The notes under the pieces: model-generated
Told to the model about the DNA's origin: nothing
Databases searched by the model: none
The model's input: only the letters and a program-made list of their open reading frames with translations
Assembly: GCA_035546535.1 (NCBI GenBank)
Contig: DASZWQ010000180.1
Coordinates: 1 to 64,000, forward strand
DNA from: Pirellulales bacterium
GTDB taxonomy: Bacteria > Planctomycetota > Planctomycetia > Pirellulales > JACPPG01
DNA length: 64,000 nt
Reading direction: 5' to 3'
Shown: piece by piece, positions 1 through 64,000 of the stretch
Layout: every line of letters begins with the position of its first letter
Numbering within the stretch: the first letter of the stretch is position 1
Position numbers and translations under genes: made by a program

Positions 1-1
1 C

Positions 2-172
2 GACGATTTTGGATTTGCCGCGGCCGAAAACAAGGCGCACGTACACGATATTCATGCCACGATCCTGCACCTGATGGGGCTCGACCACGAGCGGCTCACC
101 TATTTTCACAACAGCCGCGAAATGCGCCTCACGGACGTCGAGGGGCAAGTCATTCAGGGCATTCTGGCCTGA
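2..172 (+). CDS. DUF1501 family protein, C-terminal fragment
   Basis: The last 56 codons of a gene that enters from outside the window and ends in TGA. The tail contains DIHATILHLMGLDHERLTY followed by FHNSREMRLTDVEG. That HATILHLMGLDHERLTY block is the typical C-terminus of planctomycete DUF1501 proteins, which are exported, sulfatase/alkaline-phosphatase-like proteins often paired with DUF1549/DUF1553 cytochrome proteins. The function is unknown beyond the fold. The fragment itself carries no catalytic motif, so the call rests on the recognised tail. Confidence 0.8.
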   Translation, partial: DDFGFAAAENKAHVHDIHATILHLMGLDHERLTYFHNSREMRLTDVEGQVIQGILA

Positions 173-212
173 GTCGCGGAGATCGCGACGACGCTTAATC
201 GGGACTTGTGTC

Positions 213-289
213 GGGTGCCACTGGTGGCTCGCGCGCGAGTGAAGGTCTTTCTGAGTAAGGCACGGGTGGACAAGCCACCAGTGGCACCC
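213..289. repeat. Intergenic palindromic repeat, CACTGGTGG type
   Basis: Two perfect 17-base arms, GGGTGCCACTGGTGGCT (213-229) and its reverse complement (273-289), enclose a 43-base spacer. The same arms recur with variations at 10606-10677, 50402-50431 and 59438-59502. The element lies between the DUF1501 tail and the alcohol dehydrogenase and has no coding signal of its own. It may fold in RNA or act as a terminator, but no T-run follows. Confidence 0.8.
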
Positions 290-447
290 CAAGCCAGATT
301 TTCAAGCTGGAACTTCCAGGCACTCGGCCGGGTGGTTGTCTCCGCGTGGCAAACGTCTAAAACTTCTTGCGCACGCGCGGAGGCGGCGCGATCGCGATGC
401 ACCCATGACGTCGAATGCGTTCCCGAGCGGCTCAAACGGAGGAAACC

Positions 448-1464
448 ATGGCCACCATGCGTGCGGCAGTCATCTCGAAACCCAAAGGGCCCATTGAAAT
501 CGTCGAACGGCCGATTCCCGAACCCACGGTTGGCACCGTTCGCGTCAAGGTCGAAGCGTGCGGCGTTTGCCACAGCGACTCGGTCGTGAAGGATGGATTG
601 TTTGCTGGCATTCCTTATCCGCGCATTCCGGGCCACGAAGTGTCGGGCGTGATCGACAAGCTGGGTCCCGAGGTCAAAGGCTGGAAGGTCGGCGACCACG
701 TCGGCGTCGGCTGGAACGGCGGTTACTGCGGCTATTGCGAGCCGTGCCGCCGCGGGCAGTTCTTCGCGTGCGTTAATGGCATGACGACCGGAATCTCGTT
801 CGATGGCGGTTACGCCGAATACATGATCGCGCCGGCGAGTGCCCTGGCTCTGTTTCCCGCCGGCATGGCCGGGCTCGATGCGGCGCCGCTCATGTGCGCC
901 GGCATCACCACATTCAACGCGCTGCGCAATTGCGGTGCGAGACCCGGCGATCTGGTGGCGGTGTTTGGGCTGGGCGGCCTCGGCCACTTGGGCGTGCAGT
1001 ACGCCGCGAAGATGGGCTTCTACACCGTGGCCATCGCGCGCGGCCAGGATAAGAAAGCGCTGGCCACGAAGCTTGGCGCTGACCTGTTCATCGACAGCCA
1101 GGCAACCGACGCGGCGGCCGAACTGCTCAAGCTCGGTGGGGCCAAGGCCATTCTCGCCACCGTCACCGAGGGGAAAGCCATGAGCCAGATCGCCGCCGGG
1201 CTGGGCGTCGAAGGAACTCTGATGGCCATCGGCGTTACCAATTCGATGGAAATTTCGCCCGTCCGCATGCTCACCAGTTCGCAAGCCGTCAAGGGCTGGT
1301 ACTCGGGCACGTCGATCGATACGCAAGACACGCTCGCCTTCAGCGCCCGGACGGGCGTGGCCTCGATGAACGAGCACTACCCGTTGTCGCGCGCCGCCGA
1401 GGCGTACGATCGGATGTTCAGCGGCAAGGCTCGTTTTCGTGTTGTGCTGAAGATGGGTGAGTAG
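448..1464 (+). CDS. Zinc-dependent alcohol dehydrogenase (MDR family)
   Basis: A 338-residue medium-chain zinc alcohol dehydrogenase, predicted to oxidise alcohols to aldehydes with NAD(P) in the cytoplasm. The catalytic zinc ligands lie in GVCHSD and GHEVSG. The structural zinc site is the four-cysteine lobe GYCGYCEPCRRGQFFAC. The Rossmann motif is GLGGLGHLG, and the length is normal for the family. The start at ATG 448 is chosen because GGAGG (438-442) lies just upstream; an in-frame ATG at 415 would add 11 unlike residues. The substrate cannot be read from sequence. A TetR regulator gene follows about 440 bases downstream on the same strand and could control it, but that is inference. Confidence 0.9.
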   Translation: MATMRAAVISKPKGPIEIVERPIPEPTVGTVRVKVEACGVCHSDSVVKDGLFAGIPYPRIPGHEVSGVIDKLGPEVKGWKVGDHVGVGWNGGYCGYCEPCRRGQFFACVNGMTTGISFDGGYAEYMIAPASALALFPAGMAGLDAAPLMCAGITTFNALRNCGARPGDLVAVFGLGGLGHLGVQYAAKMGFYTVAIARGQDKKALATKLGADLFIDSQATDAAAELLKLGGAKAILATVTEGKAMSQIAAGLGVEGTLMAIGVTNSMEISPVRMLTSSQAVKGWYSGTSIDTQDTLAFSARTGVASMNEHYPLSRAAEAYDRMFSGKARFRVVLKMGE

Positions 1465-1563
1465 CGGGGTGATGCGTTGAACTTGTCGCAACGGAGCGAG
1501 TCGAATGGGCGCCGTGAGCCAAGTTAATTGATCAGATGGTCGAGCACGCCATGCCCTTAACCG

Positions 1564-1643
1564 CCGACCATACCCGTCAAATTCGGTCAGGTTCCTGAAG
1601 GTCGGCATACCGCCGATCCGACTCCGGTGGGTGCGGATCCCAC
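1564..1643 (+). other. Run of short hairpins downstream of the alcohol dehydrogenase
   Basis: The gap 1465-1902 holds several complementary segments. CCGACC (1564-1569) pairs with GGTCGG (1600-1605). TCAGG (1587-1591) pairs with CCTGA (1594-1598) inside it. GTGGG (1627-1631) pairs with CCCAC (1639-1643). No T-run follows, so this is not a textbook intrinsic terminator. It could be a structured 3' end or chance in GC-rich DNA. Confidence 0.3.
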
Positions 1644-1742
1644 TGCCAGCCTCCGTAACTGGCCACCGCCGGATACTTTGCGCTAAAACGATTGTATTCT
1701 GGTGGGGGGATGGGGCCGACCAGGAATCTGCTGAAAATCTTG

Positions 1743-1769
1743 TTGACACAGCGTTTAGCACTCGATAAT
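1743..1769 (+). promoter_or_regulatory. Probable sigma70 promoter for the TetR gene
   Basis: A perfect -35 box TTGACA (1743-1748) is followed by GATAAT (1764-1769, 15-base spacer); TAATAG with a 17-base spacer is an alternative -10. The surroundings are unusually AT-rich for this window. Downstream, AGAATTCTGATTCCGGTTC (from 1781) and AGAATTCCGGTTCCGCT (from 1861) form a direct repeat about 80 bases apart, a possible operator or leader element for the TetR-family regulator. Confidence 0.5.
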
Positions 1770-1902
1770 AGTTAAGAATAAGAATTCTGATTCCGGTTCC
1801 GCTGGTCCCGTTTTTCGGGGATGCGAAAGCGGGATTGTGACTAGGGCAGAAATCAGAACAAGAATTCCGGTTCCGCTTCTCTCTCACGCCGGTAATTACT
1901 CG

Positions 1903-2682
1903 ATGAATCGGCTGCTCTCGAAGGTCGAGTGGGTTCGTCCGCCGCGCCAGACGCGCAGCCAGGAGACGCTGGAGCGCCTGCTGGACGCCGCCGAAGAGGT
2001 GTTCGGCGAGCGCGGGTTCGAAGCCGCCACGGTCGCCGAGGTCGTGCGCCGCGCCCGGTCGAGTGTGGGCGCGATGTACGCCCGGTTCACCGACAAAGAC
2101 GCGCTGCTGAGCTGTCTGCACGACCGGTTCTGTGAAGAAGCGTTGGCCACGGCCGACATGGCCCTGGAAGCCGACCGCTGGGAAGGGGCCTCGATTGCCG
2201 AGATTTTCGCCGAGGTCATCCCGTTCCTTGTCGCTGTCTATCAACAGAAGCGCGGCCTGGTGCGGGCGTTCATCGTGCGTGGCAGCAACGACCCGCAATT
2301 CGCCGAGAGTGCCAGCCGGCTGGGCAAGCATATTTCCGAGCGGCTGACAGAACTGCTGCTCGATCGGCGCGAAGAGATCACCCATCCCGATCCGGCGGTG
2401 GCCGTCGATTTCGGACTGCGGATGATGTTCGACACGCTCGATCAGTCGACGCTGTTCGCGGACGTGGAGCGGATGACCCATCCCCTCACGCCGCAAGAAA
2501 CAGCGCGGGAATTGATCCGTTTGTATCTAAGTTATCTCGGTGTCGAGCGAACACTTGCTGAGCAGGGCCTGTCTGTTCCGGCGCAGGGATCGGATATCCC
2601 CGTGCAGGGGTTGGCGATTCCTGAGCAGGGGCTGGCAATTCCTGAGCAGGGATTGGCGGGCCAAGAAGTTTCCAGTACCTGA
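1903..2682 (+). CDS. TetR/AcrR-family transcriptional regulator
   Basis: A 259-residue repressor-like protein. The N-terminal helix-turn-helix runs through RSQETLERLLDAAEEVFGER and the following ATVAEVVRRARSSVGAMYAR segment, the classic TetR DNA-binding layout. The rest is an alpha-helical ligand domain with no recognisable ligand. The start at ATG 1903 puts the HTH about 15 residues from the N-terminus; an upstream in-frame GTG at 1837 is possible. The last about 30 residues are odd: a run of seven-residue repeats (LSVPAQG, SDIPVQG, LAIPEQG, LAIPEQG) encoded by 21-base DNA repeats, absent from ordinary TetR proteins. The likely target is itself or a neighbour, which is not shown. Confidence 0.88.
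   Translation: MNRLLSKVEWVRPPRQTRSQETLERLLDAAEEVFGERGFEAATVAEVVRRARSSVGAMYARFTDKDALLSCLHDRFCEEALATADMALEADRWEGASIAEIFAEVIPFLVAVYQQKRGLVRAFIVRGSNDPQFAESASRLGKHISERLTELLLDRREEITHPDPAVAVDFGLRMMFDTLDQSTLFADVERMTHPLTPQETARELIRLYLSYLGVERTLAEQGLSVPAQGSDIPVQGLAIPEQGLAIPEQGLAGQEVSST
2569..2652 (+). repeat. 21-base tandem repeat in the TetR gene 3' end
   Basis: Four consecutive 21-base units (2569-2589, 2590-2610, 2611-2631, 2632-2652) each end in CAGGG plus one base. Partial copies flank them: TGAGCAGGG before and TTGGCGGG after. The period keeps the reading frame and encodes seven-residue repeats. The last two full units are nearly identical, suggesting recent slippage. Confidence 0.9.
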
Positions 2683-2783
2683 AGAAGATTTTGATAGTTC
2701 AATGACCGTCGCGGCCGTCTCGTGGGGAGCGGCCGACACGACCTTAACCGCATGGCGACCGACGTTTGACAGGAGAATTCCGG

Positions 2784-5102
2784 ATGAAGGCCAGAATCGT
2801 TTCCTTGTGCTTGCTCATCGGCCTGGCGCCGTCGCTGGCGCTGGGTGCGGAAACTGTGTCCCAGGCGAAGGATGGTGCGCTGCTGGGAAAGAAGATCGCG
2901 AACTTCACGGGGCGTGATTTTCGCGGCAAGGAAGTCTCGCTCGCCGACTTTGCCGACAGCAAAGCCGTCGTGGTCGCCTTCCTAGGGACCGAATGCCCGC
3001 TGGCCAAGCTGTACGGCCCGCGACTGGTCGAACTGCAAAAAGAGTTCGCCGACCAGGGCGTGGCCTTCATCGGCGTCGACGCCAACCGGCAGGACCTGGG
3101 GACCGAAGTCGCGCATTTCGCCCGTGAATCACAGATCGAGTTTCCGCTGTTGAAAGACGCGGGCAACGTCATCGCCGATCAGTTCGGGGCGCAGCGCACG
3201 CCGGAGATCTTCGTGCTGGACAAGGATCGCGTGGTCCGCTACCACGGCCGCGTCGACGATCAGTACGGTTTCATGAAGCAGGGCATTTCGTACCAGCGCA
3301 CCGAGCCGAATCGCCGCGACCTGGCCGAAGCGCTTGGCGAGCTGTTGGCCGGCAAGGAAGTCTCGCAAGCCGAGACGGCCGTGCAAGGCTGCTTGATCGG
3401 CCGCGTGAAGGAACCGGTCGCCAACAGCGACGTCACGTACTCGAATCAAGTCGCGCGGATTTTCAACGCGAATTGCGTCGAATGTCATCGCCCTGGGCAG
3501 ATCGCTCCGTTCCCGCTCACGTCGTATGACGAAGCGGTGGGTTGGGCCGACATGATTCAGGAAGTGGTGCAAGAACGCCGTATGCCGCCGTGGCATGCCG
3601 ACCCGTCGGTTGGCACCTTCAGCAACGATTGCCGCTTGAGCGACGCGGACCTGGCCACGATCAGCAAGTGGGTCAAGAACGGCGCTCCCGAGGGCGATCC
3701 CAAGGACCTGCCGGAGCAGCCGAAGTTCACCGAAGGGTGGCAGATTCCCACGCCCGACCAGATCATCTACATGGCTGACGAAGCTTATAACGTTCCTGCC
3801 GAGGGGACGGTCGAATATCAACGTTTCGTGATCGACCCTGGCTGGACCGAAGACAAGTGGATCAGGGCGATGGAGTGCCGGCCAGGCAACCATTCAGTGG
3901 TCCACCACATCATCGTGTACGTGATTCCGCCGGGAGTCGCGCCCACGGGCCGCGCCGGCCGCTTGCAGACGAATTGGCTGGGGGCCTTCGCGCCGGGCTT
4001 GCGGCAAGAGCCGTTGGCTGACGGATATGCCCGGTACGTACAGAAAGGCTCGAAGCTTCTCTTCGAGATGCACTATACGCCCAACGGCATCGCGCAGAGC
4101 GACCGCAGCTTCGCGGGCTTCGTGTTTGCCGATCCGGCCACGGTGAAGAAGGAAGTGGCGGTGCAGAACGCCGGCAACTTCACCTTCAAGATTCCGCCGC
4201 AGGATCCCAACTACGAAGTGGAAAGCGAATTCGTCTTCCGCCAGAACGCGACGCTGTTGACGATTTCGCCGCACATGCACGTTCGCGGAAAAGATTTCTT
4301 CTATGAATTGATCTATCCCGACGGGAAAAAGGAAACTTTGCTGTGGGTGCCGAAGTATGACTTCGGTTGGCAGACGACCTACTGGTTGACCGAACCGAAA
4401 CAGATCCCGCGCGGCACGAAAATGCACTGCGTGGCCCACTTCGACAACTCGCCGGACAATCTGGCCAATCCCGATCCGAACGCCACCGTGCAATGGGGCG
4501 AGCAGACTTGGGAAGAGATGATGTTCGGTTGGTTCGAGATGGCGCTGACGGATCAGGACCTGACCGCGCCGGCGACCGATTCGGCCCTGCGAGTGAAAGA
4601 GTTCCTCAAGCAGGCCGAAGGAGACACGATCCAGGTCGACGATCAGCTCAAGCAAATGGCTCGCAAGGCGCTTGCATCGCCCAAGAGCTGGGAGCTGGTC
4701 ACCTGGCAAATCCTGGAGTTGGTGCCGCAAGTGGATCGCGTCTGCATCACCACGGTCGACGGCGACAAGTTGCGATTGAAGATGGTGCAAGACCGCATCG
4801 GGTTGAAGACCCCGTTTCACAGCACGTCGACCGTGGTCAAGGCCCAGGGCGAAGCTCTGGCCGACTACGCCGCGGGGGACAAGGTGGTGGTCAACGACTC
4901 GTTGGCTGACGTCAAAGGGCCGACGATGAACAAGATGGCCCGCAAGGAGATTCGCTCCAGCATGCACGTGCCGGTCATGATCGACGGTCAGCGCTGCACA
5001 ATGAATTTCTGGAGCACCGAAGAGGGAGCGTTCCCGCCCCAGGCGGCGCAGATCCTTGAACAGATCGCGAAGCTCGTGGCCGAGGCGCCCCAGGCGCAGT
5101 AG
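2784..5102 (+). CDS. Exported redoxin / CxxCH / copper type II monooxygenase-like multidomain protein
   Basis: A 772-residue protein with a signal peptide (about residues 1-21). Domains in order: redoxin/AhpC-like (about 30-190) with one cysteine in FLGTECPLAK (Cys71); a cytochrome-c-like segment with CVECH (Cys231, Cys234, His235) and the later MPPWHADP; and a copper type II ascorbate-dependent monooxygenase-like region. The copper region has His374-His375, EMHY (His430), PHMHVRG (His497, His499) and a candidate Met ligand in WEEMMFGWFEM. This matches the ligand pattern of the peptidylglycine-hydroxylating monooxygenase family. Residues about 600-765 resemble a GAF domain. AGGAG precedes ATG 2784, and an upstream ATG at 2766 is less likely. 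Substrate unknown; probably periplasmic. Confidence 0.82.
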   Translation: MKARIVSLCLLIGLAPSLALGAETVSQAKDGALLGKKIANFTGRDFRGKEVSLADFADSKAVVVAFLGTECPLAKLYGPRLVELQKEFADQGVAFIGVDANRQDLGTEVAHFARESQIEFPLLKDAGNVIADQFGAQRTPEIFVLDKDRVVRYHGRVDDQYGFMKQGISYQRTEPNRRDLAEALGELLAGKEVSQAETAVQGCLIGRVKEPVANSDVTYSNQVARIFNANCVECHRPGQIAPFPLTSYDEAVGWADMIQEVVQERRMPPWHADPSVGTFSNDCRLSDADLATISKWVKNGAPEGDPKDLPEQPKFTEGWQIPTPDQIIYMADEAYNVPAEGTVEYQRFVIDPGWTEDKWIRAMECRPGNHSVVHHIIVYVIPPGVAPTGRAGRLQTNWLGAFAPGLRQEPLADGYARYVQKGSKLLFEMHYTPNGIAQSDRSFAGFVFADPATVKKEVAVQNAGNFTFKIPPQDPNYEVESEFVFRQNATLLTISPHMHVRGKDFFYELIYPDGKKETLLWVPKYDFGWQTTYWLTEPKQIPRGTKMHCVAHFDNSPDNLANPDPNATVQWGEQTWEEMMFGWFEMALTDQDLTAPATDSALRVKEFLKQAEGDTIQVDDQLKQMARKALASPKSWELVTWQILELVPQVDRVCITTVDGDKLRLKMVQDRIGLKTPFHSTSTVVKAQGEALADYAAGDKVVVNDSLADVKGPTMNKMARKEIRSSMHVPVMIDGQRCTMNFWSTEEGAFPPQAAQILEQIAKLVAEAPQAQ

Positions 5103-5138
5103 CCACGGTTTTTGATATTCAGGCAGACCGCCACGCCA

Positions 5139-5183
5139 GTGCCCCGTGCGTCGCTCGATAGGACGCGCGGGGCACGCTTTTTT
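5139..5183 (+). terminator. Rho-independent terminator after the redoxin-type gene
   Basis: Fourteen-base arms (5139-5152 and 5162-5175) match at 13 of 14 positions around a 9-base loop and are followed by CG and then six T (5178-5183). It lies 37 bases after the stop codon. Confidence 0.75.
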
Positions 5184-5236
5184 GCGCCGCGAGAGTCGAT
5201 CGTTAAGCCGCGAGCTTTTTGCGCGAGGACAAAAAC

Positions 5237-5344
5237 GGGGTGCCATTGCCGACACGCCCGCGTCAGCAAGCGGTTCGCAAAAAGCCCCTTGATGGATTCT
5301 TCGCCCGCTCGGCCGTGGCCACGACGAGCGTGGCCACGGCACCC
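5237..5344. repeat. Intergenic palindromic repeat, GTGGCCACG type
   Basis: It begins GGGGTGCCATTGCC and ends in a perfect 12-base hairpin, GCCGTGGCCACG (5312-5323) / CGTGGCCACGGC (5329-5340), then ACCC. The outer ends are GGGTGCCA / cGGCACCC, as in the element at 27323-27407, and the ACGAG loop is shared with that element. It lies between convergent genes. Confidence 0.65.
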
Positions 5345-5378
5345 GAACCCTGCGTGGAATGTACGGTGGTCAATAGCG

Positions 5379-7556
5379 TCAGTTGCTCAAGCGGTCTCGT
5401 TCCTTGATGACCTCGGCCAACATGGGCGAGCCTTCCAGATCGGCCTGATCCGCAAGCCGCTCGAGCAGTTCGGCGTAGCGCGCCTTGTCGACCAGCCGGG
5501 CCACGGCCAAGGCCTGACGGCGGACGTCGATCTCGACGTAGGAGTCGACTGCCAATGCAGCCACGGCGTCGAAGATGGCCGTCGCTTCGTCTCCGACCGG
5601 CCGTGGCTGTTCCTCTTCGGCAACGCTGCCCGGCGGGCTGTACTCGAAGCTGTCCGGCGCGATGCGCACGACCGCGAGGCCGTGTGGCGACGAACGGACG
5701 TTGCTGAGATACCGATGCAGCGCAAGAATCGAAGCCAGGGCGATCTGCTTGTTGCGCGACTGCGTCAGTCGGGCCAAGGGCGCCAAAAGCTTGTCGTCGT
5801 CGGTCAGGCCCGCCGCTTCGGCCGCAGCGGTGACGAGCGGATGCCGGTCGTCGCGCAGGACGCCGAGCAATTGCTGCTGCGCTTCGGCATTGCCGATGGC
5901 GGCCAGAGCCCCCAGCGTCACGGCGTACCAGCGCCGGTCCGGCCGTTCGGCGACGATTTCCGATAGATCGCGGCTGGTGCGTGGATCGTCGAGCGCCGCC
6001 AGGACCAGGATCGCCTGGGCCGTGTGCGCCGCATCGGCCAAATGCTCGGTGGCCAGCGCGTAGCCGTCGTCGATCTTGTGTCGCGCCAGCAGCCGCGCGA
6101 TCCGCAATTTGTGGGGGAGAAAGGGCTCGGTCTTCAATAGCGGGCGCACCTCACGGGCGGCCACCGGCGAATCGATATTCTCAAGCGCCGCGAGCGCCGC
6201 CTCCTGAAGTCGGCCGTCTCGATCGCGCATCCAGCCGATCAGCGCGGGTACCGCGGCGTCGTCGCGCAATTGTCCTAGCGCCGCCACGAGTTGCAGACGA
6301 TCGACAAGAGCGAGATCGGCTTGTTGCGCCGCAAGTAGCATCGGTGCGAGGCTCGATTGGACGCGCATCCGGCCCAGGGATTCGATCTCGGCCGCGAGCG
6401 ATTGCCGCGCAACGATCGAACGGTTCAAGCGTTCAACGAGCGTGACGGCGGCCTTCTCGGCGTCGAGCTTCTCGGCGGCGCGTGCGTACACGGACTCGCG
6501 CGCGGGAACTTCGTCGAGCGGCAGCGCGGCGAGAGCGGCGCGAACCGCGGCGGCGACGTCCGGATCGTTCACGTGTGCCAGAGCCGTCGCCGCGGCCGCC
6601 CGCTCGTCATAGGTCGTGGCGCTGGTCAATTGCCTGAGGAGCCACGGCCTGGCCCAGGGAACGTCCACCTCGCGACCCAACAACTCTCCCAAGGCATCGA
6701 TCGCGGCCAGCCGATCACTTGTCCGCGTGGCGTGGGTGACAGCACCGGCGCTTTTCCCTTCGCCACCATTCGGCGCAGCCGGAACCAGCGCTCTCTGCAA
6801 GGCTTCGCGAACACTGTCTGTAGCGAGCGGTTGTTCAGCAGCGCCGTGGCTGTTCAGTACGTCGCGCAGTACTCCCAACGCTGCCGAGCGCACATATTCC
6901 GGCCCTTCGCTCATGAGTTTCGCCAGAGTGGGAAGCGTCCGCGGATCGCTCGTTGCGCAGTCGGCCCGCATTTTCAGGCTGCTGAGCAGGGGCACGGCGG
7001 CCGGTCCGCTGGTCGTCTGCAGGCGGTCGAGCAATAGCTTCGCGCGCTGGTGGCGCGAACGTGCGTCGGCCACTTGGATCAAAGTATCGACCGCGTCGAC
7101 CAGCGGATCGTCAGGCCCAGAGAGTAGCGGTACGAGCTGCTCAAAGGTGGTGGCGCCTGGCGTCGCGGATACACAACCGAAGCCTTGCAGCCCCTGCTGT
7201 TGCACGAGAATCAGCAGGCGGAACTCCCCCTCTTTCAAAGGGCAGCCCTGGACCGGATCCTCGGCCGGGCAGCCCAGATCGACGTTGGTCATCGAGAGTT
7301 GATCGCGTTGAAAGATGCCTTTGAGCCGACGCACCGGTTGAAAGCGATATTCGCGCAGCATGACGTCGGTCTTGGCCCCTTCGACGACCGTCAAGCTGCC
7401 GATGCTGGTGAGCCGGGCCACCATCACCAGGTGGGCCTGAGTAACGCTAGGTTCCAGATTCCAGTTTTCAAAGCCCTTCTCGGCCGCGGTGGCGCGGCCC
7501 ACGGACAATACGATCAATAAAAGCGCGCAACGGTAGCGCAGAATTAGCCTGGACAT
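5379..7556 (-). CDS. Secreted HEAT-repeat protein
   Basis: A 725-residue protein with a signal peptide (about residues 1-24, ending near RATAA). The middle and C-terminal parts hold many degenerate 30-35-residue helical pairs such as DERAAAATALAHVNDPDVAA, DAAVPALIGWMRDRDGRLQE and DRHPLVTAAAEAAGL, typical of HEAT/PBS-lyase-like repeats that scaffold protein contacts. No catalytic motif is visible. GGAGG precedes the ATG. The gene lies 22 bases after the M56 protease gene and almost certainly shares its transcript, so it is probably a periplasmic partner, substrate or sensor in that BlaI/M56 unit. That role is inferred from position. Confidence 0.82.
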   Translation of the reverse strand: MSRLILRYRCALLLIVLSVGRATAAEKGFENWNLEPSVTQAHLVMVARLTSIGSLTVVEGAKTDVMLREYRFQPVRRLKGIFQRDQLSMTNVDLGCPAEDPVQGCPLKEGEFRLLILVQQQGLQGFGCVSATPGATTFEQLVPLLSGPDDPLVDAVDTLIQVADARSRHQRAKLLLDRLQTTSGPAAVPLLSSLKMRADCATSDPRTLPTLAKLMSEGPEYVRSAALGVLRDVLNSHGAAEQPLATDSVREALQRALVPAAPNGGEGKSAGAVTHATRTSDRLAAIDALGELLGREVDVPWARPWLLRQLTSATTYDERAAAATALAHVNDPDVAAAVRAALAALPLDEVPARESVYARAAEKLDAEKAAVTLVERLNRSIVARQSLAAEIESLGRMRVQSSLAPMLLAAQQADLALVDRLQLVAALGQLRDDAAVPALIGWMRDRDGRLQEAALAALENIDSPVAAREVRPLLKTEPFLPHKLRIARLLARHKIDDGYALATEHLADAAHTAQAILVLAALDDPRTSRDLSEIVAERPDRRWYAVTLGALAAIGNAEAQQQLLGVLRDDRHPLVTAAAEAAGLTDDDKLLAPLARLTQSRNKQIALASILALHRYLSNVRSSPHGLAVVRIAPDSFEYSPPGSVAEEEQPRPVGDEATAIFDAVAALAVDSYVEIDVRRQALAVARLVDKARYAELLERLADQADLEGSPMLAEVIKERDRLSN

Positions 7557-7578
7557 GGAAACCTCCGGGTTTAGTGCG

Positions 7579-8655
7579 TTACGAAGGGCAACACATGGAG
7601 AGAACTTCGGCCGGCACGACTGGCTGGTTTGTCGGCTCGTTCACCGGCGCACCGGGCTCGCAGGTGGTGAAAATGGTATTCGATCGCGCGGCCGGCTGAG
7701 CGCCACGCGCGAGCCCATACCGCAACTCGCACGGAAGCACGGCGCAGGCAAACACGAGCGTCAGCAGCGCGGCCAGCCGATTGACCCGACCGGGAGAGCG
7801 CGTTTCGAGAATCGCTCGCAGCCGCTGCTCGACGTCGGTGGCAACGCTCATCCCCGTGGCTTGTGGAATGGCGAACGTGGGCAACGGGTGAACAAATTCG
7901 AGCACGTCCAATAGCAACTTCGCGTAGCCGCGCCGCGCGTGAGGCATGTGAGCCACGACCGCGCCGTCGCAACGTGCTTCTTCGCAAACCCGCAGTTGCC
8001 GGCCGATGGCGCCCACCATCGGCAACCACCAAAAAACGACACGGACCACGAGTTCGAACAGTCGCACCAGGTGGTCCCGATTCTTCAGATGTACCAGCTC
8101 GTGCAATAGGAGCGAGGGAACCTGCGTTGGCTCGAGCTGCTCGACCAGCGCCCGGGGCAGCACCATGCGAGGCCCGCGCCAACCGGAAATCACAAACGGC
8201 GGTAACCGACCGGGCACGACGAGGATCTTCGGCATGCGCCATAGCGAAAGGTCGGTGGCGAGTTTCAGGGCAAGCGTTTGCCATGAAACGGGCGCCGGCG
8301 ACGCGCTGACGAGCAGTCGTTGAAAATGACTCCAGCGGCGCCAGGCGTTGTAGCCAGTCACGCCGGCCCCGACGATCCACATCGCGAGCAAGATCCACGG
8401 CAACGAAGTGACCAAGGGGCTTGTCGAGTTGACGTGCGTTCCGCAGGCGCATGTGCCCAACACGCAGGCGAGGAGGCCGGGCGACTCGCTGAGCGGCACG
8501 CTCACTACCGGAGGCGTCAGTAGCTTCAAAAGCGCCAGCAACCACAATAGCCGGGCAATCGCGAGCGCACCCAGCCAGCGCTGCACCGCGGCGGCCAATA
8601 GCGCCAAACATCCCGCCAAAACGACGTTCGAAATGAGCCAAGAAAGCCACGTCAT
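7579..8655 (-). CDS. BlaR1-like M56 membrane metallopeptidase
   Basis: A 358-residue membrane protein of the M56 (BlaR1/MecR1) family. Hydrophobic segments near residues 5-25, 33-50 and 83-102 precede the zinc motif HELVH (185-189) and the downstream acidic ligand region CEEARCD (about 224-230). Another hydrophobic stretch follows (about 205-217), with a C-terminal one near residue 310. Family members cleave a BlaI-type repressor when an extracellular signal is sensed. The penicillin-binding sensor domain of true BlaR1 is absent; only a short C-terminal tail remains. The adjacent BlaI gene (8696-9082) encodes the expected substrate, and the downstream HEAT-repeat protein may supply sensing. 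Confidence 0.88.
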   Translation of the reverse strand: MTWLSWLISNVVLAGCLALLAAAVQRWLGALAIARLLWLLALLKLLTPPVVSVPLSESPGLLACVLGTCACGTHVNSTSPLVTSLPWILLAMWIVGAGVTGYNAWRRWSHFQRLLVSASPAPVSWQTLALKLATDLSLWRMPKILVVPGRLPPFVISGWRGPRMVLPRALVEQLEPTQVPSLLLHELVHLKNRDHLVRLFELVVRVVFWWLPMVGAIGRQLRVCEEARCDGAVVAHMPHARRGYAKLLLDVLEFVHPLPTFAIPQATGMSVATDVEQRLRAILETRSPGRVNRLAALLTLVFACAVLPCELRYGLARGAQPAARSNTIFTTCEPGAPVNEPTNQPVVPAEVLSMCCPS

Positions 8656-8695
8656 ATCGCGGGTTCCTGTTGTGGTCGAGGTCGTTTGGTGCGTG

Positions 8696-9082
8696 CTAGG
8701 TACCAGGCGCTTCGTCGAGCAGCCGGCGCAAGTGGGCCCGTTCTTTAGCGGTCAGCTCTCCGGTTTCGACCAGGTACGTGAGCAGCGGGGCCATCGAGCT
8801 GTCACCGAGATTCTCGGCCACTCGACGCAGCTCGCCGCCAATCAACTCATCGCGTGCGACTGCGGGCGCGAAGATCCAGTTCGTCGCATCCTTCCGACGG
8901 CGCACAAGCTTCTTGTCCACGAGCCGGGTCAGCAGCTTTTGCACCGTCGCAAATTTCGACTCGCCTTCTTCAGGATAGAGCGCATCACGCAGGTCGCGAA
9001 TCGTCGCCTGCCCGCGCTGCCACAGCTCTTGCAGCACTTTGAGCTCGGCCTCCGTGGGGGCAGGCATCTGTCGCTTTCGCAT
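8696..9082 (-). CDS. BlaI/MecI-family repressor
   Basis: A 128-residue winged-helix repressor of the BlaI/MecI/CopY family. The DNA-binding half contains TEAELKVLQELWQRGQATIR and SKFATVQKLLTRLVDKKLVRR. The C-terminal half is the dimer region with the usual protease-cleaved segment. AAAGGAC upstream supports the ATG at 9082 over the internal ATG five codons later. It heads a BlaI-M56-HEAT operon and very likely represses its own promoter, where two dyads overlap the core elements (see 9130-9179). Confidence 0.9.
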   Translation of the reverse strand: MRKRQMPAPTEAELKVLQELWQRGQATIRDLRDALYPEEGESKFATVQKLLTRLVDKKLVRRRKDATNWIFAPAVARDELIGGELRRVAENLGDSSMAPLLTYLVETGELTAKERAHLRRLLDEAPGT

Positions 9083-9129
9083 CAGTGTCCTTTGAAATCT
9101 TGCGGCCGCAATTCCTCGTAATTAACCGA

Positions 9130-9179
9130 CAAGACACCGTGTCTTGCTTAGATTATAGACAACTTGTCTTGTTCGTCAA
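9130..9179 (-). promoter_or_regulatory. Sigma70 promoter with two BlaI-type operators
   Basis: On the minus strand, TTGACG (-35, 9174-9179) and a perfect TATAAT (-10, 9152-9157) are separated by 16 bases. A 13-base dyad, AGACAA-n-TTGTCT (9157-9169), fills the spacer. A 17-base dyad, CAAGACAC-n-GTGTCTTG (9130-9146), covers the expected transcription start. The centres are 25 bases apart. Both share GACA/TGTC cores, as expected for BlaI/MecI operators. This strongly predicts autorepression. Confidence 0.85.
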
Positions 9180-9274
9180 GCGCTTAAGCGTTGCCATTCG
9201 CCCAACCATCCTCGGTGAGCCTCCTCCCGGCAACCGGCTTGAACGACCCTGCGGGCGTGAGTACAAGTGCAGCC

Positions 9275-10474
9275 ATGCAAAAATTCGACGTAGCGATCAT
9301 CGGCGCTGGCATTGTCGGCCTGGCAACGGGATACCAATTATCGCGCCGCTACCCCAGCTTGCGCGTGCTGATTCTCGAAAAGGAGGCCGATCTCGGCCAG
9401 CATCAGACCGGCCACAATTCAGGCGTGCTGCACTCGGGCATTTACTACAAGCCCGGCTCGCTGAAGGCCACGAATTGCCGGGCCGGCAAGGCCGCGATGG
9501 AGACTTTCTGCCGCGACGAGGGAATCCCCTTCGATATCTGCGGCAAGGTGATCGTGGCCGTGGCCGAGGAGGAATTGCCGGCGCTTGAGCGCATTTACGA
9601 ACGGGGCCAGGCCAACGGCGTGCAGGTCGAAATGATCGACAAGGCCCGGCTGGCCGAGTTGGAGCCGCATGCCGCCGGGGTGCGCGCTATCCATGTGCCC
9701 GAGGCCGGTATCGTCGACTACCCGATGGTGTGTGTCCGCCTGGCCGAGCACGTGCGGCGCGGCGGCGGGCAGATCGTGACCGGGGCGCGTGTCACGGGCA
9801 TGCGCGTGGCAACGGATGAAGTGCAGGTCGAAACGACAGCGGGCGCCTACCCGGCGCGTTATGTAGTGAATTGCGCGGGCCTGCAATGCGATCGTGTGAC
9901 GACCATGAGCGGGCAAAAGCCGGCGGCCAAGATCGTGCCGTTCCGCGGCGAGTATTTCGAGTTACGGCCCGAGGCGCAGCATCTGTGCCGCAACTTGATC
10001 TATCCCACGCCCGATCCGGCGTTTCCGTTCTTGGGCGTACACTTCACGCGCATGATTCATGGCGGCGTCGAGTGCGGGCCGAACGCCGTACTGGCCTTTG
10101 CGCGGGAAGGATATCGCAAGACCGATATCAACCTCGCGGACCTGGTCGATTCGCTCACCTATCCCGGCTTCTTGCGCTTGGCCGCGAAATATTGGCGCAC
10201 AGGCATGGGCGAAATGTGGCGCAGCATCAGCAAGCGCGCCTTTGTTAAGGCATTGCAGCGGCTGGTGCCCGAGATTCGCGAAGAACATCTGGTGGCTGCG
10301 CCGGCCGGGGTGCGCGCGCAGGCCTTGCTGCGCGACGGCAGCATGGTCGATGATTTTCTCATTCAAGATGGGCCGCGCGTGGTCAACGTGCAAAATGCGC
10401 CGTCACCGGCCGCCACGGCCTCGTTGAACGTGGGGAGCCTGATCGTCGACCATCTGGCCGCGCGGATGGCGTGA
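9275..10474 (+). CDS. lhgO: L-2-hydroxyglutarate oxidase
   Basis: A 399-residue FAD-dependent oxidase of the DAO superfamily. The FAD-binding motif [20 protein letters not shown] is near the N-terminus, followed by the diagnostic [22 protein letters not shown] block of LhgO/YgaF proteins. Later family blocks are [11 protein letters not shown] and [17 protein letters not shown]. It oxidises L-2-hydroxyglutarate to 2-oxoglutarate and passes electrons to the membrane quinone pool. The start at ATG 9275 fits the family N-terminus; the in-frame ATG at 9191 would add 28 residues overlapping the BlaI operator region. It is divergent from the BlaI gene and shares that intergenic region. Confidence 0.92.
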
Positions 10475-10605
10475 GCTCTCTCAGCCCGAGGTGGGCTGTC
10501 ACCTGCTGCCTGCACGTGGCGGCACGCGGTATAATCACCCGCGCCGGATAAAAGGCTGCATTGTCATGAAACGCTGTTTCACAATCGCGCGACAGATCGG
10601 TAGGT

Positions 10606-10677
10606 GTGCCCCTGGTAGCTTGTCTACCAGTGCGTGCGCGGAGTTCGACACTGGTGGACGAGCCACCAGTGGCACCC
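10606..10677. repeat. Intergenic palindromic repeat, CACTGGTGG type
   Basis: A nearly complete double palindrome. The left part (10606-10632) reads GTGCCCCTGGTAGC then TTGTCTACCAGTG. The right part (10649-10677) reads CACTGGTGGACGAGCC then ACCAGTGGCACC. Each half folds on itself and the halves also pair with each other. It sits in the 271-base gap after lhgO; nothing else is recognisable there. Confidence 0.75.
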
Positions 10678-10745
10678 CCTTTAAGCTCGGAATCAGCGTC
10701 TGACGATCACTGACAAACCACGCCATCTTCAAAAGGATTCGATCC

Positions 10746-11306
10746 ATGAACGCTCGTCACGTTTCACGATGTCTGGTCGTGGGAATGCTCTCGATTGCGG
10801 TGCTTGCCGCACGACTGCATGAAGTTCGCGGCGACGACAAGCCAGCGGCCGAAAAGCCACTAGACAAAGCCGCGCTCGAGAAAGATTTTCAAGAAACCAT
10901 GTCGGGCGCCACGTTGATCGGCACCTTCACCGTCCGCGGTCAGACCGATAAGAAGCTCAACGAAGAGAAGTACACGATCGAGAGCGTGAAAAAAGTGGGC
11001 GAGGACAAATGGCTCTTCAAGTCGCGCATCCAATACGGCACTCATGATCTGACCGTGCCGTTGACGTTGGACGTCAAATGGGCCGGCGACACGCCCGTCA
11101 TCACGCTCACCGACATGCCGGTGCCAGGCTTTGGCACCTTCACTTGCCGCGTGCTGGTGTTCCGCAAGGAGTATGCCGGCACCTGGGACGGCGGCGATCA
11201 CGGCGGACACCTGTTCGGCCGCATCGTGCCGAAAGGGGAAACGGCCGAAGCGAAGCCAGGCGACGGCAAGAAATCCGATGAAAAGGCCGGCGGCGCCGCG
11301 AAGTAG
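10746..11306 (+). CDS. Conserved secreted protein of unknown function
   Basis: A 186-residue protein with a signal peptide (about residues 1-29, ending near HEVRG). The core (about 50-160) has alternating strands such as GATLIGTFTVRG, KYTIESVKKVGEDKWLFKSRI and VKWAGDTPVITLTDMPVPG, suggesting a small beta domain. A charged, Ala/Lys-rich tail follows (about 160-186). I do not recognise a characterised family; similar short exported proteins occur in planctomycetes. It stands alone between repeat elements and is convergent with rsmE. Confidence 0.65.
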   Translation: MNARHVSRCLVVGMLSIAVLAARLHEVRGDDKPAAEKPLDKAALEKDFQETMSGATLIGTFTVRGQTDKKLNEEKYTIESVKKVGEDKWLFKSRIQYGTHDLTVPLTLDVKWAGDTPVITLTDMPVPGFGTFTCRVLVFRKEYAGTWDGGDHGGHLFGRIVPKGETAEAKPGDGKKSDEKAGGAAK

Positions 11307-11349
11307 GCCCGCTGAAAGCGCCCCCCACCACGCACGATTTGGATGAGCC

Positions 11350-11389
11350 GTGCCATGCTTAGAGCGCCTGCGGCGAAAAAGCATGGCAC
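11350..11389. terminator. Hairpin between convergent genes
   Basis: Perfect 11-base arms, GTGCCATGCTT (11350-11360) and AAGCATGGCAC (11379-11389), with an 18-base loop lie between the secreted-protein gene and rsmE, which converge here. The GTGCCAtgc / gcaTGGCAC ends resemble the other intergenic palindromes. No strong T-run is present, so termination is only likely. Confidence 0.5.
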
Positions 11390-11414
11390 GATTCCTTCCT
11401 GTCTTAGCACTACC

Positions 11415-12140
11415 TTAGCCGCGCGCAAGTAGTCCGGCTGCCGTGGCAAATACCGCCGCTGCCGTTTCCACGCGCAAGATTCGCGCGCCCAGGTCGAGGG
11501 CGGTCCAGCCGGCGGCGATGGCCCGAGCGATCTCGTCGTCGGTAAATCCTCCCTCGGGGCCGACGGCGCAGGCAAGGCCCGCCTCCGGCACAACCGACGT
11601 GTTGCGCAAGAAGTCGCGAAGCGCCGCTGCCGACCGCGGATGTGCCAGTAAGCGCAGGGACTCCGGGGTGGCGCTACGGACGAAATCATCAAACGAATGT
11701 GGCTCGGCAACTTGCATGAGCCGGTTGCGTCCGCATTGCTTGGCAGCCTCGATCACCGCGCGACGCAAACGCTCGAGCGTGCCGCCCGTCGGCTGGGCCA
11801 CCCCGCGCGCGGCCACCAGCGGCACGAACTCGCTCACGCCCAGTTCGACCAGCTTCTCGACCAGCCACCGCTGCCGATCGCCCTTGGGCAGCGAGACGCC
11901 GATTGCGACCCGTATGGGCAATTCGCGTTCGATCGCTTGATGGGAAAGCACGCTCAGCTCGATCTCGGCCCGCCCCACGCGCGCGATCTCGGCTGTGTAT
12001 TCGCCACCGCGCCCGTCGAAGATCGTGACTTGCTGGCCTGGCTTACCGCGCATGACGTGCGCCAGGTGATGCGCCTCGGATGCTAGCAGCGTAGCGTGAG
12101 GGCCGGCGATCGGCTGTTCGACGAAATAGCGCTCGGACAT
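11415..12140 (-). CDS. rsmE: 16S rRNA (uracil1498-N3)-methyltransferase
   Basis: A 241-residue SPOUT-class methyltransferase that methylates U1498 of 16S rRNA using S-adenosylmethionine. Family blocks seen: HHLAHVMRGKPGQQVTIFDG, GVSLPKGDRQRWLVEKLVELG, EAAKQCGRNRLM, the SAM-knot segment AVGPEGGFTDDEI and the ending LGARILRVETAAAVF. The start is ATG 12140 (MSERYFVEQ), matching the family; the longer frame upstream to 12203 lacks similarity. It is convergent with the upstream secreted-protein gene. Confidence 0.93.
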   Translation of the reverse strand: MSERYFVEQPIAGPHATLLASEAHHLAHVMRGKPGQQVTIFDGRGGEYTAEIARVGRAEIELSVLSHQAIERELPIRVAIGVSLPKGDRQRWLVEKLVELGVSEFVPLVAARGVAQPTGGTLERLRRAVIEAAKQCGRNRLMQVAEPHSFDDFVRSATPESLRLLAHPRSAAALRDFLRNTSVVPEAGLACAVGPEGGFTDDEIARAIAAGWTALDLGARILRVETAAAVFATAAGLLARG

Positions 12141-12340
12141 AGGGCGCGACTGCGGATTTAGGTGAAGAATTGCTCGACATCTTACCGAAGCCTGAAGAGT
12201 CACGGAATTGTCTCGCGCCGCGGGCTGCTGTCAGTGCGAAAGCGGCCGCCCGAGCCCATCTACCACCCATTAGCGCGTGGGACTGACAACAACCGCCCGG
12301 CGTTCGCCCGGGGCGACCGAGCAGGGAGGAAATCCCGACC

Positions 12341-13168
12341 ATGTATCTGGCCCACTGGCAACTGCGCGAAGCGCCGTACCGCAACGCCATCGATCCGCGC
12401 TATTTCTTCCAAAGCTTGACGCACGAAGAGGCGCTGGCTCGCTTGCAGTTTTTGATCGATGGCCGTCATCGGGCCGGCTTGCTGCTGGGCGATTCGGGCA
12501 CAGGCAAATCGCTCGTCTTGGAAGTGCTGGCCGGGCAGTTGGCCAGGCATGGGCAGCGTGTTGCCAAGTTCAGCCTCGTCGGTCTCGATAAGACCGAACT
12601 CCTGAGTCGGCTCGCCGCAAGCTGGGGTTTGAATCCGCAGCCGGGAGATAGTGCCTGCGATCTATGGCGGATGCTGCTCGATACAATCGCCGTGCAAAAC
12701 CTCGAAGGGCACGGCAGCGTCATTTTGCTCGACGATGCGGATGAAGCCACGCCCGAGGTTCTGGCGCAGGTGCTGCGAGTAGCGCAAACCGACGTAGCAA
12801 CGAATCCCGCGGCGACACTGATCCTGGCCGCGCGCCCCGCGCGCGTCACGCACCTGGGCAACCGACTGCTGGAACTGGCCGATCTGCGCGTGGACATTCT
12901 GCCATGGAACGTCGACGACACGCAGCACTACCTGGAACACGGGCTGGCGCGCGCTGGCCGGCACGCTCTGACGTTTACGCCCGAGGCGATCGCGCTATTG
13001 GCTGAGCTATCGCAAGGCGTGCCGCGCAACACGGTGCAATTGGCCGAGCTGTCGCTCGTCGCCGCGGCGGGGCAGGAGTTGGCCGCGGTCGATGCCGCCA
13101 CGATTTTGGGCGTCTATCAAGAGTTGGGCGTCGTCGAGCGCGTGGTCGAGGCGTCGCTCGCATCATAG
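12341..13168 (+). CDS. ExeA-like AAA ATPase
   Basis: A 275-residue ATPase of the ExeA/TniB-like AAA group. It opens MYLAHWQLREAPYRNAIDPR, close to the YxxxFGLxxxPF opening of ExeA proteins. Walker A is GDSGTGKS (about 49-56) and Walker B is VILLDDADEA. The C-terminal helical part contains FTPEAIALLAELSQGVPRNT, the usual sensor region. Family members assemble secretion or transposition machinery; no peptidoglycan-binding or transposase domain is attached here. GGGAGG lies upstream of ATG 12341. No secretion genes are adjacent, so the role is unknown. The 200-base gap after rsmE holds nothing recognisable. Confidence 0.8.
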   Translation: MYLAHWQLREAPYRNAIDPRYFFQSLTHEEALARLQFLIDGRHRAGLLLGDSGTGKSLVLEVLAGQLARHGQRVAKFSLVGLDKTELLSRLAASWGLNPQPGDSACDLWRMLLDTIAVQNLEGHGSVILLDDADEATPEVLAQVLRVAQTDVATNPAATLILAARPARVTHLGNRLLELADLRVDILPWNVDDTQHYLEHGLARAGRHALTFTPEAIALLAELSQGVPRNTVQLAELSLVAAAGQELAAVDAATILGVYQELGVVERVVEASLAS

Positions 13169-13186
13169 GCCATGGCTAGCCGACTT

Positions 13187-13657
13187 CTATTTCCTCGCGA
13201 CCTTCAACAGCGCGATCTGACCAGCGTGGTACAGGTCGTGATGAATGACGACGTGCAGTAGTTCTTCCCGGCCGCCGGGGAGGTTGTCGGCTGGGACGGT
13301 GAGCTGTTCCTCGCTGAAGGAAGCGACGTCTTCTTCCAGGGCTCGCTGGGAAGCGTGCGATCGCTCGACCATGGCCTGCCAGGCCGCTTCGCTCGCATCG
13401 TCGATCGTGGGCCAGTTTTCATCGGCCGAGAGCTTTCGGCCCGGGCCATGCAAGCGGCGGCGCACCTCGTCGCGCCAGGCGGTCATGTGGGCGACCAACT
13501 GCCAGATGCTGTGCGAGCCGGCTGCCGGCGACGCAGCCGCTTGCGCGGCCGTGATGTCGGCCAGCAATTCGGCCACCGCCGGGCCGTGCCAGGCCGGACC
13601 GAAGTAGGCCTTGTGCAACATCTGTTGTAGCTGCGCGCCCCCCGTCATTGTTGCCAC
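13187..13657 (-). CDS. DinB-family protein
   Basis: A 156-residue four-helix-bundle protein of the DinB/YfiT superfamily. The metal-ligand histidines are in WQLVAHMTAWRDEV and HHDLYHAGQI, the three-His arrangement of the family. Members include thiol-dependent S-transferases and damage-inducible proteins, and the activity here cannot be assigned. It is 101 bases downstream of the M56-adaptor fusion on the same strand, so read-through transcription is possible. It is convergent with the ExeA-like gene, 18 bases away. Confidence 0.82.
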   Translation of the reverse strand: MATMTGGAQLQQMLHKAYFGPAWHGPAVAELLADITAAQAAASPAAGSHSIWQLVAHMTAWRDEVRRRLHGPGRKLSADENWPTIDDASEAAWQAMVERSHASQRALEEDVASFSEEQLTVPADNLPGGREELLHVVIHHDLYHAGQIALLKVARK

Positions 13658-13758
13658 GCTCGTTTACGAGTTCCGCTGTCAGCCAATTTGAACAGGGACG
13701 CTCGCTCATCGGTCCTACGAACCAACGATGCGACAGATATGCTCGATGGCGGCTCAAG

Positions 13759-16428
13759 TCAGTTACCGTAGTATGGCACCTTCTCTCCGTCTCGAACATG
13801 GCGGACGCCGTCGAGAATGATCTTGTCGTCCACGCCGACCCCATTCTCGATCACAAAGATGTCGTCCACCTCATTCGAGTAGCTGATCTCGCGTTGATGC
13901 GCGACGTTGTCCTGATCGACGACGTAGACGTATCGCTTGGCAAGAGCCTCGAACGTGGCACGTTGCGGAATTACCAGCGCGTTATTCAGGACTTGACTGA
14001 TCTGTATAGTGCCTCTCTGGCCGTGGCGCAGGATCCGGTCCGGGTTTGGAAAATCTGCACGGTAGGGAATGCTTCCGGTTTCTTCGCTGAAGTCGGCCTC
14101 GATCGCGCCCAGCTTACCACTCTGGTTGAACTTTTTGCCGCTCGCCAGTACGAGTTCGATTTTCAGATCATCGGCCTGCGGCTTCGAATCGGTCACATAT
14201 TCGAGATAGAGCGATTCAGGGACGTTGAAGTAAACCCACATCACAGTGTTATCGGATAATGTCGTTAGCGTGTCGCCCTCTTCGACCAGGCTCCCTTCTT
14301 GATGTTGCAGACGATCAATGATGCCGTCGAAAGGTGCTCTGACGGTGGCAAAGTCCAATTCGGCCCTGGCCAGGTCCGCCTTGGCTTGAGCTTTTTGCAG
14401 CTTGGCCGCGAACATGGCTAAATGCTCCTTCGAGACGACCTGGTCTTCGGCCAGCTTCTTGGCGCCGTTGAACTCCAACTCAGCGATTTTTACTTCGGCG
14501 CGCTCGGCTTCCACCTTTTTCTGGTAAAGGATCGGGATGACGGTGAACAACACGTCACCTCGCTTCACCTGTTGCCCCTCCCGCAGCTTGATGGCCTCCA
14601 GATACCCTTGCTCCAGCGCACGGATTCTGATGTGGCGGTGCGAGTGGATGCGTCCGAGGAACGACGCAGTCAGCGTGACGTCCTGCAATCGCGGCCGCGT
14701 GACCGTGATCTTCGGGGGCTGCTCGTCCGCAGCTTTAGCATCCGCAACCCCGGCGTCCGGAGGTGTCGCGACTGGCTCCGATTTCTTTGTTCCCCACCAC
14801 TGCTTCAAGGTCGATTCGCCGGTGCCGAAATAGTTGCCGCCGAAGCCATTGCCGTCCTCCATGGAATAAAAGCTCACATGAGGCCAGCCACGGCAGTTCA
14901 TGGGCAGGTACAGGCTGAATGTTCCCGACCCCTTGGCGACGGTCGTGGTCTGCACCTTGTACGAAGTGCTCGTTCCGTCCTTTGCTTCGCGCGCCGTGGT
15001 GTAGGCGGCCAACGTTGCCCGATCGTGCGAGGCGAGAGTGTAGGTTCCCTTGATCCAGTAGATGTTGCCGGGCGCAAAGTTCTCGGCGGTGCCGCGGATT
15101 TCGGTGATCGTGATTTTGTCGCCGTCGGCGAAGCGGGTCGCCCCCTGCTCGAAGGGAACGGCGTGTGGAAATTCCAGGGACGTGTTCGCCATGGCTAACA
15201 GAATCTCTTTCGTCGACGAATCGCTGCCCGGCCTGGTAGACGTCGGAGCTACTTCACCGGCCGCGGTGGCAACCGCCGATGAATCGGCACTTGATGCGGT
15301 CCCCACGTCGTAGTGAGCCGTGAGAGCGGCCGACGGGACGGAAACAACCGCGAACAGCGCGACAATCCATTTCGACCTGCGCGAGAGGCGTGGTGTGAAT
15401 TGGCGGTGCAGAATCATCTCGATCCTCGCTTTCAGGCTTGTCGAATGAAAAAACGAGCTCGCGGGAATCAACCGCGAACCAGGTTTCAGGCCAGGCAGAC
15501 GGTCCGCAGTTTCGAAAATCGCTTCCGCATAACGGTGCGCGTGATGGGGAAATGCCCAGCACACCCAGGCGTCGCAGCACAGATCTTCGGCCTGGTGGAT
15601 CTGGCGGCGAATGAGCCATGCCACCGGGTTCCACCAATAGATCGTTACCACGATCAGCTCGATCATCCGTACCCAATGGTCACGCCGGCGGAGATGCGCC
15701 AGCTCGTGCGCCAGGATCAGGGCCAGGCGATCGTCGCTGATTTCGGCGACCAGCCCCCTCGGCAGCACGATCGTCGGCCGCGCCCCGGCGCACCAGAGCA
15801 TGGGGACGCCCGCAAATTCCGCGTATCGCACCGCTGGCACGCGGCCGGCGCCCAAGCGAGCGGCGATTTCGGCCGTCAATTGTTCGTGACGACGCGAAGC
15901 GGGCAGCGTGTCGCGCAACAGCCGCTCGAAGCGCACGATTCGTAGGATGGCTACCAGCCCGCAGATCGCCGCGTCGCCCAACCACATCCAGATGATCGCC
16001 AACTGGGCGTGCGGCCACCCTGTGGCGAACTGCGCGGCAAGATGAAGCGCTTTTCCACTGGCAAGCGGTGCCACAGGAAGAGCTGGGGAAGCAGAATCGG
16101 CGATGACGATTTCCTGCCCGGCCGGTCGTGTGGCGTCGTCCGGCTGATCTGAGGACGCCGTCGACTCGACTGCGGCTGCCTCGGAAAGCGTTTTCTCCCG
16201 GTCGTACGGCGCAACTACTACATGACTGGGCGCGGCCCCATCGTCTGACGTTGTCAAGGGCCAGTCGATCGGCACGAGCGGAGGTGCGACGAGCTTGATA
16301 AGAACCAACAGCCACAGCAAGTGGGCGGTTGGCGGATGGTGCCAGACGCGGGTTATTCCGAAAACCAGGATCGCGAGCAAAAGAGCCACGATCGTGTTTT
16401 GGACAGCCCAGAGAAGCAGATCATTCAT
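13759..16428 (-). CDS. M56 (BlaR1-like) protease fused to an RND/HlyD-type periplasmic adaptor
   Basis: An 889-residue fusion. Residues 1-370 are a BlaR1-like membrane protease: hydrophobic segments near 8-25, 36-52, 142-165, 255-270 and 353-370, zinc motif HELAH (241-245) and third ligand region HQAEDLCCDAW (Glu281). Residues about 405-545 form a compact beta-rich domain (ITITEIRGTAENFAPGNIYW; GTFSLYLPMNCRGWPHVSF) common after planctomycete M56 domains. Residues about 572-889 are a membrane-fusion adaptor: lipoyl halves EQGYLEAIKLREGQQVKRGD and TVRAPFDGIIDRLQHQEGSL flank a short coiled coil (634-695), then beta-barrel and membrane-proximal parts. No RND pump gene is nearby. It lies 42 bases from a BlaI gene, its likely substrate. 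Confidence 0.85.
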   Translation of the reverse strand: MNDLLLWAVQNTIVALLLAILVFGITRVWHHPPTAHLLWLLVLIKLVAPPLVPIDWPLTTSDDGAAPSHVVVAPYDREKTLSEAAAVESTASSDQPDDATRPAGQEIVIADSASPALPVAPLASGKALHLAAQFATGWPHAQLAIIWMWLGDAAICGLVAILRIVRFERLLRDTLPASRRHEQLTAEIAARLGAGRVPAVRYAEFAGVPMLWCAGARPTIVLPRGLVAEISDDRLALILAHELAHLRRRDHWVRMIELIVVTIYWWNPVAWLIRRQIHQAEDLCCDAWVCWAFPHHAHRYAEAIFETADRLPGLKPGSRLIPASSFFHSTSLKARIEMILHRQFTPRLSRRSKWIVALFAVVSVPSAALTAHYDVGTASSADSSAVATAAGEVAPTSTRPGSDSSTKEILLAMANTSLEFPHAVPFEQGATRFADGDKITITEIRGTAENFAPGNIYWIKGTYTLASHDRATLAAYTTAREAKDGTSTSYKVQTTTVAKGSGTFSLYLPMNCRGWPHVSFYSMEDGNGFGGNYFGTGESTLKQWWGTKKSEPVATPPDAGVADAKAADEQPPKITVTRPRLQDVTLTASFLGRIHSHRHIRIRALEQGYLEAIKLREGQQVKRGDVLFTVIPILYQKKVEAERAEVKIAELEFNGAKKLAEDQVVSKEHLAMFAAKLQKAQAKADLARAELDFATVRAPFDGIIDRLQHQEGSLVEEGDTLTTLSDNTVMWVYFNVPESLYLEYVTDSKPQADDLKIELVLASGKKFNQSGKLGAIEADFSEETGSIPYRADFPNPDRILRHGQRGTIQISQVLNNALVIPQRATFEALAKRYVYVVDQDNVAHQREISYSNEVDDIFVIENGVGVDDKIILDGVRHVRDGEKVPYYGN

Positions 16429-16470
16429 GCCGCACCCTGCGGTTAGGATCGTACTCTCTTGCCACGGCAG

Positions 16471-16851
16471 TCATTTGGAGTACCTGGCGAGAAGCTTGCG
16501 GATTTCTGCCGCCTCTTGTTGGCTGAGCCGACGCTGATCGATCAATTGCATGATCAAGGGCGCCAACGAATCGGAACCGAGCCGATCGGCAAGCACTTCC
16601 AGTTCGCGCCCCAGCACGTCGGCCTGCGAGGCGCGGGCTGAAAAGACGTGTACGAACGAACTGCGGTCCCGCGCCACGAGCCCTTTGCGCTCCAGCCGCT
16701 GCAAGAATGAATGAACGGCGGCGAATTCCGACTCCGCGCCTTGCGGATAAATCTCCTCGGTGATCGCCTTGGCTGACAGCGCCCCGTGCGCCCATAGCAC
16801 TTTGAGCACGGCCAGCTCAGCATCCGTGACAGTAATGGCTTTTTTGCTCAC
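16471..16851 (-). CDS. BlaI/MecI-family repressor
   Basis: A 126-residue BlaI-type winged-helix repressor, paralogous to the one at 8696-9082. The N-terminal half has TDAELAVLKVLWAHGALSAK and SEFAAVHSFLQRLERKGLVAR; the C-terminal half is the dimerisation region LAPLIMQLIDQRRLSQQEAA. It heads an operon with the M56-adaptor fusion, which is expected to cleave it on signal. A sigma70 promoter with a 21-base dyad lies about 40-70 bases upstream. Confidence 0.9.
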   Translation of the reverse strand: MSKKAITVTDAELAVLKVLWAHGALSAKAITEEIYPQGAESEFAAVHSFLQRLERKGLVARDRSSFVHVFSARASQADVLGRELEVLADRLGSDSLAPLIMQLIDQRRLSQQEAAEIRKLLARYSK

Positions 16852-16891
16852 GACAACTACTTCTCACCAGATAATAAGCGACACGCCTATG

Positions 16892-16920
16892 GTTATAAGC
16901 ATGTTGCCTATAAATGTCAA
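16892..16920 (-). promoter_or_regulatory. Sigma70 promoter with operator dyad for the second BlaI operon
   Basis: On the minus strand, TTGACA (-35, 16915-16920) and TATAAC (-10, 16892-16897) are exactly 17 bases apart. The spacer and -10 carry a 21-base near-palindrome (16893-16913) of form TTATARGCA-n3-TGCYTATAA, with 8 of 9 arm positions paired. A repressor bound there would block RNA polymerase. It differs in sequence from the GACA/TGTC operators of the first BlaI operon, so the two repressors probably do not cross-regulate. Confidence 0.8.
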
Positions 16921-17160
16921 TTGGCGTGATCGCGAGTCCGCTCGAACACGGCCGCCCAGCCTTTAGCTGCCGCCGAGGGGGGAATTAGAGAGCCGTTGCG
17001 ATGTCTCGCGAATGCTCGGTATCCTGCACCTCGAGCGCTTGCCTGTGGCTGAACGATGGCATGGTATTGCCACCCCGGAGAAGTGTCACTCAGGAATACC
17101 GACCTCACGCAGCGTCTTGTTCGGACGCGTGGCATCGTGAAACTCGGATAACGCTTTGAG
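16921..17160. other. Intergenic region upstream of signal peptidase A
   Basis: The whole gap is 16852-17160. Beyond the promoter above I see no gene or clear signal. A minus-strand 36-codon frame running from inside the signal peptidase start to about 17090 (ending in RPNKTLREVGIPE) looks protein-like, but it overlaps the neighbouring start and lacks a ribosome-binding site, so it is not called. Confidence 0.4.
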
Positions 17161-18720
17161 ATGAGCAGTTCGATCCGATCCATGATTTCCTTCCCTCATG
17201 CTTCGACCGGCCCCCCGGCGTCGCACGAAGACGATCGAGTTGGCCTGCGGTTCGGCCCCGCGGTACCGGCCGGGTCGCGCGGAAGATCACTGCGCACGCT
17301 TCTCGAGGCTGCAATCATCGTGCTCATCGCGGCGGCTCTCGTGCGTACCTGGGGCGTGCAGACGTTCACCATCGATGGCAGTTCGATGGCGCCGACGCTG
17401 GCGGCATCCCATGTCGTGATTCGATGTCCCACTTGCGGATGTGAGTTCACGGCGGGCGTCGACGGCCCGGCGTCTGAGGATCGGCCCGCGATTTGCCCCA
17501 ACTGTGGCGACGGGCAGGGGCGCATCGTTCGCTCCGCCGCGCTGCGCGGTGACACGGTGCTGGTGGATAAATCGGCGTTCGCCTGGCGGCGGCCAGGGCG
17601 CTGGGAAGTGGTTGCCGTTCGGCATCCCGGCCAAGAACGATGGCCGTGCGTTAAACGCGCCGTCGGCCTGCCGGGCGAGGAAATCACGATCGTGGCAGGC
17701 GACGTCTACGTCGACGGCCGCATCGCGCGCAAGAGCCTCGGCGAACAGCGGGCGCTGGCGATCATGGTACACGATGATCGCTTTCGTCCACCGGCCGAGA
17801 CGATGCCGCCGTGCTGGCAGGCCGGCGTGGATTCGCGCTGGGCGATGACGGACGACGGGTTTTCGCTTGCTGCTTCTGTCGATGGGGGTTCACCACGGAG
17901 GCACGGAGACCCGGAGAAATCCGGAGAGAATGAAAAAAGAGAGGATAAAGAGGTATCTGATTCGACATTTGATATTCGTCCTTCGTCATTTCCGACGGAC
18001 TGGCTGACTTATCACCATCGCCGACGGAATAGCGCGGGTGTGGTGGCCTCGTCACCGGTCGATGATTCGTATGCCTACAATCAGATGCTGCCGATTCGCG
18101 AGTTGCACGTGGTGCGCGACCTGGTCTTGTCGTTTTCGATAGCGGCGGGCGGAACGGGCGTCCTTTACGTGCGCGGATCGGACGGCGTGCATGATTTTGT
18201 GTGCGCGATCGAGAGCGACGGCGCCGCGCGGCTCTTTTGCGATGGTCAACCGGCGGCCGATGGCCAGATCGGTACCCCGCTCGGTCGCGCCACGAGACGC
18301 ATGGAGTTTTCGCTGGTCGATGCCGCTTGCCGGCTGGCCGTCGATGGGCGCGAAGTGCTCGAATACGTCTTCGGGCCAACGCCCGCGAACGGCCCCACGA
18401 CCGCGCAGCCCTTTGCGATTGCGGGCCGGGGAATGACATTGACCATCAGCGGCTTGCGCATCGATCGGGACGCGTTTTATGGTTTGCCGGCTTCGGGCCG
18501 CGCTCTGGAAAGGACACGGCTTGGCGACGGCGAATATTTTCTGCTCTCGGATAATGCCCCCCTGGGCGTGGATAGCCGGGAGCGAGCGTTTGGCCCAGCG
18601 GTCGACGATAAGTCGTTTGTGGGTAAACCGTTCGTAGCTGTCGGCGCAAGCCGGCCGTGGCCCGACTGGCTGCCGGCGATTCAAGTTCCGGCTCTCCGCC
18701 AAATTCGCTATATTCGGTGA
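17161..18720 (+). CDS. Signal peptidase I, enlarged, with zinc ribbon and LamG-like insert
   Basis: A 519-residue S26A signal peptidase, about twice the usual size, that would cleave signal peptides from exported proteins at the membrane. One membrane segment (about 48-62) precedes the Ser box IDGSSMAPTL (Ser75). A zinc-ribbon-like insert has CPTCGC and CPNCG (Cys89/92, 112/115). The Lys box is VKRAVGLPGEE (Lys165). A long beta-rich insert (about 300-445) resembles a concanavalin/LamG domain. The conserved final box GDGEYFLLSDNAPLGVDSRE follows. Residues about 243-277 are low-complexity, encoded by an apparent in-frame repeat. ATG 17161 or 17182 could be the start. A paralogue follows. Confidence 0.85.
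   Translation: MSSSIRSMISFPHASTGPPASHEDDRVGLRFGPAVPAGSRGRSLRTLLEAAIIVLIAAALVRTWGVQTFTIDGSSMAPTLAASHVVIRCPTCGCEFTAGVDGPASEDRPAICPNCGDGQGRIVRSAALRGDTVLVDKSAFAWRRPGRWEVVAVRHPGQERWPCVKRAVGLPGEEITIVAGDVYVDGRIARKSLGEQRALAIMVHDDRFRPPAETMPPCWQAGVDSRWAMTDDGFSLAASVDGGSPRRHGDPEKSGENEKREDKEVSDSTFDIRPSSFPTDWLTYHHRRRNSAGVVASSPVDDSYAYNQMLPIRELHVVRDLVLSFSIAAGGTGVLYVRGSDGVHDFVCAIESDGAARLFCDGQPAADGQIGTPLGRATRRMEFSLVDAACRLAVDGREVLEYVFGPTPANGPTTAQPFAIAGRGMTLTISGLRIDRDAFYGLPASGRALERTRLGDGEYFLLSDNAPLGVDSRERAFGPAVDDKSFVGKPFVAVGASRPWPDWLPAIQVPALRQIRYIR
17887..17992 (+). repeat. Intergenic-type repeat inserted in frame in signal peptidase A
   Basis: The segment starts GGTTCACCACGGAGGCACGG and continues through an A-rich stretch (GAATGAAAAAAGAGAGGATAA) to CGACATTTGATATTCGTCC. 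It resembles widespread non-coding 'CACCACGGAGGCACGGAG' and 'TTTGATATTCGTCATTCGTC' repeats I know from several bacterial groups. Its base composition contrasts with the GC-rich gene around it, and it encodes about 35 charged residues with no match in the paralogue at 18903. Confidence 0.6.
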
Positions 18721-18902
18721 CCCGCGGCGAATAATCATCCAGGCGCCGGACGTGCCGGGCCGGCCGCCGCAGCACCCGTTCGACGGCGGATTGTTGCGGA
18801 TCGGCCGCCGTATGAGCGTCGGGACGCTGTTCTACCCTGCCAAGGCCGTAGCCACGGAAGCTGGCATCGGTGTCGCCGTAGCCGGTCGAAGGATCACGAT
18901 TG

Positions 18903-20684
18903 ATGTCAAAAGCCAAAGCTCAGCCAGCGACGACGACGAAAGCCAGGGGTACCGCCGCGCCAGCCGCCCCGCCGCGCAAGGACGGCATGCGCGAGACCGT
19001 CGAATCGATCGTTATTGCCTTCGTGCTAGCATTTCTTTTTCGCGCGTTCGAGGCCGAGGCCTTCGTCATTCCCACCGGCTCGATGGCACCGACGCTGATG
19101 GGCGTCCACAAGGATCTCGCCTGCGAGAAGTGCGGGTATCCCTATCGTGTGAGCGCGAGCGAGGAGCAAGACGAAGAGGCCGAATTGTATCGCATGCTGA
19201 TGGGCGATTCGCAGCGCGAGCCCGAGGTCCGTCGTGGCGCGGCCAATAACCTTGCGGCGCGCGACGTCGTGGGAGGTATCTGCCCGAACTGCCGCTTCCC
19301 GATGGTGATCGATCCGCAGACGCCGGAAGGGAAAAAATTCCCCACATACAAGGGGGACCGGATACTGGTCGCCAAGTTCCCGTACGACTTTTCCGACCCT
19401 GACCGCTGGGACGTGGTGGTCTTCAAGTATCCGCAAAAGTCGAACGAGAATTACATCAAACGTTGCGTCGGGCTGCCGAACGAAACGGTCATCATTCACG
19501 GTGGCAACATCTTTACCCGCACCGAAGAACAGCCACAGCGCGAAATCGCGCGCAAACCGCCGGACAAGGTCCGCGCGATCATGCAATCGGTGTACGACAA
19601 CGACTATGCGCTGCCGGATCTGATCGCCGCGGGGATGCCCGTGCGCTGGCAAGGCATGAGCGAGGCGGGCGGCGAATCGTGGCAGCCGCTCGAAGGTTAT
19701 CAGAGCTATCGTACCGAGGGCACGGCCAGCGGCGAAGCGTGGCTCGGCTATCAGCACCTGGTGCCTAGCCAGGCCGATTGGCAGGAATTCCGACGCACCG
19801 GCAAGTTTGCAGCCGCCGGAGGCGATATTGCTCCGCGACTGGTCAGTGACTTCTACGCCTACAACGCCGGCTGGAATCGCAATCTGCGCACCGGCCTGGA
19901 ATCCGAAACGCAAGGTCTGCACTGGGTGGGCGACCTGATCCTGGAATGCGATCTGACCTGCGAACCGTCGGGTAAGACGCCCGAGGCCGAGGTCGTCTTG
20001 CGGCTCATCAAAGGCGGGCGCACCTTCGATTGCCGCATTGACGTCAACTCGGGCAAGGCCACCTTTGCCATCGACGGCGCCGACCTGGGCGCCACGGCCG
20101 AGACCGGCATCAGCCCCGGCCGCCGACACAGTCTCTCGTTTGCCAACGTCGATTGCCAGCTCTTGTTGTGGGTCGACGGCAGCGTGGTCGAGTTTGATAA
20201 GCCCGCCACATACGACCCCGTCGAGCGCGACGTACCGACGCTCGACGATCTGACGCCGGCACGGATCGGCGCTAAAGGCGCCGCGGTTCAGGCCGAACAC
20301 CTGCGCATCTGGCGCGACGTGTACTACATCGCCTGCAAGTACACGCCCGACCGGCAACAGATCATGATTTCCGACTACGAGACGCCCGAGGCGGGCTTTT
20401 TGTCGAACCCCACCAAGTGGCCGCGCGTGTTTGCCAATATGCGGACCGTGGAGTTTCCGCTCGAGTCGGATCAGTTTTTGATGCTTGGCGACAACAGTCC
20501 GCGTAGTGCCGACAGCCGCTTGTGGAAGGCGCCCGACGGCCGGCCGGAGCATTATGTGAGCCGTGACCTGCTGGTCGGCAAGGCGGTGTTTGTGTACTGG
20601 CCGCATTCGTGGAATCGGATCCCGGGGACGAGAATCCCGTTCCCCTTCTTTCCGAATTTTGCCCGCATGAAATTTGTTCGCTGA
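18903..20684 (+). CDS. Signal peptidase I, enlarged paralogue
   Basis: A 593-residue S26A signal peptidase in tandem with the previous gene. One membrane segment (about 32-47) precedes the Ser box FVIPTGSMAPTLMG (Ser60). CEKC (74/77) and CPNC (127/130) form a probable zinc ribbon. The Lys box is YIKRCVGLPNE (Lys186). A large insert (about 270-455) contains LamG-like strands such as DLILECDLTCEPS and RRHSLSFANVDCQLLLWVDG. The final box LMLGDNSPRSADSRLW is intact, so it should be active. GAAGGA lies upstream of ATG 18903. The zinc ribbon and insert are shared with its neighbour, indicating duplication of an already enlarged ancestor. Confidence 0.9.
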   Translation: MSKAKAQPATTTKARGTAAPAAPPRKDGMRETVESIVIAFVLAFLFRAFEAEAFVIPTGSMAPTLMGVHKDLACEKCGYPYRVSASEEQDEEAELYRMLMGDSQREPEVRRGAANNLAARDVVGGICPNCRFPMVIDPQTPEGKKFPTYKGDRILVAKFPYDFSDPDRWDVVVFKYPQKSNENYIKRCVGLPNETVIIHGGNIFTRTEEQPQREIARKPPDKVRAIMQSVYDNDYALPDLIAAGMPVRWQGMSEAGGESWQPLEGYQSYRTEGTASGEAWLGYQHLVPSQADWQEFRRTGKFAAAGGDIAPRLVSDFYAYNAGWNRNLRTGLESETQGLHWVGDLILECDLTCEPSGKTPEAEVVLRLIKGGRTFDCRIDVNSGKATFAIDGADLGATAETGISPGRRHSLSFANVDCQLLLWVDGSVVEFDKPATYDPVERDVPTLDDLTPARIGAKGAAVQAEHLRIWRDVYYIACKYTPDRQQIMISDYETPEAGFLSNPTKWPRVFANMRTVEFPLESDQFLMLGDNSPRSADSRLWKAPDGRPEHYVSRDLLVGKAVFVYWPHSWNRIPGTRIPFPFFPNFARMKFVR

Positions 20685-20735
20685 GGCGTCGGCCACTCGT
20701 GCGTCGGCGGAGGCCGGCGCGGCTCTCGCTAAATC

Positions 20736-20852
20736 GGTCAAGGAGGACAGGCCGTGCCCACGCTGGAAGTCCAAGCGCTGCGGAGCAGGAACGACTCACA
20801 ATTCGTTGGTCAGGGAGGACCAGCCATGCCCATGTTGCAAGTCCAGGGACTG
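20736..20852 (+). repeat. Duplicated translation-initiation region before lptB
   Basis: Two 45-base segments (20736-20780 and 20808-20852), 72 bases apart, match at 35 positions in my hand alignment. Each has a GGAGGA ribosome-binding site, a start codon (GTG 20754; ATG 20826) and related first codons (MPTLEVQAL versus MPMLQVQGL). The 72-base offset keeps the frame, so initiation at the first copy would give a protein 24 residues longer. Confidence 0.8.
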
Positions 20853-21635
20853 GTAAAGATCTACGGATCGCGGCGCGTCGTCGACGGCGTCGATTTCGAG
20901 GTAGCGGCCGGTGAGATCGTGGGGCTGCTGGGTCCCAACGGCGCCGGCAAGACAACCAGCTTTCGCATGGCGTGCGGCATGATCGAGCCCAACGCCGGCC
21001 GCGTCACGCTCAACGACCTGGACGTGACGACCTGGCCCATGTTCCGCCGGGCGCGCGATGGCGGAATGGGCTACCTGGCCCAGGAATCGAGCGTGTTCCG
21101 CAAACTTTCGGTCGAGCAGAACCTGCTCGGCATGATGGAGATGCTGGGCTTCGATCGCAAGTCGCGCCGCCGCCGCTGCGACGAGCTCCTGGAGCAGTTC
21201 AACATTACGAAGCTGCGCAAAAGCCTGGCCATGTCGCTGTCAGGCGGTGAGCGCCGCCGCTTGGAAATCGCCCGCTGCCTGGTCTCGAACCCGAAGCTGA
21301 TTCTGCTCGACGAGCCGTTCACGGGCATCGACCCGGTGACGATCGCCAGCATCCAAGAAATCATTCGCGGCCTGCGCGCTGCCGGAATCTCGATCCTGAT
21401 CACCGACCACCAGGTGCGCGAAACGCTGCAGATCACGGACCGCAGCTACGTCATCCGCGGCGGCAAAGTCCTTTGCCACGGCCGGCCCGATGAAGTGGTC
21501 CGGAATCCCGAGGCCCGCAAATACTACTTCGGCGAAGGGCTCGACCTGGGGCTGCCTGCCGCACCCACGAGCGCACCCAATATGGTCGACTCGTTGCGTT
21601 CGCGGTTGAAACGGGAAGGGGCGCCGCAGCCGTAA
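20826..21635 (+). CDS. lptB: LPS export ABC transporter ATP-binding protein LptB
   Basis: A 269-residue ABC ATPase that matches LptB of the lipopolysaccharide export complex. It has Walker A LLGPNGAGKTT (about 34-44), Q-loop GYLAQESSVFRKLSVEQNL, signature LSGGERRRLEIARCL, Walker B LILLDEPFTGIDP and H-loop ITDHQVRETL, each nearly identical to the LptB pattern. It powers LPS transport from the inner membrane with LptFG; none of the partners is in the window. The family start corresponds to ATG 20826; a duplicated upstream start (GTG 20754) is in frame. It is preceded by the signal peptidase pair on the same strand. Confidence 0.92.
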   Translation: MPMLQVQGLVKIYGSRRVVDGVDFEVAAGEIVGLLGPNGAGKTTSFRMACGMIEPNAGRVTLNDLDVTTWPMFRRARDGGMGYLAQESSVFRKLSVEQNLLGMMEMLGFDRKSRRRRCDELLEQFNITKLRKSLAMSLSGGERRRLEIARCLVSNPKLILLDEPFTGIDPVTIASIQEIIRGLRAAGISILITDHQVRETLQITDRSYVIRGGKVLCHGRPDEVVRNPEARKYYFGEGLDLGLPAAPTSAPNMVDSLRSRLKREGAPQP

Positions 21636-21702
21636 TAGCAGCAAGCCAGCGAGCGACAGTGGCCGGCACCGCTGCCGTTTTCCGTGCGTCAGCGATCGCG
21701 CG

Positions 21703-23919
21703 TCATTTTTCTTCGTCGGCCAGACCCAAGCGCGACAGCCAGCGGCCGCGTTGCTGCTTCTTGGACTTGTTCGCGGGATCGTTCGCGACGCGTGGCTCGT
21801 GCGGTGCGACGCCCTGGTCTTCCAGCGTTCGCTGTCGTTCGGCCACCTCTGCTTGGGCGCGGGCCAGTTGCGCACGCTGCACCGACAGGTCGATTTCGGC
21901 CTGACGAAGCTTTTCCTCCCACTCCTTTTCCAGTTGCTTGATCCGGGCCCGTTCCTGCATGATCAGCTCGTCCTTGTCCAGTATGTCGGCGACGTTCGGC
22001 GCCGGGGTCGCGGCACTGACACTTACCCCGGCCCCCTGTTCTTCCAACTGGCGGCGCAACTCTTCGATTTCTTCGTCGCGTTTGCGCAGTTCCGCGTCGG
22101 TTTCCCGCACGACATTCTCGATGCGCACGATCTCGTCGCGCCGCTCTTCTTCGGGCTCCTCGCCTTCGTCCGCTTCCAGGCTGGCGAGCAACTGGCGTTT
22201 GCGCGCTTCCCAGTCCATTGATACGCCCGTAGCCGGTGCCGCTGCCCTTCCGGCGCCGGCGCTGCGTTTTTCCAACTCCTCGTTCTTCTTTTTCAGCTCG
22301 CGAATGTCGCGCACGGCCATTTCGTAGCGCTGCGTCAGATCGGCAAATTCGGCCGAGCTCGATTCGTCGGAATTGCCGCCGTCGGGCGACTTCGCCACGA
22401 CGAGCGCCGCCTCGGCGTCGGCCAGCCGGCGCACGAGATCGTCACGCTCGGCCGTGAGTCGCTCGGCTAGCTCTCGAGCACGCAGCTCGCTCTGGCTCGG
22501 ACCGCGGTCTTCACACGACGATTCGCGCAAGTCTCGTTCCTGCCCGGCTTCCAGTTCAGCGACTTGTTGACGCAAAGCGGCGTTCTCGCCTTGCGCTTTG
22601 CTTAGTGCGTCCTGGGCCTTGTTCAGCTCGTCTTGGACTGTGCCGGCCTGTTGCACACCGGCAGAGCATCTCCGGGTCGCCTCGTCCAACTGCGCAGTGA
22701 GCGCTGCGATTTGTGCTTGAGCTGCCATGTGGGCTGCGGCCGCCCGGTCCAGTTCCTCGCCGCGCTCCCGTAACCTTTCGCTCAGACTCGTCGTCTCGCG
22801 ACGTGCGTCGGCCAAGAGGGCCTCATGAGCGGAATTCCCCTGACTGGCAAGCGCTTCCAAATCAGCCAGGCGGCCGGCGATCAATTGCTGGCCAAGGTCT
22901 CGCTCGCGTTTCAGTTGCTCGGCGATGCGCCGACGCTGCTCCAAGGTGCGCTCTTGATCTTCGGCGAGCGACTGTCGCTGGCGTTCCAGGCCGGCGGTGC
23001 GCTCTTCGTATTGCCGCTTGACGAGCGCCAGCTCCTGGTCGGAGGTCTGCCGTTCAGCGGCCAAAGCCCGCTCTGCTTGTCGCAGTGCGGCCAGCGCCGC
23101 GGCATGCTCTTCGCGATCTGCGGCGAGTCTGGCGGTCTCGGCGTTCAGTGCATTCTGGCGATCTTCCAGTTGCTTCTTGGTTGCGGCGAGCTGCTTTTCG
23201 GCGACTTCGCGTTGTTCGGACGCGGCGCACTCGTCGGCAGCCAGCTTCGCAACGGCTGCGTCCAGCTCTTCGCGTTGCGAAGCGAGCTTTGCCTGCCTGC
23301 GCGATAAGTCGTCCTCGGCTGCTTGCCGCTCCTTCTCGAGGGAGATTCGGGCATCGCGGGCCGCGGCTTGCAACTGTTGCGCAGCTGCGTATGTACGTTG
23401 TGCGGCGGCCTCGGCCTCTTCGGCCGCCTGCGCTCGTTCGGCCAGTGCGGCTTGACGTCGTTCCAGCTCGGTTTCGCGGCGCTCAACCTCGGCGAGTCGT
23501 TCGGGGAGTTCCTTGGCCTGGCGCGCCAATTCCCGTTGCCACTCGGCGTGCTTAGCTTCGCGCTCTTCGTCGCGGCTCGCCATCGCTTTCTCGCGGGCCG
23601 ACAATTCCGTTTGCCGCCGATCAAGCTCGAGGGCCAGGCGGTCCAGTTCCGCGGCCCGGGCCGTGAGTGCTGCGCTGCGTGTGTCATCCTCGCCGGCATG
23701 ACGATCGATTTGCGTTTGCCGGGACAGTGCCGCTTCGCGCGCCGCGCCAAGATCGCGCGCGGCCTGATCGATTTGCGCGAGGATCCGCGCTTCGAGCTGG
23801 CCGAGGCGCTCGCGCTGGGCAGCGCTTTGGGACTGCAATCGTTCCCGCCGCTCTTGCAAGCTTCGCGCAAAGGATGATAGGGGATAGGCCGGTTCCGGCT
23901 GTGAAGAATCCACGTCCAT
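21703..23919 (-). CDS. Long coiled-coil protein of unknown function
   Basis: A 738-residue protein, almost entirely predicted coiled coil from about residue 15 to 440 and again about 455-700, extremely rich in Glu, Ala, Arg, Gln and Leu. Short breaks occur near SPDGGNSDESSSAE and the AGRAAAPATG linker. The C-terminus is a basic tail (KSKKQQRGRWLSRLG). There is no signal peptide or membrane segment, so it is probably cytoplasmic and structural. Database labels such as chromosome-partition or SMC-like would be coiled-coil artefacts, as there is no ATPase head. Its promoter and 5' region probably lie within 23920-24214. Confidence 0.7.
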   Translation of the reverse strand: MDVDSSQPEPAYPLSSFARSLQERRERLQSQSAAQRERLGQLEARILAQIDQAARDLGAAREAALSRQTQIDRHAGEDDTRSAALTARAAELDRLALELDRRQTELSAREKAMASRDEEREAKHAEWQRELARQAKELPERLAEVERRETELERRQAALAERAQAAEEAEAAAQRTYAAAQQLQAAARDARISLEKERQAAEDDLSRRQAKLASQREELDAAVAKLAADECAASEQREVAEKQLAATKKQLEDRQNALNAETARLAADREEHAAALAALRQAERALAAERQTSDQELALVKRQYEERTAGLERQRQSLAEDQERTLEQRRRIAEQLKRERDLGQQLIAGRLADLEALASQGNSAHEALLADARRETTSLSERLRERGEELDRAAAAHMAAQAQIAALTAQLDEATRRCSAGVQQAGTVQDELNKAQDALSKAQGENAALRQQVAELEAGQERDLRESSCEDRGPSQSELRARELAERLTAERDDLVRRLADAEAALVVAKSPDGGNSDESSSAEFADLTQRYEMAVRDIRELKKKNEELEKRSAGAGRAAAPATGVSMDWEARKRQLLASLEADEGEEPEEERRDEIVRIENVVRETDAELRKRDEEIEELRRQLEEQGAGVSVSAATPAPNVADILDKDELIMQERARIKQLEKEWEEKLRQAEIDLSVQRAQLARAQAEVAERQRTLEDQGVAPHEPRVANDPANKSKKQQRGRWLSRLGLADEEK

Positions 23920-24214
23920 TAGAGTGCCAAATCCCAGGGGCTTGCGGGGGCGAGCGGCACCATCGGCTCGTTCGCCGGCGCAAGTCGCATGCGCGCCAGA
24001 AATGATTTCCTACATTCGTATAGGCCGCCGATCATGGCACGTCAAAGCAGCCTGTCCGGTCTGGACGGTCATAGCGATTCTGCCGTCGCCCGCCGCGTGC
24101 TTGGCGACAAAGTGACGCCGCGGCGGGTCGCATTGTTGGGCGTGGCCTCGTCCCCTATCATGGGGCGCGCTCGAGCACAGAGTTTTCTGAAAACGACACG
24201 CTCACGGCAGAATC
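23920..24214. other. Divergent intergenic region
   Basis: A 295-base gap between the coiled-coil gene and the aminopeptidase gene, which diverge, so it should hold two promoters. No convincing -35/-10 pair, RNA gene or repeat is visible to me. Confidence 0.3.
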
Positions 24215-25330
24215 ATGAACGATCCACGTATTGCGCGGCTGGCGGAAATTCTCATCGATCACAGCTGCGAGCTGAAACGCGGCGAAAAAATTCTCATCGA
24301 GGCGATTGACGTTCCCTCGCCGCAACTGGTCTGCCAGCTCGTCGAGTTGGCGGCAAAGCGCGGGGCGCAGCCGCTGGTGACGCTGAAAAACAACGAGGTC
24401 CTGCGTTCTCTCTATCGAACGGGCACGGCCGACAATATCGCTCTGGCGGGCCGCTTCGAAGCGGCCCGCATGCAGGAGATGGATGCCTACGTGGGGGTGC
24501 GGGGCGCTTCGAACAGCAGTCAATTCTCGGACGTGCCGCTTGCGCAAATGGACCTGTACCAGCAGTATTGGTGGCATCCCGTACACAGCGAAATTCGCGT
24601 TCCGAAGACGAAGTGGGTCGTCCTCCGCTACCCGACCGACGCCATGGCCCAGGCCGCTAACATGAGTACCGCGGCGTTCGAGGATTTTTACTTCTCGGTA
24701 TGCACGGCCGATTACGCGCAAATGGCCCGGGACCAGGAGCCGCTGGTGGCGCGAATGAAAGCGGCGGACAAGGTGCGCCTCGTCGCGCCGGGCACCGACC
24801 TGCGATTCTCGATTCGCGGCATCGACGTGCGTCCCTGCTACGGCCAGCGGAATATTCCCGACGGCGAAGTGTTCACCGCGCCGGTGCGCGACAGCCTGGA
24901 GGGGACGATCCGCTACAACGCTCCCTCGCGCTACCAGGGAACCGTCTTCGAGGGGATCGAATTCGAGTTCCGCCAAGGCAAGATCGTGCGTGCCAGTTGC
25001 CGTAACGAAGTCGACAAGCTGAACAAGATCCTCGATTCCGATGAAGGAGCTCGCTACATCGGCGAATGGTCGATCGGCTGCAATAACCTGGTGCGGCAAC
25101 CGATGCTCGACACGCTCTTCGACGAAAAGATCGGCGGCTCGATCCACCTCACGCCGGGCAACGCCTACGACGAGTGCGACAACGGCAATCGCAGCCGCGT
25201 CCACTGGGACCTGGTGCTGATCCAGACGCCCGAGTGGGGCGGCGGCGAAATCTGGTTCGACGACGAGTTGGTGCGCAAGGACGGCCGCTTCCTGCCCGCC
25301 GAGTTGCAGGGGCTCAACAACGGGCTGTAG
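24215..25330 (+). CDS. M29-family aminopeptidase
   Basis: A 371-residue metallo-aminopeptidase of the thermophilic (M29, AmpS/PepS/aminopeptidase T) family, which removes N-terminal residues from peptides using two metal ions in the cytoplasm. Family blocks seen: ILIDHSCELKRGEKILIEAI at the N-terminus, RYPTDAMAQAANMSTAAFEDFYF, NIPDGEVFTAPVRDSLEGTI with the metal-ligand Glu, FEGIEFEFRQGKIV, IGEWSIGCN and SIHLTPGNAYDECDNGNRSRVHWDLV. All metal-site regions appear present. The start at ATG 24215 fits the family. Confidence 0.92.
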   Translation: MNDPRIARLAEILIDHSCELKRGEKILIEAIDVPSPQLVCQLVELAAKRGAQPLVTLKNNEVLRSLYRTGTADNIALAGRFEAARMQEMDAYVGVRGASNSSQFSDVPLAQMDLYQQYWWHPVHSEIRVPKTKWVVLRYPTDAMAQAANMSTAAFEDFYFSVCTADYAQMARDQEPLVARMKAADKVRLVAPGTDLRFSIRGIDVRPCYGQRNIPDGEVFTAPVRDSLEGTIRYNAPSRYQGTVFEGIEFEFRQGKIVRASCRNEVDKLNKILDSDEGARYIGEWSIGCNNLVRQPMLDTLFDEKIGGSIHLTPGNAYDECDNGNRSRVHWDLVLIQTPEWGGGEIWFDDELVRKDGRFLPAELQGLNNGL

Positions 25331-25369
25331 CCGTCGCCTGAGAAGGGTCGGAAAAGCCCGAGCCGCCAC

Positions 25370-26524
25370 TTACGGCTGCTTTTTACCGGCCAGCGTCACC
25401 GGTTTGTATTTGTGATCGCGCTTGCGGATGACCGTGCCCTCGAGCACTTTGTCCGGATCCGGTTGCTGTGCGGTGGATGACGGATCGCGGCGCTGCAACT
25501 GGGCCAGGACGTCCATGCCCTCGATAATGCGGCCGAACACCGTATGGCGTCCGTCCAAGTGCGGCGTGGGGACAAAGGTCAGAAAGAACTGCGAGCCGCC
25601 GGTATCCTTGCCGGCGTGCGCCATACTGAGCGAGCCGCGAAAGTGCTCGCGATGATTGGGCTTATCGCATTCGCAAGCGATCGTATAGCCGGGGCCGCCC
25701 TTGCCGGTCCCGTCGGGGTCGCCGCCTTGGGCCACGAAGCCCTTGAGCACGCGATGAAAGGGGGTGCCGTTGTAGAATCCCTTTTCGACCAGGGTAATGA
25801 AATTAGCGACCGTATTGGGCGCCTCGTTCTCGAAAAGCTCGAGGACGATGTCCCCCTTGGTGGTTGTGAGCTTCACGCGCGGCAAATCATCGGCCTTGGC
25901 TTCTGCCTCCCGTATCTTGACCTCCTTGTCCCACCTTTTCTGGTATTCGGGAACTTGGGCGAGCAACACTTTACCGGGCGAATCCTCCAGGACGTTGGCG
26001 TCTTTGGCGATCTTGAGATCTTTCGCCGCGGTCTCGAAGTCGTTGGCATTGAACGCAGCGCGACCCGCAATCGCATAAATCGCTTTGTTCTCGTAACCGT
26101 TGTCGATCAGCACGTTCGCCAGGCGTACCGCTTCTTCGTATTGTTCCCGCTGCTCGGCCGTAGATGCCATGGCTTCGAGGTACTGTCCAATCTCTTTGTT
26201 TTTGTTCGGCGCCGCCAGGTAGGCCAGCTCGGCCGCCTTGTGCATCTTCGGCTCCATGGCCAGGCCGCGCCCCTTGATATCTTCGTACTTCTTTTGCAGC
26301 TTTTCGGCGTCTTCTGTATTGCCGGCGAGCTTGGCGGCGCGGTACTCGAGCGCGGTTTTCCGCATTTCAGCCACAATCTTTTTCCACTCCGCGAATTGCT
26401 GGTCGAAATAGGCCTGCGGGTCCTTGGTATTGGATCGCGCGGCTTGGGCCAACAAGCGCTCGCTCGCAACCGGGGCCATCGTTAGTCCCATCGCCAGCAG
26501 CACCAAAGAGACGTGGAAACGCAT
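25370..26524 (-). CDS. Exported cyclophilin-type peptidyl-prolyl isomerase
   Basis: A 384-residue protein with a signal peptide (about residues 1-27). The middle (about 30-210) is helical and TPR-like ([37 protein letters not shown]). The C-terminal cyclophilin domain (about 220-375) shows [55 protein letters not shown] and [18 protein letters not shown], with the catalytic Arg and substrate-pocket residues. It would catalyse proline isomerisation during folding of exported proteins. ATG 26524 starts the signal peptide; the longer upstream frame is not conserved. It is convergent with the aminopeptidase gene. Confidence 0.9.
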
Positions 26525-26672
26525 CGGCAAAATCCTCAATGGAAAGGGCTGTCGAAACCGGGAGCAGCCCGGGGGCGGTGCTTCCGTCAGCGAAACCATC
26601 AATCTACCATACATCCATACGCCGCGACACGCAGGCCTGGCACTGCACCGCTTACCGTGCGGAATTTTCTAC

Positions 26673-27296
26673 GTGAAACGACGAGCACCACGCGAGACTG
26701 ACGCTGCCGGGCGTGCGCCGCAGGCCGCCGAGCCGACCCCTCTGCGGATTATTGGCGGCACGTTAGCGCGGCGACGTCTGAAATACTCGGGCGACCCGCG
26801 CACGCGCCCCATGAAGGACCGGGTCCGCGAGGCTGTCTTCAATCTTGTGGGGCCTGCGGTCGCCGGCACTCACGCTATCGACCTGTTTGCCGGCACCGGC
26901 GCGCTTGGTTTGGAAGCGATCAGCCGCGGCGCGGCCCGGGCCACGTTCCTCGAGCAGCATTTTCCCACGGCCCAAGTGATTCGCGAAAATATCGCCCAAC
27001 TGGACCTTGCCGGCGTCACCGAAGTCATCCCGGGAAATGCCTTCATCTGGTCGCGCCGACTGCCACCGCCGGACGCAATGCCGTGGACCGTATTCTGCTC
27101 GCCGCCTTACGACTTCTACGTCGAGCGCGAAGGAGACGTTCTGGAAATGCTGTCGCGGTTGCTGCAAGCCGCGCCGCCTGCGAGTATCTTCGTCGTCGAG
27201 GCCGACGCGCGGTTTGATTTCGCCCATTTGCCGCAGCCGCACTCGTGGGATGTGCGCGTTTACCCGCCCGCCCACGTCGGCATATTACGAACGTAA
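26673..27296 (+). CDS. rsmD: 16S rRNA (guanine966-N2)-methyltransferase
   Basis: An RsmD-family methyltransferase that modifies G966 in 16S rRNA. It shows LRIIGGTLARRRL, RPMKDRVREAVFNLVG (family-specific), the SAM site AIDLFAGTGALGLEAISRGA and the catalytic motif in CSPPYDFY, where canonical RsmD has DPPY/NPPY. GTG 26673 is chosen to begin just ahead of the conserved part (about 207 residues); no strong ribosome-binding site decides it, and the open frame extends upstream across the cyclophilin promoter region. Confidence 0.85.
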   Translation: MKRRAPRETDAAGRAPQAAEPTPLRIIGGTLARRRLKYSGDPRTRPMKDRVREAVFNLVGPAVAGTHAIDLFAGTGALGLEAISRGAARATFLEQHFPTAQVIRENIAQLDLAGVTEVIPGNAFIWSRRLPPPDAMPWTVFCSPPYDFYVEREGDVLEMLSRLLQAAPPASIFVVEADARFDFAHLPQPHSWDVRVYPPAHVGILRT

Positions 27297-27322
27297 GTAG
27301 CAAGGTGTCGAATTGGAAAAGG

Positions 27323-27407
27323 GGGTGCCATGCTCACGCTGGCGTGAGTATGTGGGTCGATCGCTTGCCAGTGCAGCATGGCCACGACGAGCGTGGCCAT
27401 GGCACCC
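27323..27407. repeat. Intergenic palindromic repeat, GTGGCCATGGCACCC type
   Basis: Outer arms GGGTGCCATG (27323-27332) and CATGGCACCC are perfect inverted repeats. Internally CTCACGCTGGCGTGAG and CATGGCCACGACGAGCGTGG then CCATG form two self-complementary hairpins. It shares the outer GGGTGCCA/TGGCACCC ends with the CACTGGTGG elements and the ACGAG loop with 5237-5344. Confidence 0.75.
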
Positions 27408-27459
27408 AGAACGTGTAACAAACCATGAGGAATGATTTTTCAAGGACTGGCAAAAAAGC

Positions 27460-27825
27460 ATGGATATTCACAACATCAATGACGTGCCGGCCTTTACCAC
27501 CAAGGACGGCTCGGAAATTCGCGAACTACTGGCCGACCGCAATTCGTGCATCGTGAAACAAAGCCTGGCCGAGGCGCGGCTGGCGCCCGGGCTGTCGACA
27601 ACACCCCACTACCATCCGCTGACCGAGGAGATCTATTACATCCTGGTCGGCACCGGCTCGATGCGCATCGGCGACGAACAGCGCACCGTCGGGCCGGGCG
27701 ACGCCATCGCGATTCCGCCCGGCAAGATTCACCAGATCACGAACGACGGCCGCGAGGAGCTGAAATTCTTGTGCTGCTGCGCGCCGGGCTATCAGCACGA
27801 AGATACCGTGCTGGTCGAAGCGTGA
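27460..27825 (+). CDS. Single-domain cupin protein
   Basis: A 121-residue cupin. The first motif is TTPHYHPLTEEIYYILVGTG (His, His, Glu metal ligands) and the second is GDAIAIPPGKIHQI (His). All four usual ligands appear present, so a metal-binding jelly-roll is likely. Such small cupins include mannose-6-phosphate isomerase-like and sugar- or oxalate-binding proteins; nothing here fixes the substrate. It is transcribed toward the sugar-phosphate isomerase-like gene, with no operon link. Confidence 0.85.
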   Translation: MDIHNINDVPAFTTKDGSEIRELLADRNSCIVKQSLAEARLAPGLSTTPHYHPLTEEIYYILVGTGSMRIGDEQRTVGPGDAIAIPPGKIHQITNDGREELKFLCCCAPGYQHEDTVLVEA

Positions 27826-27872
27826 CGGGTAGTAGCCCTACATATCAGCTTTTCGCGCGGGCGCTCGCAAAC

Positions 27873-28658
27873 TCAATACAAGCTCGCGAGAAATTTCACG
27901 GCCTGGCCGATCTCGAACACCGGATCATCCGCCCGTTCGCGCTCGATACACAAATAGCCGCGATAGCCAAAGTCTTCGAGCGCTCCGAGTAGGGCGGGAA
28001 AATCGGCCAGACCGCGCCCTAGCGGCACTTCGTCGCCACGGCCGCGTGCGCGATCGCGCACCCCATCCTTGGCATGCACGAACATGACGTGCCGCGCGAG
28101 GGCTGCGATGGCCTCGCCCGGCGCGTAGCCGTTGACGATCAGGTTGCCGGGATTGAAGGTGACGCCCAACGAGCCGTCAGGCAAGGCGCCGATCAGGCGC
28201 GCAAGGTCGGCCCCGCTTTCGCTCCCCGTTTCGGCAGCCAACGTCGCGCCGATGTGATGACCAAAGGCGCCGATGTCTGTGAGCGCCTCGAGCATGACGG
28301 GCCAGTCGGATGCTTCCGCATCGGCCGGAACCTGTCCGACCTGGTTCACCACCACTGTAGCGCCGAGTTGGCTGGCCAGGCGCATGGCTTGTTTCGTGGC
28401 TGCCACGCGACGCTCGAGCTCTTCCTGCACGTTGTAGCCGCGCCGCGTGCGAAAGCCGATAGCCGCCACGCGCAAATTGAGATTTTCGAGCAGCCTGAGA
28501 AACTCGCGCCGCCCGGTTTGCGAAAGTTCGTCCGGCCGCAATTCGGTACGGGCATCGATTTCCACCGCCGCCGCACCTAGTTGCGCGGCCGTGGCCAGTG
28601 CCCGCTTAAGCGGCATGCGCAAGCTGCGCAGTTGGATGGCAATCTTCAGCGGCTGCAT
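27873..28658 (-). CDS. Sugar phosphate isomerase/epimerase-like TIM-barrel protein
   Basis: A 261-residue protein of the AP endonuclease 2 / xylose-isomerase-like TIM-barrel family. It has IAIQLRSLRMPLKRALATAA at the start, then LRVAAIGFRTRRG, GVTFNPGNLIVNGYAPGEAI, HVMFVHAKDGVRD and the closing FGYRGYLCIERE. Metal-binding His and Glu residues fit the family (HAKD; IERE). It probably isomerises or dehydrates a sugar derivative; the substrate is unknown. The gene stands alone and is divergent from the Nif3-like gene. Confidence 0.85.
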   Translation of the reverse strand: MQPLKIAIQLRSLRMPLKRALATAAQLGAAAVEIDARTELRPDELSQTGRREFLRLLENLNLRVAAIGFRTRRGYNVQEELERRVAATKQAMRLASQLGATVVVNQVGQVPADAEASDWPVMLEALTDIGAFGHHIGATLAAETGSESGADLARLIGALPDGSLGVTFNPGNLIVNGYAPGEAIAALARHVMFVHAKDGVRDRARGRGDEVPLGRGLADFPALLGALEDFGYRGYLCIERERADDPVFEIGQAVKFLASLY

Positions 28659-28842
28659 AAATCGATATTCCTGGGACTTGTGCTGATTCTAGCGACCGCG
28701 TCCGCGGGTTGAAGGTGTCCGCCACGGGCCCACACCGGACCCGCGCCAGGGCCAGCGGCCGAGCCGTGTTCGCTACGCTATGCTTTTGTGGCAAGCATGG
28801 TTTATGTTTTCGTGAAGATACAGGCCCTGCGGAAGCAGTCGT

Positions 28843-29640
28843 ATGATCACCGTCGACGACGTCTCGCGATTCCTCGACGCCTTTGCGCCGCTGCGGCTGG
28901 CCGAGCCGTGGGATAATGTCGGATTGCTGTTGGGCGATCGCCAACGCTCGGCCGATCGCATCATGACTTGTTTGACCATCACCGGCGCCACGGCCGCCGA
29001 AGCGGTTCGGCACCAGGCCCAGCTGGTCGTCGTTCACCATCCGCTGCCGTTCGCCGCCTTGAAGCGGCTGACGACCGACTCGCCCGAGGGACGCTCCCTG
29101 TGGTCGCTGGCCGGAGCCGGTATTTCGATTTTCAGTCCGCACACGGCATTCGATTCGGCGCCTGAAGGAATCAATCAGCGGCTGGCGGCGGGCCTGGGGC
29201 TTGCCGAGATCGAGCCGCTGACGACGCGTCTGGAAGATGTCGATGGCCGGCGCTTGGGCGCTGGCCGGCGCGGACAATTCTCCCAGCCCCTGCCGCTTGC
29301 GGAAGTGGTCGAGCGCGTGAAGAAATTCCTGGGGGTCGAACGTGTGCAAATCGTCGGGGCCCCGCGGACCAATGTCAGCAAGATCGCCGTCGGCTGCGGC
29401 AGCGCGGGCGACTTGCTGGCCGATGCGCGGCGCGCCGGCTGCGAATGCTTCGTGACCGGCGAAACCCGTTTTCACACGGCGCTCGAGGCCGAAGCCGCGG
29501 GCCTGGCCATGATTCTCACCGGTCATTACGCCAGCGAGCGATTCGCCGTCGAGTTTCTGGCCGAACTGCTGGCGCGCGAGTTTCCCGCTGCGTATGTGTG
29601 GGCCAGCGCCGACGAGCGCGACCCACTCGTGTGGGGCTAG
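28843..29640 (+). CDS. Nif3-like dinuclear metal-centre protein
   Basis: A 265-residue protein of the Nif3/YbgI (DUF34) family, annotated by others as GTP cyclohydrolase I type 2 homologue. It shows the start DVSRFLDAFAPLRLAEPWDNVGLLLG, the metal motif VVVHHPLPF (His-His), SPHTAFDSAPEGIN, and the C-terminal ligands GETRFHTALEAEAAGLA and GHYASERF. All metal-ligand regions are seen. The biological role of the family is still unclear. The 294-base gap to the next gene holds nothing recognisable. Confidence 0.9.
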   Translation: MITVDDVSRFLDAFAPLRLAEPWDNVGLLLGDRQRSADRIMTCLTITGATAAEAVRHQAQLVVVHHPLPFAALKRLTTDSPEGRSLWSLAGAGISIFSPHTAFDSAPEGINQRLAAGLGLAEIEPLTTRLEDVDGRRLGAGRRGQFSQPLPLAEVVERVKKFLGVERVQIVGAPRTNVSKIAVGCGSAGDLLADARRAGCECFVTGETRFHTALEAEAAGLAMILTGHYASERFAVEFLAELLAREFPAAYVWASADERDPLVWG

Positions 29641-29934
29641 CAGCGCGCGGACGGGAAGCAGCGTCGTTGCAGCAAGTCACAACGCGTCCAACCGTCTCGA
29701 CGACGTGTCCGCGCCGCCAGTGCTCGCGCTACCCGCCGATATTTGGTGGACTTTCGGTGAAAGGTTGCCGGCTGCGAAGAAGGGGCGCTTGACTCCTCGT
29801 GGCTTTTGCTGGAGAGACGGTCCTTCGAGCCTTTTCGCGCTCGTTGACTTGGCCCCTTGCCCACTTAGAATTGCCAGCAGCCTGCGGGAGGCCGTGGCGG
29901 GAATCTTTGCTGGTCATTCGAGGAGGGTGCCACC

Positions 29935-30687
29935 ATGGCGCAGCGATGTCTCACCGCCTTGCCGGTCTATAACGAAGCGAAATACGTGTCGGGCGTGCTG
30001 GCCGAAGTGCGCCGCTACAGCCCCGAGATTCTCGTCGTCAATGACGGCTCGAGCGACGGCACGACGGAACTATTGGCCGCCGAGCCAGGCATCCACCTGG
30101 TTACGCACGACAAGAATCGCGGCTATGGCGCTGCCCTGCGCTCGGCTTTCGACTTCGCCGTAAAGAACGACTACGACGTGCTGGTGACGATCGATTGCGA
30201 TGGCCAGCACCAGCCACGCATGATTCCGCAATTCTTCGCCGAATGCGACGGTTGGGACATCGTCTCGGGCAGCCGGTACCTGGAGCAGTTCTCGGGCGAT
30301 AGCCGGCCGCCGGCCGATCGGCGGCGGGTGAACGAACTCCTGACCGCGCGCATCAACGAACTGTTGGGGCTGAACGTGACCGATGCCTTTTGCGGCTTCA
30401 AGGCCTATCGCGTTTGCCGGCTGCCGGAGCTCGATTTGACCGACGACGGCTACGCCATGCCGCTGGAGCTGTGGGTGCAAGCGGCGTTTCACGGCTTCCG
30501 CATCAAGGAATTGGCGGTCCCGCTGATTTACCTCGACCTGGCCCGATCTTTCGGCGGCGCGCTCGACGACACGGAGACGCGGCTGGCCCATTACAACAAG
30601 ATCTTGCAGCAGGCGCTTGCGCGAACGACCGAAAATCGCAAAACCACGCCGCATTCGAGATCGCTTTGTAACGAGCGCGCCGGATGA
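29935..30687 (+). CDS. Family 2 glycosyltransferase (dolichol-phosphate-mannosyltransferase-like)
   Basis: A 250-residue GT-A fold glycosyltransferase. It opens with CLTALPVYNEAKYVSGVLAE, followed by the nucleotide-binding ILVVNDGSSDGT, the GYGAALRSAFDFA block and the DCDGQHQPRMIP motif that carries the metal-binding Asp. No C-terminal membrane anchor is visible, unlike many relatives. It probably transfers a sugar from a nucleotide donor to a lipid carrier or small acceptor. GGAGG lies upstream of the ATG. Its stop overlaps the next gene's start by 4 bases (ATGA, 30684-30687), so the two products are likely made together and may share a pathway. Confidence 0.88.
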   Translation: MAQRCLTALPVYNEAKYVSGVLAEVRRYSPEILVVNDGSSDGTTELLAAEPGIHLVTHDKNRGYGAALRSAFDFAVKNDYDVLVTIDCDGQHQPRMIPQFFAECDGWDIVSGSRYLEQFSGDSRPPADRRRVNELLTARINELLGLNVTDAFCGFKAYRVCRLPELDLTDDGYAMPLELWVQAAFHGFRIKELAVPLIYLDLARSFGGALDDTETRLAHYNKILQQALARTTENRKTTPHSRSLCNERAG

Positions 30688-32309
30688 GCGCCGGTCCGGG
30701 TTCGATCGCTTACCGGCGGTTGCGGGCTCCGCGCGAAAACGGCGGCGTGCTCATCGAGCCGCCGCTGGGCGAGCTGCCGCAACTGCTTGCCGCGAATATC
30801 GCGCGGCAGCAGGCAGCGCACTACGACGTGCAAGGGCGCCCGCTTGCGGCGCTGGCCGAGTCGGGCCGGCGCGAGCTGGTTGAATTGGCGCGCCGCTACA
30901 CGTCGAGTTATCGCGATGTCGAAGCCGTGCCCGCTAACGGGCCGATGTTCCTGGCCGGACATCAGCCGGAGCTGTTTCATCCGGGCGTGTGGTACAAGAA
31001 TTTCGCGCTCAGCAAGCTCGCCGGCGATGCGCGGGCCACGGCCGTAAACCTGGTCATCGACAGCGACACCATCAAGCACGTTTCACTGCGCGTGCCAGGT
31101 GGATCGCTCGATGCACCGATCGTCGAATCGATCGCCTTCGACAGCTCGGCCGACGAGATCCCGTTCGAAGAACGGGAGATCGAAGACCGCGGACTGTTCG
31201 CCAGCTTCGGCGAGCGGACATGCGAATGGCTGCAAGACATCGTCCCCGATCCGCTCATGAATTCGTTCTGGCCGCTGGCGCTCAAGCGCGCAGCCGCCAC
31301 GCGCAATTTGGGTGAGTGCCTGGCGCAATCGCGCCACGTGCTGGAGGGGCAATGGGGCTTGAACACTCTGGAACTTCCCCAAAGCCAGGTATGTGCGCTG
31401 CCGGCATTCCACTGGTTTACGGCGCACTTGCTGGCCAACCTGCCGCGCCTGCGCGAGGCGTATAACAGCGCGGTCGAGGCTTATCGACGCGTGAATCGTG
31501 TGCGCAGCGCCAACCATCCGGTACCGAACCTGGCAGCCGACGGCGACCTGATCGAAGCGCCGTTCTGGCTGTGGAGCTCGGCGTCGCCGCGCCGCCGACG
31601 ACTATTCGTGCGCCGCGGCGCTGACTCGATGACACTCACGGATCGTCGCCGTGTGGAGATTGAGCTCCCCTTAACCGCTGATGGCGATGCCACACGCGCG
31701 GTTGAAGTGCTCGCGGGTTTTCGGGAGCGTGGCATCAAGTTGCGCAGCCGCGCCCTGGTCACCACGCTCTTCGCCCGGTTGGTCCTCTCGGACTTGTTCA
31801 TCCACGGCATCGGCGGCGCGAAATACGATCAACTGACCGACGAGCTGATCCGCAGCTTCTTCGGCCTCGCGCCGCCAAATTATCTGGTGATTTCCGCGAC
31901 TTTACACTTGGCAGCGCAGGGCAACGGCGCAGGCCACGACGACGTGCGCCGCCTGGACCAGGAGTTGCGGGATTTGGAATATCATCCCGAGCGCTGTATT
32001 ACCGACCTGCACGATTGGACGAGCGCGCCGGTGGATATCGCGCATTGGCTCGATTTGAAGAGCCGTTGGCTGGCGACGGAACAGACGCGCGAGAACGCGC
32101 GCGAGCGCTGTCATGCGATCCGCGCGGCGAACGAAGCGCTGCAGGCGTGGGTCGAGCCGCGGCGGCGCGAATTGACGCGACATCGGCAGGAAGCCGTTCG
32201 TCAGCAGCGCACCGCGGCGGTGCTCACCTCGCGTGAATACGGCTTTTGTTTGTACCCAGCGGAAACTTTACGGGATTTTTTGCTGGCATTTCGAGGGACA
32301 AGTCCCTAA
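30684..32309 (+). CDS. BshC-like protein of unknown function
   Basis: A 541-residue protein, conserved as hypothetical in planctomycetes as far as I recall. Near residue 90, FLAGHQPELFHPGVWYKNFALSKLA resembles the TGQQxGLFGGPLYTxYK block of BshC, the last enzyme of bacillithiol synthesis, which adds cysteine to glucosaminyl-malate. NLVIDSDTIKHV matches the place of the BshC 'GEDHD' region, and SRALVTTLFARLVLSDLFIHGI followed by GGAKYDQLTDEL matches the RPLxQDxLLPTxAYVGGPGEIAY region. Overall similarity is remote. The 4-base overlap with a glycosyltransferase fits a thiol-glycoside pathway, but that is inference. Confidence 0.6.
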   Translation: MSAGPGSIAYRRLRAPRENGGVLIEPPLGELPQLLAANIARQQAAHYDVQGRPLAALAESGRRELVELARRYTSSYRDVEAVPANGPMFLAGHQPELFHPGVWYKNFALSKLAGDARATAVNLVIDSDTIKHVSLRVPGGSLDAPIVESIAFDSSADEIPFEEREIEDRGLFASFGERTCEWLQDIVPDPLMNSFWPLALKRAAATRNLGECLAQSRHVLEGQWGLNTLELPQSQVCALPAFHWFTAHLLANLPRLREAYNSAVEAYRRVNRVRSANHPVPNLAADGDLIEAPFWLWSSASPRRRRLFVRRGADSMTLTDRRRVEIELPLTADGDATRAVEVLAGFRERGIKLRSRALVTTLFARLVLSDLFIHGIGGAKYDQLTDELIRSFFGLAPPNYLVISATLHLAAQGNGAGHDDVRRLDQELRDLEYHPERCITDLHDWTSAPVDIAHWLDLKSRWLATEQTRENARERCHAIRAANEALQAWVEPRRRELTRHRQEAVRQQRTAAVLTSREYGFCLYPAETLRDFLLAFRGTSP

Positions 32310-32357
32310 AGTATTGTCAAGACGGATCGTAAAACTACGAGCGAAAGGATCTCGCCC

Positions 32358-33833
32358 ATGTGCGCAGCGACGCCAGTACTCGCCAGCGCGCGGCCCAAAC
32401 GCCGCAGAACGGACTCGCAAAAACGGCGAAAACAAGGACGAAATGGGGCTCTTCCCCATGGGGCCCTTCGGCCGGTTCAACTGTCTGACGCATGCGAGCG
32501 CTCTCCCGGTTCAAATACCGGACGGTTGGCGTCGCGCGCCGGGGCGCGTGCTAGCATTCGCGTCGAGCAAGAGCCGCTGGGCGTGCTCGCGACCGGTTGC
32601 GCCGGCGACCATCCGGTCGTTCACCATTTGCTGACGGAGGTTTTTCAGGGCCCATCGCGCGACAATTTTTATAGTTCGCTCGACGATCCCTTCTACGAAC
32701 CGCGTGATCGGCTGCTCATCAAGCGCGCCGGCCAGTCGATCTCGCATGTGCTGATTACCAAGCGCGTGATGCATTTCGGCTCGCTCAGTTTTCCCGCGGA
32801 CTGCTTGTCCTGGCTGGCGACGTTGCCTGAGTTCCGGCAGTTGGGATACGCCAGTCGTCTGGTCCGCGCGGCCGACGAGACCATGCGCCGCGAGGGCGCC
32901 GTACTTTGCCTGTTGAAAACCCGCGTACCGCATTTCTTCCGGCGGCAGGGGTGGGCGTTGTGTGGCCGGCATAGCCATGCCCGTGCCGGCAGCCGCGATC
33001 TGCTCGCGCAACTTTCGGCCCGCGGGCTGGTACCGGGCGAAAGCTCGGTCGGCATTCGCCCCTGGCGTCAAGTCGAACTGCCCGCCCTGATGAGGCTGTA
33101 TCAAGACATGACGGCCGGCCGCGCCGGCCATTTCGAACGCACCGAGGCTTACTGGCGCTGGCTGATCAGCCGTAAAGGCTTCGAGCGCATCTACGTGGCC
33201 GTCGACGGACCGGACAACTTCGAGCTGGAAGACGATCCCACGAAGCTCGTCGGTTACCTGATCACGAGCGAAGACCGCGTGCTGGAATTGGCCGCGGCCC
33301 GCACGCACCGGCATGTGGCGCGCGAGCTCTTGGCCCGCGCTTGCAGCGAAGCGATCGAGCGCGATTACAACATGCTGACGTTGCACGCTCCGGCCGACGA
33401 CCCCTTGATGGAAATCTTCCGCATCGCCGGCGGCACACTGCACTGCACCGAATCGGAGCAGGGCGAAGTCTACATGGCGAAGTTGATGAATCCCATCGGC
33501 TTCCTCAAGCAGCTTTGCCCCGAATTGCACCGCCGCGCCGACGCGGTCAGCCTGACGCGCCCCTGCGAGCTGGGCCTGGTCCTGGACGGTGAGAAATATC
33601 GGCTGATCGTTTCGCGCCGCAGCGTCAAGCTGGGCCGGAATCGCATCGGCCGCAGTTACCTGCAGTGCAGCGGCGCCAACGTGACGCGGTTGCTGCTGGG
33701 GCACCTGGATATCGACGAAGCGCTGGCCGACGGCCGGCTGCGGGCCTCGACCCAAGTGGCTGCCGAGCTAGGGCGCACACTCTTCCCGCGGCTGCCGCTG
33801 TGGCGCCCGCCGCTGGATGAGATTTCGACGTAG
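32358..33833 (+). CDS. Eis-like GNAT acetyltransferase with SCP2-like C-terminus
   Basis: A 491-residue protein. A GNAT domain (about 75-220) has SLSFPADCLSWLATLPEFRQ then LGYASRLVRAADE, the acetyl-CoA pyrophosphate loop. A second GNAT-like half follows (about 225-385), then a sterol-carrier-like region (about 390-485, LGLVLDGEKYRLIVSRRSVKLG). That is the Eis layout: two GNAT folds plus SCP2. Eis-type enzymes acetylate amines on varied substrates. The first about 65 residues are basic and low-complexity and may not be translated; ATG 32358 has AAAGGA upstream, but a later start is possible. Confidence 0.75.
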   Translation: MCAATPVLASARPKRRRTDSQKRRKQGRNGALPHGALRPVQLSDACERSPGSNTGRLASRAGARASIRVEQEPLGVLATGCAGDHPVVHHLLTEVFQGPSRDNFYSSLDDPFYEPRDRLLIKRAGQSISHVLITKRVMHFGSLSFPADCLSWLATLPEFRQLGYASRLVRAADETMRREGAVLCLLKTRVPHFFRRQGWALCGRHSHARAGSRDLLAQLSARGLVPGESSVGIRPWRQVELPALMRLYQDMTAGRAGHFERTEAYWRWLISRKGFERIYVAVDGPDNFELEDDPTKLVGYLITSEDRVLELAAARTHRHVARELLARACSEAIERDYNMLTLHAPADDPLMEIFRIAGGTLHCTESEQGEVYMAKLMNPIGFLKQLCPELHRRADAVSLTRPCELGLVLDGEKYRLIVSRRSVKLGRNRIGRSYLQCSGANVTRLLLGHLDIDEALADGRLRASTQVAAELGRTLFPRLPLWRPPLDEIST

Positions 33834-33843
33834 TCCCCGGTGT

Positions 33844-35169
33844 CTAGCGCCCGGATCGCAGAAATTCTCTTGCCGTGCTGATCTGTGATGCGCTGAGTTT
33901 GTCGTTGGCGCGCAGATTCTGAATCGGATCGAACTTGCCTTCTTTGCAAGCCTCGCGAACTGCCTTGAGGAGCGGTCCGTCGCGCCCGACCAGCTTGATG
34001 AATTCCTCGACGCTCCTGCCATCGCCAACGACGACTTTTCCGCACAGTTTCTCCTGCGCGTCGCGATTGTACAGGATGCTGCGCGCCATCATCTCGTAGC
34101 CGGATGGGAAGGTGTCGCCGGCCGAGAACTTCCAATAGGTCTGATTCGGCGTCCGCAGCCGCCCGTTGGTTTCGATGATGGTGCCGGGCAGCTCAAGCGA
34201 ATAATCAAAAGACTCCGCGTCACCCAACACGCTGATCAGCGGATAAATGCCAAAGGCGCTGTCGAGCGCGTGAACGAACGGGTCCTCTTCGAAGCCCAGT
34301 TTCTCTCCATGCGACTTCCAGTCAAATTCATTGAGCAACTTACTAATCGTGGCGACATCCTCTTTGGTCATCGGCTTGTTGTCGGTCCGTCGAACGTACT
34401 TCTGGACGGTTTCTTCGACGAGCTTTCCGAAAGGATCTTTGGCTTTCTCGTCCCAGCCAAAACCGCGTCGCCGTAGAACCTCAATCAGCTCGCGCTTGGT
34501 TGCGTCCTCTCCGAGGTGGTGCAGGCGCGCATCGTAAAACGTCGTCGCTAGCTCTTTGATTCCCGCCGGCGCTTCGTCTTGCAGAAACCTGATGAGCGGC
34601 GCGGCGTCATACGCATCTCCCAACGCGTCCGGCAGACCGCTTGTAACATACGGGCCGAAAATCTGCAGCAATCCTGCAATGCCGTCCAGGAATCGTTCGC
34701 GAGTCACGGAGTTGGTGACGGTTTCCTTCCAGCGGTACTCGACGAACAAGCCGAAATCGGTTCGCTCGAATTCGCGCGTGAGCGCGCTTAATCCCGATTC
34801 GGGCGTGGCCTTGTTGGCATACAGGTAGTGCAGCGGAATCTCGGCCGGCGACTTGAACGTACCGTGGGCCGTGAAGTACTCGTACTTGCCGAGCGGCGCG
34901 TTGTCCGGAGCTTTTTTCGGCGGACGCTCCGCGCCGGTGACCGACGTCCACTCCGCCATCCAGTCGGGCGAAAGGTCAGTGCTGTCGGGTGCAGCACCAG
35001 GCGGACGAGCGACGCGCGGCAGATAGCCCTCACGCGGCTGGATAATCGTGCGTTCACACGAGCCGTCAGACCGCACCACGGTCGTGGCATGAAACTGCGG
35101 AGGGTTGCAGCCGACCACGAGCATCAGGAACGCGGCGAGAAGCAGGCAAGGCCTAGAGTGCGCGTGCAT
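33844..35169 (-). CDS. Lipoprotein of unknown function
   Basis: A 441-residue predicted lipoprotein. The signal peptide ends in the lipobox LMLVVGC, so the mature protein would start at Cys21. The rest is soluble and mixed helix/strand (HATTVVRSDGSCERTIIQPR, EFERTDFGLFVEYRWKETVT, AESFDYSLELPGTIIETNGR), with some resemblance to the strand-rich LppM-type lipoproteins of actinobacteria, but I do not assign a family. It lies 92 bases downstream of transketolase on the same strand and could be co-transcribed. Confidence 0.75.
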   Translation of the reverse strand: MHAHSRPCLLLAAFLMLVVGCNPPQFHATTVVRSDGSCERTIIQPREGYLPRVARPPGAAPDSTDLSPDWMAEWTSVTGAERPPKKAPDNAPLGKYEYFTAHGTFKSPAEIPLHYLYANKATPESGLSALTREFERTDFGLFVEYRWKETVTNSVTRERFLDGIAGLLQIFGPYVTSGLPDALGDAYDAAPLIRFLQDEAPAGIKELATTFYDARLHHLGEDATKRELIEVLRRRGFGWDEKAKDPFGKLVEETVQKYVRRTDNKPMTKEDVATISKLLNEFDWKSHGEKLGFEEDPFVHALDSAFGIYPLISVLGDAESFDYSLELPGTIIETNGRLRTPNQTYWKFSAGDTFPSGYEMMARSILYNRDAQEKLCGKVVVGDGRSVEEFIKLVGRDGPLLKAVREACKEGKFDPIQNLRANDKLSASQISTAREFLRSGR

Positions 35170-35261
35170 ACGCCACCTCCGCCAGATTCGATCCGCGCGG
35201 CCACGGATTTATTCCCGCCGACTTCGCGGACCGGCGCGCAGCTCGATGCGCTGAGACGGTG

Positions 35262-37322
35262 CTACTTGCGGCCCAGCAGGGCTTGCGCCTCGGCCACGAC
35301 GTGATCGGCCGTGATGCCGAATTCCTTGAATAGTTGTCCGGCGGGGGCGCTCGCGCCAAAGCCGTGCATGCCGACGAACCGGCCGGCGAAGCCCAGGTAG
35401 CGTTCCCAGCCAAATTCCACGCCCGCCTCGACCGCCACGCGGGCCGTGACCGACGGCGGCAGTACGCTGTCGCGATACTCCTGCGGCTGCTCGTCGAAGA
35501 GTTCGAAGCAGGGAAGGCTGACCACGCGCGATTTCACGCCCCCGGCGGAAAGCTTCTCGTGTGCCGCCACGGCGAGACTCAATTCGCTGCCGGTGGCCAA
35601 AAGCAAAACGTCGGGCTTTCCGCCCGGCGCGTCGGCCAGAATGTATCCGCCGCGCGCCACGCCCGACGCAGGAGCGTATTTCGTGCGATCGAGCGTCGGC
35701 AGATTCTGCCGCGTCAGGCACAGCAACGAGGGCCGTTGCGTTTCCTTGAGCACGGCGCGGTACGTTTCGCTCACTTCGTTAGCATCGCCCGGGCGGAACA
35801 CAAGCAGACGCGGGATGGCCCGCAGCGCGGCGTAATGCTCGACCGGCTGGTGCGTGGGACCGTCTTCGCCGACGCCGATCGAGTCGTGCGTGTAGACGTG
35901 AATGACCGGCAAGCCCATGATCGCGGCCAGTCGCAAGGTCGGCCGCAGGTAATCGCTGAACACCAGGAACGTCGACACGTAGGGGCGCAGGTTCGACAGC
36001 GCCATGCCGTTGGCGGCCGAGGCCATACCGTGCTCGCGAATGCCGAAGTGCATGTTGCGCCCGGTCGAATTCTCGGAAAACACGCCGGCGCCATCGAATT
36101 CCAGGAGCGTCATCGTCGAGGGGGCCAGGTCGGCCGCGCCTCCCATCAACCAGGGAATCTTGGCGGCCAGGCCGTTGAGGACCTTGCCCCCCGAGACGCG
36201 CGTAGCCAGCCCCTTGGCGTCGGCCGGGAAGGTCGGCAGTCCTTGCTCCCAACCGGCAGGCAACTCGCGCGCTTCCATCTGCCGCCACTCCGCGGCCAGC
36301 TCGGGATACTTCTTGGCGTACTCGTCGAAGCGCCGCTGCCAGTCGGCGAACAGTTCCTTACCGCGCTTGCCGACCTGCGCCGCGAAGTCGGCGCGGACTT
36401 CGTCAGGGACGAGGAACTTGGCGTCGGCCGGCCAGCCGTAGAATTCCTTCGTCAGCCGAATTTCATCCTCGCCCAAGGGACTGCCGTGGGCCGAATGCGT
36501 ATCCTGCTTGTGCGGCGCGCCGTAGCCAATGTGGCTGCGAACGATAATCAAGGTCGGCGTATCGGTGTTGGCCTTGGCCTTTTCCAGGGCCGCGGTCAAC
36601 GCGTCGAGATCGTTCGCGTCCGCCAGGTGCAGTACGGTCCAACCGTAACCTTCGAAGCGGCGGCCAACATCCTCGCTAAAGGCCAGGGACGTGTGTCCTT
36701 CGATCGTGATCTGGTTGTCGTCGTAGATCCAGCACAGGTTCGACAGCTTCAAGTGGCCCGCGATCGAAGCGGCTTCCGAGCTGATGCCTTCCATCAGGTC
36801 GCCGTCGCTGCACTGGACGAAGATGTGATAGTCGAACAGATCGAAGCCAGGCTTGTTGAAGTGGCCGGCCAGCCAGCGCTGCGCCACGGCAAAGCCGACG
36901 CTGTTGGCGATACCTTGTCCCAGCGGGCCGGTTGTCGTTTCGACGCCCGTCGTCCAGCCATGCTCGGGATGCCCTGGGCAGAGGCTGTGCAATTGGCGGA
37001 ATAATTTGATCTGATCGAGCGGCACGGCCAATTCCTTGGTCGGCTGGCCATGGTCGTCGACGCGCTTGACGCCCGCCAGGTGCAGCGTGGCGTAGAGAAG
37101 CATCGAGGCGTGTCCACAGCTAAGGATGTACCGGTCGCGACCGGGCCACAGCGGGTGCTCGGGATCGTAGCGGAGGATACGGTTCCACAAGGCGTAAGCC
37201 ACCGGCGCCAGGGCCATGGGGGTGCCGGGATGGCCGGAGTTCGCCGCCTGAACGGCGTCCATGGCCAACGTGCGGATGGTATTGATCGAGAGCTGTTCGA
37301 TGCTCGTAGTGGTGGTAGCCAT
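35262..37322 (-). CDS. tkt: Transketolase
   Basis: A 686-residue transketolase, which transfers two-carbon ketol units in the pentose-phosphate pathway using thiamine diphosphate and magnesium. It has [18 protein letters not shown], the [13 protein letters not shown] block, the diphosphate site [20 protein letters not shown] with the later [10 protein letters not shown], and pyrimidine-domain blocks [20 protein letters not shown] and [19 protein letters not shown]. The C-terminal domain is intact. ATG 37322 ([11 protein letters not shown]) is chosen; the upstream frame to 37430 is not conserved. Transaldolase is encoded elsewhere in the window (53722-54780). Confidence 0.96.
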
Positions 37323-37659
37323 GATGATTCGTTGATTGTTGGCGGGGAGGCGGTCCGTGCGTGGCGCACGGTTGGAAAAGCGCGCCACCGTGAGTCGTCC
37401 GTGACGAAACATACCGCCGGGCTCCGCCATAAGCGGGCCCGTGCGTTGGCCGGCCTTGGCGGGCGCGTCATGCGGCCGTGGTGAGTCTAGGGGGCCGCCG
37501 ACAAGGCGTCAATCGATCGACCGGCGGTTGCATCGCGCGGCTACCGCCATTTTGTCGGCGACATGACGCGTCCGCGAACTGACGCGTACCGCTAGTCATG
37601 CGCGGCGCAAGTGAGACACAATGCGCAGGTTGCGCTAGCCAGCTCTCGCGCAGCTCGGC
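37323..37659. other. Intergenic region between tkt and the aquaporin-like gene
   Basis: 337 bases upstream of tkt and downstream of the channel gene, both on the minus strand. It must contain the tkt promoter, but I see no clear core elements, repeat or RNA gene. Confidence 0.3.
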
Positions 37660-38595
<936 letters not shown>

Positions 38596-39624
38596 TTAAA
38601 CGCTGAAACGAATGTTCAGAATATCGTCGTCTTGCACGACGTAATCCTTGGGCTCCTGGCGCACCAGGTTCTGGGCCTTCACGTCGCGTTCGCTCCCCAG
38701 GCGGACCAGGTCGTGGCAGGTCATGACTTCGGCGCGGATGAACCCGCGGGCCAGGTCACTGTGGATGTTATCGGCCGCTTCGAGCGCCGTGCCTCCTTTG
38801 CGCATCATCCACGTACGGACCTCTTTCTCGCCGGCGGTGAAATACAACATCTGGCCCGAGACTTCCAGGATGGCTCGCAGGACCGCATCGCGATCCGTGC
38901 CCGAGAGGCCCAGGTCTCGTTCGAATTCGGCGCGCTCCTCGGGCGACATGCGCGCCAGTTCGCGTTCCAGGCCGACGCGCACGCCGAGCACCGGTCGATC
39001 GCCCCCCGCGGCCTTGGCCCGCGCTGCCGGGTCGGCCTCGTCATCGGCCACGTTCAAAACCACAAGCGCCGGCTTTTCCGTCAGCAGGCGAAAGCTGCGC
39101 GTAGCCTTGAGTTGTGGTTCGGTCATGGCCGATTCGGCCAGCGGCTGGCCGGCTTCCATGGCAGCCAACACTTCCTCGAGCGCGGCAAGCTCGGCCATCT
39201 CCTGCTCGCGATTGGGACGCGGCTTCTTGACACTTTCCTTCAACCGGTCGACGCGCCCCGAGACGATTTCCATATCGGCCAGCAGCAGGTCCTCTTGAAA
39301 TCGGCCCAGGTCTCCTTCCGGCGCTCCGCGATCGAAAGCGGCTACGACCATGATCAGGCAACCGCAATCGCGCAGCAGTCCCAGGCGCGCCGGGTTCCCC
39401 TCGTGCGTTCGGCTCAACCCCGGCGTGTCGACGATCTCGAGCGCTGCGTAGGTGATTTTCTTGGGATGGTAGACGCCGCACAGGGCCGTGACGCGCGGCT
39501 CCGGCACGGGCGCCATGGCGCTTTGGCCGGTGTGGCTCTTGGCCGGGTCGGGCGCGACGCCGGTCAGCCATTCGAATAAAGTGCTTTTGCCCGAGCCCTG
39601 GTAGCCGATCAAGCCGATCTTCAT
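38596..39624 (-). CDS. YchF/Obg-related GTPase (DUF933 C-terminus)
   Basis: A 342-residue P-loop GTPase related to YchF. It has the P-loop GYQGSGKST (7-15), switch region VTALCGVYHPKKITYAALEI, the G3 motif DTPG and a G4-like NVAD. A coiled-coil insert (about 115-165) follows, then the TGS-like C-terminal DUF933 region (TWMMRKGGTALEAADNIHSD, GFIRAEVMTCHDLV, DYVVQDDDILNIRF). It is shorter and more divergent than genuine YchF (about 365 residues), so it is probably a paralogue. Its ATG overlaps the end of the transglutaminase gene by 4 bases (39621-39624), so translation is probably coupled. Confidence 0.85.
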   Translation of the reverse strand: MKIGLIGYQGSGKSTLFEWLTGVAPDPAKSHTGQSAMAPVPEPRVTALCGVYHPKKITYAALEIVDTPGLSRTHEGNPARLGLLRDCGCLIMVVAAFDRGAPEGDLGRFQEDLLLADMEIVSGRVDRLKESVKKPRPNREQEMAELAALEEVLAAMEAGQPLAESAMTEPQLKATRSFRLLTEKPALVVLNVADDEADPAARAKAAGGDRPVLGVRVGLERELARMSPEERAEFERDLGLSGTDRDAVLRAILEVSGQMLYFTAGEKEVRTWMMRKGGTALEAADNIHSDLARGFIRAEVMTCHDLVRLGSERDVKAQNLVRQEPKDYVVQDDDILNIRFSV

Positions 39625-41993
39625 GTGCGATCCTGCGTGCGACGTTCGCCGGCCAGCGCCAGTGCGTCGGCCAATTCGGAAAGGGCCTGTTCTACCGCAG
39701 TGGCTTCTTGACTGTCCAGGGTCCGGCGGCCGAAGCGCACGCGATAAAACAGCTCGACGACCTGTCGCGCCAGCGGCGCGGCAAAATTGGTGCGCGACGA
39801 TTCGGCCAATTGGCCGCCAACGGCCAGCGCAAATTCACGCTGCGTCTGGCTGGGGGCACGGCGCAACTGCCGCTGGGCCAGGAGCATTTCGAAACGTCGA
39901 TAGAAGGCGACGTCCGCGCTGCCGTGGTAATCCTCGGACGAGCCCCCGTCGGACCACCGTCGATAGCGGTTGACCACGAAGCGGATGAGGTAGTTGACGA
40001 CCAGGAGCACGAGCATGATGACGATCGCGGCGACCGCCCCGCGCCAGCTAAACCAGCCACCATTGGTCAGGCCCCAGTAACCCGGACTGAGCCCGCGGAC
40101 GATTGCGCGGGCCAGATTCTTCCAGGCGTGCGGGTCGGTCAGGCTGACGAGCGCAGCGACGATGCCTTGGCGCGTCGGGATGTAAACGGATTCTTGCTGC
40201 CGCGCATGATTGAGCCCCAGAACGTAATTCCGCCAAGCGCTGTGGATGTTGGCCAGGAACGATCTGATTCCCTCGACGACATAATTGCTGGCGTACGTCG
40301 TGGGGGCCGTTCCGACGCCTCCCGTGGGATCCATGATGAGCCAACCGCCGAGTTCGCGGTCGAAACCCGGCGTCAGCCGCGCCGGCAGATGCTGCGGATC
40401 GAGATAGGCTTCGACCCAGGCATGGGCATTCAGAGCACGAACCTGGTAATGGTTTTCCGACCACTCACCCCCTTTGAAACCGACCGCCAATCGCGAGGGA
40501 ATGCCGATGGCTCGCAACATCAGCGCCAGGGCGCTGGCGTAGTACTCGCAATGCCCTACTCGGTTCTGCGTGACGAAGTCCTCGACCGGATCGAGTTCCG
40601 GATCGCGACGCACTTCGCCCAGCGAGTAGCGGAAGTTCGTCGGATCGCGGAGGAAATTAGCCAACACGCGGGCACGTTCCAGGTGGTCGTCGGCGGGAAT
40701 ATCGCGCACGATCTGCTCGGTCAGCGCCTTGGTGCCGGCCAGGGGATCAACGCCGCTGGCCGATGGGCCTGGCAGCGTCAACAATCGGCGGCGCGTTTTT
40801 CTATCCAACGGTACCGCGGCCTGCACGATCGTGGACAAGCGGCGATCGAAAATGCCGGTGGTCAGCAGCTCGTATTCGATCGTCGTTTCGTGACGACGCT
40901 CGGTACGCTGCAACTGGTCACCAGCCGGCGACCAAAGAATGTTCTCCCAAGTGACCGGCGAGTAATAGGGATAGATCGAGAACAGCACATCGGTGTCGAG
41001 AGGCTGCACGACGAAACGTTGGAGAATTGCCGGAGCGTCTTTGGGCGGCCGTCGCGCTTGAATCATATTGCCCGAATAGAAAAGTTCCTGCTTCCATTTG
41101 CGATTCGTATATACGCTCAGCACCACGCCGCGAAACAGGGGTTCGTCGACCAATTCGCAGGGCTTGTGTGTCACCGCGTCTTCGAGATACACCTGCATGA
41201 TGTCTTCGTCGCTTTCGCTGATTGCGCCCATCTCGCCCAGCTGCACCTCGCTCGAGAAGCCGACCAACCGCTCGGTGGGCTCGGTATCCGTTTCGCGCCA
41301 TTTACCGTGCTCGGCGCGCGGAACCGCAGCGAACACGACACAGGCCAGGCCGAATGCAATCACGCTGACGTTGGCAACCAGCCTGACCAGCGACAGGTTC
41401 AGCGCACCTTCGGTTTGCTGCTGCTGCGCGCTGCCGGTAAACAGCGGAGCTTGCGAGACTCGTAGCGGCACGAGGCTGGCGGGGGAAGGCAAGAAGGCCT
41501 CCGGCTCGGCCCCCGTGATGCGCGCCGATACGCGCAATTGCTCGCGATACAGGTAAAAGACGGTCAATACGCCACTTGCCAAGACGACGTACACCAAGAG
41601 CAGGACGCCAAACAGCAACGATTCATTGAGCGCCGTCGAGACGGCCGTCTCCATCATGCTCAGCGCGATCAGCAACCAATAAGTGGCGATGCTTTTTTCC
41701 TTCAGTTGCAAGACGAACTGCCCATACACGACGAAGCTCAAGAGCGCCAAGAGGCCCGCGTCCGACACGTCGCGCTGCCACTGAAAAATCGCGGCCACGA
41801 CGGCGCACAGTCCGACCAGGTCGGCCAGGCGATCCGGCAATTTGATCCACCCCTTGACGTCGGTCAGATAGACCGAAGCGAACGCCACGATCACCGCGGC
41901 GACCGTGCGCGTGACGTCCCGCTCGCCCATCCCCAACAGCACGGTCGACAACGAGACGAGCGCCGCAATGCTGACTTGCAGTATTCGTTCCAT
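39621..41993 (-). CDS. Membrane transglutaminase-like protein (DUF3488/TgpA type)
   Basis: A 790-residue membrane protein of the TgpA type. About six or seven N-terminal membrane segments (residues 1-220) precede a periplasmic transglutaminase-core domain. The catalytic triad region is clear: Cys in NRVGHCEYYASALALMLRAIG, His in NAHAWVEAYLD and Asp in LIMDPTGG. One further membrane segment (about 675-695) leads to a C-terminal DUF4129-like tail (YRRFEMLLAQRQLRRAPSQT). The family acts on envelope proteins or peptidoglycan-linked substrates. It sits in the classic MoxR-DUF58-transglutaminase order. ATG 41993 is chosen over the longer frame to 42068. Confidence 0.9.
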   Translation of the reverse strand: MERILQVSIAALVSLSTVLLGMGERDVTRTVAAVIVAFASVYLTDVKGWIKLPDRLADLVGLCAVVAAIFQWQRDVSDAGLLALLSFVVYGQFVLQLKEKSIATYWLLIALSMMETAVSTALNESLLFGVLLLVYVVLASGVLTVFYLYREQLRVSARITGAEPEAFLPSPASLVPLRVSQAPLFTGSAQQQQTEGALNLSLVRLVANVSVIAFGLACVVFAAVPRAEHGKWRETDTEPTERLVGFSSEVQLGEMGAISESDEDIMQVYLEDAVTHKPCELVDEPLFRGVVLSVYTNRKWKQELFYSGNMIQARRPPKDAPAILQRFVVQPLDTDVLFSIYPYYSPVTWENILWSPAGDQLQRTERRHETTIEYELLTTGIFDRRLSTIVQAAVPLDRKTRRRLLTLPGPSASGVDPLAGTKALTEQIVRDIPADDHLERARVLANFLRDPTNFRYSLGEVRRDPELDPVEDFVTQNRVGHCEYYASALALMLRAIGIPSRLAVGFKGGEWSENHYQVRALNAHAWVEAYLDPQHLPARLTPGFDRELGGWLIMDPTGGVGTAPTTYASNYVVEGIRSFLANIHSAWRNYVLGLNHARQQESVYIPTRQGIVAALVSLTDPHAWKNLARAIVRGLSPGYWGLTNGGWFSWRGAVAAIVIMLVLLVVNYLIRFVVNRYRRWSDGGSSEDYHGSADVAFYRRFEMLLAQRQLRRAPSQTQREFALAVGGQLAESSRTNFAAPLARQVVELFYRVRFGRRTLDSQEATAVEQALSELADALALAGERRTQDRT

Positions 41994-42024
41994 GTGCAGG
42001 AAATGACCGGCCCTCGCCGGTGCA

Positions 42025-43206
42025 TTACACGGGGATGAAATAGTCCGAGAGGTTCGTGTGGGCGACATTGATCGATTGCAAACGTCCCAGCCAGGCGCGC
42101 TGCCGGGGATTGCGCCACAATCGCTGGAAACGCTCGGTATCGCTCAAGTCCACCGGCCGGGTCGAGATCAGAATCGCGTTCGTGCCGGGTCGAGCCGCCT
42201 CGAGCGTCCTCGAAAGGGCTTCCGGCAACCGATCGGAATTCGCCCCTTCGGCCGTCGCCAGTGATTCCATCACTTCGCGAGTCAGGGCCAGCGACGTAGG
42301 ACCACAGTTCCAATGAGTTTCGCGCGCAGCCACGGCGATCCACAACATTTGCCCGCCGCGACGGCAAAGATCCGACACGATCGAGGCGGCGAAGCTTACC
42401 GCCAGCTCGACATTCGCCAGATCGGTTTCGCTGGGCTCGTCGGGCTGCCACAGCTCCAAGACCAGCGCCAGGTCCTGGTTGCGCTGCTGCTCGAACTGGC
42501 GCACGACCGGCGTTTGCCGCCGGGCGCTCGTGCGCCAGTGGATCCACCGCCGGCTGTCACCGGGCCGCCAGTGGCGGAGACCGTAAAAGTCTCCCTCCAG
42601 CAGGCCTTGTCGCCGCTGCACGTGGCTGGAGCCGACGTCCGAGGATTGTTGCAACCGCTGCCAACGCCTGGTCAGGCGGCCAAGCCGGGGTAGCACCAGC
42701 AGGCTCTGCGGTTCTTCAATGGTCGTTTCGCCATGAATCATGCCGAACGGAAATCGTGTCGACAGGTGAATTGGTCCGAACTCGTAACGCCCGCGGCGCA
42801 TGATCCGACCTCGATACGATTGCACGGCGTCGCCGCGAGCCGCGACATAGGGAACCAGTGTGCGGGCCGAGATGGCCGCTTCGCCAGACGGCGCGCCGAT
42901 GCGGCGAATCTGGTCGTCGATCGTAATGGCCCACGAGGCCAGCCGCTTCTGCGGATTCACGACCGAGAGCTCGACCAGCAGCAAGTCGCCCGCCGCCGTG
43001 CTGCGCGGGATGCGCCGCTCGACCTTAAGACGCCGCAGCGTGGCCCACACCAGCCAGCGATTCACAAGCGGCAAGCTGACGAGCAAGGCGAATAGCGCCA
43101 ACAGCAAGTTGATCTGTCGGATCAATGCTCCCGCCAACAAAAAGGCGAGCATCGTGATGTAACACAGCCCTTCGATCGTGATCTTGGGCAGTTGCGGAGT
43201 ACGCAT
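42025..43206 (-). CDS. DUF58-domain protein
   Basis: A 393-residue protein with two N-terminal membrane segments (about 14-45) followed by a beta-rich stalk and the DUF58 signature GDFYGLRHWRPGDSRRWIHW (about 205-225). A vWA-like region follows (DLALVLELWQPDEPSETDLA; NAILISTRPVDLSD). DUF58 proteins work with MoxR ATPases, which lie immediately upstream (43285-44226), and with transglutaminase-like proteins downstream, as here. The molecular activity is unknown; a chaperone-like role in envelope protein maturation is commonly proposed. Confidence 0.9.
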   Translation of the reverse strand: MRTPQLPKITIEGLCYITMLAFLLAGALIRQINLLLALFALLVSLPLVNRWLVWATLRRLKVERRIPRSTAAGDLLLVELSVVNPQKRLASWAITIDDQIRRIGAPSGEAAISARTLVPYVAARGDAVQSYRGRIMRRGRYEFGPIHLSTRFPFGMIHGETTIEEPQSLLVLPRLGRLTRRWQRLQQSSDVGSSHVQRRQGLLEGDFYGLRHWRPGDSRRWIHWRTSARRQTPVVRQFEQQRNQDLALVLELWQPDEPSETDLANVELAVSFAASIVSDLCRRGGQMLWIAVAARETHWNCGPTSLALTREVMESLATAEGANSDRLPEALSRTLEAARPGTNAILISTRPVDLSDTERFQRLWRNPRQRAWLGRLQSINVAHTNLSDYFIPV

Positions 43207-43284
43207 AAGTGGCGACGGCTCGCGCGTCGAGTCAAGGTTCGAATGCTCGCCGGACTGATGCTGCGGAAAATTCCCTCGTTCGCT

Positions 43285-44226
43285 TTACGTCGGCACGGGC
43301 AGATCGTCGACGAAGCGTTGAATGATCGCTTCCACGGCGCTGCGCTGGTTGCCGTGCAGATAGGCCTTGGTGATCACGCGATGCGCCAAAACCGGCACCG
43401 CCAACCGCTTGATATCGTCGGGCACGACGTAATCGCGTCCTTCGATCAATGCGAGCGCCTGGCTCGCCCGATACAAGCACAAGGCTCCGCGGGTGCTGGC
43501 GCCGACGTGCAGATCGTCGCTATTGCGCGTGGCGTCGACCAGGTCGAGCAGGTAATGGTGAATGGCCTCGTCCATCGTTACGCGGCGCACTGCCTCTTGC
43601 AGAGCGATCACCTGCTGGCAATCCAGCACGGGCGTCAACTGGTCGACCGGTTCTCCCTGCCGGTGGCTGGTGAGCACCTGCAACTCTTCCTCGCGCTCGG
43701 GGTAACCGATGCTCGATTGCAACAAGAACCGGTCGAGCTGGCTTTCGGGCAGGGGATAGGTTCCTTCGAACTCGAACGGATTCTGCGTAGCGATCACCAT
43801 GAAGGGGCGTGGCAGCCGATAGGTCTGGCCATCGACCGACACCTGGCCGTCGCTCATGGCTTCCAACAGGGCGCTTTGCGTGCGGGGCGTGGTGCGATTG
43901 ATCTCGTCGGCCAAAACGATGTTCGAAAAAATCGGCCCCTGGCTGAAAAAGAACTCGCTCGTCTTCGAGTCGAACACGCTCGAGCCGACGATATCGCCAG
44001 GGAGCAGGTCGGGGGTGAATTGAATGCGGCAGAAGCGCGCGTTGATGCTCTTGGCCAGCGCCTTGCCGACCAAGGTTTTGCCGACGCCGGGCACGTCCTC
44101 GAGCAAGACGTGCTCGCCGGACAGGAGCGCCGCTACGCAGAGCCGGACGACGCGCGGCTTGCCGAGAACGACTTTGCCGATGTTCGCTTCTAATTCACCG
44201 ACCAGGCTGTGCAGCTCGGGCGTCAT
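43285..44226 (-). CDS. MoxR-family AAA ATPase
   Basis: A 313-residue AAA ATPase of the MoxR group. It has Walker A LLEDVPGVGKTLVGKAL, Walker B NIVLADEINRTTPRTQSALLEAM, the arginine-finger/sensor blocks VIATQNPFEFEGTYPLPESQ and LDRFLLQSSIGYP, and a C-terminal lid domain with VGASTRGALCLYRASQALAL. Such ATPases remodel or mature proteins together with DUF58/vWA partners. It heads the operon MoxR-DUF58-transglutaminase-YchF-like. The start at ATG 44226 (MTPELHS) is chosen; an in-frame ATG at 44340 would add 38 residues. Confidence 0.92.
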   Translation of the reverse strand: MTPELHSLVGELEANIGKVVLGKPRVVRLCVAALLSGEHVLLEDVPGVGKTLVGKALAKSINARFCRIQFTPDLLPGDIVGSSVFDSKTSEFFFSQGPIFSNIVLADEINRTTPRTQSALLEAMSDGQVSVDGQTYRLPRPFMVIATQNPFEFEGTYPLPESQLDRFLLQSSIGYPEREEELQVLTSHRQGEPVDQLTPVLDCQQVIALQEAVRRVTMDEAIHHYLLDLVDATRNSDDLHVGASTRGALCLYRASQALALIEGRDYVVPDDIKRLAVPVLAHRVITKAYLHGNQRSAVEAIIQRFVDDLPVPT

Positions 44227-44410
44227 AGGGGGCAGTCCACCAGGAGTGTTCCGAGCGACGCGCATTTTTGCGTCGCGTGCCTCGTTCCAGGAAAGCGCAC
44301 CGGGCACCGCCACGTCCGGGCCGCCACGAACGAATGACATTTTATGTTAGTCGCTGAAAAGTGGGAGGGTCCACCCCCTGCCGTCAGTCCCGCCAACCCG
44401 GCGAGTAGGA

Positions 44411-44665
44411 CTACTCCGCGTGATACGTACGCAGCGGGATATCACCCGGATAATCCCCGAGATTCAACAACTGGGCCCGTTGCTGGCGGGCCCGCTCAAT
44501 CCGGCGCCACTCGCGAACCTCACGCGCCGCAAACGTTAGCGCCATAGCAATTACTGCCGTGAGCGCTAGCAACGTCCGCAGGCGGAAACGTAGCCAGGAC
44601 TTTCCGGTGCGCGTGGTTGGCGCGACTTCCTTCATGTTGGTGCGCGTGAAATAACGGTTGAACAC
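44411..44665 (-). CDS. Small membrane protein with [10 protein letters not shown] motif
   Basis: An 84-residue protein with one membrane segment (about 28-47: [20 protein letters not shown]) followed by a basic helical segment ([20 protein letters not shown]). The pattern R-F-x-L-R-T-L-L-x-L-x-x-x-I-A starting a single membrane helix is very common in small planctomycete proteins of unknown function. The start could be ATG 44665 or 44635. There are no clear partners. Confidence 0.6.
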
Positions 44666-44869
44666 CGGCGCGGGGGGCGGCCGTTATCCCTGATTCGCCA
44701 CTGCGGTCATTTTATCGGGCGGCCGCCGCGGCGCGACCGAAAAATCACTTTGGCGGGCCTAACTGCCGTGCTTCAAAGCGTTCCAGCGCCAGGGTATACT
44801 GCCCGATCACCTTTTTTGGCCGCCGTGCTGACAGGCCGGCAGCCTCCCTATTCGCGGCAGGTCGATCCC

Positions 44870-45903
<1,034 letters not shown>

Positions 45904-45907
<4 letters not shown>

Positions 45908-46659
45908 GACGGCCGCTGATCGCGGGCAATTGGAAAATGAATCTCGATCGGGCCGGCGCCGTGGCGCTGGCCCAGGCCGTGGCCGCCAAGGCCAACGATT
46001 ATCCTTCGGCCGATCTATTGGTGTGTCCCCCGTCGGTCTATATCGACGCCGTGGCGGCGGTGCTGCGCGGTACGCCTGTGGCCTGGGGGGCTCAGAACAT
46101 GTATCACGAGCCTAACGGCGCCTTCACCGGCGAGACAAGCGCCTCGATGCTGGTCGACCTGGGCTGCCGGTACGTCATCCTGGGGCACAGCGAGCGCCGG
46201 CACATCCTGGGCGAGACCGACGACCAGGTGCGGGCCAAGACCGTCGCGGCCCTGGCCGCCGGCTTGATCCCGGTCGTTTGCGTGGGCGAGCTCTTGAGCG
46301 AGCGGCAAGCCGGCCACACCCAGGGCGTGATCGCCCGGCAAATGGCCGGATCGCTAGCGGGCCTTTCTGCGGCGGACATGGAGAAGACGGTGATTGCCTA
46401 TGAGCCTGTCTGGGCCATTGGCACCGGACAGGTGGCCACGCCCGAACAGGCCGAGGAGGTGCATCGAGACCTTCGCAGAATCGTCACGGATCGATACAAT
46501 ACTGCGACCGCGGAAAAGGTCCGGATTTTGTATGGCGGCAGCGTCAAGCCGGGTAATGCCGGCGAACTGCTGGCACAGCCGGACATCGACGGGGCGCTCA
46601 TCGGCGGGGCCAGCCTGAAGGCGGACGACTTTTTGGGCATTGCCGCCGCGGCGCGCTAG
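45904..46659 (+). CDS. tpiA: Triosephosphate isomerase
   Basis: A 251-residue TIM-barrel enzyme interconverting dihydroxyacetone phosphate and glyceraldehyde-3-phosphate in glycolysis. All catalytic motifs are present: GNWKMN (Lys), ILGHSERRH (His), [11 protein letters not shown] (Glu) and the phosphate-gripping [16 protein letters not shown] 45904 overlaps the aroF stop (ATGA), so the two are co-translated. A 20-base tandem repeat begins at its last codons and runs past the stop. Confidence 0.97.
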
Positions 46660-46700
46660 AGGCCGCCGCGGCGCGCAAAAGGCCGCTGGGGCGCGTTAGC
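46641..46700 (+). repeat. 20-base tandem repeat spanning the tpiA stop codon
   Basis: Three 20-base units: 46641-46660 (TGCCGCCGCGGCGCGCTAGA), 46661-46680 (GGCCGCCGCGGCGCGCAAAA) and 46681-46700 (GGCCGCTGGGGCGCGTTAGC). The tpiA stop TAG (46657-46659) lies in the first unit, so the copies extend into the 3' untranslated region. Confidence 0.8.
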
Positions 46701-46797
46701 AAGGATTGCGAACGTATCGGGCGAGAGCCTGGCGCCGGTGGCACCGGCGTTTTCATCCGCTCGCCTTTAACGGACAAGTCGTGCAGGAGAATTTGCC

Positions 46798-47295
46798 ATG
46801 TTCGGCGGGATCCTGATGGTGTTGATGTTTCTGGTCGCCTTGTTCTTGATCCTGCTGGTGCTCATCCAGCGCGGACGTGGCGGCGGTCTGGCCGGCGCGT
46901 TCGGCGGCATGGGCGGACAAAGTGCTTTCGGCACGAAAGCGGGCGACCTGTTCACGCGTATCACGATCGGCGCCGCCGCGGTCTGGGTTCTGCTGTGCGT
47001 GCTGTCGGTCAAGTACTACAACACACCTGATACGTTCAGCAGCAAGCTGGGCGGAGCCGCGAAGATTGACCTGACGCCCGGCGGTCAGAATCCCGCCACC
47101 GGTGGCATGCCGAACGCGGGCACTCCGGGCAAATCGACCGAAGCGCCGGCGGAAACTCCGGCGGCCGGTGCTACCGAAACGCCTGCGGCTACAGAAACTC
47201 CCGCGGCGCCGGGTGCTGCGGAAACGCCCGCCGCGAGTCCGCCGGCCGAGGCCCCGGCGGCCGAAACGGCTCCCGCCGAAGCCCCGAAGCAGTAG
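46798..47295 (+). CDS. secG: Preprotein translocase subunit SecG with long acidic tail
   Basis: A 165-residue SecG, the small accessory subunit of the SecYEG channel. The first membrane segment (about 4-24) is followed by the SecG loop GRGGGLAGAFGGMGGQSAFG, then the second membrane segment (about 54-70). The remaining about 90 residues are an unusual soluble tail rich in Pro, Ala, Glu and Thr, built from repeats of (A)ETPAA; typical SecG is about 75-110 residues. The tail would lie on the outer face if both ends are periplasmic, as known for SecG. AGGAG lies upstream of the ATG. Confidence 0.9.
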   Translation: MFGGILMVLMFLVALFLILLVLIQRGRGGGLAGAFGGMGGQSAFGTKAGDLFTRITIGAAAVWVLLCVLSVKYYNTPDTFSSKLGGAAKIDLTPGGQNPATGGMPNAGTPGKSTEAPAETPAAGATETPAATETPAAPGAAETPAASPPAEAPAAETAPAEAPKQ

Positions 47296-47406
47296 CGGCG
47301 GCGCGTGAGGATGGGCCTTCGCCTGGCGTTACGTGCTGCTCGAGCAGCGGCGTTTTGGCATCGTTGTTTTTACGTCCGTGCCGTTTGACCTGCGGAGTCT
47401 GCGACC

Positions 47407-48291
47407 GTGCTACTGAGCATGACCGGATACGGCGAAGCTCGCAGCAAGCTCGATGGACGCAGCGCGTGGGTCGAAGTCCGAACGATCAACGGGCGCTACT
47501 TCAAGCTCACGACCAAGTGCCTGGAAGCGTACAACGCGTTCGAGCCCGACATCGAGCAGGTCGTGCGGCGGCAAATCCGCCGCGGCTCGGTGCAGATCAC
47601 GCTCCGGGTCGAGCGTCCGCGCAGCGGCGACGCCGGCGGCATCAACGCCCCCTTGCTGGACTCCTACCGGCAACAACTGCTGGCCTTGTTTCAGCAATGG
47701 CGCGTGGACGATCCCTTGCCCTACGGCGCGCTCCTGGCCTTGCCGGGCGTGGTGGCCGACCAGCCGGTTTCGAGCAGCGAGCTCTCGGAGGATTGGCCGC
47801 TGATCGAAGCGACCCTCGAAGCGGCGCTAGCCAACCTGGCCGGCATGCGCACGAAAGAGGGAGCGGCGATGGCCGCCGACCTTGCGGATAACTGCCGGCA
47901 GATCGCGGCCGAACTGACGCAGGTCGAGTCGCGGGCGCCGCTGGTGGCCGAAAGCTACCGCACCCGGCTGAACGATCGGTTGCAGAAGACGTTGGAACAG
48001 TACCAGGTCACGCTCGACCCGGCGGACCTGATTAAGGAAGTCAGCATCTTCGCCGAGCGTTCGGACATTTCCGAAGAAACGGTCCGGCTGCGGAGTCACC
48101 TGGAACAGTTCGACCTGTTGCTCAAGGCCGACGAGAGTTCCGGACGGAAGCTCGAATTCCTCACCCAGGAAATGTTCCGCGAGGCCAATACCATCGGCTC
48201 GAAGGCCAACGACGTCGCCATTTCGCGCCATGTGATCGAGATCAAGGCCGCGATCGAGCGCATCCGGGAAATGATCCAGAACGTCGAGTAA
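47407..48291 (+). CDS. yicC: YicC/YloC-family endoribonuclease
   Basis: A 294-residue member of the YicC/YloC family, which acts as an endoribonuclease. The diagnostic start LLSMTGYGEARSKLDGRSAW is followed by VEVRTINGRYFKLTTKCLEA, and the C-terminus has ERSDISEETVRLRSHLEQFD, GRKLEFLTQEMFREANTIGS and KANDVAISRHVIEIKAAIER. The start is GTG 47407, which sits exactly at the family N-terminus. It is followed within 33 bases by gmk, the usual neighbour of yicC in many bacteria. Confidence 0.95.
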   Translation: MLLSMTGYGEARSKLDGRSAWVEVRTINGRYFKLTTKCLEAYNAFEPDIEQVVRRQIRRGSVQITLRVERPRSGDAGGINAPLLDSYRQQLLALFQQWRVDDPLPYGALLALPGVVADQPVSSSELSEDWPLIEATLEAALANLAGMRTKEGAAMAADLADNCRQIAAELTQVESRAPLVAESYRTRLNDRLQKTLEQYQVTLDPADLIKEVSIFAERSDISEETVRLRSHLEQFDLLLKADESSGRKLEFLTQEMFREANTIGSKANDVAISRHVIEIKAAIERIREMIQNVE

Positions 48292-48324
48292 CGAACCGCC
48301 TTTCACACCGCTCCTAGCTCGTTG

Positions 48325-48924
48325 ATGTCGACCAGACCGGGCCAACTTGTGATCGTTTCAGGACCCTCGGGGGCGGGCAAGACCACGCTCTTGCAGCGCG
48401 TTTTCCGCGACAGCGAGTTGCCCCTGGTAGGAAGCGTCTCGGCCACCACCCGCAAACCGCGACCGGGCGAGCAGGATGGCGTCGATTACCATTTTCTCAG
48501 CCCCGAGGAATTCGCCCGTCGCCGCCAGCAGGGGGATTTTCTCGAATCTTGCGAAGTCTTCGGCCAAGGCGACTGGTACGGCACCCTGCGGGATGAGGTC
48601 ACCCCTAGCCTGGCGGCGGGCAAGTGGGTAGTCTTGGAGATTGACGTGCAGGGGACGCGGGAGGTGTTGCGGCACTATCCGGCGGCCCTGACGATCTTTG
48701 TAGAGCCCGGCTCGCTCGATGAACTTGAGCGGCGACTGCGTGACCGGGGCACTGAGAATCCCGCGGCGCTCGAGCGGCGGCTGCAAGTGGCCCGCCGCGA
48801 GATCCAATCGATCGACATCTATCGCTACCGGGTCGTAAACGACGAAATCGATCGCGCCACGCGCGCGATTTGCGAAATCCTGAACCAGGCAAGCCTGCAG
48901 CAAGTAGGAGACGTCTCGGAATGA
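48325..48924 (+). CDS. gmk: Guanylate kinase
   Basis: A 199-residue guanylate kinase that phosphorylates GMP to GDP. The P-loop is [13 protein letters not shown], followed by the GMP-binding [20 protein letters not shown] and the lid/Arg region [20 protein letters not shown] 48325 is the start (the preceding in-frame TTG is ignored). It overlaps rpoZ by 4 bases at 48921-48924, so the two are translationally coupled. Confidence 0.96.
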
Positions 48925-49184
48925 TTGACGAACTGCGCGAGGAACGGATCGTGAACAAGGTGGGCGGGCGCTTCAAGCTTTCCACGCTCATCCAGAAGCG
49001 CCTGGTCGCCCTGAACGCCGGCAGCCGGCCGCTCGTGAATCTCGACACGCACGACAAGCTCGAAATCGTGATCCAGGAGATCATGCAGGACAAGATCTAT
49101 CTCGATTCGTCAGCCAACTTGCGCATCACGGGCGAGCCCGAAGCGGGCGGCGGTCCTCCGGAGTTGGATCTTAGCGATCTATGA
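48921..49184 (+). CDS. rpoZ: RNA polymerase omega subunit
   Basis: An 87-residue omega subunit that helps assemble the beta' subunit. The N-terminal block is [34 protein letters not shown], matching the RYxLVxxVxKRARQL pattern of the family in diverged form. The start overlaps gmk (ATGA at 48921) and the end overlaps coaC by 4 bases (49181-49184). The gmk-rpoZ-coaBC order is typical of many bacteria and supports the call despite weak sequence conservation. Confidence 0.85.
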
Positions 49185-49735
49185 ACGGGCGCGAGATCGT
49201 GGTCGGCGTCACCGGCGGCGTAGCGGCCTACAAGACCGCGGCGCTGGTGAGCCAATTGGTGCAGGCGGGGGCGGGCGTGTCCGTCGTGCTCTCAGCCTCG
49301 GCGCGCGAATTCATCGGCGCCGCCACGTTCGAGGCTTTGACCGGCCGCACGGTGAACACCGGCGTCTTTCACGAGCCTGAACATCCGCTCGGCGCGCACA
49401 TCGATCTAGCGACGCGTGGTGAAATTCTGTGCGTGGCGCCCGCGACCGCGAATTTCATGGGCAAGGTCGCGCACGGGTTGGCCGACGATCTCTTGAGCAC
49501 GTTGGCGCTGAGCTTCACGGGCCCCATCATGCTGGCGCCGGCCATGAATTGCGAAATGTGGGACAAGCCCTCCGTGCAGCGGAACGTCGAGCAATTGCGC
49601 GCGGATGGTGTGATCCTGGTCGGCCCCGAGGAAGGCTGGCTCAGTTGCCGGCAGCGCGGAATGGGCCGCATGTCGGCGCCGGAAAAGATCTTCGCGGCCA
49701 TCGCCGAACAGCTCGCGCGCACTTCGAAAAAGTAA
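49181..49735 (+). CDS. coaC: Phosphopantothenoylcysteine decarboxylase
   Basis: A 184-residue flavoprotein (HFCD family) catalysing decarboxylation of 4'-phosphopantothenoylcysteine in coenzyme A synthesis. It shows [18 protein letters not shown], the catalytic His in [20 protein letters not shown], the substrate motif [16 protein letters not shown], and the flexible Cys region [15 protein letters not shown]. In most bacteria it is fused to CoaB; here the next gene (49755) encodes CoaB separately. ATG 49181 overlaps rpoZ. Confidence 0.94.
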
Positions 49736-49754
49736 AACCGCACGCGCGATTCCA

Positions 49755-50393
49755 ATGGCCCGCATCCTGATTACTTCCGGCCCGACGCGGCAGTATCTCG
49801 ACCCGGTGCGTTATCTGACCAACGCCTCGAGCGGCCGCATGGGGCGTGCCCTGGCCGCGAGTGCCCTGGCCGCCGGGCACGAGGTGATCATCGTCAGCGG
49901 GCCGGTGGATGTCGAATATCCTGCCGGCGTGAAGGTCATTCCCGTCGTGTCGACCGAAGACATGCTCGCGCAGTGCCAGGCCGTGTTCGACGAGTGTGAC
50001 GGGTTGATCGGCGTCGCCGCCCCGTGCGACTACCGGCCGGTGAAAGTCGCGCCGGGCAAGATCAACAAGACTGGCGAGCCCCTCGTGCTGCACCTGATCG
50101 AAACGCCTGATGTGGTCGCGACGCTGGGTGCGGCCAAAACGCATCAGTGGCTCGTAGGCTTTGCCCTGGAGACCGACGACCACCGCCTGCGAGCACTGGC
50201 AAAACTGGAAAAGAAGCATTGCGACCTGATGGTCTCGAACGGTCCCGAGGCGATGCATTCGCTCGATACGCAGGTCGAATTGATCGATCCAAGTGGCGCC
50301 GTCGTGCAGGCGCTATCGGGCACGAAGGAAGAAGTCGCCGACGGCATCTTCCGCGTGATCCAGGAGCGGCTGATCGCTGGCTGGAAAGGGTAG
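49755..50393 (+). CDS. coaB: Phosphopantothenate-cysteine ligase
   Basis: A 212-residue CoaB, which joins cysteine to 4'-phosphopantothenate. Motifs: ILITSGPTRQYLDPVRYLTNAS, SSGRMGRALAASALAAGHEV, VAAPCDYRPV and KINKTGEPLVLHLIETPDVV, with the C-terminal GFALETDD and DLMVSNGPEAM. It follows coaC by 19 bases; in most bacteria the two are one fused polypeptide. ATG 49755 begins the conserved sequence, preceded by a short unstructured gap. Confidence 0.92.
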   Translation: MARILITSGPTRQYLDPVRYLTNASSGRMGRALAASALAAGHEVIIVSGPVDVEYPAGVKVIPVVSTEDMLAQCQAVFDECDGLIGVAAPCDYRPVKVAPGKINKTGEPLVLHLIETPDVVATLGAAKTHQWLVGFALETDDHRLRALAKLEKKHCDLMVSNGPEAMHSLDTQVELIDPSGAVVQALSGTKEEVADGIFRVIQERLIAGWKG

Positions 50394-50401
50394 AACCTTT
50401 T

Positions 50402-50460
50402 GGGTGCCACTGGTGGCTCGTCCACCAGTGCCGCGCAGGGTAGCGACGTTTGAAACGTCG
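50402..50460. repeat. Half CACTGGTGG repeat plus a 17-base palindrome
   Basis: GGGTGCCACTGGTGGCTCG followed by TCCACCAGTGCC (50402-50432) is a single half-element that folds on itself. A 17-base palindrome, CGACGTTT-n-AAACGTCG (50444-50460), ends just before the metallophosphoesterase stop. The two lie between convergent genes and could act as a bidirectional terminator, though no T-run is present. Confidence 0.65.
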
Positions 50461-50461
50461 T

Positions 50462-51736
50462 CTACGAGCCTGACGCCAGGGCCTCTTCCGCATCGGGAGC
50501 GGCGTCGTCCCTCGTCTGCGTAGCCGCTGTGCCGACAAGCCGCAGCAGCGTGATCTCGGGCCGGCAGTTGTAGCGCACCGGAAATAGCCCTGACACGCCG
50601 CGGCTGACGTGCATGAGCGTGGGAGATTTGTAATACAACCCGCCGGCATACCGGGTGCCGTAGATGCTGGGCGCCAAGAGTGCTCCGATGATAGGAAACC
50701 GAATCTGCCCGCCGTGGGTGTGGCCGGCCAGCATCAGGTCGTAGCGGCGGCGGCGGGCCCAATTGATTTGATCGGGCGCGTGAGAAAGCAGAATCCGCAG
50801 CGAGCACGAGGCGCCCGCCTGCTGCTCCTCGGCGTCGGCGTCATGTTCCGGCACAATCCAGGGGAGTTCGTTGCCCGTGAGCAAAACATTTTCGCCGGCA
50901 ATCTCCAGGCGCTTCGAATGGCCGCCCAGGTTCGTGATGCCCGCCTCGGCCATTTTCTTTCGTAGCGCCGGCACATCGACCCACACGTCGTGATTGCCTG
51001 CGATCCCGTACACCCCCAGCGGAGCGTTCAGCCGACCGAGCGTCGGCACAATCCACTCGAGGCACTCTTCGGAATCGACAATGTCGCCGGTAATCGCCAC
51101 CAGGTCGGGGGCCAGGGCGTTGGTGAGATCGACCATCTCGTGAAAGAAGTCGACTGAAATCCGCCCGCTCATGTGCATATCGGAGAGATGCGCGATCGAC
51201 AGCCCTTCGAGCCGTTCCGGCAATTGCGGCAGTGCCAGCGTTCGCTCGGCGATTTCTACCTGGAACACTTCGTTTCCCGGTACCAGCGCGCCGTAGCGGC
51301 CTGCGCCGTGCAGCAATTGCTTGCCGGAGAGATTTTGCGCGAAGTCGATGCAGCGGACGCGGAGTGTCGTCTGGTGCGCCGGGTCGCGCCGGAACCATCC
51401 GGACAGAAGCCACCACGGCATCGGCACGAGCGCCACCAGGACGCACAGCGCCGCGTAAAACTCGGCCACTGTGGCCAGGGATGAATTGGAAAGAGACTCC
51501 ACCCAGCCGGGCATTTCGATCGGCAACCGGGCGGCGAGCGCAGGCGAAGCCGTCAAAGCCGCGAGCGCCACCACCAACGGTCCACCAACGAATCCGATTA
51601 GCGCCACGAGCGAACAACCGTGTACGAGCGGTCGCCAGATGCCCAGGCCGTGCGAGCGGTTGAGAAACGTGATCCACAGCGCCGCATTGCCCACCAGGGC
51701 GAGCACCAGCAGCAGGGAGGCAGGGAGCGGCTCCAT
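50462..51736 (-). CDS. Membrane-anchored calcineurin-like metallophosphoesterase
   Basis: A 424-residue protein with four hydrophobic N-terminal segments (about 5-20, 37-60, 85-100 and 103-117) and a C-terminal metallophosphoesterase domain (about 155-405). The metal motifs are HLSDMHMSG, GDIVDSEE, IAGNHDVWVD, LLSHAPDQI and GHTHGGQIRFP. This layout matches YkuE/YaeI-like enzymes that act on lipid- or nucleotide-linked phosphates at the membrane; the substrate is unknown. The CDS is convergent with coaB, with a palindrome at the junction. Confidence 0.88.
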   Translation of the reverse strand: MEPLPASLLLVLALVGNAALWITFLNRSHGLGIWRPLVHGCSLVALIGFVGGPLVVALAALTASPALAARLPIEMPGWVESLSNSSLATVAEFYAALCVLVALVPMPWWLLSGWFRRDPAHQTTLRVRCIDFAQNLSGKQLLHGAGRYGALVPGNEVFQVEIAERTLALPQLPERLEGLSIAHLSDMHMSGRISVDFFHEMVDLTNALAPDLVAITGDIVDSEECLEWIVPTLGRLNAPLGVYGIAGNHDVWVDVPALRKKMAEAGITNLGGHSKRLEIAGENVLLTGNELPWIVPEHDADAEEQQAGASCSLRILLSHAPDQINWARRRRYDLMLAGHTHGGQIRFPIIGALLAPSIYGTRYAGGLYYKSPTLMHVSRGVSGLFPVRYNCRPEITLLRLVGTAATQTRDDAAPDAEEALASGS

Positions 51737-51791
51737 CCAGATGTCCTTACAACGTGACGCTATGGAACGATTGTTCCATGCCGACGAATGA

Positions 51792-53513
51792 TTAGCCTTG
51801 GCGCACCATGCGAGAAGAATTGGACACTTTTTCTACAGTGTCAAGCAGGGCGTCCAAACGAAACGGCTTGTACAGCACGGCGTCGGCCTGCAGGCCCGCC
51901 TGCCGCGCCTTGACGATGGAATGGCCGGGGTCGTATCCGAAACCGGTCATCAGCACCATGGGCACCGCGTCGAGGATGCCCTGCAGCTTGAGCATCAACT
52001 CGTAGCCGTTCATGTCGGGCAGGCGAATGTCGGCGATGATGCAATCGTAGGCGGTGCCCGGCGCCAGGTTGCGCACCATGCACACCGCTTCGCTAGCGTC
52101 GTGCGCGGTTTCAACAATGCAGCCGTAGCGCTCGAGCAAGTCGTGCGCGGCGATGCGCACGTTCTCGTCAGCGTCGACGACCAGCACTTGCAGACCGCGC
52201 AGCTGCGGCCGCAATTGATTCTGCATCGGCTGCGGATGGGCCTGGCTGGGGGCCATCTTCTGGCCCACTTTCTGAATGACTTGCTTGATGTCGCGGGCAT
52301 TGCGGAGGATGCTTTGCAACCGCTCGGCGACATCCGGGTCGTGACCGATGTAGCGCTCCATCAAGTTCACGGCGTCATTGAGAATGTCGTCGACCGGCAT
52401 AGCCACGGCGCGATGCACGGCTTCGATGTTTTCGACGACGGTGGTCGCCTTTTCGGCGACGAGCAGTTCCAGCGTATTGAGCGCCACGGCCACGTCGCGC
52501 GTGAAAATCTCCAGGAACTGCATGTCACTTTCGGTGAACGCCCGCGGCTCAGGGCTTTCGACATTGAAAGTGCCGATGACCTCATCGTGCAGGATCAACG
52601 GGACGGTCAGCGAGCTTTTGGCTCCCTTACACCCTTCGAGATACAAGGGATCTTCGGTGGTGTCCTCGCACAGATAGCTCTTGCCGGTCGCAGCGACGAA
52701 GCCGGTCACGCCGTTGTTCTGCAATTGTGCGTACAGCGAGCGATCCATGGCCTCGGGCACCATGCCGGCCGCCAACAGCGGTTCGAGCTTGCCAGTGGCG
52801 CTATCCAGGAGGCGAATCTCGACGACGTCGAAATTCAACAGGTCCTGCGTGAAATGCAGAATGTTCGACTTCAAGAGCTCGATGCGCTCTTCGATCGACA
52901 TGTGCGAAAGTTCATCGGGCGACAGGTCGGCCAGTTCGACGCCGGCCTGATGAATCGCGGCCAGTTTTTGCTGCTGCAGAACCTCGCTCGTGACGTCACG
53001 AATCGTGACGATCAAATTCTGCGCCGGGCCATCCGCGTCGCAAACCGGCATGGCGTGTACGCGGAAATAATGATTGTCGTTCGACCGCAGCGTGGAACAG
53101 CTACGCGCGCCGGTGGCGAGCGCCGTGTGGAACGGACAAAAGTCGGGCCCGAGAATTTCGGGACTGCCCAGCACGGCGTAGAAGTTCAGACCGACGATCG
53201 ATTCCCTGCCGGTCCAGTCGCGCAGACGACCGTTGCCCCAGATGACGGTATTGTCACCATCCAAGAGGACGACGCCGTCGGGCATCTGTTCCAGGATGCG
53301 TTCGTTCTGCAGGAGCTTGCCGAGTTCGAGCGCTTCGCCCAGATGGGGCGAGGCGACGAAGACGCCGTCGAATTTTTCGCGTGCCAGCCGGGCAAAAGCG
53401 CGAATCGGGTTCTGGACGGCAACGGTTTCCACCGTGCTCCCGAGGCGTGCCAATAATGGGGCCGTGTCCTCGCCCGCGTCCCCTAGCAGCAGGATTCTGG
53501 GTCTTTCCGTCAA
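51792..53513 (-). CDS. PAS-GAF protein with degenerate kinase-like helix and C-terminal receiver
   Basis: A 573-residue cytoplasmic signalling protein. Residues 1-75 are a degenerate receiver-like fold (RILLLGDAGEDTAPLLARLG, no phospho-acceptor Asp in place). A PAS domain (about 80-175; WGNGRLRDWTGRESIVGLNF) and a GAF domain (about 205-350; TGFVAATGKSYLCEDT, GTFNVESPEPRAF) follow. A helical pair (about 355-420) resembles a histidine-kinase dimerisation helix but lacks any catalytic ATPase domain. The C-terminal receiver (about 440-565) has the phospho-acceptor Asp in IADIRLPDMNGYELML and Lys in VLYKPFR. Probably a sensor lacking output catalysis, relying on a partner kinase. Confidence 0.85.
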   Translation of the reverse strand: MTERPRILLLGDAGEDTAPLLARLGSTVETVAVQNPIRAFARLAREKFDGVFVASPHLGEALELGKLLQNERILEQMPDGVVLLDGDNTVIWGNGRLRDWTGRESIVGLNFYAVLGSPEILGPDFCPFHTALATGARSCSTLRSNDNHYFRVHAMPVCDADGPAQNLIVTIRDVTSEVLQQQKLAAIHQAGVELADLSPDELSHMSIEERIELLKSNILHFTQDLLNFDVVEIRLLDSATGKLEPLLAAGMVPEAMDRSLYAQLQNNGVTGFVAATGKSYLCEDTTEDPLYLEGCKGAKSSLTVPLILHDEVIGTFNVESPEPRAFTESDMQFLEIFTRDVAVALNTLELLVAEKATTVVENIEAVHRAVAMPVDDILNDAVNLMERYIGHDPDVAERLQSILRNARDIKQVIQKVGQKMAPSQAHPQPMQNQLRPQLRGLQVLVVDADENVRIAAHDLLERYGCIVETAHDASEAVCMVRNLAPGTAYDCIIADIRLPDMNGYELMLKLQGILDAVPMVLMTGFGYDPGHSIVKARQAGLQADAVLYKPFRLDALLDTVEKVSNSSRMVRQG

Positions 53514-53721
53514 AGGCCCTAACTCCCGGCAGATCTGAATAATCCGTAATTGATTATAGGGTCGCCCGTTGCGACAAACAACCGGAGCACGTGCGTCCTT
53601 CAGGTTCCATCGGACGCGCGCCGCCGCTTGAATCAGCCCTCCACGCTATCGGTTCAGCTTTCCTGGTTTTCGCCCACGACAGGACTGACACTTGCTGCGC
53701 CACCGTCATGTCCGGACAGTC

Positions 53722-54780
53722 CTAATGAGGGGCAAGCGCGCCGCGTTTCTTGGCAATCATCTGCAACAAGGCGTGCTGCGGATCGGCGAATTTCTTCAGC
53801 CCTTCCTCCATCAACGTCTCTTCCAGGTGCTTGATATCGACCTTGGCGTCAATCTCGTCGAGCACGGCCTGGGGGGGCAATTCATCGACGTGGCGCGTGA
53901 TCGTTCGGCCGCTTTTTTCCACCGCTTCGTTCGTGGCCGGAGGATTGGTCTCGATGTCGCTGCCGGCGAACGCCTCGACGTACTTCCAGGGAGGATCTTC
54001 CTTCTTTTTCGTGCCGGTGCTGGCAAAGATCATTTCCTGGGAAAGCGGCGTCTTGTTCTGCTTCCAGAACTCGACATTCGTGGCCCAGATCCGCTTGGCG
54101 TTGACGATACCCACCATGCCCTGCGCCGCGGGCGAGAGGCTGGGGACGGCCTTTTCGGTGTAAACGTCCAACCGCGACACAAAGATGCTGTAAACGCTCT
54201 TGAAGTGACTTAAACCGCTGCGGCGTCGGGCGCCGCGCCACACGGCGTCGCGGGCGGCGATGTACTGTCGCATGCTGAAGATCAGGGTGACGTTCACTGT
54301 TACACCCGCCGCGACGAGTTCTTCGAGAGCCCCCAGCCCCGCGGGCGTTGCCGGCACCTTGATCATGCGGTTCTTGTGCCCGGCCGCCCATTTCTTTCCC
54401 AACTGGATGTAGTGCTTGCTGCGCTCTTCCTGCGACATGGTTTGCCGCACGTCCTCCAGCAGGGGGTCGAGCTCGAAGCTGACGTACCCGTCGTTGCCGC
54501 CGGTTTTCTCCCAAACCGGTAGAAAGACCTGCTGAGCGCCGCGGACCAACTGATCGGTCATCTGCCAGGCGATTTCCTCGTCCGAGAGCCCCTTCTGCAG
54601 CAACTCCTCCAGGCTGCTATCAAAGCGCCCGGTTTCGAGCAGTCCCGACACGATGATCGGGTTCGAGGTAGCACCGCTGGCGCCCAGGGCGAAGTTCTCG
54701 GCGACCAAATCGGGATCGATGGAATCGAGCCACAGCTTCGTTCCACTGGCAATGAGGGACCTGAGGGGGGACGTCATCAT
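53722..54780 (-). CDS. tal: Transaldolase
   Basis: A 352-residue class I transaldolase of the longer (TalB/Tal-Pgi N-terminal) type. It has the N-terminal [20 protein letters not shown], then [13 protein letters not shown] and the Schiff-base Lys in [15 protein letters not shown], followed by [20 protein letters not shown]. It transfers a dihydroxyacetone unit between sugar phosphates in the pentose-phosphate pathway, complementing the transketolase at 35262-37322. GAGGTG lies just upstream of ATG 54780. The frame continuing upstream to 54927 is not conserved. Confidence 0.93.
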
Positions 54781-55129
54781 GGCACCTCGACAACTTTGCA
54801 AAGTGTTTTGAATTATTGCTTTGTGTCGCAAAAAGAATCGGCATTTCGGCGATTTCGTCGCCCGGAAGCCTGCGTCCGGCCTGAGAATAACACAATCGGA
54901 AAGTCGGTGCCATTGAAGCGGACGCATGGGATGAAATTCCGATTACAGCGACTGGGGTGGATACATCGGCTTCGATCGATTTCGAGGAATTTAACGGTTA
55001 TTCCTGTTTTGCGGGGCTCAACCGGCCGATTAGGAATGGGACACTCGGGCCTACGGGCTCGCAGTGTTTGCCAGTTCCCTGACTCTACGCGTCTCCGCGT
55101 AATGCGCGACAACGCTTAGGAGCTCGTTC
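54781..55129. other. Divergent intergenic region between tal and the BBP7 gene
   Basis: 349 bases with AT-rich patches (for example 54796-54840), expected to hold promoters for both divergent genes. I cannot defend any particular -35/-10 pair. AGGAG (55118-55122) is the ribosome-binding site for the BBP7 gene. Confidence 0.35.
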
Positions 55130-56479
55130 GTGCCGCGAGTGCTGTCAAAGCTTGCGATCGCCGTCGCGTTGGCCCTGGCGCCGCCGCTGGCCGTGTGCGG
55201 TTCCGCGCAAAGCACGGATTACGCCATGGCGTTGCGCCGGCAAGGCTACGTGCAGCCGGTCGAAGAGGAGGTCATCGAGCCTGGCGTCATGGAAGAACCG
55301 GCCGATGGCCCAGAGGCTTATTACGACGAAGACGACGGGCCGCTGGTCGGCGAGTTCGGCGAGCAATTCGACGACAACTCGTGCTTATTCCCGGGCGCGG
55401 GCCCCTATGAAGAGAACGAGTCGCTGTTTCCCGACGGCACTTTCAAGAACTGCGGCCCGATGTGGTACTCGAACGTCGCGTTCACGATGATGCAGCGATC
55501 GGCGCCCACGCACCAGGGAACAGCGCTACCGGTTGCACAGAATCTCGAAGAAATATTCTCGAGCACTACCTCCATAATCACCAGACCGTTGGTGATGGGC
55601 ACGAGCGGTGTGGACTTTCATTTCACGCCGGGCATGCGAGCCACGCTAGGGCGCAATCTGTTCGAAGACATCCTGCACCGGCAACACTCGGTTGAATTCA
55701 CGTTCATCGGGCTGAATACCTGGTCCACCAGCGGCGTGGCGATTGGCTCGGGACAAATCACTGGGCCGAATTTTATCAGGGCTGCCAACCTCTTTTCGCT
55801 ATTTCCGTTTGCCGTCGGCGGTTTCAACAACGCGACGATGATGACCATGGCTGATTCTTCCAGTTTCAGCAACTGGGAGCTCAACTACCGCATCGCCAAG
55901 CTGCCGCGCCCCGACCGCATTACGCAGCTTCCCGATGGCACGTGGATGCAGGTCGCGACGCCAACGCTCGTGCCGTCATTCCTGTTCGGCTTTCGCATGT
56001 TCAACCTCAACGATCACTTTAATTGGTTCAGCACGGGCACAAATACGAACGGAACCACGTTCACCGGCGTTTACAACGTCAAGACGACCAACCTTCTGGC
56101 CGGTGCCCAGATCGGCGGCGACCTCGTCATGAACCAAAACATCTGGCAGTTAGGCATGCGCGCGAAAGCCGGCGTGTACGGGAATCTGGCCCGTCAATGG
56201 TCTGACGTCGAAATCAACGATCCCGTGGCTGGCAATTCGTCGGGAAGCGGTCAGGGACAGGTGCCCACGACGGCGTTCATTGGCGACTTGGGCTTTTTCG
56301 GCACGACCCGCCTCACCGAGCGGATCCACTTCCGTGCTGGGTACGACCTGATATGGGTCGGCGGCATCGCCAATGCCGCGGAACAGTTGCAGTACACCAC
56401 CAACATCGCCCCGGTGGTACGCAAGAACGGCCACATGCTGCTGCAAGGCGTGAACCTGGGCTTCGATATTTGCTGGTAG
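55130..56479 (+). CDS. BBP7-family outer-membrane beta-barrel protein
   Basis: A 449-residue secreted protein with a signal peptide (about residues 1-26). An acidic N-terminal segment (about 38-100, rich in Glu and Asp) is followed by many amphipathic strands, for example HSVEFTFIGLNTWST, PSFLFGFRMFNLNDHFNWFS and NIWQLGMRAKAGVYGN, ending in the typical NGHMLLQGVNLGFDICW. The C-terminal Gxxxxx-W ending and overall layout match the planctomycete BBP7 (beta-barrel porin 7) family. Start GTG 55130. A 17-base repeat begins within the last three codons and runs past the stop. Probable porin; substrate unknown. Confidence 0.82.
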   Translation: MPRVLSKLAIAVALALAPPLAVCGSAQSTDYAMALRRQGYVQPVEEEVIEPGVMEEPADGPEAYYDEDDGPLVGEFGEQFDDNSCLFPGAGPYEENESLFPDGTFKNCGPMWYSNVAFTMMQRSAPTHQGTALPVAQNLEEIFSSTTSIITRPLVMGTSGVDFHFTPGMRATLGRNLFEDILHRQHSVEFTFIGLNTWSTSGVAIGSGQITGPNFIRAANLFSLFPFAVGGFNNATMMTMADSSSFSNWELNYRIAKLPRPDRITQLPDGTWMQVATPTLVPSFLFGFRMFNLNDHFNWFSTGTNTNGTTFTGVYNVKTTNLLAGAQIGGDLVMNQNIWQLGMRAKAGVYGNLARQWSDVEINDPVAGNSSGSGQGQVPTTAFIGDLGFFGTTRLTERIHFRAGYDLIWVGGIANAAEQLQYTTNIAPVVRKNGHMLLQGVNLGFDICW

Positions 56480-56520
56480 GCGGGGTTTGCTGGTACGCGG
56501 GGTTTGCTGGTACGCGGGGT
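56470..56520 (+). repeat. 17-base tandem repeat spanning the BBP7 stop codon
   Basis: Three units of 17 bases: 56470-56486 (TTGCTGGTAGGCGGGGT), then 56487-56503 and 56504-56520, both TTGCTGGTACGCGGGGT. Units two and three are identical, and the first differs by one base that creates the stop TAG at 56477-56479. Confidence 0.9.
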
Positions 56521-56541
56521 CGGCCCACGAGCAAACGATTC

Positions 56542-57804
56542 CTACTTCTCGGCCGCGATCACAATCGCCGCGGCCTGCCCCGTTGACGCCTGGTTGAGCG
56601 AGAGAGCGATGCCGGCCGTGCCCTCGAGCGGCGTTCCCTGCACGACGTTCACAGGGCACTCTGGATCGGGATGCTCGTAATTGAGCGTCGCCGGAACCTG
56701 GCCGCGCTCGAGCGCGAGGACACTGGCGGCCAGTTCCACGGCGCCGGTTCCCGCCCCCAGGTTGCCGAAATAACTCTTCAATCCGGTGACAGGAACATCG
56801 CCGAGGACCTGGCGGATGGCTTGAGCCTCGGCCCGATCGTTTTCGATGGTGCTCAGGCCGTGGGCGTTCACATGCCCGACGTCGTGCGGCGAAACTTCGG
56901 CCGCGCGGAGGGCGTTTTCGATCGAGGATTTGATCGCGGTACCCTGCAGACGCGAACCGTTCATGTGCGGCTCGAAGCCACTTGAGTAGCCCAGCACCCG
57001 GCCGAGAATGCGTGCCCCGCGTGCCTCGGCGTGTCGACGGCTTTCCAGGACCAGGACCCCCGAGCCTTCGCCGTAAACCGCGCCGCAGCGATGGGCGTCG
57101 AACGGCCGGCTGGCGGTGGCGGGATCCTTTGCCTCGCGCGCCGTATCGCAAAGAATCGCCCGCACGTACGTGGTGGGATGAATGCGCGAGCTGGTGCCAC
57201 CGGCGACCATGATGTCGGCCAGTCCACGCTCGATGATGCGAGCCGCTTCGGCGACGGCCAGCAAGCTGGAAACCTCGGCCGTGGCCAGCGAATTGCTCGG
57301 CCCGCGCGCATCGTACGTTATCGCCACGTGGCAAGCCGGCATGTTTGGCAGGTATTTCAGCATCCACAAGGGATACAACTGCGCCATGGCATGTTGTCCC
57401 CAACGTCGAAAATCGAAATGCCCTTCGACGACGCAGCTGCGATAAGCGGCTTCGACGTCCTCCAGGGGGCAAAGAATCATGTCGGCGCCGAAGACCACGC
57501 CGAAGCGGTCCGGATCGATGGCGCCGGGAGTCACGCCGGCCTGTGTACAAGCCATGTCGGCGGCGCTTACGCCGAACTGAATATCGCGCGACATGACCTT
57601 CAAGCTCTTGCGCGGCTTCACATACTCCTTCGGATCGAAGCCCACGACTTCGGCGCCGAAGGGGACGGGCATGCCGCGCGAATCGAAGCTCGACAGCGGC
57701 TGTATGCCGCCGCGCCCCGCGGTCAGCGATGACCAGAAGGCCTCGGTGCCAACACCGATCGGGCTGACGACCCCCAGCCCCGTTATGACAATATCTCGCG
57801 CCAC
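56542..57804 (-). CDS. Beta-ketoacyl synthase homologue lacking catalytic Cys and one His
   Basis: A 420-residue thiolase-fold protein of the FabF/chain-length-factor group. It has the start DIVITGLGVVSPIGVG and the fold landmarks DARGPSNSLATAEVSS, HVNAHGLSTIENDRAEAQAI, GLKSYFGNLGAGTGAVEL and GIALSLNQAST. The active-site Cys is replaced by Glu177 (ATAEVSS where enzymes have STACxxS). The second catalytic His is Asn348 (SYFGN for xxIGH), while His315 and Lys343 remain. It therefore probably cannot condense acyl chains and may be a chain-length factor or a decarboxylase-like partner. No acyl carrier protein or intact ketosynthase is adjacent. Confidence 0.87.
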   Translation of the reverse strand: MARDIVITGLGVVSPIGVGTEAFWSSLTAGRGGIQPLSSFDSRGMPVPFGAEVVGFDPKEYVKPRKSLKVMSRDIQFGVSAADMACTQAGVTPGAIDPDRFGVVFGADMILCPLEDVEAAYRSCVVEGHFDFRRWGQHAMAQLYPLWMLKYLPNMPACHVAITYDARGPSNSLATAEVSSLLAVAEAARIIERGLADIMVAGGTSSRIHPTTYVRAILCDTAREAKDPATASRPFDAHRCGAVYGEGSGVLVLESRRHAEARGARILGRVLGYSSGFEPHMNGSRLQGTAIKSSIENALRAAEVSPHDVGHVNAHGLSTIENDRAEAQAIRQVLGDVPVTGLKSYFGNLGAGTGAVELAASVLALERGQVPATLNYEHPDPECPVNVVQGTPLEGTAGIALSLNQASTGQAAAIVIAAEK

Positions 57805-58249
57805 GACCGCTCAACTCCCTGGGGTCAGGAACTGCCAAACTGCGACGTCCCTGTCTCCACGCCCGTAAGAGTCTCGCAGGCGCGACAATAAAGCCTTAAT
57901 CCAGCAGGGCCTCGGCGCGAAGGGGCGTGGACGCAATTCGTGAAAAAAAGACTGTTCGACAAGGCCCGCGATGGTCGCTCAGGGGCTTAAATCATTCTCT
58001 CGCGGCTGCTTTTCTTCGGGTGACGACGGCCGTGCGATAGAAGATGGTGCGATTTTGACCATTCCAGACAATGCGGTGAGCGAGGCAAATCGCGCCGTAC
58101 AGGTCGTGTTTGCGGCGTAATCAGGTCCCACCGGCGTGGCGGTCAAGGAAATACGACCTCGCAGCCGAATTCTCGATTAGTGCTCCGGCGCAACGTGGTC
58201 GCCGTAGAGCTCCCTGCCCTCCCTGAATCCTCGCTCCGGTTAGCAAGTC
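57805..58249. other. Divergent intergenic region with an inverted repeat
   Basis: 445 bases between the ketosynthase homologue and the desaturase. TCCACGCCC (57856-57864) and GGGCGTGGA (57923-57931) form a perfect 9-base inverted repeat 58 bases apart. No RNA gene is recognised. The desaturase start is uncertain, so part of the right end could be coding. Confidence 0.4.
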
Positions 58250-59371
58250 GTGACAACTTCCCACGAGTCCACGCTTGCGCGCGGCCATGGCTGGCCCGCG
58301 CCCTTGTTCCCAGATCGGCATCGCTCTCGGGGGCCTTCCCGATCCGCCCATTCGCGCGAGGATTTTTCGCTGCGTGACGCTCGGCAGTTGATCAGCGATC
58401 TATTCGAGCCGCGCGTGGCGATCTATTGGACCGATTTCCTGCTGTCGATGGCGGTCGGCGTCGGCGGCCTGGCTGCCCTGCGACGCTTGCCGCTCACTTG
58501 GGCCGGCTGGATCGCGATCTACACCGTGGCCGTATTGGCGTTCTATCGCGCCGCGATGTTCAGCCACGAAGTCGTCCACTTGCGCGGCGATAAGTTCAAA
58601 GCCTTTCGCGCGGCATGGAATCTTCTCTGCGGCATCCCTTTTCTGATTCCATCGTTCTTGTACCAGACACATACGCTGCACCACGTGCGCAAGCACTATG
58701 GAACGGCGGCCGACGGTGAGTACCTGCCGCTGGCCACCGGGCCGGTGCGGAATATCTTCCTGTTTCTCTGCGAGCCGCTGGTAATGCCGGCGATCGCCGT
58801 CGTGCGTTTCTTGGTTCTGGCGCCTTTGACCTGGATCAGCCCCCGCTCGCGGAATTGGGTCTACTCGCACGCCTCGGCCATGGTCATTGATCCCAGCTTC
58901 GTCCGTCCGCTGCCCGCACGTGGCGAGTTGCGACTGTGGCGTTTGCAGGAAGCGGCCTGCTTTGCCGTGGCCGCGGGCACGGCGGTGGCCGTGCTTTCAG
59001 GGCTGCGACCGTGGCAGATGGTGCGGGACATGTATCTGATCGCGGCCGGTGTGCTAATGCTCAATGCGATTCGCACCCTGGGCGCTCACCGCTACCTGCA
59101 TCGCGGCGAAGAAGTCAGCTTCGTCGAGCAATTGCTCGATTCGCTGAACTATCCGTTCCATCCGATCTCGGGCGAATTGTGGGCGCCGGTGGGCCTGCGC
59201 TTTCACGCGCTGCACCACCTGTTTCCGTCGCTCCCCTATCATGCCTTGCCCACGGCACACAAGCGGCTGATGGAAGGATTGCCGGATAACTCGCCGTATC
59301 GACGCACGATCAGCAAGAGCTTGCCATCGGCGTTACTGGCCCTGTGGCGGCGTGCGCGGCGCGCCTCCTAG
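58250..59371 (+). CDS. Fatty-acid desaturase
   Basis: A 373-residue integral membrane desaturase that introduces double bonds into acyl chains using a di-iron site. His boxes: SHEVVH (106-110), HTLHH (141-145) and FHALHH (319-323), with a further SLPYH near 331. GAHRYLH (279-284) may also contribute. Membrane segments lie near 62-78, 84-100, 124-138, 176-196, 235-250 and 260-273. The N-terminal about 40 residues are poorly conserved and the start GTG 58250 is uncertain. It is divergent from the ketosynthase homologue, so a shared lipid pathway is possible but not shown. Confidence 0.85.
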   Translation: MTTSHESTLARGHGWPAPLFPDRHRSRGPSRSAHSREDFSLRDARQLISDLFEPRVAIYWTDFLLSMAVGVGGLAALRRLPLTWAGWIAIYTVAVLAFYRAAMFSHEVVHLRGDKFKAFRAAWNLLCGIPFLIPSFLYQTHTLHHVRKHYGTAADGEYLPLATGPVRNIFLFLCEPLVMPAIAVVRFLVLAPLTWISPRSRNWVYSHASAMVIDPSFVRPLPARGELRLWRLQEAACFAVAAGTAVAVLSGLRPWQMVRDMYLIAAGVLMLNAIRTLGAHRYLHRGEEVSFVEQLLDSLNYPFHPISGELWAPVGLRFHALHHLFPSLPYHALPTAHKRLMEGLPDNSPYRRTISKSLPSALLALWRRARRAS

Positions 59372-59377
59372 CAGCCT

Positions 59378-59408
59378 GTTGAAAAAAGCCCTCGTGGCTT
59401 TTTTCAAC
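59378..59408. terminator. Strong terminator hairpin after the desaturase
   Basis: Perfect 13-base arms, GTTGAAAAAAGCC (59378-59390) and GGCTTTTTTCAAC (59396-59408), enclose the loop CTCGT. The A6/T6 tracts make it work from either strand, fitting its place between convergent genes. The flanking TAGCAGCCTGTTGAAAAA also resembles the ends of some insertion sequences, so it could be a relic. Confidence 0.8.
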
Positions 59409-59416
59409 CTCGCCAA

Positions 59417-59502
59417 GTGCGAAGCAATGCTTCGCACGGCCACCGGTGGCTCTGCCCGTACGTCGGTTCTCCCCTGGTGGGCGAGCCACCACGGGCACCC
59501 GG
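59417..59502. repeat. Hairpin plus degenerate CACTGGTGG repeat
   Basis: A 21-base palindrome, GTGCGAAGCA-n-TGCTTCGCAC (59417-59437), precedes a degenerate copy of the CACTGGTGG element. Its left part is CCACCGGTGGCTCTGCC and its right part CTGGTGGGCGAGCCACCACGGGCACCC. With the preceding terminator, three structures occupy one 165-base gap. Confidence 0.65.
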
Positions 59503-59536
59503 TTTAAGATCCTGGAACAAGGACCAAGCGAGGTCG

Positions 59537-60655
59537 CTACCGGTCGAGGTCGTACATCCGGTAGGTCTTGATCAGCTTGGCGTCCATTTTCTCGAGGCCC
59601 ATCCGCGGCATCACGTTGGTTTCCGCGATCCAGGAAAATTCCGCCTCTTCCACCCCCATCGACAGGGCCTTGGGCACGAGCGACCGCAACAGCACCAGCC
59701 CTAATCCCCACCGCTGATACTCGGGCACGACGTTGATGCTGAGGATGCGGATGCGGCGCACATCTTTCTTGCCGCGCAACAACTGCAAGAAGCCGAACGG
59801 CAGCAGCCGGCCACGAATCCGCTTGATATGCGGATTGTAGTCCGGCAAGCCCAGCACGGCCCCCACGCCACGGCCATCGACTTCGGCAATCAGGGCCAAC
59901 TCCGGGCTGACCAGGTAGCTGAGCGTGCGGACGAATTCCGTCATTTCGTGTTTCGTTAGCGGCACGAACCCCCACATCGCCTCGAACGAACGGTTGTAGA
60001 GTTCGAGAAATAGCTCGACGTCTTTATTTGCCACGGTCATCGGACGAACCGTGGCCTGACACCGCTCCTGCGCCTGGTCGACCAGCCAGCCCATGTTCTC
60101 TTCGAAGGCCGGCAACTGCTCCTTGTAGCCGATGTAGGCCAGCAGGTCTTGCGACTTCTGAAAGCCGTACCCTTCGATGAGCTGCGCATAGAAGGGAGGG
60201 TTATAGGTCATCAAGAAGGTCGGCGACGAATCAAATCCCTCGACCAGCAAGCCGCAATCGTAGTTCATCGAGGGGTTCGCCGGCCCGCGCATTTTCGTGA
60301 TTCCCCGCGCCGCGAGCCACTCGCGCACGGCGTCCAGCAGGGCGTGGGCGACGGCCGGGTCATCGACCGTTTCGAAAAATCCGAAGAAGCCGCGTTCTTC
60401 CTTGTGCTCGCGATTGTGCTCGCGGTTGATGATGGCCGCGACGCGTCCGCACGCTTCGTTACCGCGCGTGGCCAGAAAGGTCTGCACCTCGGCCGTTTCA
60501 TGAAACGGATGGTGCTTGTAGCCGACGAGCTCTTTTTCAATGATGCGCAGACGGGGTATCCAGAACGGATCGTTGCGGTAAAGTTGCTCCGGTAGATTGA
60601 GAAACCGCCGGCGGTCACCCCACGAAGTTACCGGCCTGACGACGACTGCGGCCAT
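59537..60655 (-). CDS. GNAT-superfamily acetyltransferase-like protein
   Basis: A 372-residue protein. It opens VVRPVTSWGDRRRFLNLPEQ and contains conserved blocks FFGFFETVDDPAVAHALLDA, MRGPANPSMNYDCGLLVEGF and, at the C-terminus, INVVPEYQRWGLGLVLLRSL, which carries the acetyl-CoA pyrophosphate loop QRWGLG, then AEFSWIAETNVMPRMGLEKM. Such proteins are often named peptidogalycan biosynthesis or GNAT, and the acceptor is unknown. ATG 60655 fits the family start. It is divergent from the epimerase and convergent with the desaturase. Confidence 0.83.
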   Translation of the reverse strand: MAAVVVRPVTSWGDRRRFLNLPEQLYRNDPFWIPRLRIIEKELVGYKHHPFHETAEVQTFLATRGNEACGRVAAIINREHNREHKEERGFFGFFETVDDPAVAHALLDAVREWLAARGITKMRGPANPSMNYDCGLLVEGFDSSPTFLMTYNPPFYAQLIEGYGFQKSQDLLAYIGYKEQLPAFEENMGWLVDQAQERCQATVRPMTVANKDVELFLELYNRSFEAMWGFVPLTKHEMTEFVRTLSYLVSPELALIAEVDGRGVGAVLGLPDYNPHIKRIRGRLLPFGFLQLLRGKKDVRRIRILSINVVPEYQRWGLGLVLLRSLVPKALSMGVEEAEFSWIAETNVMPRMGLEKMDAKLIKTYRMYDLDR

Positions 60656-60831
60656 GGCGTTCCAAATTGATTTTGCAGGAAAAGGTGCAATGCTAATATA
60701 GCGGTGGCCTAATGGGCAATATTGCCGGCGCCGTCGGGGCAAAACATCGTGTTCACGGGGCATTTCCAAAGGCGATCCAAGCGCCGCCCCCCCGGCGATA
60801 TGCGGCAAGGACGGACAGCGACAGGGAAATC

Positions 60832-61842
60832 GTGAAGGCATTAATCACAGGCGCCAGCGGATTTATCGGCACGCATCTGGCCACGGCCTTGAGCAACCAA
60901 GGGCATCAGGTGCGCTGCCTGGTGCGGCGCAGCTCGCGGACCGATCAACTGTCGGCCGTCGGGGCCGAGCTTGTCTACGGCGACGTGACGGATCCAGCCA
61001 GTGTTACGGCGGCCGTCCGTGGCGTCGACGCCGTGTTCCACCTGGCTGGACTCGTCAAAGCACTCACGTACGAAGAGCTGCTGCGCGTCAACGAAGACGG
61101 AACACGGCACGTGGCGCATGCCTGCGCCGAGCAAGGGCAGCCGCCGGTCATGGTCCTGGTTTCCTCGCTGGCCGCTGCTGGGCCGTCCGCGATCGATCGC
61201 CCGCGGCTCGAGTCCGATCCGGTCGAGCCCGTGTCGAATTACGGCCGCAGCAAGCGTGCCGGAGAACTGGCTGCCCTGGCCTTTGCCGATCGGATGCCAC
61301 TGACCATCGTGCGGCCGCCGGTGGTCTTCGGCGAGGGCGATCTGTCGATGTTGTCGATGTTTCGCCCCATCAAGTTGTTACGTCTGCACCTGGTTCCCGG
61401 CTTCACCGAGCGGCGCGCGTCGATGATTCACGCCGCGGATCTGGTCGCCGGACTCATCAAGGCCGCCGAGCGAGGCGAACGCATCGAGCCAGGCCAGGCA
61501 GCGAATTCCGCGCACGGATATTACTTCCTGGCCGCCGAGCGCAACCCTACGTTCGCCGAATGGGGGCAATTGATCGCCCGCTCCTTGGGCTGTCGCCGCT
61601 TGCGCGTGGTTCGCGCTCCCGAGGTCTTGGGTTGGGGACTGGCCGGACTGAACGAAGCCTGGGCCCGCGTCCGCCGACGGCCCCACATCTTCAATATCGA
61701 CAAGCTCCGCGAGGCCACGGCAGGCTCGTGGGTCTGCGGCGCCGATCGCGCCCGGGAACAGCTCGGCTTTTCGGTCGCGGCCAACCTGGAACAGCGCTTC
61801 GCGCAGACCACGCGCTGGTATCGCAACCACGGGTTGATCTAA
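60832..61842 (+). CDS. NAD-dependent epimerase/dehydratase family protein
   Basis: A 336-residue extended SDR protein. The Rossmann motif is ALITGASGFIGTHLATAL, followed by DVTDPASVTAAVRGVDAVFH and the active-site region SNYGRSKRAGELAALAFADR (Tyr-x-x-x-Lys). The C-terminal half resembles dihydroflavonol-4-reductase/steroid-dehydrogenase-like SDRs (SMIHAADLVAGLIKAAERGE). The substrate is unknown. Start GTG 60832 places the nucleotide motif at the N-terminus, and the frame upstream to 60712 is not conserved. It is divergent from the GNAT gene. Confidence 0.88.
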   Translation: MKALITGASGFIGTHLATALSNQGHQVRCLVRRSSRTDQLSAVGAELVYGDVTDPASVTAAVRGVDAVFHLAGLVKALTYEELLRVNEDGTRHVAHACAEQGQPPVMVLVSSLAAAGPSAIDRPRLESDPVEPVSNYGRSKRAGELAALAFADRMPLTIVRPPVVFGEGDLSMLSMFRPIKLLRLHLVPGFTERRASMIHAADLVAGLIKAAERGERIEPGQAANSAHGYYFLAAERNPTFAEWGQLIARSLGCRRLRVVRAPEVLGWGLAGLNEAWARVRRRPHIFNIDKLREATAGSWVCGADRAREQLGFSVAANLEQRFAQTTRWYRNHGLI

Positions 61843-62186
61843 ACGGATCCGTCGGATGGGCGGGCGCACTTTGGGATGTGGTACCCATCCCGAATTTCTG
61901 CTGCGCAAGCCCGGCGGGCACCGCATCATTACCGCAGATTTGGCCCCCCTACGCAGGTTCGGACCGACACGTCTCCCCGGTGGATGCCGAAGAGGAATCG
62001 CCGCAAGTCCTTGGAGTAATTCGGGCTTATTGCTTTGCCCAAATTGCCAAATTAGGATCGATATCTGGAACGGGTGCAGAACCTATCCTTTCCTTAGCAA
62101 TCATCCGCCCCCATCCGTGCCGCCGCATTTTCGCGTTGTGCCGGTGGGGGCGAACCGGTCAACGTTCTGCCACGGGAGGTCTGGGG
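61843..62186. other. Intergenic region upstream of the DUF1598 gene
   Basis: 344 bases with no recognisable gene or RNA. It should contain the promoter of the DUF1598 gene; GGGAGG (from 62174) is its ribosome-binding site. The long open frame through here (from 61560) is not supported by codon pattern or similarity. Confidence 0.35.
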
Positions 62187-63602
62187 ATGTCGTTACGCAT
62201 TACGCGGGCTTGCGTCGTCATCGTTGCGGCGTGTGCGTTGTTTGCACTGGTGATTCGAAGTTCGGCAACAACCACGCCCACCCCTACCCCAAGCTCCGGC
62301 ACGATCCCTCCTCCTCTTGCGCCGGCCGGTGTCATCGTGAACGCCGACGGCGTGTTACGTACTCAAGTGTACGACGACCAGACCGGCGCGCTACGCCGTC
62401 GACGCGTCGAAGAGGCGCAAGCCAGGCTCAACGACAAAGTGGCCGCGCGCAGCAATCTGCGCAAGGTCTCGCTGACGCGGTTGGAAAAGGCGATCCGCGC
62501 GCGACGCGAAGCGGGTCAGGAGCCAACTGACGAGATGCTCTGCCTGGCCGGCCTGCTCCGGCTGCGCTACGTGTTCCTTTATCCCGATTCGGGCGACATC
62601 GTGATCGCCGGCCCGGCCGAGGGCTGGTTTCATGATCTATCGGGACGCGTCGTCAGCCTGACGTCAGGCCGCCCGGTGCTGGAACTGCAGGACCTGGTCG
62701 TGGCGCTGCGAGCCTATCCGCCCGGCCAGGACCAGGGCCCGCTGATCGGCTGCTCGATCGATCCCACGCCCGAGGGCCTGGCGCGCATGCAGAATTTTCT
62801 GCGCAGCATGGGCGGATCGGCCACGCCGGAAGACACCGAGTTCATCGTCGATGGCCTGCGCACGGCGCTGGGATTGCAAAAGGTCGCCATTCGCGGCATC
62901 TCGCCCAACACGCATTTCGCGCAAGTCATGGTCGAGGCCGACTATCGCATGAAGCTGATCGGCATCGGGCTCGAACGCCCGCCGGTGGCCTTGCGCAGCT
63001 ACGTCGACCGGGCGAATCCGGCCACGGTCGGCAAGAACGCCCTGCAGCGCTGGTATTTCGTGCCGGAATACAAATGTGTTCGCGTCACGGAAGACCACGA
63101 ATCGATGGAATTAGTCGGAGATGGCGTGAAGCTGGTCGGCGCCGACGAAGTGGTGGGCGCCGGCGGCCAACGCACTAAGTCCAAGACCACCAACGGCGCC
63201 AGCGTGTCGTTCGTGACGGGCTTTACGAAGAAATACCCCGATCTAGCCGCCAAGTCGCCGGTATTCGCGCAGCTGCGCAACCTGATCGATATGTCGGTGG
63301 CTGCCGCCTTCATCCAGCAGAATCACTACTACGAAAAAGCCGGCTGGAACATGGAAACCTTCGGCAACGAAGAGGCCTTTCCCGTCGAGACGTATAACGC
63401 GCCGGTGGAAGTCGAATCGGCCGTCAACAGCGTGTGGAAGGGGAACCAGTTGATGACGCCCATTGGCGGCGGCGTTTCGGTCCGCGCCCATGAGGCTTTG
63501 GCCACCGATAACCTGCTATCAGACGATGGCAAGAAGGTCGAGAAGGCCCATGAGAACACCACCGTGCAGGGATTGGCCGAGGGGCAATGGTGGTGGGACT
63601 GA
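62187..63602 (+). CDS. Secreted DUF1598 protein
   Basis: A 471-residue exported protein with a signal peptide (about residues 1-27), a Thr/Pro-rich linker (ATTTPTPTPSSGTIPPPLA) and a core with TRLEKAIRARREAGQEPTDE, LCLAGLLRLRYVFLYPDSGD, RALRAY-type segments, QVMVEADYRMKLIGIGLERP and RWYFVPEYKCVRVTEDHESM. These match DUF1598, a family known mainly from planctomycetes and without characterised function. GGGAGG precedes ATG 62187. It stands alone on the plus strand. Confidence 0.85.
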   Translation: MSLRITRACVVIVAACALFALVIRSSATTTPTPTPSSGTIPPPLAPAGVIVNADGVLRTQVYDDQTGALRRRRVEEAQARLNDKVAARSNLRKVSLTRLEKAIRARREAGQEPTDEMLCLAGLLRLRYVFLYPDSGDIVIAGPAEGWFHDLSGRVVSLTSGRPVLELQDLVVALRAYPPGQDQGPLIGCSIDPTPEGLARMQNFLRSMGGSATPEDTEFIVDGLRTALGLQKVAIRGISPNTHFAQVMVEADYRMKLIGIGLERPPVALRSYVDRANPATVGKNALQRWYFVPEYKCVRVTEDHESMELVGDGVKLVGADEVVGAGGQRTKSKTTNGASVSFVTGFTKKYPDLAAKSPVFAQLRNLIDMSVAAAFIQQNHYYEKAGWNMETFGNEEAFPVETYNAPVEVESAVNSVWKGNQLMTPIGGGVSVRAHEALATDNLLSDDGKKVEKAHENTTVQGLAEGQWWWD

Positions 63603-63769
63603 ATCGCGGCGCCGGTAGCTGGCACCCGTCAGCAGTGAAATTTTCTGATGCGGCGGCCTTTGGGCTTGGACGGCGCGACTCTCGTGCGGTAAGACTCTAA
63701 GCGTTGCTGCGCTCGCGCGGTCGGCGCGGTATGCGCCTGGAGTCTCGCCACCTTTCGGCAAGCCACGCT

Positions 63770-64000
63770 ATGTCCGCTGCGCTCGACTACCAGGCCGTGC
63801 TCTCCGTCTATCCGGACGATTGCCAACCGAGCGCGGTCGAGTTTCTCGACGCGGCCGGCGGCTTGAGCGGCGCCCGCTTGTGGCGGCTTACCACGCCACG
63901 CGGCCCGTTATTGCTGCGCCGCTGGCCGCAGGAGCATCCGACGCGCGAGCGTTTGGAATTCATTCAGGCCGTGCTATGGCACGTGCAGCAGGAGGGCTTT
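63770..64000 (+). CDS. APH-type phosphotransferase, N-terminal fragment
   Basis: The first 77 codons of a gene that continues past the window. The sequence YQAVLSVYPDDCQPSAVEFL, GLSGARLWRLTTPRGPLLLR and RRWPQEHPTRERLEFIQAVL then WHVQQEGF resembles the N-lobe of aminoglycoside-phosphotransferase / homoserine-kinase II-like proteins seen in planctomycetes (glycine loop GGLSGARLW and the Leu-Leu-Arg strand). The catalytic loop lies outside the window. An in-frame ATG at 63731 could be the start instead. Confidence 0.7.
   Translation, partial: MSAALDYQAVLSVYPDDCQPSAVEFLDAAGGLSGARLWRLTTPRGPLLLRRWPQEHPTRERLEFIQAVLWHVQQEGF

Follow-up and report, generated by a model that had tools for sequence, protein, structure and literature searches.

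Switches of the BlaR1/BlaI type are best known for sensing beta-lactams. BlaR1 cuts the repressor BlaI directly, the signal running from a sensor outside the cell to a protease that faces the cytoplasm; the sensor sits after the last transmembrane helix, and SpsB cleaves BlaR1 in the linker that follows this helix (PMC9834060). Among the adaptors that work with RND pumps, BesA of Borrelia has no hairpin and functions with the pump BesB (PMC4446572), and the membrane-proximal domain of MacA is reported, in work cited in the same paper, to switch its transporter. In the open-licence literature, no pairing of M56 with HlyD or of a BlaR1-like protein with an efflux component, and no M56/BlaR1-membrane fusion protein, was found.

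The window, that is the whole stretch of 64,000 nucleotides that was analysed, carries a gene in which a BlaR1-type M56 protease is followed by an Ig-like domain, designated MID, and by a complete RND adaptor. Judged from the named relatives that were retrieved, the bacterium is probably a member of the Planctomycetota. The locus probably represents a self-regulating switch of the BlaR1/BlaI type whose outside sensor has been replaced by the Ig-like and the adaptor-derived domain. This function is drawn from the anatomy of the locus and from comparison.

Results

The fusion protein is encoded by a single uninterrupted frame of 889 codons' worth of residues on the minus strand, and its parts are listed below with the evidence for each.

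13759..16428, minus strand: fusion protein of M56 protease, MID and RND-type periplasmic adaptor, 889 aa (single open frame; Pfam, NCBIfam; AlphaFold2 model)
15412..16413, minus strand: Peptidase_M56 domain, residues 6-339 (PF05569, 103 bits; PDB sequence match to BlaR1 8exp)
15694..15708, minus strand: HELAH zinc motif, residues 241-245 (sequence position; alignment of 27 M56 rows)
15583..15585, minus strand: Asp282, third zinc-ligand position (alignment of 27 M56 proteins; alignment with BlaR1)
15313..15369, minus strand: last predicted transmembrane helix, residues 354-372 (hydropathy; BlaR1 topology, PMC9834060)
14761..15213, minus strand: MID, residues 406-556, Ig-like beta sandwich (sequence searches, structure model)
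13762..14760, minus strand: RND periplasmic adaptor, residues 557-889 (TIGR01730; MexA match; Foldseek matches to AcrA/MexA)
14353..14532, minus strand: adaptor coiled-coil hairpin, residues 633-692, tip ...KKLAEDQVVSKE... (AlphaFold2 secondary structure; alignment)

The match to PF05569 (cutoff 31 bits) and that to TIGR01730 RND_mfp (214 bits against a cutoff of 94.9, residues 575-884) both lie far above threshold, and HlyD_D23, HlyD_3 and Biotin_lipoyl_2 also score. The adaptor part holds both lipoyl halves, the hairpin, the barrel and the membrane-proximal domain, with the lipoyl, barrel and membrane-proximal domains in RND-adaptor order, and MexA aligns to it end to end (query 13-329 of 334). 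Most of the protease and of the adaptor is modelled by AlphaFold2 at pLDDT above 90; Foldseek matched whole AcrA/MexA chains to this model, the membrane-proximal domain included. A BlaR1-like zinc protease joined to a complete adaptor, as proposed in an earlier, sequence-only reading of this DNA, is thus borne out, and the barrel and membrane-proximal domains are both present in the model.

That the frame joins two genes through a frameshift or an assembly error, a doubt raised in the same reading, is scarcely credible. The genome is a 210-contig assembly; against such an artefact, the frame is clean, GC3 is even along the M56, MID and adaptor parts (0.72/0.77/0.71) and hence across the junction, and independent fusions occur in other genomes, including that of Aquisphaera insulae, which is recorded as a strain and not as a MAG. 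Given these fusions elsewhere, the even GC3 and the domain scores, the architecture is not due to chance.

The M56 part has five hydrophobic stretches, of which the last is followed by MID and the adaptor; this C-terminal portion would be extracytoplasmic. MID was modelled as a beta sandwich (pLDDT 83) for which Foldseek gave only weak Ig-like matches (best E 2e-3) and no Pfam family was found (L039). It is present in 10 of 297 genomes of the order, taken at one genome per species, where it follows M56 domains, also in proteins lacking an adaptor, follows Ser/Thr kinase domains (L098, L101), or stands as a small protein, in some cases with a likely signal peptide as judged by eye. In the two kinases, both from G184, MID lies behind the transmembrane segment.

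The protease part matches S. aureus BlaR1 by sequence, and BlaR1 Asp246 and Arg294 have their counterparts in Asp286 and Arg336. The autocleavage pair Ser-Phe of BlaR1 aligns with Ser325-Phe326, a pair that is not conserved among the relatives. While the HELAH motif was found where it had been read, the assignment of Glu281 as a zinc ligand proved to be one residue off, since in the alignment of 27 M56 proteins the third ligand position (the Glu of E-x-x-C-D) corresponds to Asp282. This position is Glu in BlaR1 (E242) and in 24 of the 27 proteins, and Asp in three: the window protein and two relatives, G001:C218 and a G057 protein (L066, L038). An Asp could bind zinc at this site, and activity would not be assured with Asp in place of Glu. 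Since these two relatives share the Asp, it is a trait of the clade rather than a random defect; the change being inherited, the protease may well be active.

The repressor gene named in the sequence-only reading is indeed the neighbour of the fusion, ending 42 bp upstream of its frame. The repressor, the elements of its promoter region and the gene downstream of the fusion are listed next.

16471..16851, minus strand: BlaI/MecI/CopY-type repressor, 126 aa (Penicillinase_R, 72 bits)
16892..16920, minus strand: sigma-70-like promoter, TTGACA-17-TATAAC (read from the sequence; same layout in the sister species)
16895..16911, no strand: operator dyad 1 (ATAAGCATGTTGCCTAT), in the spacer of the two hexamers, reaching into the -10 (sequence, dyad searches)
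16874..16890, no strand: operator dyad 2 (ATAAGCGACACGCCTAT), just downstream of the -10 (sequence, dyad searches)
13187..13657, minus strand: DinB-family protein, downstream of the fusion (Pfam DinB_2)

The promoter is absent from a generic consensus scan because the last base of its -10 hexamer is C. Dyads do lie over it as had been read; the 21 bp attributed to one dyad are, however, the spacing of two 17-bp dyads of the form ATARGC-N5-GCYTAT. About 0.6 exact single dyads would be expected in the genome by chance, and two were found, both at the blaI promoter. Allowing one mismatch gave 12 extra sites, a total of 14 against 42 for a reversed-pattern control, and these sites were therefore not counted as a regulon. 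The tandem operator occurs, without mismatch, once in its own genome and once in G001, at the orthologous BlaI, and no other tandem site with up to three mismatches was found in five genomes of the genus. Mapping a regulon with the dyad, as had been suggested, thus yielded no target in these genomes besides the two orthologous promoters, and the sole visible target of the predicted operator is the blaI-M56 operon itself. The M56 protein beside the orthologous BlaI of G001 has no adaptor, so that the same circuit also operates, as predicted, in a sister species in which the protease does not carry this domain.

The DinB-family gene lies 101 bp downstream of the fusion and may be co-transcribed with it; no minus-strand terminator-like site was found between the two, and no DinB-family gene adjoins the sister BlaI-M56 locus. 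Two unusually long S26 signal peptidase proteins are encoded in tandem (17161-18720 and 18900-20684, plus strand), divergently from the BlaI promoter. The window contains a second BlaI-M56 pair (7579-8655 and 8696-9082, minus strand), its M56 protein being without a large C-terminal domain, which is followed by a HEAT-repeat protein at 5379-7556. A part in anti-phage defence was considered and dropped, PADLOC giving no match.

No RND pump was detected by tblastn within the 64 kb, in line with the sequence-only reading. Elsewhere in the genome the picture differs: the nearest free relative of the adaptor (C167, 67% identity) directly precedes an RND pump (ACR_tran, 963 bits). A conserved C-terminal tail was present in 22 of 22 pump-linked adaptor relatives, these being the aligned free adaptors with an adjacent RND match, and in none of the six pump-less ones, namely four fusions, one remnant and the C40 lipoprotein. 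In the window fusion, moreover, the N-terminal lipoprotein anchor of the adaptor is replaced by M56. The C40 protein (L071:6417-7328, minus strand), from the same genome, is a hairpin-less lipoprotein adaptor of this family with no pump nearby.

These data bear on the proposal that the adaptor docks on an RND pump or outer-membrane channel encoded elsewhere, the C167 operon being the best candidate, and that the protease reports the assembly, load or absence of the complex. The hairpin and membrane-proximal domain are intact, so that docking of a working adaptor on a pump could take place; the predicted fold is complete, the tip pattern ...L-x5-V-S is common to the window and C167 adaptors, the latter stands before a pump in the same genome, and the reported switching by the MacA membrane-proximal domain offers a precedent. 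Against this, the tail of all pump-linked relatives is missing, the BlaI operator was found neither at the C167 pump promoter nor elsewhere, and similarity between adaptors does not equal docking. Two pump-less relatives also lack the hairpin, although BesA works with its pump in that state, and hairpin loss was for this reason dropped as proof of a lost pump role. On balance, this reading is unlikely.

A different possibility is that the adaptor is the output of the circuit, the protease controlling its own synthesis and a signal-peptidase cut after the last helix freeing or exposing an adaptor that serves a pump in trans. With the operon as the only target of the operator, the fusion itself would be what is induced; the segment VPSAALTA after the last helix looks, on inspection, like a signal-peptidase site, BlaR1 is cleaved by SpsB in the corresponding linker (PMC9834060), and the S26 signal peptidases are encoded next door. 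However, the tail is lost and there is no lipid anchor, and the signal peptidases do not adjoin the sister locus, which makes this account improbable.

Intact M56-adaptor fusions were found at four loci in three species of the genus (the window, G001:C64, G001:C66 and G003:C130), with a fifth in Aquisphaera insulae. Among 397 genomes of the order, one per species, long frames that combine M56 with a close adaptor (E<=1e-60) were confined to the genus of the window, and the exact M56-MID-adaptor architecture to one genome. Long frames at G729 and G586 were rejected as fusions, having no M56 match and upstream parts that look like read-through before ordinary adaptors. The adaptors of the other three genus fusions are 48-64% identical to that of the window, and the core formed by the barrel and the membrane-proximal domain is retained in all.

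The M56 halves of the four genus fusions do not form one clade (p-AU 1.5e-48, 361 lnL units), and three of them pair, with 100% bootstrap, with M56 proteins carrying other domains: the window protein with G001:C218, which is M56-MID-MID without an adaptor, G003:C130 with C17, and G001:C64 with C47 and a G003 neighbour, both with other C-terminal parts. The tree resolves a nearest M56 relative for these three of the four. In contrast, the adaptor halves can be held as one clade (p-AU 0.39), which branches close to the base of a family that is otherwise pump-linked. On the simplest account, a single orphan adaptor module would have been linked to at least three different M56 genes or handed from one to another; alternatively, members of a single donor family may have been captured independently.

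Another account would be a genomic accident, in which an adaptor fragment was captured by chance and is drifting without any sensing role. The fused adaptors do have longer branches (0.28-1.02, the median being 0.24), and the copy adjoining G001:C64 is a remnant, consisting of the C-terminal end of an N-truncated M56 followed by a hairpin-less adaptor. Nevertheless, four in-frame fusions have stayed intact in three species at the identities given above, with their core kept, and the whole fold is predicted, mostly at high pLDDT; an accident is therefore judged improbable.

The same adaptor family was detected on a second kind of signalling protein, in G071, which belongs to another genus: three hairpin-less adaptor copies stand in tandem behind a Ser/Thr kinase (G071:C5, L114:1318-5349, plus strand). 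No second kinase-adaptor fusion was found in the 397 genomes of the order. Other M56 proteins of the window's genome bear CarboxypepD_reg, WD40, Big_5 or Poly_export domains at the C-terminus. The Poly_export (Wza-type) fusion, C37 (L117:5638-7545, plus strand), has a BlaI gene just upstream and is a second case of an export-machine part on an M56 protein.

Discussion

Because the adaptor stands where BlaR1 has its sensor, and members of the adaptor family recur at that place on unrelated M56 proteins and on a kinase, a sensor role is the best reading of this domain. That both the adaptor family and MID recur on two kinds of signalling protein speaks more for sensing than for a structural role in a pump. 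Of the function put forward in the sequence-only reading, the sensor part therefore stands. The further idea, that repressor cleavage reports the state of an efflux or secretion complex, found no support: no pump is near, the tail is gone, the anchor has been replaced and the operator occurs nowhere else. The adaptor domain is best read as a recruited orphan module that would no longer belong to a pump of its own.

In the switch proposed here, BlaI would occupy both dyads of the tandem operator at its promoter, keeping the blaI-M56 operon repressed. The ligand of the periplasmic adaptor-derived part might be a small molecule, a metal, a component of the envelope or a partner in transport; the change that its binding brings about would pass via MID and the last transmembrane helix to the cytoplasm-facing zinc protease, which would then cut BlaI and allow induction of the operon.

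More tentatively, at a little short of an even chance, the adaptor fold may serve in this phylum as a portable extracytoplasmic receptor, present singly on several M56-BlaI antirepressors that are unrelated to one another and in three hairpin-less repeats on a Ser/Thr kinase. If so, a part of the efflux machinery now serves as the input of repressor proteolysis. Should the adaptor domain sense, it would constitute a new input class for such proteolysis and allow a direct test of whether an adaptor can bind a signal by itself. As the swap is seen at different stages in sister species, the locus offers a natural experiment in how such receptors acquire new inputs.

Compared with the BlaR1/BlaI and MecR1/MecI systems of staphylococci and B. 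licheniformis, the locus has in common an M56 gluzincin with HEXXH, a BlaR1-like membrane topology as predicted, the sensor position after the last transmembrane helix, an adjoining BlaI-type repressor and dyads over the promoter of the repressor. It differs in having an Ig-like domain and an RND adaptor instead of a penicillin-binding sensor, and in the absence of a beta-lactamase or PBP gene under the operator. No penicillin-binding (SXXK) sensor was found in the fusion, Pfam giving only M56, M48-like and HlyD/lipoyl families, and the named BlaR1/MecR1 NCBIfam models fall below cutoff; the protein would thus work like BlaR1 but not be a beta-lactam BlaR1.

With MexA/AcrA-type adaptors (TIGR01730) it shares the complete set of lipoyl, hairpin, barrel and membrane-proximal domains, whereas M56 stands in place of the lipoprotein anchor, no pump adjoins and the pump-linked tail of the subfamily is missing. 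BesA is hairpin-less, as are the two pump-less relatives and the kinase fusion, while the window copy has its hairpin. The M56 proteins of the same genome resemble the fusion in their interchangeable C-terminal part and, in most cases, an adjoining BlaI gene, and differ from it in the C-terminal domain itself; closest in spirit is the Poly_export fusion, in which a part of an export machine has likewise been joined to an M56 protease.
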